DNA from: a virus
Length of the DNA stretch: 37,630 nucleotides
Virus record (IMG/VR): IMGVR_UViG_3300043449_002015
Location: 1 to 37,630 of that record
Reading direction: 5' to 3' (one strand)
Both the position numbers and the translations under genes were made by a program. Below are positions 1 to 37,630 of the stretch, one piece after another. Position 1 is the first letter of the stretch. Every line of letters starts with the position of its first letter. The notes beneath the pieces are model-generated. The model was given only the letters and a program-made list of their open reading frames with translations, was not told where the DNA came from and did not search any database.

Positions 1-127
1 GTCACCGATGCGTAAAAGAGGGAGAGGCATTTGGTCTTTTCTTAAGCAGCTGGGTCCGAGGTGGTAGCGCAGAAATTTCGATGACGGTCCCTGGTTCTAA
101 TGTTCCGATCATCTACCCTCTAGAGTC
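1..127. repeat. Terminal direct repeat, copy 1 (circular contig overlap)
   Basis: These 127 bases are identical to the last 127 bases of the window (37504-37630). The repeat lies inside one open reading frame that runs off the right end and continues in frame at base 3 on the left. This shows the sequence is a closed circle of about 37,503 bp in assembly. The length fits a k-mer overlap better than a packaged terminal repeat, because a true repeat would not be expected to start and stop inside a capsid gene. Confidence 0.95.
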
Positions 128-233
128 TCAACAGGGATTTAAGTTTAACAGCTATGCAGACCAGTTCTTGTTCTGTAACATGCCTGCGGCGAATATATAC
201 TGGTATAATGCGAACGTACAAAGTCCAGTTTAG
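1..233 (+). CDS. Major capsid protein, C-terminal part (continues from 36330)
   Basis: This is the last 77 codons of the capsid gene that starts at 36330 and leaves the window at the right end. Codons begin at base 3 and the stop TAG is at 231-233. Joining the two parts across the circular junction gives 468 residues. The tail ends in a short aromatic stretch (IYWYNANVQSPV). It is followed by an AAGGGG ribosome site for the next structural gene. See the entry at 36330 for the family call. Confidence 0.85.
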   Translation, partial: HRCVKEGEAFGLFLSSWVRGGSAEISMTVPGSNVPIIYPLESQQGFKFNSYADQFLFCNMPAANIYWYNANVQSPV

Positions 234-249
234 TTTTTAAGGGGTTTTT

Positions 250-669
250 ATGTCCTTTACTTGGCCTGGGGGAGTTGAGAACGTACCAGCTTCTTCTTAT
301 GTTATGCCAGCTCTTGACGACTTGAACTGGTTTACCCAAGTAAATGGGTTCCTAGAGGCGTTAGGCACAGGTGCTCAAGGTACGACCTTTCAAAGGTTCT
401 CAGTAGAGCTTGTCGACGCCTCTCCCTATACTGTTTCAGACACATCCTGTGTTGTCGCAAATAGTGTTGACGCCAGGACTATCAATCTTCCTGCTGGGTC
501 TGCTAAAAGGGTTTTATTTATCAGCAACAATAGTGCTGTTTCCATAACAACGACGATAACTCCGTTTGCTGGTCAGACCATAGGAGGCGGAGCGCCATCA
601 TATGCACTGATAGGGTCTTACGCGAGAGTTGGTTTAATATTTATTGGTACAGACTGGGTAATATTTTAA
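250..669 (+). CDS. Small beta-rich virion surface protein (fibre-like domain)
   Basis: A 139-residue protein directly behind the capsid gene, with an AAGGGG ribosome site 6-7 bases before ATG. After a short helical N-terminus, residues 50-139 form a beta pattern: SCVVAN, INLPAG, KRVLFISNN, a T/I-rich run, GQTIGGG and a final W-V-I-F. This 'value, phase, gap, W at the end' pattern is common in phage fibre and head-decoration domains. The same pattern appears in the products at 30772 and 31681, so I infer a shared surface domain. The position between capsid and adaptor genes supports a virion component. Exact function unknown. Confidence 0.6.
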   Translation: MSFTWPGGVENVPASSYVMPALDDLNWFTQVNGFLEALGTGAQGTTFQRFSVELVDASPYTVSDTSCVVANSVDARTINLPAGSAKRVLFISNNSAVSITTTITPFAGQTIGGGAPSYALIGSYARVGLIFIGTDWVIF

Positions 670-679
670 AGAGGGATAA

Positions 680-1105
680 ATGAAGGGCTTAAGCAAAGAA
701 GCTAGACTGTCGGCCATTCGTCAACTTCGAGTTGCTTTGGCCAAGAAAATGAAACACGAGATGAGCGAGTCTCCTGCAATGCAGGCTAAAGAAGACGGCG
801 TAGCCGCCATGGATGAAGGACCAAGGGTATCGATCCACGTTAGCACTGGTAAAGAAATTAACAAGGGAATAGATAAGATTGAGCGTGAAGAGGCAGCAGA
901 CCCGAAAGATAAGCCTATCAATGATGAATTGCGAGCATCCCTTAAGAAATTTATGCACGATGATCTAACGATCAAGCCTAAAGGTTCTGCCAGAGTTGTA
1001 TATGGAGGCCCTAAGATCCCAATCCCCAAGGGAAATGAAATGCTTGCAATGGTGGAGAAGGTAGTAATGCCACCTAAAAAACCAGGTAGACCCAAGAGGT
1101 CATAA
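680..1105 (+). CDS. Unknown basic structural-operon protein with C-terminal AT-hook-like tail
   Basis: 141 residues, GAGGG ribosome site 5-6 bases upstream. It is highly charged, with a helical N-terminal 35 residues and a mid-region rich in D/E/K. The C-terminus is PPKKPGRPKRS, which contains the GRP core of an AT-hook and could bind DNA. The stop codon shares a base with the ATG of the adaptor gene at 1105, so the two are translationally coupled. I do not recognise the family. Given its place between capsid and adaptor genes, a minor capsid or assembly role is plausible. Confidence 0.55.
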   Translation: MKGLSKEARLSAIRQLRVALAKKMKHEMSESPAMQAKEDGVAAMDEGPRVSIHVSTGKEINKGIDKIEREEAADPKDKPINDELRASLKKFMHDDLTIKPKGSARVVYGGPKIPIPKGNEMLAMVEKVVMPPKKPGRPKRS

Positions 1106-2058
1106 TGGCTATTAACTCTGATTACCTGTTAGCAGGCGTAAAACGCAGGATAACAGACCCTCAGCATCAAAATAGGTTACAAAATGCAGACATCCTCGCT
1201 TTTGCCGATCAAGTTGTACAGGCCGAAATCATCCCCATTATGGAAAGCTGTCAGCAAGATTTTTTCATTACTTACACCGAAACCCCTCTTGTCTCTGGGC
1301 AATCAGAATACCAGATTCCATACCGCGCAGTCGGGAGGAACCTCAGAGAAATAAAGATGCGCAATACTGGTGATTTCACCAATTCCGCATGGCGAAACAT
1401 ACCGCTTATCAGTATTGAGAATGCGTACCAGTATTACACATGGTCATCTATCGCTGGTTTCTATTTCAAGGGTGACAAAATCCAGCTAGTGCCCAATGTA
1501 CAAACAGGGTCAAACCCTAATGCCTTTCTTGGTATATGGTGGAGACTACCACCTAATAAACTGGTAGAGTTTGACCTGACCGCTGAGGTTGTAAGCATTG
1601 CGAGTAACGTTGTAACAGTAGACGGGGTCCCTGGGGATATTGAAGCTGGAACCTTGGTAGACTTTAACCAGTCTCAAAGTGGTTGTAGCATCCTAGCTTA
1701 TGATGTACCAGTGCAAGCGACCTCACAGACTACCATAACCTTTGCAAGTGCCGACCTAATCCCCACTGATCTTGTTCCAGGTGATTTCATAAACCTGGCA
1801 GGTACCAGCTATGTATTAAACTCAGTCCCGAACGAGTGCTACCCACTTCTCGAGACTCTGACCTGTCGTCGTGCAGCCCAAGCCATAGCCGACTACGAAA
1901 ACCTAAGGGTTCTCGACGCAGATGCTAAGATCGAACGGGAGAATTTCAAGAAAATCATTGAACCGCGTATTGATGGCGAGCCTACGATTATTATTAACCC
2001 TAGGAGCATTGCGCGTAGTTGGAAATTTAACCAACGCACATGGCTTTATGGTCAATAG
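1105..2058 (+). CDS. Head-tail adaptor (tail tubular A-like) protein
   Basis: 317 residues. The N-terminal half is helical (repeated LAGVKRR, ILAFADQVVQAEIIPIM) and the C-terminus has a helical ECYPLLETLTCRRAAQAIADYE segment, a layout seen in podovirus adaptors that ring the portal. Residues about 150-225 look like an inserted beta domain (VVSIASNVVTVDGVP, TTITFASADLIP, LVPGDFINLAG), resembling the repeats of the nozzle protein downstream. It sits just before the nozzle gene, as T7 gp11 precedes gp12. Family call rests on architecture and position, not on a signature motif. Confidence 0.65.
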   Translation: MAINSDYLLAGVKRRITDPQHQNRLQNADILAFADQVVQAEIIPIMESCQQDFFITYTETPLVSGQSEYQIPYRAVGRNLREIKMRNTGDFTNSAWRNIPLISIENAYQYYTWSSIAGFYFKGDKIQLVPNVQTGSNPNAFLGIWWRLPPNKLVEFDLTAEVVSIASNVVTVDGVPGDIEAGTLVDFNQSQSGCSILAYDVPVQATSQTTITFASADLIPTDLVPGDFINLAGTSYVLNSVPNECYPLLETLTCRRAAQAIADYENLRVLDADAKIERENFKKIIEPRIDGEPTIIINPRSIARSWKFNQRTWLYGQ

Positions 2059-2069
2059 AGGAATAAACG

Positions 2070-5000
2070 TTGTACGTAACCCCAGAAATAAAGAGATTCA
2101 GAGGATTACACCTGCAGCGTAACAGCTTCGAGGTGCCAGATGGTGCTCTTGAAGAAGCTGAGAACTGCGTATTGTACTCTGATCAAATCATCGAGAAATG
2201 CAGGGGTTACTATAAGTTTTTCGATAACAACACACCACCTGCTACCGTAAAGGGTCTGTGCAACTTCCAAGAAACTCTTGTCAGTTCTAACACTGATGGT
2301 CTCTACTACTATCAAGAACAGGGTGAGGAACCCAATAAAACAGGGGTTAGCACCCCTATACCCAATGACCCTGCGGTTATCTATGATGTTAGTGGTGTAG
2401 AATCTCGTTTTGCACAGGCCAATGGTAATTTATACACGACAACAGACAATGGAGTTGTGAAGTTATCCAATATCAACAGTGTGGTCTTACAATCCGGTGT
2501 TCCACAGGGTTTAGATATAACTGCTTATTACAAGGTAGGTAGTGCATCTAGTTTATTACAACCTGAGAGCAGCCCAAATCCCGATGTTAGCACCAACCCG
2601 TTAACAGATTTCAATACATTTCAGGTTTCCTACAGGGTGGTTTTCGGATACAAGGACCTAAATAGTAACCTACTCCTGAGTGCCCCCAGTTCTCCTGTTA
2701 CTATCAATAACCCTGTGGTTTCTGCTGCGGTTGCCAACCCTGCGGGAACTATAGCCAGGATTACGAGCACCGCACATGGTTTAGTTGTAGGCATGAATAT
2801 CTACGTATTCTATGGGAGGACCACGGAGCCAGGAGGTACGGGGTGCGTGTATTTCAATAGCATTACTCGCGAATACCCAGTTATAGCAGTAACTGCCAAT
2901 ACGTTTGATATTGATCTTGGTGTCCCATACCCTTCTGACCCAGGGCCTCCAGTAGCACCAATGGCATTTTTGAACTACTGCTACGCGGCATCGCCAGAGG
3001 TTGAGTTTTCCATACCAACGGAGTGCGATGAAAACATTCTTCAACCCACCTTCTCTGTGAACTGGATCTACAAAGTATATAGGACGTTACCACAGGTTAG
3101 CGGTCAATTCTTGGGTGAATTTATATCTGTAGGTGAAGGAGTAATTCCTATACCTCAACCGTCGCCTCGTATTCTGTTCTATACAGATGACAAGCTAACC
3201 ACAGGTGGTGAATATTTATACACCAATTCTAACAGTGGAGAGGGTGAATTACAGGCAAACTATCGACCTCCCCTTCCTCAAGACTTGGATTTTTTCCAGG
3301 GGTCAATGTTCTACGCGAACTACCAGACACGCAGGTTGTTAAACTTCAGTGTGGTCAGTGGACCTAACATGACCATTGGGGTACCTAACAATGTATACAG
3401 TTTTTACGATATAGATGTAGACGATCAACGCAGGAGATTCCTAGCGGTAACAGGTATAGGAAATCATACAACATTAGCGACTTGCTCAGACGACGGGGCG
3501 GGCAACCTGCTTATCACTAGCCCTGCTCATGGGTTCGTCAGCTATGGGTTAATCAGTGTCTACATAAGCGATGCATATGGTAACGGTGATGTAATCACAT
3601 CAGAAACCTATTATGTTACGTACGTGAGTGCTGATACATTCCTTCTATCTGCAACAATTGCCGATAAGGTCGCAGGCGTTCCCGTATATATTCCATATAA
3701 AACAGAGTCATCTCTGTATGTGCAGGCAATACAGTTTCCGCGTGGAAATTTCACGTTGTGTAACTGGTCAAGAGACGCGGGAGGTGATGTAACCGTAACT
3801 TTGTCTGATAACAACCTGTTTGATGGCATGTGGGTCTATATATCTAATTCCACTGGCGCAATACCTATAGTTGCAGGTCTTTACCAAGTTATTGTTGCTC
3901 CTGGCTTTCCAAACGAGTTCTACTTTAACGATGGATTAGGTGCAGACACTGGAACCTGTACGGTCAGTGACGAGCCCTACTGCTTTGCGGCCAAGGGTGC
4001 TGATGCTCTTGGTAGGACACAAACCGCACAGAACCTAGTTAAGGCACTGAATAGGGATCCTGACGACTTCGTATATGCCCAGTACCTGAGTTTAACTGAT
4101 GACCTTGGTGATATGCTCATACAGACCAAGGGCTTTGACGACATCATACGTATTTACGCATCAGATGCCAGGATCGCAGATGGGATATATCCGCAGATAC
4201 CCTTTGTTAGTGTTTCCAATGTAGCCGCATCTGAGGCGGCTCTATTGGTTACCGTGGTTTCTCCTCTACACAATTTAAGAGATCATCAGAATGTTTTTGT
4301 ATATGGCGCCACACAGATCGGCGGCGCTGCGACTACTGGTGTAGATGGCTTGTGGTCTATCACAGTTGTGGACGTGAATACATTCACATTTACCATACCT
4401 GCCCCTCCGGGAGGCGGAACCCTTCAACAGCTGAGCTACTCATACACGCGAGATACGGATTATATAGAGTCAATCAATGATGACGCCCCAAACGGGTTGT
4501 TGATCTCTAAAAACGGAGAGCCTGAAGCTGTACCATTGGTAAATTTCGTATACGTAGGAGACAAAAGCCCTATTCGCAGGATCCATGCGCTTAGCAATGC
4601 CCTGATTATCCTAAAAGACGATGGTGTCTACCGTTTAACAGGGGACAATGTAGCAAATTTCAGCATCAACCTGCTAGACAGTACAGTCAGGATTATAGCC
4701 ACTGATAGCTCTGCAGTTTTAAATAACCAGGTTTTACTGTTGAGTAACCAGGGTGTGGCAATGACGACGGAAACCTCGGTCGAGATCATCAGCAGACCCA
4801 TTGACGACGTAATACAGAGTATTCTGACAAAACCAGAGGTGCAATCTGTAACCCATGCGTTTTCAAACGAGGTAGACAGGCTATACCTGATAAGCACTAC
4901 TACCCCTGATTACGTGCAGCAAATTCCAGATAAACCATCTGTAATGTATGTGTACAACACCATGACTGACTCTTGGACATCCTGGGAGTGGCTGTTCACC

Positions 5001-5939
5001 CATGGAACCATTGGGCCTAGTAACAAGGTATACCTATTAGATTCAGAGACAGGGAACATTAAGAAGGAGCGCAAGAATAACAAGAGAACCGATTACATGG
5101 GGCAAAACTACAATCTACAGGTTTTGTCTATTGATGACTCATCGGTTTACGCAACTTGTAAGATAGTGGACATTGTCCCAGAATCTGGCGACTGCATTGT
5201 TAAGCAATCCGTAGTCAATATTATTGACGAAGTCATCCAGATAGATGCAACCACGTATGTCCTGGTATTTTTTGATCCATCGAACCTGGTCGGCGGCCAA
5301 ACTGAGGTTGGGTATTCAAGGACTACCAACGTTGTGGATGTATTGGCTCCTGACCACGGTTTGCAACCTGGTGACTTTATCTATGTTTACTATGCTACAG
5401 GCGGGAATCCTCCAGCCCTGTCGTCGTATCAGGTGACGTTCGCGGATGCTAACAGTTTCACATTTACCAGCGTTGGTCTTGATGATTCAGGGTTGTTAAG
5501 CTACTCAGAATACGTGACGGCGTATGAAGGGTATACACTACGAGCTAAGTTTTCCCCTTTCCATGCCGGTATGGTCGGTAGGAGCAAACAATTTTGTCAG
5601 TTTCAATGCCATTTCAGAAGCCCTGATTGCACTGCTGCAATGGTAACCTTTTCAGGTGATACATACCCTACTAGCCTACCTGTCTACTGGGAACGAATCC
5701 TGACTACTCCTGGATGGGGATTGTTTCCATGGGGTCTTGTACCATGGGGACAGCCCATTGACGATAATCTTCCAGTGGGTACACAACCGGCGAGCATATT
5801 GCGCACGTATGTTCCTGCTACTTCCGCACGTGGAACATTTATTCAACCAACAATAGAAAACAAAGTGGCAGGCGACAGGGTGAGCATCCAAAGCTTAAGC
5901 TACGACGTGAGGGCATATGGCTCAAGACCGAGCAAATAG
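2070..5939 (+). CDS. Tail nozzle protein (T7 gp12/P22 gp10-like) with FCCH-like repeats
   Basis: 1289 residues from a TTG start with GAGGA 9 bases upstream. The N-terminus (FRGLHLQRNSFEVPDGALEE...NCVLY) is the typical opening of podovirus nozzle proteins, in which a 'gain of parameters' strand is followed by propeller blades. Blade-like motifs such as ILKDDGVYRLTGDN (about residue 850) and YVYNTMTDSWTSWEW (about 970) support this. Five segments share a pattern of H-G-L-x-x-G-D-x-I-x-V-Y ... Y-x-V-T-x-V-x-A-N-T-F at about residues 228-283, 480-530, 576-622, 727-781 and 1088-1137; the third is degenerate. This matches what databases label E1 FCCH-like domains in phage tails. They may explain the length, as T7 gp12 is about 800 residues. 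The Trp-rich end (WGLFPWGLVPWG, about 1213) is notable. Confidence 0.8.
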   Translation: MYVTPEIKRFRGLHLQRNSFEVPDGALEEAENCVLYSDQIIEKCRGYYKFFDNNTPPATVKGLCNFQETLVSSNTDGLYYYQEQGEEPNKTGVSTPIPNDPAVIYDVSGVESRFAQANGNLYTTTDNGVVKLSNINSVVLQSGVPQGLDITAYYKVGSASSLLQPESSPNPDVSTNPLTDFNTFQVSYRVVFGYKDLNSNLLLSAPSSPVTINNPVVSAAVANPAGTIARITSTAHGLVVGMNIYVFYGRTTEPGGTGCVYFNSITREYPVIAVTANTFDIDLGVPYPSDPGPPVAPMAFLNYCYAASPEVEFSIPTECDENILQPTFSVNWIYKVYRTLPQVSGQFLGEFISVGEGVIPIPQPSPRILFYTDDKLTTGGEYLYTNSNSGEGELQANYRPPLPQDLDFFQGSMFYANYQTRRLLNFSVVSGPNMTIGVPNNVYSFYDIDVDDQRRRFLAVTGIGNHTTLATCSDDGAGNLLITSPAHGFVSYGLISVYISDAYGNGDVITSETYYVTYVSADTFLLSATIADKVAGVPVYIPYKTESSLYVQAIQFPRGNFTLCNWSRDAGGDVTVTLSDNNLFDGMWVYISNSTGAIPIVAGLYQVIVAPGFPNEFYFNDGLGADTGTCTVSDEPYCFAAKGADALGRTQTAQNLVKALNRDPDDFVYAQYLSLTDDLGDMLIQTKGFDDIIRIYASDARIADGIYPQIPFVSVSNVAASEAALLVTVVSPLHNLRDHQNVFVYGATQIGGAATTGVDGLWSITVVDVNTFTFTIPAPPGGGTLQQLSYSYTRDTDYIESINDDAPNGLLISKNGEPEAVPLVNFVYVGDKSPIRRIHALSNALIILKDDGVYRLTGDNVANFSINLLDSTVRIIATDSSAVLNNQVLLLSNQGVAMTTETSVEIISRPIDDVIQSILTKPEVQSVTHAFSNEVDRLYLISTTTPDYVQQIPDKPSVMYVYNTMTDSWTSWEWLFTHGTIGPSNKVYLLDSETGNIKKERKNNKRTDYMGQNYNLQVLSIDDSSVYATCKIVDIVPESGDCIVKQSVVNIIDEVIQIDATTYVLVFFDPSNLVGGQTEVGYSRTTNVVDVLAPDHGLQPGDFIYVYYATGGNPPALSSYQVTFADANSFTFTSVGLDDSGLLSYSEYVTAYEGYTLRAKFSPFHAGMVGRSKQFCQFQCHFRSPDCTAAMVTFSGDTYPTSLPVYWERILTTPGWGLFPWGLVPWGQPIDDNLPVGTQPASILRTYVPATSARGTFIQPTIENKVAGDRVSIQSLSYDVRAYGSRPSK

Positions 5940-7917
5940 CGGCAATGAATACTGGTTACACAAGGACTCGAAGGGTGCCATAAACTACCTTTCTGATGTG
6001 CATAACCGTTGGACTCTGTGGAACAACTCACCAGTACGCATGGCTTGGGTTCGTAACTTTGTAGCTTACTATAGCGCATTAATCCAGCCAAACGGTTGGG
6101 ACACTAGCATGATGATGATGGGCTATCAAGGGGAACTATTGAAGCTCTTTAGTCCAAAGGCTAGGAGCTTGGTACGTCAGTTGATAACCTTGTTAACCAA
6201 GAGACGGTTGTCATTCCAGGCGCAAGCTCAAAGCTCAGGGGTGGACATCCTTAATGACGTTAAACTTGCCAACGCCGTTATGGATCAGATCATAGAGAAC
6301 GAATTCCTCAACAAGAAAGAAGAAGACCTAATAGAGATAGCTATTGTCTTTGGGTCTGCATATATGCGAACAGCGTTTAGGACTGACCTAGGAGAACCAT
6401 TCCTTGTAGATGAAGGTCGTATCCTGAGAACGGGGCAACCTTGTATCGATGTATTTACCCCACTGGATGTATTTTTCGACATTGACATTGCATCCTGGGA
6501 TCGTATGAGCTGGGTAGAGGTTCGCAGTATCAAGAACAGATGGGAACTAATAGCAGATCACCCAGAGCTTGAAGAGGAAATACTTGCTATTCCTAGTTGG
6601 TATGACACACGGGGTCCTAACTATTGGTTTGATCAGCAGAATGTTAACAATCCAGACCTTGTAGCAATTTACGAATGTTATGCAAAACCTTCCAACGCTT
6701 TACCACCAAAGAGCATTAACGATCCTATGGACCCTGGCGGTCGTATGATCATATATGGCAGTGATACTTGTGTTTTCTACGATGGTCCGAATACCTATGG
6801 TTGCATACCTGTGCAACAGTTACTACCTGAGAGGATTCAGAGCACGTCCCTTGGTTACCCTAAGCTTACCGATCTTCTTGGTCTCCAGGAGGTCTTTGAT
6901 AACACTATTTCTGCAATTGCGACTAACCTATCTACATTCGGGGTGCAGAGCGTCACAATCCCTAGGGATTCAGATATCAATGTAACCGCACTATCTGGAA
7001 TGAACTTGATCTCCTTTACACCAATGGAGAATGTACACGGTGGAGGTCGCCCAGAGGCATTACAATTGACCCAGAGCCCACCAGAAGCTTTCAAGATGCT
7101 TGATATCACCAAGCAGGAGATGAGCGATTATTCTGGGATACATCCAATTATGCAGGGTGATGCTAAGAACGTTTCTTCTGGAGCAATGGCCGCTACCCTT
7201 TCGGCCAATGCTGTTGAATATATGGACAGCTTGAGCAAGGGTTTAAACATTACGTTAGAACGCGTAATGATGGACGCATTGGTGTGCTTGAAAAGATTCG
7301 GTAAGATACCTCGCAAGGTAAGCATGACGGGTAAATCTAACCAGGTATACGAAAAAGAGTTCGTAGGAGAGGACCTAGGTAAAGTAATTGGAGTAAAAAT
7401 ACTTGTTAGTAATCCACTTATGCAAACCACTAGTGGACGCCTAGAAATTTGCCAACAAATCATGAGTGTTCCTCCTGATTTTCTACCGACTTGGCTGGGA
7501 ATCCTCGAAGGGAAACCATTGGAATCTATTACCAAGGGGGCGCTTAACCAGAGTGACCTTGTCTACATGGAGAACGAGCGCCTACTGTCAGGGATGCAAA
7601 CCCCTTCACTGATAACCGATGACCACGCGTACCACATACAGAAACACGCAGAGCTGCTTAATGACCCAGAAATGCGTATGGAATCTGATAAACTACAGGT
7701 AATCATGGACCATATCCTAGGTCACCAAGAGTTAATGAGGCAGGCTGACCCAGAACTTGCAATGATTATCAAAACAGGTCAGATGCCACCTGTACCGGCG
7801 CAGAACTTGGAACAATTAGAAAAGCCACCTGGTATGGGTAACCAAATGGCTACGCCGGCAGCGCCAGCTAAACCAGCTAAGGACGCCCTAGGTAGACCAG
7901 CTCCAGGGGGTGCATAA
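5917..7917 (+). CDS. Portal protein
   Basis: 666 residues. Start ATG lies 23 bases inside the nozzle gene in another frame. Features typical of podovirus portals are visible: a helical N-terminal wing (SPKARSLVRQLITLLTKRR), FGSAYMR followed by an R/L beta wing, PLDVFFDID, a loop LGYPKLTDLLGLQEVFDNTISAIATN forming the stem helix, and a late long helix (NDPEMRMESDKLQVIMDHILGHQELMR). The C-terminal 45 residues are Pro/Ala/Gly-rich. It would form the dodecameric ring through which DNA is packaged and ejected. Its place after the nozzle gene, far from terminase, is unusual: in T7-like and P22-like phages portal precedes scaffold and capsid. The stop overlaps the next ATG. Confidence 0.85.
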   Translation: MAQDRANSGNEYWLHKDSKGAINYLSDVHNRWTLWNNSPVRMAWVRNFVAYYSALIQPNGWDTSMMMMGYQGELLKLFSPKARSLVRQLITLLTKRRLSFQAQAQSSGVDILNDVKLANAVMDQIIENEFLNKKEEDLIEIAIVFGSAYMRTAFRTDLGEPFLVDEGRILRTGQPCIDVFTPLDVFFDIDIASWDRMSWVEVRSIKNRWELIADHPELEEEILAIPSWYDTRGPNYWFDQQNVNNPDLVAIYECYAKPSNALPPKSINDPMDPGGRMIIYGSDTCVFYDGPNTYGCIPVQQLLPERIQSTSLGYPKLTDLLGLQEVFDNTISAIATNLSTFGVQSVTIPRDSDINVTALSGMNLISFTPMENVHGGGRPEALQLTQSPPEAFKMLDITKQEMSDYSGIHPIMQGDAKNVSSGAMAATLSANAVEYMDSLSKGLNITLERVMMDALVCLKRFGKIPRKVSMTGKSNQVYEKEFVGEDLGKVIGVKILVSNPLMQTTSGRLEICQQIMSVPPDFLPTWLGILEGKPLESITKGALNQSDLVYMENERLLSGMQTPSLITDDHAYHIQKHAELLNDPEMRMESDKLQVIMDHILGHQELMRQADPELAMIIKTGQMPPVPAQNLEQLEKPPGMGNQMATPAAPAKPAKDALGRPAPGGA

Positions 7918-9713
7918 TGGCATACGCGTTTAACAGGATTAACGATACCCTAGATAAGGCCAACATTTTTGAGGGTCAGAACACCGACTCGACAGCTGAG
8001 GAAAAACCCTCCACACTTCCCGAGAGGATGGCACCGCCCGAATCAGCACCTCTTACCACCTCGACCGGCGTTGGTCCTTCAGTCCAGTCGTCGAATCCCC
8101 AGAGACCGAAGGGCTCATCAATGGTGGGTGGCAACATTGGTCAACGCGCTACACAGGTTGCTCTTAAAGAAGCTCAAAAGGGTGGAATCGAGGTTCCCGG
8201 TATATTTGGGAGACTTACACAGTCACTGGATAAGCAGAAGGCTGACCTACAGGCATCAGCCAACACTTACTTAAATAATCAGAGAGAGGCAGCTAGGAAA
8301 GCATCAGAAATTACTGATGAACAGATCGGCGCAGCAGCAGAAGGAAACACAGAAGCCTATAACCGCGTTGCAACAGGAGCTACTAACCCTACTCCCAGGA
8401 CTCCTGATGCATTAACCCTACCCACTGAATCTGATCTTGCAAAATCTACCCAGGAAGCCAGGGAAATCATAGGAAGCGACGCAACTATGGGTAAAGCTCT
8501 AGCTAGAGGTAAGGGGCCAGAGTATTCACCTCAGATGGCAGCATTTGACGTTGCGGCTATCAAAGGAGCACCGGGGTTTTCTAGGACCCTGTCTACCCTA
8601 GGTGAGAGTTATAACCAGTTAAAGGATTTAACTGATAAATTAAGGTTAGAATACCCAGCTAAAGCACGAGAAGCAGCACTAAAGGAAGCAGGGGGACAGA
8701 AGGTTAGCGCCAGAAATAGATTAGGTCTTTACCTGAATGAATTAGACAGACGAAACCAATTAGAAGCAGATGCAAGAAATGCAGAGGAAAGAAGGGCATT
8801 TGAGGATTACAAGAGATCGCTAAGTGAGCGTCGCGACCCTGCTTTACGTGGAGATATAGAGGAATTAAAAAGGAAAGCATTAGAGGATCTACGGGGAACT
8901 TATGCAGGATCTGAGGAGGAATTAGCAGATTTATCTAATGCAGATTTATTTAATTATTTATCTCACGGAGATTTAGAATTAACCCCTAGGTTGCTACACG
9001 AATACACCAGGGGACAAATGTACGATCCTACAGAGTCTAGGAAATTTGAGAATTTATCGAAAATCCTGGGCGGTGGAGAGGTCAGGACCCCTGGGGATTA
9101 CCAACGGCCAATATCTACTTATTCAGGTAGTTCTAATCAGTACAAATTAAATAGAGATAGATTAAAGAATAATGCGTTGTACACAATTAAGGCGAGAAAT
9201 GCATTACGTGAACCTAGAAGATTGGGTGAGGTAATCCATTCCGGAAACGCTAATAATCAGGAAAAAGATAGGATCAGATCTACTGTTACCGATGGAATAA
9301 GGGCGTTTGGTGGGGGAATAGGTTCTAACTATGATGCTATGCGATCGGCACCTAGAGTTATGGCAGCTATGAATAAGATTGGTTTAGGATCAGTTGCAGG
9401 AAAACCAATGGGTGAATTGATTCCTGAATTGATAAAGCACTTTGATCCTAGCTTGGGAAGACTAAAAGAGTTTGTACCCCCAAATAACCGATGGTCTGAG
9501 GGATACGTAGCAAACAGCGATGCAAATGCAGATGCTCTACGAAGATTGTCAGAGGCTACAGGTAATGTGTCAGACTATGGGACAATGACTAGTGAGAACC
9601 TATTCAGATCACAAGGTGAGTCTGACGATGTGTCAAAAGAAAGAGTGAGACGATATTTCCAATCTTTAGTAGATACATTCATGAGTGAAATGAGAAATAG
9701 AGGGGGTCTATAG
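7917..9713 (+). CDS. Putative internal virion / DNA-ejection protein
   Basis: 598 residues, ATG overlapping the portal stop by one base. The first 100 residues are Pro/Ser/Thr-rich and low in complexity; the rest is mostly helical and highly charged (for example NRLGLYLNELDRRNQLEADARNAEERRAFEDYKRSLSERR around residues 270-310), ending in a Gly-rich zone and a helical tail. No enzyme motif is visible. Such long charged helical proteins placed after the portal are usual for podovirus internal core (ejectosome) proteins. The middle of the gene is AT-richer, with many TTA and GCA codons. Confidence 0.55.
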   Translation: MAYAFNRINDTLDKANIFEGQNTDSTAEEKPSTLPERMAPPESAPLTTSTGVGPSVQSSNPQRPKGSSMVGGNIGQRATQVALKEAQKGGIEVPGIFGRLTQSLDKQKADLQASANTYLNNQREAARKASEITDEQIGAAAEGNTEAYNRVATGATNPTPRTPDALTLPTESDLAKSTQEAREIIGSDATMGKALARGKGPEYSPQMAAFDVAAIKGAPGFSRTLSTLGESYNQLKDLTDKLRLEYPAKAREAALKEAGGQKVSARNRLGLYLNELDRRNQLEADARNAEERRAFEDYKRSLSERRDPALRGDIEELKRKALEDLRGTYAGSEEELADLSNADLFNYLSHGDLELTPRLLHEYTRGQMYDPTESRKFENLSKILGGGEVRTPGDYQRPISTYSGSSNQYKLNRDRLKNNALYTIKARNALREPRRLGEVIHSGNANNQEKDRIRSTVTDGIRAFGGGIGSNYDAMRSAPRVMAAMNKIGLGSVAGKPMGELIPELIKHFDPSLGRLKEFVPPNNRWSEGYVANSDANADALRRLSEATGNVSDYGTMTSENLFRSQGESDDVSKERVRRYFQSLVDTFMSEMRNRGGL

Positions 9714-9714
9714 T

Positions 9715-10860
9715 ATGGAACCCGTAACCGCTGGGATCCTAGCAGCTCAGGTTATAACCCCGTTAGTCGGTGGGTTTATCAATAGATACCACGCCGCCAA
9801 AGCTCAGGGAGCATCTGAGAGAATATTAAGAGAAATGGAACGGGAATGGGAAAGAATTAAACCCGTTAACTACCCCTATGACATACGTCAACCACCAGAG
9901 TTGCACTATGAGGCTCTTCAGGACCCAAAGTACGCACCAGCGTTAGAGCAAACTGCACAACTTATTCAGGAAAAAAACCCTGAGTTAATTAAAGATTCTG
10001 CCGACATGAGAATGGGTAGAGATGCTCAGCAGAATGCGTTGAGAAGATATCTACAGATAGCGTCATCAAAGGATGACCCAGAGTATGCGGCGGCAATAGA
10101 GAGAGCATCACGAAGAGCAGGTGCTGACGCACAGTCAAGGCAAGCTTCCCTGATGCAGAATTACCAACGGCGTGGCCTAGGTGGTAGCGGTCTAGAGTTG
10201 CAATCTCAGCTAGGAAGCCAAGCGTTAGCAAATGAGCAACAGGGTATGCAGAGCATGGAGGCTGCTGCGCAGGCGTATAAAAACAGGCTAGCAGCGCTTG
10301 CAAGTGGAGCAGAGCTTGGGGGTCGCATATATAACCAGGATATGACCCAGCAACAGATCAATATGAATGCGATTAACGCGTTTAACCAGAGAGCAGCACA
10401 GAACAGACAAAACTATGAGATGGATCGTCAAAATTTCCTGATCAACGAGAGAGACCGTCAGGATAGGATAGCAGGGGATGCATACAACAGGGCATACAAT
10501 GAGAGGGCTTACAAGGGTAACCTAGCTCTGACAAATGCAGATTTACGGCGCAGGTATGAGCAGGACCTAAAGGATAGAGCAGATACCCAGTATGGACAAA
10601 ACCTTGATTTGCTACGAGCAAGGTCAGGATTAGCAACCAATAGGGCAGACCGCGTATTAGGACGAGCACAGGATGAGATGGCCCGTCGTCAGGGTGTTTT
10701 CGATACTGTTGGGGCAGGATTAGGAGAGGCTAACAGATACAGGAGAAACTCTGCGAGAGATGCTCAGTATGAAGAGGATCGTAGGCGCCGCAGACACTTT
10801 GAGGACCAGTATGCAAGATCTCAGGGTTGGGCTTCATACCCAGAATCCGAGGAGGAATAG
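9715..10860 (+). CDS. Putative internal virion protein (gp14-like layout)
   Basis: 381 residues, with a GGGGG-type ribosome site upstream. The N-terminus has one hydrophobic segment (AGILAAQVITPLVGGFI, residues 5-21), followed by a long helical body rich in Gln, Asn, Arg and Ala (YNRAYNERAYKGNLAL, RRYEQDLKDRADTQY) and a basic/acidic tail. One N-terminal hydrophobic helix plus an Ala/Gln-rich body is the layout of the small outer-membrane-directed ejection proteins of podoviruses (T7 gp14 type), but sequence identity cannot be shown here. It lies in a run of four similar genes. Confidence 0.55.
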   Translation: MEPVTAGILAAQVITPLVGGFINRYHAAKAQGASERILREMEREWERIKPVNYPYDIRQPPELHYEALQDPKYAPALEQTAQLIQEKNPELIKDSADMRMGRDAQQNALRRYLQIASSKDDPEYAAAIERASRRAGADAQSRQASLMQNYQRRGLGGSGLELQSQLGSQALANEQQGMQSMEAAAQAYKNRLAALASGAELGGRIYNQDMTQQQINMNAINAFNQRAAQNRQNYEMDRQNFLINERDRQDRIAGDAYNRAYNERAYKGNLALTNADLRRRYEQDLKDRADTQYGQNLDLLRARSGLATNRADRVLGRAQDEMARRQGVFDTVGAGLGEANRYRRNSARDAQYEEDRRRRRHFEDQYARSQGWASYPESEEE

Positions 10861-10862
10861 GC

Positions 10863-12053
10863 ATGACACCCAATAGAAATTCCAGATTGGAAGCAATACG
10901 AAAGATGCTGGCAACCCCAGAGGGTGAGTTGGAGGAAACCGAGTACCTGCGTAGGTCGTTAGCAGAACCTGGGTTAGAACCTAGGGAACAACCACCCGTG
11001 AGTGATGCGTTTTTAGCTCAGCTGTCGAGGGGTTCAGCACAGATGGGCACCCTTGGTGGGAAAGCACCACAGACAACCTTACCAACGTATTTGAAGGAAG
11101 CACGGGCAGAAGAGCAGGAGTATGACAAAATCAGGTCAACCGAGGAGGCTGCACGCAGGAAACAACTTTTGCAGCGATATCAGGATTTACAGAAGAGAGG
11201 ACAGGAAAGACAGAAGGCATTACTAGATGTTGAGGGAAAAGATTTAGAGCACCTGTCGACAGCAGAAAGAGACATTCAGCGTCAGGGTTTTGAAAGTGGA
11301 CAATTGGATAAGAGGTTGGGACAGGATAAAGCCCAGTTCGAAGCTAAGCTAGCATTTGATGCAGACATGCAGGACAGAAACCGCACATTCCAAGCTGGTC
11401 AGCAGGCAAAAAGGTTAGAAAACGCATTAGAAGCAGCTAAACAACGGGGGTCATCGGCAACCAAGATACCTCCTGCTGATATATTAAAATCAGAAATTTC
11501 ATTTGAAAGAGCCAAAAATGACGCATTATCCTCAATGGATAAGCTGAAGGAAATCTCAAATAAAGACCTACAAGGTAGATTAAAATCTGTATTAAGCCTA
11601 GATGACGCGACCAAGGAACAAATTACAATGCATAGCAGTGCGTTAGGTCAAGCCTTAGCAAAGATGGCAGAGCCAGGAAACCAAACCACAGAAGGCGAGG
11701 TGGCCAGGGTAACAAAATCTTTGGGCGAGCTTAAATTAGCGCAAACCCCTGAAAAGGCTGCTAACATTATTAAAAACATAGAAAATCTAACCCATCAAAT
11801 AGCCAAGAGCAGCAGGACGGCTACCCAGACTGTGTACGATAGGTACGGTATCAATTACGGGTCTAACATCGCAACGCCAAAGGAAACACAAACACCAAAA
11901 GAACCAACGTTATATAACCCAAATATTGAATTAAAGAAAAGCTCTCCTGGGAATAAAATAAAGCAAGTTCCAGATTCTGTAACTGGTAAGATGCATACAG
12001 TTGAATTTGATTCCAGTGGGCAACCTATTAAGGACTGGGGAGAGGTGAAATGA
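10863..12053 (+). CDS. Putative internal virion / ejection protein
   Basis: 396 residues from ATG 10863, chosen over an in-frame upstream start at 10827 because GAGGA lies just before it and because the upstream start would lie inside the preceding gene. Long coiled-coil regions rich in K/E/Q/R span residues about 85-210 (EEQEYDKIRSTEEAARRKQL) and 215-330. The last 60 residues are Pro/Lys/Ser-rich and probably extended. No catalytic motif seen. The stop overlaps the next start (ATGA), so production is coupled with the 810-residue protein downstream. Confidence 0.5.
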   Translation: MTPNRNSRLEAIRKMLATPEGELEETEYLRRSLAEPGLEPREQPPVSDAFLAQLSRGSAQMGTLGGKAPQTTLPTYLKEARAEEQEYDKIRSTEEAARRKQLLQRYQDLQKRGQERQKALLDVEGKDLEHLSTAERDIQRQGFESGQLDKRLGQDKAQFEAKLAFDADMQDRNRTFQAGQQAKRLENALEAAKQRGSSATKIPPADILKSEISFERAKNDALSSMDKLKEISNKDLQGRLKSVLSLDDATKEQITMHSSALGQALAKMAEPGNQTTEGEVARVTKSLGELKLAQTPEKAANIIKNIENLTHQIAKSSRTATQTVYDRYGINYGSNIATPKETQTPKEPTLYNPNIELKKSSPGNKIKQVPDSVTGKMHTVEFDSSGQPIKDWGEVK

Positions 12054-14482
12054 CCACCGATAGTCTAAAAAAAAGGTTTGGCACACTTACAGATGATGTC
12101 ATAGAAAAACAAGAATCAAAAACTATTACTAGCAATGACCTCAAGAAAAGGTTCGGTTCCCTGAAACCAGAAGATCAAGAACCTGACCTAGGTGACCTAT
12201 CAGCCAGTGGTGAAGCCATTAGAGAAAAGGTTGATGAACCAGGATTTATCGAGGGTTTGAAGGAAAGCGGGAAACGTCAGTTGAGCGACCCTATTGCCTA
12301 TGTAGCAGGAGCACAAAGGGGGCTGGATGCATGGACCGCAGGAGGCCTGAAACAGGCGGTAGCAGGGTTGAAAGCACTGAATCCTAAAACTACGTATGAA
12401 CAGGCTCTACGAGAGCAGCAACAGTTAGAGAAAGAGGATTTCGAGAACTACCCATTACTAACGTATCCGGCTTATGCCTATGGTACATTTACATCACCGT
12501 TAAACAAACTGAAGCTTGGTGGTGCACCAGGTATTTTGAAATCAGCCGCCGGGGCTGCTGCACAAACAGCTATTGAACGTACATTATCTGATGATATTAG
12601 AAAAGCAGACAAAAACATATTAGGAGGTGCTTGGCGCGGAGGCGCTGTGGGTGGAGCTTTAGGAGCTATACCTGCAGCCGCTGGCTTTGCAAAAACCATT
12701 GGAAAAGCCACCGCACGTACTCTGACCAGGTCTAACCCTCAGGCGATAGAGGATTACCTACAATTAACCAAGGAAGCTCGCAAATCCATTGGTAAAGGCG
12801 AGATTGAACCTACCCATAAGCTAGCGCAGCAGTGGGAAGACCAGATGCGTGAGAAGGAATTAAGGCTTACGCAGAGAGAACCAGAGCTTGCGGCCGTAGC
12901 AGCCAGGGACACCAGAAAGACTAGTTCAAAGGATGTCCTGGGAGACCTGGAGCAAGAACGGTCAGAGTTTCTTGCATCACGTCAGGGCGTATTAAATGAC
13001 GAGGACAATAAGTACCTAGGTTACCTAGATAAGCAGATAGAGGCGTTTGAAGCACCTGAGCACCTGAGATATGGGGAACTATTAGACAAGGTTAACCCTG
13101 AGCAGGTTATTAAATATAAAGAAAACCCTAAATATTTCACAGAAGCTCCTACATTTAATCAGATTGCACAAAATATTCTAGAAGACCTAGGAGGAGTTAG
13201 GGATAAGGTTACAGGTAGCTCACAGTTTAGCAAGAGCATACTCAAAAGAGATAAGGTACAGATCCCAAAAGAGGAAATAGAAAGGGTTCTGAATTCTGCT
13301 AAGAAGAAATCAAGGGGATTAACTGAGGGGTCAGAAATAGCTATTTCTGCTATTGAGGACACGCTTAGAAGAGTTAGGGAATCCAGAGGTAAAACTGTAT
13401 CAGGGTTAAAGCTTAAGGAGCTAATACAGGAAACCCAGCAAAAGGCAAACATGGGTCAACCTATGACCAAGTGGCAGGGAACACCTGAGAAGACAAAGAC
13501 ACGACTACAGGGTGAACTAAACGAGATCCTAAAAACAGGGAGCCCAGCATACGCAGAATCCATGGTGCCAACGGCCGAAGAAACTAAATTCTTTAGCAGG
13601 TTTTCCAAAGATAAGGTGATACCAGAGGACGAGCAGGCGCTAACTAATTTCTTGTCCTCCATGGCGCGAGAAAAAACAGGTGGTACACGTCAGGCGAAAC
13701 AGTTTATAGGGGAACTAGAGGGACGACAACTGGGTGAAAGAACTGGTAGGTCCCACCTGCCAGCTGTCGAACAAGCTGAGTCTGCTAGACGGTTTGCAAA
13801 CGAGCTGGAAAAAGCAGGGTACACTAGAGACGAGGTTGATAGAATCCTGCGAGAGGCGAATACTCCCACATATTCTGACCTTGACGCATCCAGGATTTTC
13901 CAGATGCTACCCGAGGCAGAGAAACATGGGATAGGAGATATACTAGAAAAACGTATAGCATCTCCTGAGTACGTAGCTAAACGAGGGGAGTTTACCCGTA
14001 CTCAACGTGCCCTAGATGAACAGAAAAACGTTGCTCCTACCGCTGCAAGCCTGGAAACCATAGGTAAAGGTATGTATGCACCTAGTAAATCAGAGGGCAC
14101 CAGAGGGCTAGACAAGCTAGTGCAATTTGATGCCGCAAACGCCACTGACTGGGCAAAGCAACTACAAATGTCAGCTCTAGCAAGTCATTTCAAGGGTGAA
14201 GGGACAGCAGGTAGCAGGACGGTCCAGACATTCGGAAACTTTGTGCAAGACCCATCGTTTAAGCAAATGGCGGTTGCAATTGGATCACTCACAGATATTT
14301 TTGGTAAAGAAGCAGTGAGACGCGGCCTAAACATAGTCGCTGACATTGAACAAGCCATGGCCAGCGGTAGAACCAAACAGGCTCTAGACATGATCAGAAA
14401 ACTACCTAGAGAATCAGTAGCAAGAGAACTGGTAAACAACTTTTTCCCACCTAGGATAGCAGAGGTTAAAAATGACATGTAA
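12050..14482 (+). CDS. Large internal virion / DNA-ejection protein
   Basis: 810 residues, the largest of the ejection-type set. The first 60 residues hold two copies of a short motif (SLKKRFGTL at 4-12 and DLKKRFGSL at 30-38). A Gly/Ala-rich hydrophobic stretch (residues about 185-225, GGAWRGGAVGGALGAIPAAAG) could insert into a membrane. The remainder is charged and helical. I looked for a lytic transglycosylase or peptidase motif, as found in T7 gp16, and saw none. It probably enters the host with the DNA as part of the trans-envelope channel. Confidence 0.55.
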   Translation: MTTDSLKKRFGTLTDDVIEKQESKTITSNDLKKRFGSLKPEDQEPDLGDLSASGEAIREKVDEPGFIEGLKESGKRQLSDPIAYVAGAQRGLDAWTAGGLKQAVAGLKALNPKTTYEQALREQQQLEKEDFENYPLLTYPAYAYGTFTSPLNKLKLGGAPGILKSAAGAAAQTAIERTLSDDIRKADKNILGGAWRGGAVGGALGAIPAAAGFAKTIGKATARTLTRSNPQAIEDYLQLTKEARKSIGKGEIEPTHKLAQQWEDQMREKELRLTQREPELAAVAARDTRKTSSKDVLGDLEQERSEFLASRQGVLNDEDNKYLGYLDKQIEAFEAPEHLRYGELLDKVNPEQVIKYKENPKYFTEAPTFNQIAQNILEDLGGVRDKVTGSSQFSKSILKRDKVQIPKEEIERVLNSAKKKSRGLTEGSEIAISAIEDTLRRVRESRGKTVSGLKLKELIQETQQKANMGQPMTKWQGTPEKTKTRLQGELNEILKTGSPAYAESMVPTAEETKFFSRFSKDKVIPEDEQALTNFLSSMAREKTGGTRQAKQFIGELEGRQLGERTGRSHLPAVEQAESARRFANELEKAGYTRDEVDRILREANTPTYSDLDASRIFQMLPEAEKHGIGDILEKRIASPEYVAKRGEFTRTQRALDEQKNVAPTAASLETIGKGMYAPSKSEGTRGLDKLVQFDAANATDWAKQLQMSALASHFKGEGTAGSRTVQTFGNFVQDPSFKQMAVAIGSLTDIFGKEAVRRGLNIVADIEQAMASGRTKQALDMIRKLPRESVARELVNNFFPPRIAEVKNDM

Positions 14483-14825
14483 CACAAAAGAGGTAATATT
14501 TTCGGGTACAATGAACCAGTTTAACGGGGTATTCCAGGCTATTGATATCGGAAGCAATACCAACGTGAGTATACAGTTTACCCTGAGTGGTGCCGCGGGA
14601 CTGACGGTTTCCAACATGGAGTTATCCAATGACAAAGTGGGTTGGATTGTAGCTGCAAATCAACCAACTCCGATTACTGGTGCTGCTCCTGCCACTGTTT
14701 ACGTAGAGGCCCCAAGATTGCCAGCAGGGGCGACTATACCGGGGGTTTTAAGCAGGTATGTTAGATTTACTCTTGCAAATGCAGTATTAACCGACACTAT
14801 GACCGTAACGGTTGTGGCTAAATAA
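14472..14825 (+). CDS. Small beta-rich virion protein (unknown)
   Basis: 117 residues; ATG 14472 overlaps the end of the previous gene, with AGAGG five bases upstream. Composition is Val/Thr/Ala/Asn-rich with alternating hydrophobic positions (FQAIDIGSNTNVSIQFTLSG, YVRFTLANAVLTDTMTVTVVAK), indicating an all-beta sandwich. No Cys pairs or enzyme motif. Position between ejection proteins and lysis genes fits a decoration or tail-accessory protein. Family not recognised. Confidence 0.55.
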   Translation: MTCNTKEVIFSGTMNQFNGVFQAIDIGSNTNVSIQFTLSGAAGLTVSNMELSNDKVGWIVAANQPTPITGAAPATVYVEAPRLPAGATIPGVLSRYVRFTLANAVLTDTMTVTVVAK

Positions 14826-14835
14826 AGGATAAAAC

Positions 14836-15108
14836 ATGGATATGCAAAAACTAGGCGCACAAAAGAGCAAAGAGGTCCTACAAGACGTTGGTAACATTGC
14901 AGCTTTGCTAACTCACCTCATCAAACATGGTATGGACGGGCAGGCTTTCTTTAAGCTTACAGGTCTGGTTTCTCATGTTTTGGAACTAATGCAAGATGCC
15001 CCTGCTGCATGGCCAGAACTTAAGGACTTAGACCAAGCAGAAGCTGCAGAGCTTGGAGCTGAGGCGTATAAAGCTGCTAAGATGATTTATGACGCAATCA
15101 AACAATAG
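14836..15108 (+). CDS. Small helical protein of unknown function
   Basis: 90 residues with AGGATAAAAC ahead of the ATG. Predicted all-helical: an N-terminal helix (KEVLQDVGNIAALLTHLIKHG), a second (AFFKLTGLVSHVLELMQDAP) and a third Ala/Glu-rich helix (DQAEAAELGAEAYKAAKMIYDAIK). No membrane segment long enough for a typical holin. It lies directly before the putative lysis genes. A tight GCGGC-CA-GCCGC inverted repeat follows at 15108-15119. Confidence 0.5.
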   Translation: MDMQKLGAQKSKEVLQDVGNIAALLTHLIKHGMDGQAFFKLTGLVSHVLELMQDAPAAWPELKDLDQAEAAELGAEAYKAAKMIYDAIKQ

Positions 15109-15134
15109 CGGCCAGCCGCCTTAAAGGGGGAAGT

Positions 15135-15416
15135 ATGCAAAATCAAGAAGAGGTTAAAAAGAGTTTCTCAGGGGGTTCTGAGTGGCTACCTCTCATATTC
15201 AGACTGGTTGAATGGATTATCGGTTTAATTGAAAAAATCAGAGAAAAACGAGAGGAAAAGCGTGCAAAAAAAGAAAAAGAAAAAGGCTCCGCGGGAGGCC
15301 CCAATACTGCAGGTGAGTCACCAATCGATGAAGCAGAACAAAAAGAAGACGAAGCCATTGAAGAAAAACTCAAACGATTGGCAGATGCAGCAAAAAAACT
15401 TAAGGAAAGAAAGTGA
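15135..15416 (+). CDS. Possible holin-like or lysis accessory protein
   Basis: 93 residues with a strong AAGGGGG ribosome site. Residues 17-34 (WLPLIFRLVEWIIGLIEK) form one hydrophobic/amphipathic helix; the remainder is extremely charged (KIREKREEKRAKKEKEKG, then a Glu/Lys-rich tail). One short helix plus a charged tail, and a 4-base overlap (GTGA) with the endolysin gene, suggest a holin or pinholin. The Arg and Glu inside the helix make it a weak transmembrane segment, so this is only a candidate. Confidence 0.4.
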   Translation: MQNQEEVKKSFSGGSEWLPLIFRLVEWIIGLIEKIREKREEKRAKKEKEKGSAGGPNTAGESPIDEAEQKEDEAIEEKLKRLADAAKKLKERK

Positions 15417-15826
15417 ATAGCGTAAAAACTCGCGTGCTACGCGTTCCTGGCGGCCTAGTTAAGGTTAGCAAGTACTTCACGGCACTTGAAATGCGATGCA
15501 GATGCAACCGCGTCGAGTGTGACGCTACGCCAATGCAGCAACCGTTTCTAGATAAACTGGATCATATGCGCGAGTTATATGGTAGAGCATTAAAGCCAAC
15601 CAGCGCCGCGAGGTGTCACTATTGGAATAAGATAATAGGTGGAGCAGATAAAAGCCAACACTTAGAGTCTAACGCCTGTGATTTTTACTTCCTGTCGTCG
15701 AAGGATTTGCAGGAGGCAGTTAAGGCAGCAGAAAAATCAGGAATGACAGGAATCGGCGTTGGCAAGAGAATGATACACGTGGATAACAGAGAGGGGCCAG
15801 CCCGCTGGACTTACCCCAACTATTAA
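15413..15826 (+). CDS. Endolysin, M15-family peptidoglycan endopeptidase
   Basis: 137 residues from a GTG start overlapping the previous stop. It carries the peptidase M15 (M15_3 type) zinc site: S81-x-H83...D90 (SQHLESNACD) and H122-x-D124 (MIHVD). The usual SxHxxGxAxD has Ser in place of the Gly. N-terminal residues (KYFTALEMRCRC) match the 'F..dE..C' opening of the family. It would cut peptide cross-links in the cell wall at lysis. There is no wall-binding domain or signal peptide, consistent with a Gram-negative host and holin-dependent release. Confidence 0.85.
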   Translation: MNSVKTRVLRVPGGLVKVSKYFTALEMRCRCNRVECDATPMQQPFLDKLDHMRELYGRALKPTSAARCHYWNKIIGGADKSQHLESNACDFYFLSSKDLQEAVKAAEKSGMTGIGVGKRMIHVDNREGPARWTYPNY

Positions 15827-15830
15827 TTAA

Positions 15831-16028
15831 CTATTTTATTAAACCACGGAGAACACCAGATGACAGCATTCGTTTAGGTGATGCGTCTATTGCTTTCTGG
15901 TGAGCTAGTTGCTGTATTAGCTTTGCATTATTTATAAATGCAGCCTGTTCGATTTTCATGTTTTTCAAGTTTCTCTTAAGTGCCATCTCAAAGTTGATGT
16001 CTTCAATGATTTTCTTAACTGTTTTCAT
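15831..16028 (-). CDS. Small helical protein of unknown function
   Basis: 65 residues at the end of the leftward recombination operon, with AAGGG seven bases before its ATG. Nearly all helical and basic (KTVKKIIEDINFEMALKRNL, AAFINNAKLIQQLAHQKA). It converges on the endolysin gene with only four bases between stops; no GC-rich terminator hairpin is visible there. Function not recognised. Confidence 0.5.
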   Translation of the reverse strand: MKTVKKIIEDINFEMALKRNLKNMKIEQAAFINNAKLIQQLAHQKAIDASPKRMLSSGVLRGLIK

Positions 16029-16052
16029 CTATATTCCCTTTATGCAAATTAA

Positions 16053-16397
16053 TTAGAAACCTATATCGTCTTCACTGCTTTGAGTGGTTGAAGCGCTGTC
16101 CCCGTTAAACTTAACCACTTTGTTTGCTGCTACGTAGGAGAATGTGCGATCTTGACCAGCCTTGTCCTTGTATTTCCTGGTCTCAAACTTACCCTCTACG
16201 ATAAGCACGTCGTTTTCATAAACCCCGTTCATTGCTTCAGCAGATTTACCGAATCCCTGGATATGTATCCACTGACCGTTTTTATCTGTAGGGTCCTTAG
16301 CCTCAAGGATGCACTTACCAAATAAGGTTCCCTTGTCAGTAGTTTTAACCTCTGGATGTTTCTTCACTGATCCCATTACAAACACTTTGTTTATCAC
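16053..16397 (-). CDS. ssb: Single-stranded DNA-binding protein (SSB-like OB fold)
   Basis: 114 residues from a GTG start at 16397. This start is preferred over an ATG 51 bases upstream because AAGAGG lies 6 bases before it and because the protein then begins MINKVFVMGSVKKHPEV, the usual first beta strand of phage/bacterial SSBs. Core OB-fold strands are visible (FGKCILEA, QWIHIQGFGKSAEAM, YENDVLIVEGKFETR, YKDKAGQDRTFSYVAANKV). The C-terminus ends DDIGF, an acidic-plus-Phe tip as in SSB tails that recruit partners. The gene overlaps the 3' end of recT by 53 bp in another frame. Confidence 0.8.
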   Translation of the reverse strand: MINKVFVMGSVKKHPEVKTTDKGTLFGKCILEAKDPTDKNGQWIHIQGFGKSAEAMNGVYENDVLIVEGKFETRKYKDKAGQDRTFSYVAANKVVKFNGDSASTTQSSEDDIGF

Positions 16398-17247
16398 TTT
16401 TAACCTCTTCTTTAACTTCTGCAACAATAGTATCAACATTTTCACCATTAGTCAACACTGGCAGCGTCGAGGTTGGAGCAAATGGCAGGTTAAGAGAAAA
16501 ATCTAGGTCATCCTCAAGTTTCACAGTTTCAACCACATTATCAAGATCTTTGGAGTTTTTACCCTTCATAGCAATGGAGACCTTGTCACATAGATAAGAC
16601 AAGTTCATTTCTGATAACTTCTTTGCAAGAGCAGCCTTGTGCTTGATGTTGTTGGGGTCATAGCCACCAGCGTTTTTTTGTTCTATGGCTATAGGCTCAA
16701 CAGCAGAAGATGAGACTTTAATCGATTCCATTCTATCCTCAATATTAACGGGTTGCATTGGGTCAATTTCGTCTGGTGTGTAACCAATCATAATTATGTC
16801 TGGTGCTACCGATCTTGCTGCCTCAGAAGTGCAACGGGAACGACACATAGCCCTTGGGTATTTTCTCCAGCTGTCGTTACTTGATAAGCCAGCCCTCTTG
16901 GCATCTTCCATATCAAACTTAATGATCTGCTTTTCCCTACCGGGTCTGCGAACCTCCATTGTGCAACCTTCATCGGTAAGACGTAGAAAGTTGATCTCGA
17001 TGCCTGCTTTATACATCATGGCAAGCATGAGACTAGCCGACATTGTTGGGGTACCCTGAATGATCTTGATCTCAGCAAGGGAAAGCATTGGAGGGAGGCC
17101 CATTTCGTGACCCTTAAGCATAACAGCTAAGGCCTGCTCAGCAGTCTTAATGCTCTTGGGTGCAAATCCTGACGCAACGATAACGTTTGCCTGTTCTTTT
17201 AGGACTGTCCATACAGTGGGATTCAAAAGAGCTGGTAGAGTAGACAT
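16345..17247 (-). CDS. recT: RecT-family single-strand annealing protein
   Basis: 300 residues. It shows the family's conserved order: A-x-x-x-M-L-K-G-H-E-M-G-L-P-P-M near residues 41-56, EIKIIQGTPTMSASLM (62-77), FDMEDAKRAGL, W-R-K-Y-P-R-A-M-C-R-S-R (130s) and GYTPDEIDP. RecT proteins pair complementary strands in phage recombination and replication-end repair. GAGAGG precedes ATG, and the ATG overlaps the stop of the upstream Gp157-like gene. No exonuclease (RecE or YqaJ type) is seen next to it; the ERCC4-type nuclease at 30287 is the nearest nuclease candidate. Confidence 0.88.
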   Translation of the reverse strand: MSTLPALLNPTVWTVLKEQANVIVASGFAPKSIKTAEQALAVMLKGHEMGLPPMLSLAEIKIIQGTPTMSASLMLAMMYKAGIEINFLRLTDEGCTMEVRRPGREKQIIKFDMEDAKRAGLSSNDSWRKYPRAMCRSRCTSEAARSVAPDIIMIGYTPDEIDPMQPVNIEDRMESIKVSSSAVEPIAIEQKNAGGYDPNNIKHKAALAKKLSEMNLSYLCDKVSIAMKGKNSKDLDNVVETVKLEDDLDFSLNLPFAPTSTLPVLTNGENVDTIVAEVKEEVKSDKQSVCNGISEETSRG

Positions 17248-17822
17248 TATAAACCTCTCACGTATGTGTTTTCAGATAGAAACGCCAAACCTTCTAGAAT
17301 CATTCCGTCTTCAAGGTCTTTACGGATTTTGTCAGTATCTAGATAGTAGAATGTGTTATTTTCGACATAGGAACCGTACCCAATTTTGTACAATCTATGT
17401 GATTCCTCAAGTGACAAAACATTTTTGAATTTCTGCTCACCTGTCGGAACCATAATTTCTAACTTTTTCTTACCTTGGCACAATGTAACCTTGTTCCCAA
17501 TACTGTCTCTTACACTGGCCTTTGGATTAGCAAGCAAAGCCTGTTTTGTGCTTTCTATTACGCTATCAGCTATTTTATCCATGCGTTGCAGGTGTTTTTT
17601 TATTTCACCCTGCATCTTCTTAAGCATCTCAACCTTAGATTCGATCTCACGAAGTAGATACTTCCTACGGTCTATGGAAGCAGTAGCTTGATCATCTGCC
17701 CACAGGTAATTTTTTCCTACGTATTCATCGATTTCCTGTCCTTCATCAAGCATTTCCATCATGACTTGGAGGTGATTTGCGGCCTCCATCAGGCTCATCT
17801 TAACTTTTGTTTCAACTAGCAT
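17247..17822 (-). CDS. Gp157-like coiled-coil protein
   Basis: 191 residues, first gene of the leftward operon, with GGAG before its ATG. A long coiled coil (residues about 40-95) is followed by a small beta region (DSIGNKVTLCQGKKKLEIMV) and a helical end. This arrangement resembles the siphovirus Gp157 family, which is often found beside SSB and RecT/ERF genes in phages. Biochemical role unclear; the location supports involvement in recombination. Family call is by architecture and context. Confidence 0.6.
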   Translation of the reverse strand: MLVETKVKMSLMEAANHLQVMMEMLDEGQEIDEYVGKNYLWADDQATASIDRRKYLLREIESKVEMLKKMQGEIKKHLQRMDKIADSVIESTKQALLANPKASVRDSIGNKVTLCQGKKKLEIMVPTGEQKFKNVLSLEESHRLYKIGYGSYVENNTFYYLDTDKIRKDLEDGMILEGLAFLSENTYVRGL

Positions 17823-17883
17823 TTGCTCTCCATGGGTTAACGTTGTATACTTTATTTATAAACAATTAACCAAGAGGTGTCAA
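17823..17883. promoter_or_regulatory. Divergent promoter/operator region between recT operon and XRE gene
   Basis: A 61-bp gap between divergent genes. Rightward promoter: TTGCTC (17823-17828), 17-bp spacer, TATACT (17846-17851). Leftward promoter on the other strand: TTGGTT, 18-bp spacer, TATACA. An inverted repeat GGTTAA (17835-17840) / TTAACC (17866-17871) with partly matching flanks spans both core promoters and is a good operator candidate for the XRE protein. The arrangement would let one repressor control both arms. Confidence 0.6.
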
Positions 17884-18117
17884 GTGTCAGAAAAAACTAA
17901 CAAAGCCAAAGAGATTTTCTCAATGAATCTAAGGGTGTACATGGCAATATTCAAGATCACTCAAAGGGAACTGGGTAAGAAATGCGGGTTGAGCAACGTC
18001 ACGATAAGCTATTACATATCAGGTAAAAAGAACCCTAATCTAGGAAGTGCCGCGAAAATCGCAGAAGCTCTAAATGTTTCCATAGAAGATCTATTTACTA
18101 AAAAAACCTATCACTGA
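17884..18117 (+). CDS. XRE-family (Cro/CI-like) DNA-binding regulator
   Basis: 77 residues from a GTG start with AGAGG nine bases upstream. Residues 13-70 form a classic HTH_3: TQRELGKKCGLSNVTISYYISGKKNPNLGSAAKIAEALNV. There is no oligomerisation or cleavage domain, so it is Cro-sized rather than CI-sized. It is transcribed divergently from the recombination operon over a short region with an inverted repeat, so it probably represses one or both promoters there. It heads the primase operon. Confidence 0.85.
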   Translation: MSEKTNKAKEIFSMNLRVYMAIFKITQRELGKKCGLSNVTISYYISGKKNPNLGSAAKIAEALNVSIEDLFTKKTYH

Positions 18118-18127
18118 CGAGGGGTTT

Positions 18128-18472
18128 ATGAAATTGGTGGTGAATAAAAATCAGTTCCAGCACAACCTTGACAAAGAAAGACAGGAAAGAATAGATAACA
18201 ACATACAGGAGGAACTGAATAAATTAGTGGAGAAACTCCTAGGGGTATTGGATGACCACCAGCAAGCTATAGAAGAATGTACGAATGACGATATTATGAA
18301 CGCGATTTCTTACCTATTGGGTATTTGGACCGCAAAGGCATACACCGAGGAAGCGATGAGGACCGTTGTTTCCCCTCGTACGTGCCTATGGTCCGTACTA
18401 CGTATGGTAGATTTTCAGGTTTCAACTGTCCTGTCGGACACAATAGGGTATAACCCGTTAACAGATTTGTAG
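18128..18472 (+). CDS. Unknown early protein
   Basis: 114 residues with GAGGGG before ATG. Predicted helical throughout; the N-terminal half is charged (KERQERIDNNIQEELNKL), the C-terminal half more hydrophobic (AISYLLGIWTAKAYTEEAMR). No recognised motif. It lies between the XRE regulator and the primase with short gaps, so it is part of the early replication operon. Confidence 0.5.
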   Translation: MKLVVNKNQFQHNLDKERQERIDNNIQEELNKLVEKLLGVLDDHQQAIEECTNDDIMNAISYLLGIWTAKAYTEEAMRTVVSPRTCLWSVLRMVDFQVSTVLSDTIGYNPLTDL

Positions 18473-18480
18473 GATTGAAT

Positions 18481-19242
18481 ATGATGATTAGTTATCACGT
18501 TGGCCAACGCCATGAGGAACATTGGAGATTTACGAAGGGTTGGCAGGTTACCAACGTAGAAAATGCTCGGGACGTAGCCAGGGTTATCCTGAGATACAGC
18601 AATAGCGCCATAACCTGGAAACACGGGGAGCGCGCAACTAAGAATTTTCAGGGTGCAGGGTGGGCCGTCCTGGATGTAGACAGTGGTGCAACTATACAGG
18701 ATGCCGCTGCGCTATATGGGGAATATGAGCATGTTATAGGTACGACGCGTAGCCATATGAAACAAAAGGGGAACGACAAACCTCGGGATAGATTCAGGGT
18801 ATGGGTTAGGCTCGACCAGGTATGCACTGACCCTAATGACTACAGGGAGACCGTTCGACAGCTGGGAATAAAACTATCGGCTGACCCTCAAGCATGTGAC
18901 GCGGCCAGGAAATTCCTTCCATGCACGAAGATCGTAAGCGGTAGGGTTGACGGATTAACCGCCCCTATATCTAAGTTCTCTAAGCCTGTCGTCGTAACCC
19001 CACAGGGCGTTGCCAACATGAGACAGAATTTCATACCTGCGTTTATCAGGGAGTGGCTAACCGTAGGAGCCCCCGAGGGTTCTAGGAATGGGTGTGTGTT
19101 CAAAACTGGGTACTACCTTGGTAGAAACGGGTTCAATCTAGACGAAATCTTATCAACCGCACTACATAGCAACCTAGCCAATGGGATCAGCCAGGGTGAG
19201 CTAACGTACACGCTACGCAGGGGGTACCATGCTAGTAAATGA
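18481..19242 (+). CDS. Archaeo-eukaryotic-type (AEP) DNA primase, stand-alone
   Basis: 253 residues; ATG 18481 is chosen over TTG 18475 because AGGA is suitably placed. AEP motif I appears as WAVLDVDSG (D65, D67 binding metal), motif II as TTRSHM...RDRFRVWVRL (about 88-110; basic and His residues), and motif III region as the ARKFLPCTKIVSG segment near 141-154. This is the pattern of RepB/PrimPol-like primases of phages and plasmids. There is no helicase domain; the SF3 helicase is encoded separately at 26346. Together they would initiate and prime phage DNA synthesis. Confidence 0.75.
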   Translation: MMISYHVGQRHEEHWRFTKGWQVTNVENARDVARVILRYSNSAITWKHGERATKNFQGAGWAVLDVDSGATIQDAAALYGEYEHVIGTTRSHMKQKGNDKPRDRFRVWVRLDQVCTDPNDYRETVRQLGIKLSADPQACDAARKFLPCTKIVSGRVDGLTAPISKFSKPVVVTPQGVANMRQNFIPAFIREWLTVGAPEGSRNGCVFKTGYYLGRNGFNLDEILSTALHSNLANGISQGELTYTLRRGYHASK

Positions 19243-19432
19243 AATCTCACAAAAGGCACAGCGTCTAGGGATAAACATAAAACACCTGCTAGCGATGGCA
19301 AACATTGACAGTAGCACATTCTATAAGTGGCACAGGGGAGAGCTAGCAACGCTTCAGGGACACGTGGGGAAACTTTTACAGTGTAAGAAGTACCTAGACA
19401 TGGTAGAGGAAGCTCAAAGGGTTTTTAGGTAG
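19229..19432 (+). CDS. Small helix-turn-helix protein
   Basis: 67 residues, overlapping the primase 3' end by 14 bp, with AGGGGG four bases before ATG. It reads as an HTH: EISQKAQRLGINIKHLLAMANIDSSTFYKWHRGE, where residues about 14-37 form the two-helix DNA reader. The rest is a helical dimerisation-type tail. It could act as a second Cro-like or excise-like regulator. The following 318 bp hold no + strand gene. Confidence 0.6.
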   Translation: MLVNEISQKAQRLGINIKHLLAMANIDSSTFYKWHRGELATLQGHVGKLLQCKKYLDMVEEAQRVFR

Positions 19433-19533
19433 CTAATCTTCTTGTTTACAATCCAAAACATAAGGTCTATCAGAAACCTTGAAGTTACTGAGGATTTCAT
19501 ACTACACAATTTTGGGCAGCATAAAGCGTGTGA

Positions 19534-19659
19534 TTACAGGTAGTTAGACTGCTCAAAATTGAGCAGTGAGAATTCGTCTTGCAGACCAAGGTCTCTAGGG
19601 ACACCCCACATTTCAAATACCTCAGAAGTGAGAGAATTAAAAACACCGTACATTCTCAT
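19534..19659 (-). CDS. 41-residue protein of unknown function
   Basis: A short - strand frame beginning MRMYGVFNSLTSEVFEMWGV and ending with an acidic/aromatic tail. AGGA lies 6-7 bases before its ATG. It is divergent from the T5orf172 gene and antisense to the transcription expected from the HTH gene. The perfect short palindrome CTGCTCAAAATTGAGCAG lies within it. Small size makes this a modest-confidence call. Confidence 0.45.
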   Translation of the reverse strand: MRMYGVFNSLTSEVFEMWGVPRDLGLQDEFSLLNFEQSNYL

Positions 19660-19696
19660 AGTGTTTCCTATTGAATAAATTCCAACAAGATAAATA

Positions 19697-19725
19697 TTGC
19701 TACCTCATGATGAGATATGTATAAT
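19697..19725 (+). promoter_or_regulatory. Sigma70-type promoter for T5orf172 gene
   Basis: TTGCTA at 19697-19702, 17-bp spacer, perfect TATAAT at 19720-19725, ending 26 bases before the ATG at 19752. The near-consensus boxes and spacing suggest independent strong expression of the nuclease gene. Confidence 0.7.
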
Positions 19726-19751
19726 TGAGATATCTTTTATGGAGTTGGTAA

Positions 19752-20507
19752 ATGATTAAAGATCAATTGCGTCAAAAAAATCTAGAAGGACGTTATTTAT
19801 GGAACAAATTTTTAAAAGAATCAGAGGATAAAAAACAGAATGAATTCACAAGTTTAACGGTATTTTTGAAGGAAAATTTAGATTCACCAAGAATAAGTAA
19901 CATACTTAGAAAACCGTGGGTTCAAGAATATAAAGATTTTTTAACAAAACAAGATGGATTTTCACCAATAAGAACAAAACAAGGGGTTGAAACGGAGGTA
20001 ACTTTTGATTTTCTAGCGGCAATACTTGGTGATTTGAACAAGTTTTTTGAGTGTTTTTATTCAATGTGGCTAATGAGCAATTACCACCCAGGCTGTGATA
20101 AAGAATGTATTGATTTTCTAGAAAATGAAAAAAAATCAGATTTTACAGCAGCTATGCTTGGGCATTTTTCTGTAAATGCTAAGGAATATTCAGAACTTGA
20201 AAAGAAAAGAAGAAAAGAAAAAAAAGAAAAAATATACGTAATTAAGTTAAGAAATGAACTTTACAAAATAGGAATAACAAAAAATATAAGTAAAAGGTTT
20301 AAGTCAATAAAGACAACAAACCCGGAGGCAGAATTAATCACTGTCTATGACGGATGCCGAAACCAAGAAAACAAAATACACAAAAGTACATGCAAAAAAA
20401 GAATAGGTAAATCTGAGGTTTATAAATTCAAATCGGATAAAGAAGCAATTCTTTTTGTAGAGAAGTATGTAGAACCTAAGATGATCAGCTTCAAGTCAGA
20501 GATCTAG
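19752..20507 (+). CDS. T5orf172/MUG113-type GIY-YIG-like nuclease domain protein
   Basis: 251 residues, with GGAG before ATG. The C-terminal third (about 160-245) has the divergent GIY-YIG core: IYVIKL...LYKIGITKNISKRFKSIK, then EAELITVYDG, E..IHK and F...EA..FVEKYV. The N-terminal 150 residues are helical and unknown. The gene is clearly AT-richer and Lys-richer than its neighbours, has its own promoter and is bounded by a hairpin at 20517-20542, all signs of a recently acquired cargo gene. It may be a homing-type or defence/counter-defence nuclease. Confidence 0.75.
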   Translation: MIKDQLRQKNLEGRYLWNKFLKESEDKKQNEFTSLTVFLKENLDSPRISNILRKPWVQEYKDFLTKQDGFSPIRTKQGVETEVTFDFLAAILGDLNKFFECFYSMWLMSNYHPGCDKECIDFLENEKKSDFTAAMLGHFSVNAKEYSELEKKRRKEKKEKIYVIKLRNELYKIGITKNISKRFKSIKTTNPEAELITVYDGCRNQENKIHKSTCKKRIGKSEVYKFKSDKEAILFVEKYVEPKMISFKSEI

Positions 20508-20516
20508 AACTTAACC

Positions 20517-20542
20517 GACCCTGGCGGAGTAAAACCAGGGTC
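20517..20542. terminator. Perfect 8-bp hairpin between convergent genes
   Basis: GACCCTGG (20517-20524), a 10-base loop, then CCAGGGTC (20535-20542). It lies between the + strand nuclease gene and the - strand small-gene operon. No U-tract follows on either strand, so it may act only as a weak or factor-dependent terminator. The core CCCTGG/CCAGGG recurs in the inverted repeat at 28193-28222. Confidence 0.45.
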
Positions 20543-20588
20543 AGCCACACCAACTTCATAGGAGCATGGTTATTTTAACATTGGTAGT

Positions 20589-20732
20589 TTAGATAAACAA
20601 ACTATCTTCTTCGTCATCATCATCATCCTCGCAGTCATCGTCATCATCAACACAGGTTAGGCAGTAGGTAGGTTCGTTATCCTGTTCATACACACGGTTA
20701 AATTCCAGTTGTAAAACATCCAGTGGAAACAT
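20589..20732 (-). CDS. 47-residue very acidic protein (possible DNA mimic)
   Basis: ATG 20732 lies one base after the stop of the upstream 55-codon gene, with TGAGG as ribosome site. The N-terminus is MFPLDVLQLEFNRVYEQ; a Cys pair (YCLTC, about 23-27) is followed by a run of Asp/Glu (DDDDDCEDDDDDEED) and the end SLFI. The strongly acidic stretch is typical of small phage proteins that mimic DNA, but no family is recognised. Confidence 0.6.
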   Translation of the reverse strand: MFPLDVLQLEFNRVYEQDNEPTYCLTCVDDDDDCEDDDDDEEDSLFI

Positions 20733-20733
20733 A

Positions 20734-20901
20734 TTAGGCCTCATCTGAGAAAATTGAAGTTAAATCCATGTGAGCATCGTAGTCGGTCTCGTCGTAGTAC
20801 CACCTGGCAGCGCCGCGAGTGTGTTTAGCAAGTATTTCTTTACCTCTGCTGTCGGTTCCTACTGCGGTCTCAATGATGCTTTGCAAATCAAACTCTTCCA
20901 T
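20734..20901 (-). CDS. 55-residue protein of unknown function
   Basis: A short - strand gene with AGGAG seven bases before ATG. It begins MEEFDLQSIIETAVGTDSRG and is acidic at its end (TSIFSDEA); the middle is Arg/Trp/Tyr-rich (RGAARWYYDETDYD). It lies between the 86-codon and 47-codon genes of the same leftward operon. The motif GGCGCTGCCA falls inside it (20805-20814, - strand). Confidence 0.6.
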   Translation of the reverse strand: MEEFDLQSIIETAVGTDSRGKEILAKHTRGAARWYYDETDYDAHMDLTSIFSDEA

Positions 20902-20928
20902 TTTTTAACTCCTATTGGCAACGCCGTG

Positions 20929-21189
20929 TTATATGTATTTTGGTTTCAACTTTTCTAATACAGTGGCAAATCTAACCTGCCAGTTGCTCATGATTTTTAT
21001 TCGCGCATAACCAATGGAGTACATTTTGAAATCTCCCTCCTGGTATGGGTCCCTGTGAGTTAAACGTTGGTAATGTTCGTTAGGCAACACGAGAGACGTT
21101 GTGCCATAGTGAGGGCAAAAATCCCATGCCAAAGTCGCCAAGTCCTTGTTGCGACACTGTTTCTCGTCCAGGGTTACACAAATTGACAT
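20929..21189 (-). CDS. Unknown small protein, first gene of leftward accessory operon
   Basis: 86 residues with a strong AAGGAG site seven bases before ATG. It contains several Cys/His (CVTLDEKQC, DFCPHYG), which might bind a metal, and a beta-like N-terminus. A motif copy TGGCAACGCC lies in the 27-bp gap after its stop. A TTGACA sits 55 bases upstream on the same strand, but I see no -10 at good spacing. Confidence 0.55.
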   Translation of the reverse strand: MSICVTLDEKQCRNKDLATLAWDFCPHYGTTSLVLPNEHYQRLTHRDPYQEGDFKMYSIGYARIKIMSNWQVRFATVLEKLKPKYI

Positions 21190-21200
21190 TTGAAAACTCC

Positions 21201-21229
21201 TTGCTAATTCTTACTAACAATGGTAGTAT
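21201..21229 (+). promoter_or_regulatory. Sigma70-type promoter for rightward small-gene array
   Basis: TTGCTA (21201-21206), 17-bp spacer, TAGTAT (21224-21229), leading 42 bases later to ATG 21271. The -35 box is the same TTGCTA as at 19697. It is placed divergently from the - strand operon and would serve the genes from 21271 on. Confidence 0.5.
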
Positions 21230-21270
21230 AAGTTTAAACTTTTTGTCAAGTGTTCGAAACAAAGGTTAGC

Positions 21271-21495
21271 ATGTATAAACGAAAAACACATGTTCCATAC
21301 TGGGAAGAGCCTGAAGAACCATCGATAAAAGATTGGGCCCTCTATGTACGCATACCACATGACAACCTAAAAAAGGGAACGGTTATAAGTTGGCATTCTA
21401 CTGAGAGAGGCGCCCGCATTGCGCGAGGAAAGAATATGAAATTAGGAATTCGCATCCGACAGGGGCGCGAGTGGGACGGTATAAACGTTGAATAA
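21271..21495 (+). CDS. Unknown small protein
   Basis: 74 residues from ATG 21271; an in-frame GTG at 21250 exists but is closer to the promoter and lacks a ribosome site, while AAGG lies seven bases before the ATG. Contains KGTVISWHSTERGARIARG and a basic end (GIRIRQGREWDGINVE), suggesting a small beta-rich nucleic-acid or protein-binding fold. Family not recognised. Confidence 0.5.
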   Translation: MYKRKTHVPYWEEPEEPSIKDWALYVRIPHDNLKKGTVISWHSTERGARIARGKNMKLGIRIRQGREWDGINVE

Positions 21496-21517
21496 CATAA
21501 CAATATAGGGGAAAGGT

Positions 21518-21811
21518 ATGACTAATAATTGGTTTAAACGTAGAGCAATGGAAGCACTTAAAGAAGCAATCAAGGAAGAACTCGACGAGGTTATGGTTAC
21601 CAAAGTAATCCAAGAGCAGTTCCACAGTGAGTTCAAGGATTTCCTAGCAGAGTGGAACTATAGACTAGGTCTATTCGAGGCAGGGTTAACAGACACGCAG
21701 AGGAAACTAGATCAATTGCGCGAGCGCTTCGAACCAGGATTCCGACAGCAGAGAAGAAACCTTAACAACTTTATGACTACCCTTGAACCTGATAACGATT
21801 TGTACGGGTGA
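21518..21811 (+). CDS. Small coiled-coil protein of unknown function
   Basis: 97 residues, ribosome site GGGGAAAGG. Two helices with heptad spacing (ALKEAIKEELDEVMVTKVIQEQF and LFEAGLTDTQRKLDQLRERFEPGFRQQRR). Charge is balanced; no enzyme motif. Its stop codon lies within the left arm of the hairpin that follows. Confidence 0.5.
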   Translation: MTNNWFKRRAMEALKEAIKEELDEVMVTKVIQEQFHSEFKDFLAEWNYRLGLFEAGLTDTQRKLDQLRERFEPGFRQQRRNLNNFMTTLEPDNDLYG

Positions 21812-21845
21812 GGATGTCAGTGGAGAAGATCCGCGGAGCATCCTC
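21810..21845. other. 7-bp inverted repeat at gene end
   Basis: GAGGATG (21810-21816) and CATCCTC (21839-21845) enclose 22 bases. It begins in the stop codon of the upstream gene and is followed by CAAAAAC, not a U-tract, so it is a hairpin of unknown role, possibly an mRNA stabiliser or attenuator. Confidence 0.4.
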
Positions 21846-21901
21846 CAAAAACAGGTAGGGTTGCTAGCGTCGACTTTTAACTTGCAGGAAAAATATAGTT
21901 C

Positions 21902-21918
21902 ATAGGCACAATGCCTAT
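21902..21918. promoter_or_regulatory. Palindromic site upstream of 21950 gene
   Basis: ATAGGCA-CAA-TGCCTAT, a perfect 7-bp palindrome with a 3-base centre, 31 bases before the next start codon. Its symmetry and short centre suit a protein-binding operator or a tight RNA hairpin. Confidence 0.4.
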
Positions 21919-21949
21919 ATAGAAATTTTAACATAAGGGCGCTGCCAGA

Positions 21950-22288
21950 ATGCAAAAGGACGTAATCTACGCACTGGGTGCAATTAAATCCCTACCAGAC
22001 GATAAACAGGTTTTGTTTAAAGTCGCTAACGACATAGGGTGGTTTAGCGCAAAGCACGCATTGAATCTATTGGTTATCGAGCTTGAGACCTCAACAGTGG
22101 GGCACTACGAGATAGCTATGTGGTCTCAGCCTGGCATCGATTTTAATCTGAAATTTGACTCTGTCGTCGCCACTGGGTTGGGACTGCCTAATAATTATAC
22201 AGATGTCTGGTGGTGTATAAAATTTGCACACTTCGAGCAGGAGGTCTACGCAATGAGTAAGGACCTGTATATATTTTTCACCCTGTAG
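21950..22288 (+). CDS. Unknown early protein
   Basis: 112 residues; AAGGGCG 10-14 bases upstream overlaps a copy of GGCGCTGCCA (21938-21947). The N-terminus is helical (VIYALGAIKSLPDDKQVLFKV), the C-terminal half is aromatic and beta-like (YTDVWWCIKFAHFEQEVYAM, LYIFFTL). No recognisable motif. It ends at TAGCAACGCC, a variant of the repeated early-region motif. Confidence 0.5.
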   Translation: MQKDVIYALGAIKSLPDDKQVLFKVANDIGWFSAKHALNLLVIELETSTVGHYEIAMWSQPGIDFNLKFDSVVATGLGLPNNYTDVWWCIKFAHFEQEVYAMSKDLYIFFTL

Positions 22289-22305
22289 CAACGCCTGAGG
22301 TAACC

Positions 22306-22566
22306 ATGATTTGCTGTAAATGTTGTAAAGGACTAGAAATAGAACCTAACCCCAGGTTTATACACCTTGATTCTATATATAGCAAGGCACTCAATGGCAC
22401 CCTAGAGGTATCCGACGAGCTATTACATGGTGTCGTGACCCTGGATTGCTTCAAAGAAGTTGGCGCCAGCCTTCAGGAGATGAGCAGGGTATTTTCAAAA
22501 TACTTGGTTTACCTGCAACCAATGGAAATGAAAGCAGCATTTAGATTTCACTTATACATATCATGA
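22306..22566 (+). CDS. Unknown small protein with Cys-rich N-terminus
   Basis: 86 residues; start follows GAGGTAACC. The N-terminus MICCKCCKG has two Cys pairs two residues apart and a further Cys comes at about 46, so a small metal-binding site is possible. The remainder is helical. Family not recognised. Confidence 0.5.
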   Translation: MICCKCCKGLEIEPNPRFIHLDSIYSKALNGTLEVSDELLHGVVTLDCFKEVGASLQEMSRVFSKYLVYLQPMEMKAAFRFHLYIS

Positions 22567-22575
22567 GGGTAAAAA

Positions 22576-22758
22576 ATGACACAAGAAAGCAAGGGCGCTG
22601 CCAGAGTTTACATCGTAAAACACAGTAGGACCCACGAGATTTTTGGGTGCTTCACCAATATGCAGGCTGCGTTGCAATGTCAGAATGCTTGGCCCGACCG
22701 TGACAACCTAATAATTAGTGTCAGGGAATTACAAAATGAATACACAGAGGGGGCGTAG
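22576..22758 (+). CDS. Small array paralogue 1 (Y-I-V...A-A-L type)
   Basis: 60 residues. Core reads RVYIVKHSRTHEIFGCF, then a helix (NMQAALQCQNAWPDRD) and a final strand (NLIISVRELQNE). This beta-beta-helix-beta plan recurs in the genes at 22761, 22994, 24115, 24568 and 24824, so they look like diverged copies of one small family. A GGCGCTGCCA motif overlaps codons 7-10. The stop and next start form the GCGTAGCAATG junction. Function unknown; anti-host roles are common for such arrays. Confidence 0.55.
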   Translation: MTQESKGAARVYIVKHSRTHEIFGCFTNMQAALQCQNAWPDRDNLIISVRELQNEYTEGA

Positions 22759-22760
22759 CA

Positions 22761-22985
22761 ATGAAGATTTACATACTAATGTCAGAAGGTTGCCAATGTT
22801 GTTCATCAACATTCGGTTATTACCTAACCGAACAACAAGCTATTAAGGACAAGAATCAAATGATTAAGGATGGGTACCAGAATGCCAGTATAGAAACAGC
22901 GTACCCATGCGATTTGGACGACTGGTTAAAAATCCAAGAACCTACTTTGGTACACCACACGCCATACAAGAAGATATCACCATAG
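22761..22985 (+). CDS. Small array paralogue 2
   Basis: 74 residues starting two bases after the previous stop at GCGTAGCAATG with no Shine-Dalgarno, so translation is probably by reinitiation. MKIYILMSEG, a Cys cluster (CQCCSSTFGYY), a helix (TEQQAIKDKNQMIKDGY) and a last strand (NASIETAYPC) follow the array plan. Confidence 0.55.
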   Translation: MKIYILMSEGCQCCSSTFGYYLTEQQAIKDKNQMIKDGYQNASIETAYPCDLDDWLKIQEPTLVHHTPYKKISP

Positions 22986-22993
22986 GATAAATA

Positions 22994-23179
22994 ATGAAAT
23001 ACAAATATTACGTGTTACTAAAGGGAAATAATGAATATATTGCTACATTTTTTAATGTAAAACAACTTTATGAAGTAAAACAATACTTTGACGCTGGTGT
23101 ATACATACGGGAATTCGTAGTAAACGAGGAGGATATTATTGACATAGTATGCTCCTGCCGAGAAAAAAACTACGAATGA
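22994..23179 (+). CDS. Small array paralogue 3
   Basis: 61 residues, AGGATAA upstream. KYYVLLKGNNEYIATFF, a helix (VKQLYEVKQYFDAG) and a strand (VYIREFVVNEED) match the array plan; the end has two Cys (IVCSCREKN). An 87-bp gap with a promoter follows, so this closes the first transcription block. Confidence 0.55.
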   Translation: MKYKYYVLLKGNNEYIATFFNVKQLYEVKQYFDAGVYIREFVVNEEDIIDIVCSCREKNYE

Positions 23180-23207
23180 TCTATTCTTAGCAACTCAAGT
23201 AACATTC

Positions 23208-23236
23208 TTGACCTACCTAGAATAGTCTAGTATAAT
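23208..23236 (+). promoter_or_regulatory. Strong sigma70-type promoter inside small-gene array
   Basis: TTGACC (23208-23213), 17-bp spacer, perfect TATAAT (23231-23236). Transcription would start near 23243, giving a leader of only about 24 bases before ATG 23267 and without a clear Shine-Dalgarno. Confidence 0.75.
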
Positions 23237-23266
23237 TCTTACCACACAACATAAAGATGCATAGCA

Positions 23267-23500
23267 ATGGAAGAAGTATTTTGTTTAAGTTGGAAAACAG
23301 GCGGACTGTATCCATTAACGACAATAAAATTATTCGAGACAGAGAAAATGCTCAACCAATACATCGAAAAATTGGTTGAAAGTTTAAAGAAAGATTACCT
23401 AGATGAAGGAATCGAATGCACAATTGAAGAAATTAAACAGGGTTTTGCAGAATTTATGGACATGAAAGTTGAAAAGATAAAAATACACCGTGAGGCATAG
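23267..23500 (+). CDS. Small acidic early protein (possible array member)
   Basis: 77 residues, starting at GCATAGCAATGG. MEEVFCLSWKTGGLYPLTTIKLFETEK then two helices (LNQYIEKLVESLKKDYL; TIEEIKQGFAEFMD) and a strand (VEKIKIHREA). The strand-helix-strand order resembles the array family with an enlarged helix. It is the first gene after the 23208 promoter. Function unknown. Confidence 0.55.
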   Translation: MEEVFCLSWKTGGLYPLTTIKLFETEKMLNQYIEKLVESLKKDYLDEGIECTIEEIKQGFAEFMDMKVEKIKIHREA

Positions 23501-23502
23501 CA

Positions 23503-23754
23503 ATGGCTCGTAAACGTTCAGAAACCAAGGTTACAGGTTGGGTGAAGTTACAGGACTACGTAGTAGATAAGCTTAAGTCAGAACACACTAGACAGAAGGA
23601 AATAGTTCTAGATCTTAAGCACCAGTATGAACATGCTCTTAAACATCTTTATTGTGACACATATCACATAGTTATGGATCGTAACGAAAGAACTTCAGAC
23701 AAGTGTGCGACAGCAAAGGCTAAGGCAGCAGTAACAACGTTTCTTAAGGGGTGA
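23503..23754 (+). CDS. Unknown basic helical protein
   Basis: 83 residues; start two bases after the previous stop at GCATAGCAATGG, again without a Shine-Dalgarno. Basic N-terminus (MARKRSETKVTGWVKLQDYVV) and a long helix with His residues (KEIVLDLKHQYEHALKHLYCDTYHIV). Not an array-type fold. No known motif. Confidence 0.5.
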   Translation: MARKRSETKVTGWVKLQDYVVDKLKSEHTRQKEIVLDLKHQYEHALKHLYCDTYHIVMDRNERTSDKCATAKAKAAVTTFLKG

Positions 23755-23756
23755 CC

Positions 23757-23930
23757 GTGAGCATCATTGTGTGCGTAGCTTTGGCATGCTTATCTATGGT
23801 TGTTGTGTGGGTACTAGCTGAATTCGTAATGTGGTGTGCAAGAAACGATCAAGGGTGGATACTTGTTGTTTTAGGAATAATTTTATTTACGATTGTTTTT
23901 TACATTGGATGCTTGGCGTTGCCAAAGTAA
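23757..23930 (+). CDS. 57-residue two-helix membrane protein
   Basis: GTG start with AAGGGG five bases upstream (an in-frame GTG at 23751 is less well placed). Two membrane helices: residues 3-26 (IIVCVALACLSMVVVWVLAEFV) and 34-55 (WILVVLGIILFTIVFYIGCL), joined by a short polar loop (ARNDQG). Its size and topology suit a class II holin or a superinfection/anti-host membrane protein; the early-region location favours the latter. The motif GGCGTTGCCA forms its last codons. Confidence 0.6.
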   Translation: MSIIVCVALACLSMVVVWVLAEFVMWCARNDQGWILVVLGIILFTIVFYIGCLALPK

Positions 23931-23953
23931 CTAAGTTATTGGAAGGTTGATAT

Positions 23954-24118
23954 ATGGATATTTTCTACGTAAAACCTGAATGGGGAAGAATTTTAGACAA
24001 ATGCAAATGGCAGAAATTAGATGACAGGGTGATAGATGTAACAGCGGAAGAGGTAAAAGAAGAATACGAACAGTTAAAAATTACAGAAGTAACTACGTTA
24101 GTGGAAGGGTTAATATGA
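23954..24118 (+). CDS. 54-residue acidic protein
   Basis: GGAAGG lies 8-10 bases before ATG. MDIFYVKPEWGRILDKCKWQ then an acidic helix (AEEVKEEYEQLK) and a last strand. It resembles a short array protein. The stop overlaps the next ATG (ATGA), coupling it to the frameshift gene. Confidence 0.5.
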   Translation: MDIFYVKPEWGRILDKCKWQKLDDRVIDVTAEEVKEEYEQLKITEVTTLVEGLI

Positions 24119-24275
24119 AGGTTTATATACTTAATTATTATGATTACGGAATTGAACACAATTTATATTTAAAACATTTGGTAAAGTTTTGGAAAAAATA
24201 GAAGAACTATTTGAAGAGGAAAAAGGAACAGTATCAGCAACATACAAGATTGAAATATCATCATTGGAAGATTAA
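24115..24275 (+). CDS. Small array paralogue read through a -1 frameshift (or frameshifted pseudogene)
   Basis: The zero frame gives 28 residues, MKVYILNYYDYGIEHNLYLK then HLVKFWKK and TAG at 24199. The -1 frame continues from the same point as TFGKVLEKIEELFEEEK...YKIEISSLED to TAA at 24273-24275. The joined 53-residue product fits the array plan (strand, strand, helix, strand); neither frame alone does. The switch coincides exactly with T-TTA-AAA (24168-24174), a slippery heptamer of X-XXY-YYZ form. So a programmed -1 shift is plausible; a lost A in the AAAA run, by mutation or sequencing error, is the alternative. Confidence 0.5.
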
Positions 24276-24296
24276 TAGCGTAGCAATGGGCGTTGC

Positions 24297-24313
24297 CAAC
24301 GTTAGTAAAGGAT
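24297..24313 (+). repeat. 17-bp direct repeat, copy 1 (ribosome-site cassette)
   Basis: CAACGTTAGTAAAGGAT, identical to 24547-24563. Each copy ends in the AAAGGA ribosome site of the following gene (24322 and 24568). Copy 1 follows a GCGTAGCAATG junction and a GGCGTTGCCA motif, with a 9-codon mini-frame (MGVANVSKG) running through it. Confidence 0.8.
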
Positions 24314-24321
24314 AGATAAGC

Positions 24322-24555
24322 ATGGGTGATCTATTAAGTTCTGTCGCTATTTTGTTGTTACTACCATTTATTCTACTTATATTTTTGGGTAACTGGATAT
24401 ACACAAGATTCTTCGAGGAAAAAATAGAAGGAATACCAAAGAGAGAATTTGAAGAAATAAAGAGAGATAAAGAAAGAATTGAAAAATATGAGAACAGAAA
24501 ACATATGTATTTGTATACAGGGTTACACAGAAATGATTGTCATGGACAACGTTAG
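24322..24555 (+). CDS. Single-pass membrane protein, charged C-terminal tail
   Basis: 77 residues, AAAGGA upstream. Residues 5-24 (LSSVAILLLLPFILLIFLGN) form one membrane helix, followed by Trp/Tyr/Arg at the interface and a highly charged helix (EEIKRDKERIEKYENRK). It probably sits in the inner membrane with the tail in the cytoplasm. Role unknown; could modify the host envelope or exclude other phages. Confidence 0.55.
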   Translation: MGDLLSSVAILLLLPFILLIFLGNWIYTRFFEEKIEGIPKREFEEIKRDKERIEKYENRKHMYLYTGLHRNDCHGQR

Positions 24556-24563
24556 TAAAGGAT
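24547..24563 (+). repeat. 17-bp direct repeat, copy 2
   Basis: CAACGTTAGTAAAGGAT, identical to 24297-24313; here it spans the last codons of the membrane protein gene and supplies the ribosome site for the gene at 24568. Suggests the gene in between was duplicated or inserted by recombination at the repeat. Confidence 0.8.
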
Positions 24564-24567
24564 GGGT

Positions 24568-24804
24568 ATGTCACCAAAAATTTACATAGTGGTAGACACC
24601 CTTATGGAAGCAGGGGTTCTAATAGATGAGAATGACAGAAGTATTTTTGACCCGGTTGTGATACAAGGTGTTTTTTTAGAAAGAGAAAAGGCCGAAGATT
24701 ATATAGAACATAGAGAAAGCTCAGAAATTAGGGAATATGAGGTAAAAGGATTCACAGAATGGATACTAAAGAACGTAGATAAATTAGTAATTCCTAACAC
24801 TTAG
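24568..24804 (+). CDS. Small array paralogue 5
   Basis: 78 residues from ATG 24568; the in-frame ATG at 24562 overlaps the AAAGGA ribosome site, so the second is preferred. KIYIVVDTLMEAG, a longer loop (IDENDRSIFDP), a strand (VVIQGVF), the helix LEREKAEDYIEHRES and a strand (REYEVKGF) follow the array plan with an insertion. Acidic overall. Confidence 0.55.
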   Translation: MSPKIYIVVDTLMEAGVLIDENDRSIFDPVVIQGVFLEREKAEDYIEHRESSEIREYEVKGFTEWILKNVDKLVIPNT

Positions 24805-24823
24805 TAGCAAGGGGCATTAAAAA

Positions 24824-25051
24824 TTGGAATTCTATATATACATTGTGACAGAGTTAGACGGAAGATTTGGTTCTTTTTATTCAAAAAAATCTGCTTTTGA
24901 ATACTACAGAAAATTAAAAGACAAAGGTTATAAGGACGTTATGATAAGGACGGTATCTGTAAATCAAGATATGGCTGATTCGTGGGAACCAAAAAACTGT
25001 TGCAGATGCGGAGCTGAGGGAACTAATAGCCTAATTAATACCACTGCGTAG
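24824..25051 (+). CDS. Small array paralogue 6, with CxC-type tail
   Basis: 75 residues from a TTG start, with AAGGGG nine bases upstream and no better codon. FYIYIVTELDGRFGSFY, helix (KKSAFEYYRKLKDKGY), strand (KDVMIRTVSV) match paralogues 1-3 closely in spacing. A C-terminal CCRCGAEG segment may bind metal. The stop falls in GCGTAGCAA. Confidence 0.55.
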   Translation: MEFYIYIVTELDGRFGSFYSKKSAFEYYRKLKDKGYKDVMIRTVSVNQDMADSWEPKNCCRCGAEGTNSLINTTA

Positions 25052-25064
25052 CAAAGGATTATAG

Positions 25065-25409
25065 ATGAGTTTAAAGGGTTGGCCATTTATTCCTGATGAC
25101 ATTGTAGAACGGGAAATTGAACTGGATCGAGATATTGAAGAACAGGACATTGCAGATGCGGCGAATAGGATTCAGAAATGGGGACCATTCAAAGAAATGT
25201 ATGTGATCACAAGTGCAAGAACAATACACAGAATTCAGGAAAAATTAGGACCAAGACCAGATAATCATGAATTATTAATAGTAACACAACACGGAAACGT
25301 AAGGATTGATCACCACAGAATGGTCCGAGAAGACTATGCATACTTGATAGGAATGGGAGATAACAAGAATCAGATTATCCACATTCACTTCTTGCCTACC
25401 ACTGCATAG
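25065..25409 (+). CDS. Unknown early protein
   Basis: 114 residues, AAAGGATTATAG before ATG. Acidic N-terminus (DDIVEREIELDRDIEEQDIADAA), then a mixed alpha/beta region (EMYVITSARTIHRIQEKLG, HELLIVTQHGNVRIDHHR) and a His-rich end (QIIHIHFLPTTA). Three His clusters are notable but no known metal-enzyme signature is complete. The stop falls in GCATAGCAC. Confidence 0.5.
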   Translation: MSLKGWPFIPDDIVEREIELDRDIEEQDIADAANRIQKWGPFKEMYVITSARTIHRIQEKLGPRPDNHELLIVTQHGNVRIDHHRMVREDYAYLIGMGDNKNQIIHIHFLPTTA

Positions 25410-25429
25410 CACCGTACATTCTCACAGGG

Positions 25430-25459
25430 TTGACTTCAAAAGTTTCGCATTGCTATAAT
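25430..25459 (+). promoter_or_regulatory. Strong sigma70-type promoter upstream of replication block
   Basis: TTGACT (25430-25435), 18-bp spacer, extended -10 TGCTATAAT with perfect TATAAT at 25454-25459. Transcription would start near 25466, at the first base of the hairpin that opens the leader. It would drive the genes at 25523, 25742 and the SF3 helicase at 26346. Confidence 0.75.
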
Positions 25460-25465
25460 GAAAAA

Positions 25466-25493
25466 ACCCCCGGCGTATCCACCCACCGAGGGT
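25466..25493. other. Leader hairpin 1
   Basis: ACCCCCGG (25466-25473) and CCGAGGGT (25486-25493) pair around a 12-base loop. As + strand RNA there is one C-A mismatch; read on the - strand the stem is fully paired (one U-G) and is followed by six Us, like a terminator for leftward transcription. On the + strand it would form the 5' end of the mRNA from the 25430 promoter. Confidence 0.5.
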
Positions 25494-25501
25494 CACATGA
25501 C

Positions 25502-25527
25502 CATGCAATAGAGGAGTATCGCATGAA
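25502..25527 (+). repeat. Duplicated leader/start cassette, copy 1
   Basis: CATGCAATAGAGGAGTATCG followed by CATGAA, nearly repeated at 25720-25746 as CATGCAATAGAAAGGATATCG then CATGAA; the match goes on into the first codons (TATTATCTCA in both). Each copy follows a hairpin. It carries the ribosome site and start codon, so the two genes share translation signals. Confidence 0.75.
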
Positions 25528-25672
25528 CGACGCTATTATCTCACCAGAGACAGAAAAAATCAATCTAGTAGTAACAATGGACACCACGTGGGAAGAGATT
25601 GAAGAACACGTAGGTGAAGAGAATATGGAATTGGTTAGTACAGCCATTGAATTATTCAGTGGCTTGTTCTAA
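25523..25672 (+). CDS. 49-residue acidic protein
   Basis: Starts at ATG 25523 with GAGGAG nine bases upstream; a longer in-frame reading from 25430 would begin inside the promoter. MNDAIISPETEKINLVVTM, then an acidic helix (TWEEIEEHVGEENMELVSTA). Its first codons and leader are closely matched by the next gene (see the repeated leader), so both begin as copies of one cassette. Function unknown. Confidence 0.55.
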   Translation: MNDAIISPETEKINLVVTMDTTWEEIEEHVGEENMELVSTAIELFSGLF

Positions 25673-25681
25673 AATAGAAAA

Positions 25682-25709
25682 ACCCGATGGTGGGGGTCAC
25701 CAATCGGGT
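25682..25709. other. Leader hairpin 2
   Basis: ACCCGATGGTG (25682-25692) pairs with CACCAATCGGGT (25698-25709) with one bulged base. A-rich runs flank both sides (GAAAAACCC before, CAAAAAAC after), so on the - strand it is followed by five Us. It sits between the 49-codon gene and the next. Confidence 0.55.
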
Positions 25710-25719
25710 CAAAAAACAT

Positions 25720-25746
25720 CATGCAATAGAAAGGATATCGCATGAA
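25720..25746 (+). repeat. Duplicated leader/start cassette, copy 2
   Basis: Second copy of the cassette described at 25502, placed between hairpin 2 and the 179-codon gene. It differs by a few bases in the ribosome-site segment. Confidence 0.75.
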
Positions 25747-26281
25747 TCGACTTATTATCTCAATTACCCCAGAAGATGTCAACATCCACATGGACCGCAA
25801 TCTCATACCAATCATGGGGAAACCCAGAGATTGGTCTGCTAATCTTTTAAAAAAGAAAGATTGGTGGGAGAGAACAAGAATTCAGCATGGAGTAAATTTC
25901 TTGGAATCAAACTTTAGGACTATTTATAGTTTTGAAGGAGATAGCATTTTTTCAGATAGATCATTAACTTACGAGATATATTTACCAGGAAGTCCACACG
26001 CATATTTTGAACCTAACGCATACAGTAGACTTTGGCAGCATTATCTTGCTGGAAATATGGCAAAGGAAAAAGAACTACAAGAAAGAGTTACCGAGACCCT
26101 GAAGGAATGGAGATTCAGAAACGATATCAATAAGCCAAAAAAGCCTTTTATAACTTCAACATCTAAGTTTTTTAAATTACCAAAAGAAGAAAGAGAGGAA
26201 ATAGAGAGAAGGATAAAAAACCACAAGGATGTAGCAGAAAAAATATACAAAGTATTCGGTGGAAGTCGTTGGAATCATTAA
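25742..26281 (+). CDS. Unknown protein upstream of SF3 helicase
   Basis: 179 residues, AAAGGA before ATG. The N-terminus copies that of the previous gene (MNRLIISIT vs MNDAIISP). Middle region contains KDWWERTRIQHGVNFLESNF and YEIYLPGSPHAYFEPNAYSRLWQHY; the last 60 residues are basic and helical (FKLPKEEREEIERRIKNHKDVAEKIYKVFGG). No catalytic motif is recognised. AT-rich, like the helicase gene with which it is probably co-transcribed; it may be a replication accessory protein. Confidence 0.5.
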   Translation: MNRLIISITPEDVNIHMDRNLIPIMGKPRDWSANLLKKKDWWERTRIQHGVNFLESNFRTIYSFEGDSIFSDRSLTYEIYLPGSPHAYFEPNAYSRLWQHYLAGNMAKEKELQERVTETLKEWRFRNDINKPKKPFITSTSKFFKLPKEEREEIERRIKNHKDVAEKIYKVFGGSRWNH

Positions 26282-26289
26282 AATAAAAA

Positions 26290-26315
26290 CCCCGGTGAGG
26301 TGGTTCTCATCGGGG
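26290..26315. other. Leader hairpin 3
   Basis: CCCCGGTGAG (26290-26299), a 6-base loop, CTCATCGGGG (26306-26315); ten pairs with one G-U on the + strand. It is preceded by AAATAAAAA and sits between the 179-codon gene and the helicase start at 26346. Third member of the hairpin-before-gene series. Confidence 0.55.
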
Positions 26316-26345
26316 CTGATAATTTTCAAAAAAGGCAAGTATATT

Positions 26346-27743
26346 ATGGCTAGAAATCTCTCAGTTGTCAATGGTTCAGATAGTTTTGACCCGTCAGATA
26401 AATCAGTAGCAGATATTGAAATAGACCTAGGAGACTGGCTCTGCAAGAAACAAGTTATAGGAATGCCAGAACTGGATGGGTCTTTAAAAGTTCTTAGAAA
26501 TAAAGCTGGTTATAGAATATTTCACGTAGATGACCATAATGTTTGCGAAGAGATAGAGATATCTCAGGTAAGAAAGCTTCTTGAAAACTCCGTAAGAAAT
26601 AGTGCATATAGAAGGAAAATAAGCTTCAAAACTATATCTCTGGTAGTTAATAGATGGTTAGACTGCAACGCTGAACAAATGGAATACGAGCCAGTTCCCC
26701 AAACTCTTCACGATTCAACAAGATATGCATTTTCAAGATTAGAAGAGGAAATTAAACCAATAGATCTTCAACAGCTGGAAGAACACTGCCCACAATACCA
26801 CGCAATGATGGTGCACATGGAAAATAACGAATGCTGGGCAGCCATGAGATGGGATGCATATGTAGGATCTTACGGAAGAAAACAAGCCATATATTTGCAT
26901 GGTGAAAGCGGAGTGGGAAAGACCACACTGTGTGACGCATTTGGTGAAATGTTAGGAGGAGAAAAGGCATACGTTAGCGTAAGTACAAAATATCTAGATG
27001 GTCCATTTGCTATGGAATTATTAGTAGGTAAAGCTTTAGCAGCAATAACAGAGGTAAGCGAGTCTTATCTAAAGACCAAAGACTTTCTAATACTTACTGG
27101 TGAACAAAACGCAGCTATTAACCCAAAGGGCAGACCGGGTTACATGGCTAAAATTGGAGCGCAAATAATACTAACTAGTAACGACGAATTAGAAATACCT
27201 GATTTGCCAGAAATAAAGAACCGTATTATCACATGCTATTTAAAGAAATATGACCGGGAAGATCTACCGGACGAAGTAATTAAAGGAATATTTAAAGATA
27301 AAAAGAAATATATTTTGGGTTATTCAAGATGGTGTTGGGAAAAATTCCAAAGAGAAAACAAAGGGAAGATCGTAGCCGACAAGACATCGTTGGATGTAGC
27401 AGTTAAAAAACATGAAGAGAGATACCAGGATGTTTTCGATGTTTACTTTAAGTACTCTCCAGAAGGGACAGAGTGCGTAAGATGTGCAGATGCGCACGCC
27501 GCAATAAAGAAGACGATTAAATCTCGTAGAGAATTGGGAGCATTTAAAAAATGGTTAGAGAAGGAATACAAAATATTAGCTCGTAAACCAGAGATAAACG
27601 GAAAAGATGTGAGGGCATACAGAAACATGGCTTGGTCTAACGAATCAATTTATGTGGATGGAAAAAGAATGGAGACACTAAAAATAGCAAAAACGGCATC
27701 AGAAGAAATTCAAGATTGGAATGTGATACTCTCAGACAAATAA
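26346..27743 (+). CDS. SF3 (D5/P4-like) replicative helicase
   Basis: 465 residues from ATG 26346 with AAAAGG about 10 bases upstream; a longer in-frame reading from 26259 would span the hairpin and overlap the previous gene. Walker A HGESGVGKTT (G186-T193), Walker B-like ALAAITEV (E236), and SF3 motif C/sensor AQIILTSND (272-280, Asn 279) are clear. A winged-helix-like C-terminal region follows. SF3 helicases form hexamers at viral and plasmid origins and usually work with a primase; here the AEP primase at 18481 is the likely partner. No primase domain is present in this chain. The stop codon lies at the edge of the candidate origin. Confidence 0.85.
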   Translation: MARNLSVVNGSDSFDPSDKSVADIEIDLGDWLCKKQVIGMPELDGSLKVLRNKAGYRIFHVDDHNVCEEIEISQVRKLLENSVRNSAYRRKISFKTISLVVNRWLDCNAEQMEYEPVPQTLHDSTRYAFSRLEEEIKPIDLQQLEEHCPQYHAMMVHMENNECWAAMRWDAYVGSYGRKQAIYLHGESGVGKTTLCDAFGEMLGGEKAYVSVSTKYLDGPFAMELLVGKALAAITEVSESYLKTKDFLILTGEQNAAINPKGRPGYMAKIGAQIILTSNDELEIPDLPEIKNRIITCYLKKYDREDLPDEVIKGIFKDKKKYILGYSRWCWEKFQRENKGKIVADKTSLDVAVKKHEERYQDVFDVYFKYSPEGTECVRCADAHAAIKKTIKSRRELGAFKKWLEKEYKILARKPEINGKDVRAYRNMAWSNESIYVDGKRMETLKIAKTASEEIQDWNVILSDK

Positions 27744-28028
27744 AACTTGTCCCCCCTCCATAACCTGTCTCCGACCAAATCCTTGCAGCACTAAACAAGC
27801 GACACAAAGACAACTCCGACAGGTTTTTTCAACTTTTCTCTCCATATGTATATGCACCTAAAATAGTATTCCTTATATATAATATAAAAATACTTGTCTT
27901 TTATGTCTTCTTGTCGCTTCTCTTGGTAGAGTAAGTTTTCATAGCAGACAACTTTGAAAATGAACTTGTCGGACTTGTCTCCAGGTGACAACCTACCCAT
28001 GTTGCCCTGACTTTTACTCTCAGCTGTC
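27735..28028. other. Candidate replication origin with ACTTGTC-type iterons and AT-rich core
   Basis: At least eleven copies of a 7-bp box related to ACTTGTC: + strand at 27745, 27763 (ACCTGTC), 27892, 27909 (TCTTGTC), 27964, 27973, 28022 (AGCTGTC); - strand at 27809, 27818, 27947 and 27987. Between the clusters, 27840-27890 is nearly all A/T (a possible unwinding element). Arms AAGCGACA / TGTCGCTT (27797-27804 and 27912-27919) and AAAGACAA / TTGTCTTT (27806-27813, 27895-27902) flank this core as inverted repeats. No gene is present. Position next to the SF3 helicase gene fits an origin. The protein that binds is not known. Confidence 0.6.
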
Positions 28029-28030
28029 GT

Positions 28031-28071
28031 CCCCCTCCCGCGCCTCTGGCGCTCCTGTGGGGGTTATTTAA
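28031..28071 (+). terminator. GC-rich hairpin terminator-like structure
   Basis: CCCCC (28031-28035), inner stem GCGCC-TCT-GGCGC (28040-28052), and GGGGG (28059-28063) nest into one hairpin, followed by TTATTTAA. This would end rightward transcription from the helicase operon after it has crossed the origin, protecting the oppositely oriented KilA-N gene. Confidence 0.5.
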
Positions 28072-28288
28072 CCAGTAGAACCACAGTCCTCGGCGTAGCC
28101 GGTGTGCACTATTGGGGGAGGGGCGAGGCGGTGTGCCCTGCGTGAGGGTCTAGCGTGCCCAGGGTGGATGCGTAGAGCCAGGGGGTAGGTAAGCCAGGGA
28201 CCTATGGTTATGAGACCCTGGCGGTGCCATTTTGATATCTTGGGAGGGATTGCTGCAGGGTTTGAGTGGTGGGGGTGGTTAAAGGGGG
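28072..28288. other. GC-rich non-coding stretch with inverted repeat
   Basis: About 217 bp without a convincing frame on either strand and markedly richer in G on the + strand than the rest of the window (GGGGGAGGGGCGAGGCGG, GGTGGGGGTGG). It contains GCCAGGG (28193-28199) / CCCTGGC (28216-28222), a 7-bp inverted repeat, and its CCCTGGC arm continues into GGTGCCA. It would be the 3' end of the KilA-N transcript or part of the origin region. Confidence 0.5.
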
Positions 28289-28987
28289 TTACAGCTTAGT
28301 TATGACTTCTTTCAGGTGGTCCCAGTCTCTGACTAGACCCATTTTCAGGAAGTCTACTAGTTTAGATTCAAGTTTTGTTCTTCTCTCAAGCTGGTCATAG
28401 TTGGCGGTATTCCATGTATCCCCATCTGGTTTGATCTTTGCTTTTAACATCTTTGCAGAGTTTACATACAACCAATGGTTATCTTTACCCTGTCTGTCTG
28501 TCAGATAAGCGTCAATAGCTATATTAAGGTTTTTAAATTCATCTCCTGAGTCGTCTCGCCATTGTAGGATCTTGTGGTTAACAAATGTGTCGTAAACCAT
28601 GAACTTGAAGTTAGCATCTAGTCTACTCGCAGCGTCCAGAAGAACATATAGGTGTGCCCAAGTACCGCCTCCTTTTCCTCTCTTTGTTGTAACGCATGTT
28701 AACTTTGGACCAACTAGTTCATATCTGTTTTGCCCTTCTCTCTCAACGATTTCAAAATCCGTCGGTTTTACGTATTCTGAATTCACTTTAGTTTCAACTA
28801 CTTGCAAGAATTCTAGAGTCTCAGACTGCCTAAGATAGTTACTTAGGTCAAGTGCTCCCAATCCCTTACTTAGTCTTATGCTATTTCCATAGTTCCAAAG
28901 CTCTGTAAGACTTCCCATCATTGTCTTGTGTTCGATTGGCAACCTGAAGTCACCGATAGCCACCTGCATTAATTGATTTGTCTTCAT
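28289..28987 (-). CDS. KilA-N domain DNA-binding protein
   Basis: 232 residues with AAGGAG six bases before ATG. Residues about 45-150 match the KilA-N fold: LGALDLSNYLRQSETLEFL, then the hallmark GKGGGTWAHLYVLLDAASRLDANFKFMVYDTFVNH. The C-terminal 80 residues are helical and basic (a second domain, ending DWDHLKEVITKL), with a candidate HTH-like part (NYDQLERRTKLESKL). KilA-N proteins in phages act as antirepressors or early regulators. It is the only - strand gene in the right half and has its own promoter, with an ACTTGTC box at its start. Confidence 0.8.
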   Translation of the reverse strand: MKTNQLMQVAIGDFRLPIEHKTMMGSLTELWNYGNSIRLSKGLGALDLSNYLRQSETLEFLQVVETKVNSEYVKPTDFEIVEREGQNRYELVGPKLTCVTTKRGKGGGTWAHLYVLLDAASRLDANFKFMVYDTFVNHKILQWRDDSGDEFKNLNIAIDAYLTDRQGKDNHWLYVNSAKMLKAKIKPDGDTWNTANYDQLERRTKLESKLVDFLKMGLVRDWDHLKEVITKL

Positions 28988-29007
28988 AATTTCTCCTTAA
29001 TGTTTAA

Positions 29008-29044
29008 GACAAGTTAATCTAGAAAATATTCAGGAGATTTTCAA
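29008..29044 (-). promoter_or_regulatory. KilA-N promoter with ACTTGTC box at start site
   Basis: On the - strand: TTGAAA (29044-29039), 17-bp spacer, TAGATT (29021-29016). The box ACTTGTC (29014-29008) begins one base past the -10 and covers the expected start site. The same box is repeated in the candidate origin, so the origin-binding protein could also control this promoter. Confidence 0.55.
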
Positions 29045-29060
29045 CACATTTAGTAATGTG
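29045..29060. promoter_or_regulatory. Palindromic operator candidate upstream of KilA-N promoter
   Basis: CACATT-TAGT-AATGTG, a perfect 6-bp palindrome abutting the -35 box of the KilA-N promoter. Its form and place suit a dimeric regulator. Confidence 0.5.
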
Positions 29061-29066
29061 ATAATC

Positions 29067-29090
29067 CGGGGATTCCCCGTATTTATTTTC
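29067..29090 (+). terminator. Short GC hairpin with T-rich tail between divergent promoters
   Basis: CGGGG-ATT-CCCCG (29067-29079) followed by TATTTATTTTC. It resembles a rho-independent terminator for rightward transcription and would insulate the 29111 promoter from antisense reading through the KilA-N gene. Confidence 0.5.
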
Positions 29091-29110
29091 CTGTGAAAGC
29101 GTTGCTACTA

Positions 29111-29139
29111 TTGACTAATCCTGCAAACTATTGTATATT
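29111..29139 (+). promoter_or_regulatory. Sigma70-type promoter for membrane protein operon
   Basis: TTGACT (29111-29116), 17-bp spacer, TATATT (29134-29139). Since the start site would be near 29146, the coding region must begin after it, which decides the GTG start at 29167. Confidence 0.7.
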
Positions 29140-29166
29140 AGATTTAAATTTGCAGGAGAAATAGTT

Positions 29167-29949
29167 GTGTCCGCCACATTGTTTGACATCAAAAGACCAG
29201 TGGAAAAGAAAACCAGAAAGCAGCGCAGCGACAAGGGGAAACCTCGCAAGAGGGTTGAGCTTCACACAGAAAAAGCAGTGGGTTCGCCACCTGAGAGCAT
29301 CCCTAGAGCAATTGAGATTGCTACAGTGGCCCCGAGAGCTGGAGGAGATCCACTTCGGGGATGGGATTTTATCCGAGAGAGAGTTTGCGAACCTGGTTTC
29401 GTTTTACCAGCGTTTGCTTCTCTTTGTACTTCCCTTTACGTCGGATACCAGGGATATATTTATCTTTTGCAAACGAATTCAGCAGAAAGCGCGCTATCAA
29501 CAGCCCTGGTTGCAGAAATTGTTATGGTGGTTGCAGCTTGCCTTTTTGTATATTCCCGAGGGTTTGCTAGGGCCCTCGTCCTTGCTCTCATGCTCGCAAT
29601 GGTCGGAGCGGGGGCAGTCTACATGCACTCCGCGGTTGACTCAGGGCAGCGAGATACAGAAGAACAAATCAAGAAATCTCGTGATAGACGTGACGAGCTT
29701 AAGCGAACCCTAGACTTGCGTCGTAAGGGTGTAGAGGCGCTCCCTGAGACAATGGTAACTAAACGTGAGGAGGCATTGCGTGGGGTTGCTGAGTACGAAG
29801 CAAAACTGGCTCAGGCAGACCTTGAGATTTCCTCAGCTGGTACTGGAAGAGTAGGGGTTACCTATAACCTGATGGTGCGGTTATGCGCGATGATCCTAAC
29901 CCTGGTTCTAACGCACGTAGCATGTTCCAAGTTGGTGAACAAACCATAA
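29167..29949 (+). CDS. Polytopic membrane protein with cytoplasmic coiled coil
   Basis: 260 residues from GTG 29167, with AGGAG nine bases upstream; a longer in-frame reading from TTG 29131 would cover the promoter's -10. The first 75 residues are basic and polar. Hydrophobic helices appear at about 78-100, 109-130, 134-153 and 234-256; residues 160-223 form a charged helix (EEQIKKSRDRRDELKRTLDLRRKG). This resembles small ion-channel or sensor proteins in outline only. Family unknown; host takeover, superinfection exclusion or lysis timing are possibilities. Confidence 0.6.
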   Translation: MSATLFDIKRPVEKKTRKQRSDKGKPRKRVELHTEKAVGSPPESIPRAIEIATVAPRAGGDPLRGWDFIRERVCEPGFVLPAFASLCTSLYVGYQGYIYLLQTNSAESALSTALVAEIVMVVAACLFVYSRGFARALVLALMLAMVGAGAVYMHSAVDSGQRDTEEQIKKSRDRRDELKRTLDLRRKGVEALPETMVTKREEALRGVAEYEAKLAQADLEISSAGTGRVGVTYNLMVRLCAMILTLVLTHVACSKLVNKP

Positions 29950-30033
29950 CAAACACTTTTGTCGGTGCGTTGTTCAGAATAAGTGGTTGAAATTCTGCCA
30001 CTTCTTGTGAGCAAGTTATGATAAAGGGTTTAG

Positions 30034-30070
30034 GTGATCTATAAAGTTATCCACAGGGTTTTTAGATCAC
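30034..30070. other. DnaA box inside an inverted repeat
   Basis: The consensus DnaA box TTATCCACA is at 30047-30055. It is enclosed by GTGATCTA (30034-30041) and TAGATCAC (30063-30070), a perfect 8-bp inverted repeat, followed by TTTT. As RNA it could form a hairpin terminator with an AT-rich stem; as DNA it could be a host-DnaA loading or control site. It lies in the 158-bp gap after the membrane protein gene. Confidence 0.6.
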
Positions 30071-30107
30071 TTTTAGTTACCATAACCTTCATTGTTACAG
30101 GTGGGAC

Positions 30108-30290
30108 ATGAACAGCATCCAGGAGCTAACCGCACTGGTTCCGAGTAACGCGCATCTGTGTGCGTGGCATCCTCCCGAGTGGTTCTATTACGCGTTTATA
30201 GCGGGGTTATTTGTGTTCCCTTACCTAACAATGGTAGCTTTTTCTAAGTTAATTCTAAACATCCTAGACAGGTTAGGGGGTGAGGAATGA
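30108..30290 (+). CDS. 60-residue single-pass membrane protein
   Basis: AGGTGGG lies 5-6 bases before ATG. Residues about 27-50 (YYAFIAGLFVFPYLTMVAFSKLIL) form one membrane helix; the N-terminus is polar and the C-terminus acidic (RLGGEE). The stop overlaps the ATG of the nuclease gene. Could be a holin or accessory to the upstream membrane protein; no family recognised. Confidence 0.55.
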   Translation: MNSIQELTALVPSNAHLCAWHPPEWFYYAFIAGLFVFPYLTMVAFSKLILNILDRLGGEE

Positions 30291-30769
30291 TTCCATCTCT
30301 GCCGTCGAAATTCTGCGCTGACTATGTAACAGTGATCATAGATACCAGGGAACAGAAACCAGTGGATGTATCACCGCTAAAGTCAGTACGTGGCACGTTG
30401 GTAACTGCGGACTACTCCATCAAGGGATTAGAAGATCACGTGGCGATAGAACGCAAGAGCAAGCAGGACTTAATCCAATCGGTCGGTAGGGAACGTGATA
30501 GATTCGACCGTGTCGTACACAGGTTGCAAGCATATGAGACCAAAGCTATCGTTGTCGAGGCGACGTGGGAAGATCTCAAGGCTGGACTGTGGCGAGGGTC
30601 TGTCACTAGCTCTCAGGTGTGCGGTTCTGTGCTGGGGTGGATGGCGGCAGGTGTCCCGGTTCTTCTCGCGGGTAATGCTGAGCGTGCGGGGGATGCTATA
30701 GCCAGGATGTTGTATATAGCAGCCAGGCGTAGGTATGGTATTATCAGGTCTATGATTCAGGGGGTTTAA
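30287..30769 (+). CDS. ERCC4-type nuclease (putative junction resolvase)
   Basis: 160 residues, GAGGA overlapping the preceding stop. ERCC4 nuclease motifs in order: IIDTREQ (D19, R21, E22), TADYSI (D42, in place of the common G-D-Y), AIERKSKQDL (E55, R56, K57, D61) and GRERDRFDRVVHRL. This is the XPF/Mus81-type active site, without a helicase or HhH domain. In phages such small proteins probably cut branched recombination or replication intermediates. It may be functional partner to RecT and SSB, although they lie on the opposite arm. Confidence 0.8.
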   Translation: MIPSLPSKFCADYVTVIIDTREQKPVDVSPLKSVRGTLVTADYSIKGLEDHVAIERKSKQDLIQSVGRERDRFDRVVHRLQAYETKAIVVEATWEDLKAGLWRGSVTSSQVCGSVLGWMAAGVPVLLAGNAERAGDAIARMLYIAARRRYGIIRSMIQGV

Positions 30770-30771
30770 AA

Positions 30772-31443
30772 ATGTTTTTAAATACCTATAACGTGATGCC
30801 AGACGTAAGAATTTCATTAGACCTAACAGGTATTGATGAATATACAATAGACGTGAGCGATCTTGGTGGTGCTAATGTTACCTACTGCATTTATTCTTAT
30901 GAATCCTCTTTTCCAGTTTTACTAAAAAGTTTAAATCTAGTAACTAGCGGAATGCCTGGCCAGAAATTGACGATTATTTGTACGGGTGAAAATACAATTC
31001 TCGCAGTGCCATTTCAATTTGGGGTTAGTGCTATCTGGTTAGGTAGTTATGGTTCTCAGGTTACCTATACCAATATGGGTAACAGTTGGCTAATGACTAA
31101 TAGGTCAGCGTTAACAGATGGGCAAAATTATCCTGTTGAATCATATGACGGTACTAAATGGTCATCGCAGGCCTACATAACCACTGTTAATGGGATATTT
31201 GCGTTAATGTCGGGAACTATGACGAGTTTAGTCGCTGCAAATAATTCGCTAATGGGTTCGTTTCCTTTTGGTTTTGTGCCTCAGTATGGCTTTAGTGTAC
31301 AGGTTACGTATAAAAACACAGCAGGAGCAGCGCCCGCGTCGACGGATCTTGGTACGGACAATAATGCATTCGGCATAACTCCTACCGTTGATGCTGGTGG
31401 TTATGTTTACACTAATTTTATCTATCAAATACAACAGGTATAA
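30772..31443 (+). CDS. Beta-rich surface/fibre-like protein 1
   Basis: 223 residues, AGGGGG before ATG. Alternating hydrophobic strands dominate; residues about 55-107 (VTSGMPGQKLTIICTGEN ... YTNMGNSWLMT) repeat the domain seen in the 250 and 31681 products. The C-terminus (GGYVYTNFIYQIQQV) resembles that of the 31681 product (NYFYYNFVYRLSYPAPM). These are likely trimeric tail-fibre or decoration subunits. Placed just before terminase genes. No depolymerase motif. Confidence 0.55.
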   Translation: MFLNTYNVMPDVRISLDLTGIDEYTIDVSDLGGANVTYCIYSYESSFPVLLKSLNLVTSGMPGQKLTIICTGENTILAVPFQFGVSAIWLGSYGSQVTYTNMGNSWLMTNRSALTDGQNYPVESYDGTKWSSQAYITTVNGIFALMSGTMTSLVAANNSLMGSFPFGFVPQYGFSVQVTYKNTAGAAPASTDLGTDNNAFGITPTVDAGGYVYTNFIYQIQQV

Positions 31444-31444
31444 A

Positions 31445-31681
31445 ATGGAAGTTTTTGCTTTGTGTTTATCTGGTTTTTGCTTAGGTGCTTTGATAGCTGT
31501 GTGGTCTGAGCTAAAATTTTGTAGAGATGATTTGAAGTCTTCAAGTAAAAATCTACAAGAAATAGCAAATAGATTTACGACCGAACATAATTCTATGGCA
31601 AATAAAATTATTTCTCTAAATGATCAGGTTAATAATATTAAAATTTCTAGCATGCAAAATATAACTAAAGGATTTAAATAA
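31445..31681 (+). CDS. Small protein with N-terminal membrane helix and coiled coil
   Basis: 78 residues from ATG 31445, four bases behind the previous stop. Residues 3-20 (VFALCLSGFCLGALIAVW) are hydrophobic, then a polar coiled coil (RDDLKSSSKNLQEIANRF, IISLNDQVNNIKI). The layout resembles an inner-membrane spanin (Rz) though shorter, without a paired outer lipoprotein seen. The stop shares a base with the next ATG (TAATG). Between two fibre-like genes, it could also be a chaperone. Uncertain. Confidence 0.5.
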   Translation: MEVFALCLSGFCLGALIAVWSELKFCRDDLKSSSKNLQEIANRFTTEHNSMANKIISLNDQVNNIKISSMQNITKGFK

Positions 31682-32496
31682 TGGCGAATTTTAGACCAGC
31701 AAATTTAAAGCAAGGTCAACCATTTGGCGGAACAACTAGGAATTTGACGGTGACCTCTGGTTCATGTGTAGTTGCTGCAGATACGGACACGTTTTATTTA
31801 ATGACAACCGATACCCCGTATAACACACCTATTTATATTGCCCCTACTGCTAGAGAGGCTCAGCGCGTCACTCTGGTTTGCAATGCGTCTGATAGTAATT
31901 TGGACGGTGTGAGTATTAGCAGTGGTTTTCCTCCTTTTACATATCAAGGTCCTGACGTAATTCTATTTCATCAGGAGCGCGCAACATTTTGTTTTAATCA
32001 AGCATTGGGTATGTGGTTTTTAGAATCATACCCAGGAGAATATAGAAAATCATCAGGTGTTATCACGTACGAAACGGCATTAGGTCTTAACCTAGACCCA
32101 TTGAGAATTACGCCGTCTCCTGCTCTTGGTTTAATTGTGCCTATTTCTGGTGAAATAGTTCAATATTATGAAACAGGTGCAACGCCTTATATAGCTGGGT
32201 CTTTGAGATTTGGGGTTGCGACTCCGAGCAACAATTTTGGTGCGTCTAGCACTGTAGTTGCAACGACGGCAGGTCCTAATAGAAACAGATTATTGGTTTG
32301 TGGTTTTGGTAATTACGCATGGCAGGACTTCCAAGATCCTGCAGGCACTCCTCCTGTTCCTGCTATAGGAGATTACAATAATTTACTAGGTCAATGCTGG
32401 TATGTTCAAGCTCCAGTAGATTTAACAGGCGGAAACGCTTTGAATTATTTCTATTATAACTTTGTGTATAGATTAAGTTACCCTGCTCCTATGTAG
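31681..32496 (+). CDS. Beta-rich surface/fibre-like protein 2
   Basis: 271 residues, translationally coupled to the preceding gene. Residues about 20-115 hold the shared surface domain (SGSCVVAADTDTFYLM, QRVTLVCNASDSN, ALGMWFLES). Residues 130-271 end with VDLTGGNALNYFYYNFVYRL, similar to the end of the 30772 product. Probably a receptor-binding or decoration component; AT-rich relative to terminase genes downstream, as expected for host-range genes that exchange often. Confidence 0.55.
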   Translation: MANFRPANLKQGQPFGGTTRNLTVTSGSCVVAADTDTFYLMTTDTPYNTPIYIAPTAREAQRVTLVCNASDSNLDGVSISSGFPPFTYQGPDVILFHQERATFCFNQALGMWFLESYPGEYRKSSGVITYETALGLNLDPLRITPSPALGLIVPISGEIVQYYETGATPYIAGSLRFGVATPSNNFGASSTVVATTAGPNRNRLLVCGFGNYAWQDFQDPAGTPPVPAIGDYNNLLGQCWYVQAPVDLTGGNALNYFYYNFVYRLSYPAPM

Positions 32497-32505
32497 GTTG
32501 TGACT

Positions 32506-32919
32506 ATGTTTAAGCCTGGTGTTTCTGGTAACCCTAAGGGTCGCCCTATTGTTCCAGAAGAGGTGAGGGGAATTCCTAGACTTACCTCTGAAGAAGTTAA
32601 GCGCTGTATTGCAAAATATTTACGTAAAAACATTAGGGAAATACATGACACTTACAATGATGATCAGTTCTTTGGCAATCTTAGCGCTCTGGATGCTATT
32701 GTTGTTAGTATTATCAAAAATGCGGTAGAGGACCCTAGAGGTGATGTTAATCGCCTAGAGTTCCTGATACAAAGGGCTGGGGTTCCTCTCAAAGTAGAGT
32801 ACGACGACAGTGATGAAATAGACGAGGTCTTCGATTCAATACCAGTGGAGAGCTTGTTGCAACTCGTGAAAGATTCCAAGAGGGAGGGAGTCAATGCCGT
32901 TGAAGCCGGGGAAAGATAA
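32506..32919 (+). CDS. terS: Terminase small subunit (putative)
   Basis: 137 residues; ATG 32506 preferred to in-frame GTG 32500 because of the ribosome-site distance. The N-terminus FKPGVSGNPKGRP is the signature of DUF5681-type proteins often found as small terminases. A helical central region (SEEVKRCIAKYLRKNIREIHDTY) and an acidic C-terminus (DDSDEIDEVFDS) suit a DNA-recognition and motor-contact protein. It lies two genes before the large subunit. Confidence 0.6.
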   Translation: MFKPGVSGNPKGRPIVPEEVRGIPRLTSEEVKRCIAKYLRKNIREIHDTYNDDQFFGNLSALDAIVVSIIKNAVEDPRGDVNRLEFLIQRAGVPLKVEYDDSDEIDEVFDSIPVESLLQLVKDSKREGVNAVEAGER

Positions 32920-33067
32920 GGGAACCATCAGTATTAATATAGCAAAAATGATTCAAGAGGGTGAAAGACCCGATGTAGCAGCCGCAAGGGCTTATAGCAA
33001 CGCAGGTCAATCTAAGAGGCCCAAGGCATCAAAACCAAAGGGTAAGCGTGGAAAATCAACAGGATAA
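32894..33067 (+). CDS. 57-residue Lys-rich protein between terminase genes
   Basis: ATG 32894 with GGGAGGGAG upstream, overlapping the small-terminase end by 26 bp and the large-terminase start by 20 bp, each in another frame. MPLKPGKDKGTISINIAKMI, a short helix (RPDVAAARAYSNAG) and a basic tail (KRPKASKPKGKRGKSTG). The tail could bind DNA. Probably a packaging accessory protein. Confidence 0.65.
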   Translation: MPLKPGKDKGTISINIAKMIQEGERPDVAAARAYSNAGQSKRPKASKPKGKRGKSTG

Positions 33068-34427
33068 AGCGCTTCTCAGAAAAGTTGTGAACTACTGTTG
33101 GCGCCGAGGGATGTTGGGCTATAAGCTTGACAGTCTCCAGTCGTCGATATCGGATACGTTAAGGACAGGGAATCAACGTAAGTCTTTGATCCTGTCCAGT
33201 AGACAAATAGGCAAATCTTTCTGGGGATGTGTTTTTGCCCTGGAATACCTGATTCGAAACCCAGGAAAAATAGCCAGGATTATATCGGATACAGAGAAAC
33301 AGGCCCACAACATTGTTCAGGATAACCTAATAAAGATCATAGAAGACGCTCCCAAGGGTTTTATTGTACGCAAGAAGAGCGAGTTGCGATGGGACCTTGC
33401 CAACGGATCAAGTCTAAGGTTGGGGGCTATGGCTAGGTCAAATGTAGATTCCAACCGAGGTTCTAACTGTGGGTTATGCATATACGAAGAACCTGGGTTC
33501 ACATCCCCTGACGATTTCACCTATGCGGTTTCATCAGTCATGGGTCCTCAGTTATTGAGAAGCAAGGGCCGAGAGGTGTTCATATCTACCCCCTCGGTTG
33601 TTCCTGACCATCCATTGCATACACAAATCAAACCCTACTGTGAGGGTATAGGGTCGTTTTTTCAGTACACGGTGTACGATTCCCCATCTATTACGGATGA
33701 CATGATAGAAGAGGCTATCAGGAGATGCGGAGGAGAGAACACAGTAGCGTTTCGTAGAGAATATCTAGCTGAGATTCTAAGGATTGACGAGCTAATGGTT
33801 GTTCCTTGGAGCGATAACTATGTATCCGTGATGCATATGTCCCCTGAAACGAAGTGGGCCATAACATGCGATTGGGGCGGAACCCGTGACAAGACCGCAA
33901 TACTTCTTCACTGTTATTCCTATCATGAGGACAAAGACTACATTCTCGACGAGATGATATTTGAACCAAATACATCGACGCGAACCATTGTTACGGGCCT
34001 TCAAACCATGGTTGCTAAGAACGGAGTTCACGTATCAAGGCACTATGCAGACGTCCCAGGTCAAGTTCAGGTGGACCTTGCAGATACCTACAAGCTAAGT
34101 GTAATCGTACCTCCAAAGTCAGACTGGCTAGGAGGTGTACAGACCATGGCAGCCAGGATGGCCGCAGGTAAGATAGTAATAAATCCACAATGCAAGTTCC
34201 TGATTAATTCGTGCATTAACGGAATGTTTAATAAGACAAAGACAGACTTCCTACGCAACGAGGAACTTGGACACTGTGATGCTCTAGCAGCTCTCATGTA
34301 TGCAATAAAGACTCGTGACACATCTAATCCTTATATAGACAGAAAAACAGGGTTCGGGAATATGGCTCCGGTATTTAAACCTAAGTCAGAAATACAGATT
34401 CCCAAAAGGTTTGGTAAGTTCAAATGA
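33048..34427 (+). CDS. terL: Terminase large subunit (packaging ATPase-nuclease)
   Basis: 459 residues from GTG 33048 (AAGGG six bases upstream). ATPase: Walker A SSRQIGKS (50-57), Walker B LCIYEE (143-148) with Glu where most relatives have Asp before the catalytic Glu, motif III VFISTPS (177-183). RNase H-like nuclease: D275 (ITCDWGG), D335 (YADVPG), D411 (GHCDALAAL). It drives DNA into the capsid through the portal and cuts it. The stop overlaps the next ATG. The packaging strategy cannot be read from the sequence. Confidence 0.9.
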   Translation: MENQQDKALLRKVVNYCWRRGMLGYKLDSLQSSISDTLRTGNQRKSLILSSRQIGKSFWGCVFALEYLIRNPGKIARIISDTEKQAHNIVQDNLIKIIEDAPKGFIVRKKSELRWDLANGSSLRLGAMARSNVDSNRGSNCGLCIYEEPGFTSPDDFTYAVSSVMGPQLLRSKGREVFISTPSVVPDHPLHTQIKPYCEGIGSFFQYTVYDSPSITDDMIEEAIRRCGGENTVAFRREYLAEILRIDELMVVPWSDNYVSVMHMSPETKWAITCDWGGTRDKTAILLHCYSYHEDKDYILDEMIFEPNTSTRTIVTGLQTMVAKNGVHVSRHYADVPGQVQVDLADTYKLSVIVPPKSDWLGGVQTMAARMAAGKIVINPQCKFLINSCINGMFNKTKTDFLRNEELGHCDALAALMYAIKTRDTSNPYIDRKTGFGNMAPVFKPKSEIQIPKRFGKFK

Positions 34428-34804
34428 AAATACGCATATCAAAGGTCCTGGATGTTTCAAAGTTTCTAGAGACAGAAGCAGGAAACCAGTTAAAAGATGT
34501 CCTCATGTATCTAGGTGAGTTTACCCAGCAGATTGTGCAGGCTGTAGGGGGGAAGCTTAGCTACGTAGATAATTTCCTTAGTGAGGTTAAAACAATTACC
34601 GCTAAGAATAATGAGGAAATAACGGTCAGTGTAAGCGGGAAAAGGATATTTGATGTCAGGGTTATTAGGTCTTTAAGCCCTGAATTCTACATTATTGAGC
34701 GGTTTGGTTGGAAATACGACAACTCTGGTAATATTAATTTAACTTTAGCTGTAACAGGTGCGCCCACACAGCCAATTCAGTACGAAATATTAATTCTTTA
34801 TTAG
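34424..34804 (+). CDS. Conserved small structural protein (unknown)
   Basis: 126 residues, ATGA overlap with terL. Helical N-terminus (EAGNQLKDVLMYLGEFTQQIVQAV), then a beta half (SYVDNFLSEVKTITAKNNEEITVSV, KRIFDVRVIRS) and GWKYDNSGNINLTLAVTG...IQYEILILY. This pattern is frequent in small head or fibre-attached phage proteins. Position between terminase and scaffold supports a virion role. Confidence 0.5.
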   Translation: MKIRISKVLDVSKFLETEAGNQLKDVLMYLGEFTQQIVQAVGGKLSYVDNFLSEVKTITAKNNEEITVSVSGKRIFDVRVIRSLSPEFYIIERFGWKYDNSGNINLTLAVTGAPTQPIQYEILILY

Positions 34805-34811
34805 AGGAAAT

Positions 34812-35720
34812 ATGGAAGAACTAGCACAAACTAGCGTTAGTACGCCGGATATTGTCCATAGCGAGGGGCTAGAGGGTTCTCTGCCAGCTGTCGAAACTGA
34901 GTCCAAAGAGTCGCCGACCCTTGATTTAAAGTCTACGAAACACAAAGTCAAAATAGACGATCAAGAGAGCGAAGTTTCTTATGATGATCTTATCAAAGGG
35001 TACCAGTTAGAGAAGGTTTCGCGTAGAAAGATGCAGGAAGCCGCCAAGCTTCGCGATGAAGCCTATGAATATATTCAGGGTTCACGCAAGGAAGGGTTGC
35101 AATACCTAAAAAACCACATTCCAGAAGAACAATTGATTCAACAAGCCGTAGAGTTCCTAGAGGAGCGTGTGAAATACGAGAACATGCCAGAGGAACAGCG
35201 CGAGTTGATGAAACTCAAGCGTGAAATTGAGCATTACAAGGCTAAAGAGGAAGAGCAGAAGCAGTCAGCAGCAAAAACAAAGCTTGAACAGGAAGAAATT
35301 CAGGCTATGGACTACCTGGACCGCATGCTAAGCGACCAGGTTGTTAAGCTTAGAAATAAATATGGTAACATTGTGGGTACTGGCATAGCTAACGAGATAG
35401 CCAGACAACTTGAGGCGTATGAGCTAGCAAGATCGGACGGCGAAGACTCCGACGAACCGGATATCGAGGCCATATCTGACAAAGCTTGGCAACGCTGGGA
35501 CAAGACGGTCAATGACTACCTTGCGAGTATGACGGTCGAAGACATTGTTAGACGTCTTCCTAAAGAACTACTAAAGGGGTTACGTAAGCAGGACCTTGAA
35601 ACGGCTCTTTCACAGTTGCCAACTGGGAGAAAGATACCAACGCAAGCTAACGCTTCAAAGACCCAAAAGATTGATGACGAACCATTTGAAAGCAAATGGG
35701 AAAGAATGTTCGGTAAGTAA
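34812..35720 (+). CDS. Capsid scaffolding protein
   Basis: 302 residues, GAGGAAAT before ATG. After an acidic, Ser/Thr-rich N-terminus, VKIDDQESEVSYDDLIKGYQLEKVSRRKMQEA (residues about 45-75; quoted here in parts: VKIDDQESEVSYDDLI and KGYQLEKVSRRKMQ) is the usual scaffold opening. Long charged helices follow (about 75-190), and the end is basic/aromatic (FESKWERMFGK), a likely coat-binding segment. It guides capsid assembly and is later lost. It sits two genes before the capsid gene. Confidence 0.75.
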   Translation: MEELAQTSVSTPDIVHSEGLEGSLPAVETESKESPTLDLKSTKHKVKIDDQESEVSYDDLIKGYQLEKVSRRKMQEAAKLRDEAYEYIQGSRKEGLQYLKNHIPEEQLIQQAVEFLEERVKYENMPEEQRELMKLKREIEHYKAKEEEQKQSAAKTKLEQEEIQAMDYLDRMLSDQVVKLRNKYGNIVGTGIANEIARQLEAYELARSDGEDSDEPDIEAISDKAWQRWDKTVNDYLASMTVEDIVRRLPKELLKGLRKQDLETALSQLPTGRKIPTQANASKTQKIDDEPFESKWERMFGK

Positions 35721-35742
35721 TTAATAACTTTAGAGGAAAAAA

Positions 35743-36276
35743 ATGGGACAACCCAGCATTTATTATGACAGTGCTCCACTTGCCTCCGCAGACTCTTACA
35801 CTTTGCGATTTCTGTACACAGCCTACGCCTCGCCGCCGCAGCTTGTTCCCGTGCCAGCTAATTCCGCAACTATTTTTTCTGGTATTAGTGGAACAACCCT
35901 AATAACCAATGATGCTGCAGGACAAGCTAAAATAGACGGTTTCTTGGGAACGTCGAGTGAGTTCCTGGTTGCTCAAGTAGCCTCTGTTGGTGCTGGTAAT
36001 AATGCAGCAGGATCGGTAATCATAAATCTTTCTGGCCAATCCAAGATGGCTACTGGTGGAAAAGTTACAAGATTTGGCACTACCGGCTCGTTTGCGGCGG
36101 TGGATCAAGTTTTCTTGTTGCCGGTCACAGCATTGCCTAGCATTGCGGGTGCGGTTCCAACGGTTAATAATATCGCCACTGGAGCCTATGGAAATATCGC
36201 ACTTACGTATGTAATGCCAAGCGCGGTTTTAGCTGGTCAGTATTTAATGATTGAAGTTTACTTTTATCCTCAATAA
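35743..36276 (+). CDS. Capsid decoration-type protein (putative)
   Basis: 177 residues, GAGGAAAAAA before ATG. All-beta, rich in Ala/Gly/Ser/Val/Thr (SIYYDSAPLASADSYTLRF, AAGSVIINLSGQSK, YVMPSAVLAGQYLMIEVYFYPQ). Lies directly before the capsid gene. Small Ala/Gly-rich beta proteins in this place are usually head decoration proteins. Not assigned by motif. Confidence 0.55.
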   Translation: MGQPSIYYDSAPLASADSYTLRFLYTAYASPPQLVPVPANSATIFSGISGTTLITNDAAGQAKIDGFLGTSSEFLVAQVASVGAGNNAAGSVIINLSGQSKMATGGKVTRFGTTGSFAAVDQVFLLPVTALPSIAGAVPTVNNIATGAYGNIALTYVMPSAVLAGQYLMIEVYFYPQ

Positions 36277-36329
36277 TAACCATACGGCTCTCTAGGATGG
36301 GGGGCCTGTAACCCAGGGAAGGGTGTTTT

Positions 36330-37630
36330 ATGGCTGCTTTTGCAGACGCAACACAAGTAAATATATTTAAAACAAGATATGCCGACCAAATTGCTGATTT
36401 AATCCCTCGTGAAATGCATTTATCCAGGGATATTCCGTTTAGTCAAACCGCACGTGTCGGTGCGAACTATGTAGCAGCGGCTATATTGTCAGCTGAGACA
36501 GGTTGGACATTGGCAGATGGTTTGAGTGCAGCAGTACTTAACTCACCTAGATCTGGTACAGTTAAGCAAGCTACCATCAATGCTGCAACCACGACACTAT
36601 CTTCAGTGGTTCCTTGGTCAAGCTTCTCTCGTTCTTCTGGTGGAGACGAGGTTGCTTTCATCGAGGCTACTAAGTACATCGTAAAGAACAACCTTAAGTC
36701 CCATGAGAGATTGCAAGAAACTCTACGTATCTATGCAAACTCTTATGATCAGCTTGGTTACGTGTCTTACTATACTGGTGTATATGACAACGTTTCTTGG
36801 ACCAATGGTAGTGGAACAATAAATGGGATTACTTTTTCAGGTGGAATTAGCACAACCCCTGTTAGTGGGACGCAATATGCTGTTTTGTTTGAACCTGGTC
36901 AGTTTGCAGCTGGTCACTGGGTAGGTAATGACGGAAACCCAGGGTGTGCGGTTTATTTGATCAATAACGTTGGTTCCGTAGTAGCAAGCGGATCTCTTGT
37001 TAAAGTTTATACAGATTATCACTACATTGTGGTTGATTTCGGTGGTTCAGTACCTCCATCAGCGACCGCAGAATATTCACCTTTACAAATTCCAGCGTCA
37101 GGAACCCTGCGTGTTTGTTTTCAAGGTATGGAATTTAATTCATCAATTGCAGGAACAACTACATCAAGTGCTTATGTTGGTATCCAACGTATCATGGGTA
37201 CTCAAACCGGTAGTTTGTTTGGCATCACAGTAGATAACTACAGCTTGTGGCAATCTTCAGTGTTTAACTGTAATGGCCAATACCTCAGCTTTGACATGAT
37301 CCAAAAGGGTCTTGGTCAGATGTATAACCATAGCGGGGTCGAAGGTGATATCAAGATATATCTTAACCCTAATGCATGGGCAAGACTTGCAGTAGATCAA
37401 GCATCACTAAGAATGTACGACTCTAGCTACAAAGTAACCAGAGCAGAAAACGGCTTCAAAGAGCTCCGTTACGAATCTCAAACAGGTTCTGCATCTTTGG
37501 TTAGTCACCGATGCGTAAAAGAGGGAGAGGCATTTGGTCTTTTCTTAAGCAGCTGGGTCCGAGGTGGTAGCGCAGAAATTTCGATGACGGTCCCTGGTTC
37601 TAATGTTCCGATCATCTACCCTCTAGAGTC
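36330..37630 (+). CDS. Major capsid protein, N-terminal part (continues at 1-233)
   Basis: The gene starts at ATG 36330 with AAGGGTG nine bases upstream, runs off the window and is completed at 1-233, giving 468 residues in all. It begins MAAFADATQVNIFKTRYADQ; EATKYIVKNNLKSHERLQETLRIYA (residues about 110-135; shown in part: EATKYIVKNN, ERLQETLRIYA) is the spine helix of an HK97-type coat. Residues about 150-275 are a Gly/Ser/Thr-rich beta region, longer than in compact coats and probably an inserted surface domain. Then YNHSGVEGDIKIYLNPNAWARL and the P-domain region follow. Scaffold and decoration genes upstream support the call. Confidence 0.85.
   Translation, partial: MAAFADATQVNIFKTRYADQIADLIPREMHLSRDIPFSQTARVGANYVAAAILSAETGWTLADGLSAAVLNSPRSGTVKQATINAATTTLSSVVPWSSFSRSSGGDEVAFIEATKYIVKNNLKSHERLQETLRIYANSYDQLGYVSYYTGVYDNVSWTNGSGTINGITFSGGISTTPVSGTQYAVLFEPGQFAAGHWVGNDGNPGCAVYLINNVGSVVASGSLVKVYTDYHYIVVDFGGSVPPSATAEYSPLQIPASGTLRVCFQGMEFNSSIAGTTTSSAYVGIQRIMGTQTGSLFGITVDNYSLWQSSVFNCNGQYLSFDMIQKGLGQMYNHSGVEGDIKIYLNPNAWARLAVDQASLRMYDSSYKVTRAENGFKELRYESQTGSASLVSHRCVKEGEAFGLFLSSWVRGGSAEISMTVPGSNVPIIYPLE
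37504..37630. repeat. Terminal direct repeat, copy 2
   Basis: Identical to bases 1-127; marks the closing point of the circular genome. Confidence 0.95.

Follow-up and report, generated by a model that had tools for sequence, protein, structure and literature searches.

The split gene and its surroundings

The window, that is, the whole stretch of DNA that was analysed (37,630 bases, the full length of the virus record), carries a 127-nt direct terminal repeat at 1-127 and 37504-37630 and, given this repeat, is probably a complete tailed-phage genome. Matches to PHROGs were obtained for the portal (phrog_156), the large terminase (phrog_2), a RecT-like annealing protein and primase/helicase-like proteins, and the closest named record found was the Silvanigrella aquatica phage CP017838.1, with identities of about 33% in the terminase and about 34% in the portal. 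A run of small plus-strand genes at about 21.2-26.3 kb, in an A+T-rich early region, contains a gene that is split between two reading frames (Table 1). The initial annotation had located it correctly: the 28-codon zero frame, the -1 frame reaching the TAA at 24273-24275, the in-phase TTTAAAA and the 53-aa product of the joined frames were all recovered, as was the ATGA overlap with the preceding gene, whose TGA (24116-24118) is overlapped by the ATG at 24115-24117, and the gene fits between repeated leaders.

Four small genes, those starting at 23954, 24115, 24322 and 24562, each have a copy of the same leader upstream, with ACGTTAGTAAAGGAT or a variant of it as core. Since this leader repeat is common to the neighbours and the copy before ATG 24115 forms an anti-SD duplex of -6.0 kcal/mol, a start at this ATG is plausible. 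The repeated leader may be the mark of duplicated or exchanged gene cassettes.

Table 1. Features of the split gene and of the leaders around it
Feature	Position	Strand	Remarks
Zero frame, N-terminal part of the gene	24115..24201	+	28 codons plus TAG 24199-24201
-1 frame, C-terminal part of the gene	24156..24275	+	open 24156-24272, TAA 24273-24275; no ATG
Overlap of both open frames	24156..24201	+	46 nt; must hold the frame change
T_TTA_AAA heptamer	24168..24174	+	-1 slippery phase; frequency controls run
Leader repeat with Shine-Dalgarno-like GGAAGGG	24087..24108	+	91% identity to 23925-23946 ahead of the previous gene; embedded in that gene's 3' end
Leader copies	23912-23946, 24087-24108, 24286-24318, 24536-24568		one within the terminal part of the gene before it

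Two further kinds of repeated element were observed in the region. A second junction, GC(G/A)TAGCAA or close variants, recurs at 22753, 23259, 23495, 24278, 25046 and 25397; the gene before it frequently terminates at this TAG, and an ATG frequently comes next, the ATG at 24286 opening a reading frame of 9 codons only. Intergenic G+C-rich hairpins are located at 25460-25530, 25680-25745 and 26283-26325, in two cases with a common segment (GCAATAGA..GTATCGCATGAA-like) between the hairpin and a start, and these units resemble mobile intergenic cassettes.

Coding signal in the two frames

A codon model was trained on the neighbouring early genes, the focal gene not being among them. With a score of 0.33 per codon, the -1 frame (24175-24272) exceeded 98.8% of 166 in-frame windows of 33 codons, and none of the off-frame windows (n = 0/332, stops dropped) scored as high; beyond the heptamer, the coding character of this frame is clear and the signal is above chance. 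The zero frame (24115-24174) scored 0.08, the highest of its three frames, yet inside the off-frame range. Because the -1 frame is coding and has no ATG, one gene read in two frames is the natural reading, and a single gene of about 53 codons, present now or recently, is supported. The initial annotation had proposed a programmed shift at this site; its single gene of about 53 codons across both frames is borne out by the codon statistics and by the fit between the leaders, whereas the programming is not. Readthrough of the TAG by stop-codon reassignment was rejected as well, as the zero frame at 24202-24272 scores -0.01 versus 0.35 for the -1 frame, and the neighbouring genes terminate at the TAG of the repeated junction.

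The two frames had also been described as joining exactly at the heptamer. The 46-nt overlap admits 15 possible joints, each leaving an open product of 53 residues, and codon usage assigns about 79% of the weight to joints no later than 24174, with only 7% for a joint at 24174 itself. An exact join at the heptamer is not what these data show.

The neighbouring small genes had been regarded as paralogues with a plan shared by the joined product. An all-against-all comparison of the neighbours and the joined product yielded no significant similarity, and only two neighbours, 22761 and 24562, weakly matched phrog_3002 (E 0.003 and 0.005). The neighbour 24562-24801 also matched DUF7336 (PF24024) with an E of 3e-4 and 21 bits, under the curated cut-off of 25 bits. 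A weak likeness to these small phage proteins is thus seen in 24562 and 22761, whereas the joined product matches neither profile (phrog_3002 at E up to 10, PF24024 at E up to 1). The fold predicted with moderate confidence from single sequence for neighbour 24824 is strand-strand-helix-strand followed by a short helix (mean pLDDT 63.9), and that of neighbour 24562, also from single sequence, was too poor for use (54.6). The argument from paralogy is an impression.

The slippery heptamer and the search for relatives

In-phase X_XXY_YYZ heptamers were counted in the early genes (n = 32 in 2105 codons) and in the most A+T-rich of them (n = 16 in 880 codons), and three of the 32 are T_TTA_AAA heptamers within early genes whose frame is intact (19811, 25846 and 26483). 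An in silico control was performed by deleting each base in turn, deletions without a resulting overlap being dropped before counting. An in-phase heptamer was left in the overlap by 17% of the deletions in the A+T-rich genes (n = 384/2219) and by 19% of those in all early genes (n = 1069/5601); X_XXA_AAR was left by 6% (n = 139/2219) and 9% (n = 516/5601), and T_TTA_AAA itself by 3% (n = 67/2219) and 2% (n = 125/5601), respectively. A sampled variant of this control with uniform deletions gave 14-16%. The heptamer in the overlap is not rarer than chance and is unremarkable for an A+T-rich region. Because roughly every sixth one-base deletion leaves an in-phase heptamer in the overlap in the A+T-rich genes of this phage, the presence of such a heptamer alone does not indicate programming.

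Two of the features of a programmed -1 frameshift were found at the locus, namely a slippery heptamer in phase within the overlap of two frames and a coding downstream frame; a motif beyond chance expectation and a stimulator, either a downstream stem-loop or an upstream SD-like element, were not. The 80 nt downstream of the heptamer folded at -6.8 kcal/mol (z -0.29), with 72 of 200 shuffles folding as well, and the 161-nt context gave z +0.72; among the pseudoknot-free structures covered by this folding, no stimulatory one was found. Upstream of the heptamer, the best SD-like pairing (-3.3 kcal/mol) was equalled by 39% of 660 background windows.

The consulted part of PMC4066793 gives V_VV.A_AA.R, H_HH.U_UU.Y, U_UU.A_AA.G and two others as the most efficient motifs in E. 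coli, a list from which U_UU.A_AA.A is absent, and reports about 0.3% shifting without stimulators in E. coli for the three best V_VV.A_AA.G heptamers. The same part describes the Y_YY.A_AA.R motifs as exceptions, shifting above the prediction from mixed composition, and mentions that some insertion sequences employ weak motifs; both points mildly favour the site.

Relatives of the split gene were sought in IMG/VR with a tblastn-confirmed pattern search (33 stretches, 0 relatives) and by tblastn against 50,697 phage records, where none was detected at E up to 10. A DNA search with 20500-28000 against the phage records was negative, as was a search for relatives of the phage by a single terminase. 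Portal and terminase alignments with CP017838.1 yielded two distant loci (L003 and L005) and one close fragment (L004) of 4847 bases, with a terminase 72% identical, which does not contain the region of the split gene; the search with alignment A4 returned L004 again and nothing else. Twenty stretches carried the terminase motif pattern, and only L011, from the same contig as L004, has relatives of the window by tblastn, whereas the single contig retrieved with the helicase Walker A pattern was discarded, having little in common past the motif. The protein at 25742-26278 had no relative in IMG/VR, and the bacterial and archaeal genomes contained none with the longer terminase pattern and none with the helicase. 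Against the phage records, neighbour 24562 had no match and neighbour 24824 one weak match. The absence of relatives in the searched records is weak evidence, as records very near the window are possibly not among them.

Explanations for the frame break

The codon statistics and the heptamer controls point to a real early-operon gene of about 53 codons in a tailed phage, which has probably lost its frame by a one-base indel somewhere in 24156-24201. Both the indel as cause and its presence in the phage itself, not just in the record, are inferred. Such an indel would fall where short runs of A and of T abound, initiation at ATG 24115 would then lead mainly to a truncated peptide of 28 residues, and a recent event or weak constraint on the gene would explain why the downstream half still looks coding. 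A coding -1 frame without an ATG is what is expected after an indel. Two observations speak against it: the heptamer is placed within the overlap and is correctly phased, with a chance of only 6-9% for the better class X_XXA_AAR and 2-3% for the exact heptamer, and the second half has not decayed, a point equally explained by a programmed shift. The loss of one base had been offered from the start as the alternative to programming, and it is the likelier of the two, given a heptamer at chance frequency and no stimulator found.

A sequencing or assembly error, with the phage gene intact at about 53 codons and the record off by one base, is an unlikely explanation. It agrees with the undamaged coding signal around the break and with the A runs (four and six nt) and the T run (four nt) that the overlap contains, but a check of 48 other genes revealed no second clear break, and in the 17 early genes inspected, 17 A or T homopolymers of six or seven nt keep the frame. 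Because homopolymer errors would be expected there first, a real indel is preferred to an artefact. In one of the 48 genes (29131-29949), a different frame outscored the gene's own towards the 3' end (29866-29949); a second break was not called there, as this other frame closes about 40 nt past the stop of that gene. In the gene at 23954-24118, its own frame scores best to the end, through the leader.

A programmed -1 frameshift at T_TTA_AAA, which would yield the 28-aa peptide together with small amounts of the 53-aa fusion, is improbable. The in-phase heptamer inside the overlap, the AAA codon in the A site and the coding second half without its own ATG are all consistent with it; against these stand a heptamer no rarer than chance, also in phase in the three intact early genes, no stimulator detected on either side and no relative found that could show a conserved break. 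In addition, U_UU.A_AA.A lies outside the best E. coli class as given in the consulted part of PMC4066793, where even the best three heptamers reach only about 0.3% without stimulators, and on these grounds the programmed shift suggested in the initial annotation is not supported. It is quite doubtful, then, that a tailed phage here obtains products of 28 and about 53 residues from one tiny early gene by means of a weak T_TTA_AAA and no classical stimulators. Were the shift programmed, it would be an unusual case of recoding in a phage gene outside the tail genes and transposases, and a hint that a pair of products can come from accessory genes as short as those of phages.

Least credible is a reading with no slippage at all, in which the 28-aa peptide is accompanied by a separate 28-aa product from TTG 24189, coupled to termination at 24201: this TTG, the one common start codon seen in the -1 frame, does lie 5' of the zero-frame stop, but its SD is weak (-2.8 kcal/mol, equalled by 52% of 660 background windows) and the -1 frame has a coding score upstream of it as well. 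Transcriptional slippage was set aside, the heptamer having a run of only four A, although the overlap has a six-A run too.

The locus can be compared with known systems of frame change or disruption. It resembles bacterial -1 frameshifting at X_XXZ_ZZN heptamers, as in the IS3/IS1 transposases covered by the consulted part of PMC4066793, in its in-phase heptamer, the AAA in the A site and the overlap of two frames. It differs from these systems in that no stimulator and no relative with a conserved break were found, in a motif at chance frequency and in being a small phage gene, neither a transposase nor a tail gene. The second comparison is with the singleton frame-disrupted prokaryotic genes of the GeneTack class. 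According to the consulted part of PMC3711429, unclustered frame breaks may be sequencing errors, recent indels or false positives due to adjacent genes, or else orphan genes with recoding, and orphan singleton breaks in prokaryotes are expected to be mostly overlaps, errors or indels. The split gene shares with this class, as described there, two coding frames, one shift and no relative sharing the break, and no distinguishing difference was seen in a comparison based on this one sequence.

Follow-up and report, generated by a model that had tools for sequence, protein, structure and literature searches.

Does the gap between the convergent helicase and KilA-N genes of this phage contain its replication origin, and if so, which protein might act on it? 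The window, that is, the whole 37,630-nt stretch of DNA that was analysed, carries a 127-bp direct terminal repeat and was therefore treated as circular, with a genome length of 37,503 bp. An SF3 helicase gene (DUF5906/P4-family primase C-terminal helicase) occupies positions 26,346-27,743 on the plus strand and encodes 465 aa from the ATG at 26,346, the longest mechanical open reading frame beginning at a GTG at 26,259. The KilA-N protein gene lies convergent to it on the minus strand (28,289-28,987; Pfam KilA-N, slightly under cut-off), and the putative origin (27,735-28,028) is placed between the two 3' ends. Consistent with the sequence-only reading, which had seen no gene here, the only frame found in this stretch was one of 69 aa on the minus strand without support, and no Rfam matches were obtained.

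Box cluster and mirrored palindrome

Starting at the helicase stop codon, the stretch holds 14 copies of TGTC distributed over both strands, against 1.9 expected from the remainder of the genome. Longer forms of the box were similarly concentrated, with 12 copies of YTGTC (1.2 expected), seven of CYTGTC (0.35 expected) and nine of the heptamer ASYTGTC, where shuffling the stretch gave 0.2. The observed counts were matched by none of 2000 shuffles of 27,735-28,028, and no 294-bp segment of 200 dinucleotide-shuffled genomes reached the counts of 14 (TGTC), 12 (YTGTC) and 9 (ASYTGTC). In an unbiased k-mer scan, GACA/GACAA (27,734) also ranked among the strongest clusters when words that are homopolymer-like, CCCC or purely A/T were disregarded. 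The box density that had been suggested as a check was thus far above that of the genome remainder. The cluster had been described as at least eleven ACTTGTC-type boxes in both directions; a dense cluster on two strands was indeed present, but exact ACTTGTC occurs only four times in the stretch (seven times in the whole window, where 5.3 are expected, with no window-wide enrichment), and the eleven boxes are therefore better understood as a degenerate TTGTC/CTGTC core.

The order of the array had been recognised only in part. Six of the boxes form a mirrored set with three boxes per arm, in which the intervals are 9 and then 8 bp from the core outwards on both sides. In the left arm (27,797-27,829, minus strand) TGTC is read on the minus strand at 27,818-27,821, 27,809-27,812 and 27,801-27,804, and in the right arm (27,887-27,919, plus strand) it is found at 27,895-27,898, 27,904-27,907 and 27,912-27,915. 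The inverted arms noted earlier, AAGCGACA...TGTCGCTT and AAAGACAA...TTGTCTTT, are real and proved to be parts of a single 33-nt inverted repeat with 24/33 matches and a 57-nt loop, which was matched by no shuffle. This palindrome starts 54 bp past the helicase stop codon, and the single strand folds box against box at -16.3 kcal/mol (z -5.0). Eight more boxes flank the mirrored set. Those on the left (27,735-27,769) are located at 27,735 (minus), 27,748 (plus) and 27,766 (plus), where GACAAATAAAACTTGTC makes a 17-bp inverted repeat, and those on the right (27,947-28,028) at 27,947 (minus), 27,967 (plus), 27,976 (plus), 27,987 (minus) and 28,025 (plus).

Between the inner boxes lies an A/T-rich core (27,822-27,894), which may serve as the melting site. 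Its description as nearly pure A/T was overstated: the core is A/T-rich, at 77% over 73 bp, with 82% in its best 50 bp, and six other places match it in A/T content. Inverted repeats of comparable quality with a loop of at most 80 nt were found at one other position in the window (19,493, 17-nt loop). That repeat lies in about 300 bp of gene-free DNA preceding a GIY-YIG-type (MUG113/T5orf172) endonuclease gene, and the region at 19,432-20,507 is a possible homing element.

As clusters of short boxes may also be bound by transcriptional regulators, we considered whether the array is an operator for the KilA-N protein or for the XRE regulator (17,884). One ACTTGTC box (29,008-29,014, minus strand) does lie 21 bp before the codon at which KilA-N starts, and a weak promoter-like match was seen on the minus strand inside the stretch. 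However, the neighbouring genes converge and no start codon of either faces the gap, which weakens any promoter or operator reading; moreover, no cluster of ASYTGTC was found at the XRE promoter or elsewhere, and the layout fits origins. A regulatory role was therefore judged improbable as an explanation of the array. The single box before KilA-N could nevertheless link an origin-binding protein to the KilA-N promoter.

Non-coding DNA continues to the right of the array (28,030-28,290). Its left end is rich in C runs, with 13 CCCC/GGGG words counted over 300 bp, and G runs follow. RNA folding of the G-rich stretch at 28,020-28,290 was no better than that of shuffles, and it gave no Rfam match.

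Candidate initiator, gene setting and strand skew

The protein most likely to act on the boxes would be the SF3 helicase encoded just upstream, for which box binding is predicted. It matched Pfam PF19263 (DUF5906) above the cut-off (E 4e-12) and NCBIfam TIGR01613, the P4 family, with an E-value of 2e-9, which is under the curated cut-off. A BLASTP comparison aligned it with the Pri-Rep protein of the Escherichia coli satellite EcCICFT073 across the ATPase domain (E 1e-7, 23% identity). An AlphaFold model of the helicase alone had a mean pLDDT of 33, too low for use. No primase domain was found in the 465-aa protein; a primase-like gene is located 8 kb away on the plus strand (18,475-19,242; phrog_2135 DNA primase, E 1e-14), in which AEP-like DxD and SxH motifs were recognised by eye and for which Pfam and NCBIfam gave no profile matches. 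This gene probably encodes the priming partner of the helicase. A single-strand DNA-binding protein gene belonging to the replication/recombination set is present on the minus strand (16,053-16,448; Pfam SSB, E 2e-12), and the other genes identified encode a terminase, a portal-like protein, a RecT-like annealing protein and the XRE regulator.

Several further features of the window were recorded. Two similar G+C-rich stem-loops at 25,683-25,706 and 26,289-26,314, CCCGATGGTG...CACCAATCGGG and CCCCGGTGAG...CTCATCGGGG, stand in A-rich surroundings directly before the genes starting at 25,742 and 26,346, and may act as terminators or as RNA control elements. The interval 22,306-25,672 is taken up by a run of roughly twelve very small genes, several of them alike (KIYILMSEG..., EFYIYIVTE..., KYYVLLKGN...); those scanned mostly had no database matches. 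An ERCC4-type nuclease gene (30,287-30,769) possibly encodes a branched-DNA nuclease of the phage.

Relatives of this phage were sparse in the collections searched. The nearest annotated phage was CP017838 from Silvanigrella, with 25-34% protein identity. Searches with the helicase, KilA-N and terminase proteins returned no relative covering the origin, yielding only a 4.8-kb terminase fragment (71% identity, L003) and distant genomes; no DNA similarity was found in phages, and no relatives of the helicase in plasmids.

A turning point in GC skew near the gap had been proposed as a test of the origin. GC skew proved uninformative, being positive nearly throughout and without a turn at the gap, but A/T skew does turn here when taken at fourfold-degenerate sites, where protein content has no influence on it and a strand correction was applied. 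Its best two breakpoints were placed at 28,388 and 8,657, almost opposite each other on the circle, and were equalled by none of 300 gene-order permutations; the 90% bootstrap range was 27.7-31.2 kb for the first, while the second was loose (2.8-20.4 kb). Plus-strand genes had an A/T skew of +0.20 at 17.9-27.7 kb and of -0.14 at 29.1-37.6 kb. The convergent KilA-N gene carried the sign that a gene on the far side should have, and the two strands agreed in sign. The switch supports, rather than proves, the departure of two forks from the gap, as mosaic gene modules could imitate such a signal.

Short boxes repeated every 8-9 bp in either orientation are also found in partition sites, and the array might accordingly be a centromere whose repeats recruit a ParB- or ribbon-helix-helix-type protein during segregation of an extrachromosomal prophage. 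Among the proteins scanned, which included only part of the small open reading frames, no ParA- or ParB-like gene was seen, and the array lies behind a helicase gene and coincides with the skew switch. A partition function was for these reasons considered very improbable.

Distribution of the mirrored spacing

The spacing of the six boxes was used as a search pattern in its own right, GACA-N4-GACA-N5-GACA-N(58-88)-TGTC-N5-TGTC-N4-TGTC, with 24 fixed bases and 31 permitted gap lengths. It occurs once in the window. By our own arithmetic, and assuming equal base frequencies, about 0.03 chance matches would be expected in the genome collection of 257 billion bases; the pattern matched 14 loci, on four viral and ten bacterial contigs. 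A control pattern with the two intervals swapped gave no matches in the viral collection, compared with four for the pattern itself. At most loci the identical boxes were longer than the pattern requires (ACGTGTC, AGTGTC, CGCGTGTC, TGTCGA, CTGTCT). In L011 and L022 the array is located directly behind DUF5906 primase-helicase genes, and in L013 and L016 it lies 62-81 bp behind DUF3987 genes, L021 being nearly a copy that sits where its contig ends. The first four have boxes that are 36/36 identical, unlike those of the window, which are degenerate and variable outside TGTC. As these loci were found without using any protein, their place behind primase-helicase genes provides independent support for an origin. 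Of the remaining matches, L009 and L012 adjoin phage structural genes, and the gene upstream of L010 is cut by the contig end. L019 was discarded as a TGTCAGTC tandem repeat.

Five loci (L014, L015, L017, L018 and L020) lie in intergenic Bacteroidetes DNA away from replication genes, and the spacing rule is therefore not unique to origins. These loci (L014:1454-1574, L015:4877-4986, L017:2108-2237, L018:6884-7009 and L020:5146-5268) are palindromes of the same three-box 9/8 grammar and resemble short mobile repeats; sequences like L014 are scattered at about six places in one Prevotellaceae genome (G005). Such dispersal of 9/8 elements raises the alternative of a MITE-like insertion in the window, in which a short palindromic repeat carrying three boxes at each end came to lie behind the helicase gene by chance. 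The phage, however, has a single copy with imperfect arms, the eight further boxes outside the arms would not be expected from a MITE, and the four other loci carry the array directly behind primase-helicase genes. An insertion of this kind thus appears most unlikely.

The rule was infrequent among the annotated phages sampled. No comparable array was found behind the DUF5906 gene of the distant relative CP017838, and most DUF5906 phages sampled from GenBank were without one behind that gene. When six-box arrays were sought behind 13 further primase/helicase genes of annotated phages, including BPP-1, and behind that of CP017838, the scores were weak at most; a match in Xanthomonas phage DoCa5 (29/36 with 9/8 spacing) was judged not convincing. 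In the literature searched, no description was found of mirrored 9/8 spacing shared across otherwise unrelated boxes and helicase families. It is conceivable, though we hold it only tentatively and think it rather doubtful, that the mirrored six-box rule (9/8 bp with a 58-88 bp core) reflects a shared docking geometry of ring helicases, kept across unrelated boxes and helicases (DUF5906 and DUF3987). If that were true, origins could be found from spacing alone.

Likeness to known origins and proposed function

The closest likeness was to the rep-ori replicon of EcCICFT073, which has been tested experimentally on a plasmid (PMC6092414). The 289-bp gap behind its Pri-Rep gene, whose product has D5_N, DUF5906 and Pox_D5 domains, contains GGTAGA boxes in both orientations, 11 in all, with a distance of 9 bp from one to the next. 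By these measured values it agrees with the window in the number of boxes, the length, the step, the position and the helicase family, although the box core differs (TGTC in the window, GGTAGA in EcCICFT073). More generally, two sets of iterons around an A/T-rich region are a constant feature of PICI origins (PMC6092414), and in SaPI Rep helicases the C-terminal domain binds iterons directly downstream of the protein's own gene (PMC7581432). As in the PICI/SaPI Rep-ori systems (EcCICFT073, SaPI1 and SaPIbov1; PMC6092414, PMC7581432), two sets of short iterons on both strands surround an A/T-rich region in the window, immediately past the 3' end of the gene for the putative initiator helicase, over about 290 bp and with boxes 9 bp apart. 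Initiators of this type are P4/D5-type AAA+ helicases, a class to which the DUF5906 helicase of the window belongs. The window differs in that the putative origin lies in a full-size phage genome, the helicase and primase are separate genes, and a single palindrome with mirrored 9/8 spacing is built from the inner boxes. Identity as a PICI satellite was ruled out: such satellites are small, have no capsid/terminase set of their own and are induced by a helper phage, whereas the circular 37.5-kb record has its own terminase and portal-like gene and is therefore a phage.

Other systems share parts of this design. The P4 alpha protein, which combines iteron recognition, melting and priming (PMC4234260), pairs a P4-family SF3 helicase with an iteron origin, and the window's helicase may belong to that family, its TIGR01613 match being under the cut-off. 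P4 alpha fuses a Toprim primase to its helicase, whereas the probable primase of the window is AEP-like and encoded 8 kb away; as the two are unfused, the window is not strictly a P4 alpha replicon. The pRN1/BPP-1 type also has a large interrupted palindrome 3' of the replication gene. In pRN1 the stem-loop begins 54 bp behind the primase-helicase gene and has a 58-nt loop (75 °C; PMC4234260), against 54 bp and 57 nt in the window, an agreement that may be due to chance. The pRN1 origin is without iterons, whereas the stem in the window is built of them and further boxes lie outside it; BPP-1 showed no box array in the same six-box test. SCCmec Cch2 (PMC7581432) resembles the window in that the helicase acts on iterons just downstream of its gene, but these are only three 5-nt direct repeats (AAGTG) and the helicase is of another family.

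The suggestion that the boxes are primase start sites, or a packaging signal, rather than helicase loading sites was regarded as barely tenable: the NrS-1 primase-polymerase recognises short words (PMC8718748) and the array is followed by G-rich non-coding DNA (28.03-28.29 kb), but primase words need no mirroring, even spacing or palindrome, and the terminase genes are 4-5 kb from the array.

The proposal that the layout behind the SF3 helicase is that of a plasmid or phage origin was upheld by the box density, the A/T skew, the tested EcCICFT073 design and the independent loci. We conclude with considerable confidence that 27,735-28,028 is the replication origin of the phage, with the SF3 helicase as its candidate initiator, a core predicted to melt and, probably, two forks. 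Judged from its sequence, it very probably represents a known kind, the P4/PICI-style bipartite origin adjacent to a helicase gene, of which this phage would be a further member. The helicase would bind the TGTC boxes as two oligomers, one per mirrored set, probably through its C-terminal domain, and would then melt the A/T-rich core so that two rings could load in opposite directions. The AEP-like primase and the SSB, together with host polymerases, might then complete initiation and send out two forks, for which a meeting point near 8-9 kb on the circular genome would be predicted.

A concrete origin and a candidate initiator are thereby proposed for a phage whose lineage had no close relatives in any collection searched, and a link is drawn between free-living phages and the P4/PICI replication module. 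From the spacing rule, moreover, points of contact between initiator and DNA can be predicted, and the rule may be used to look for further origins.
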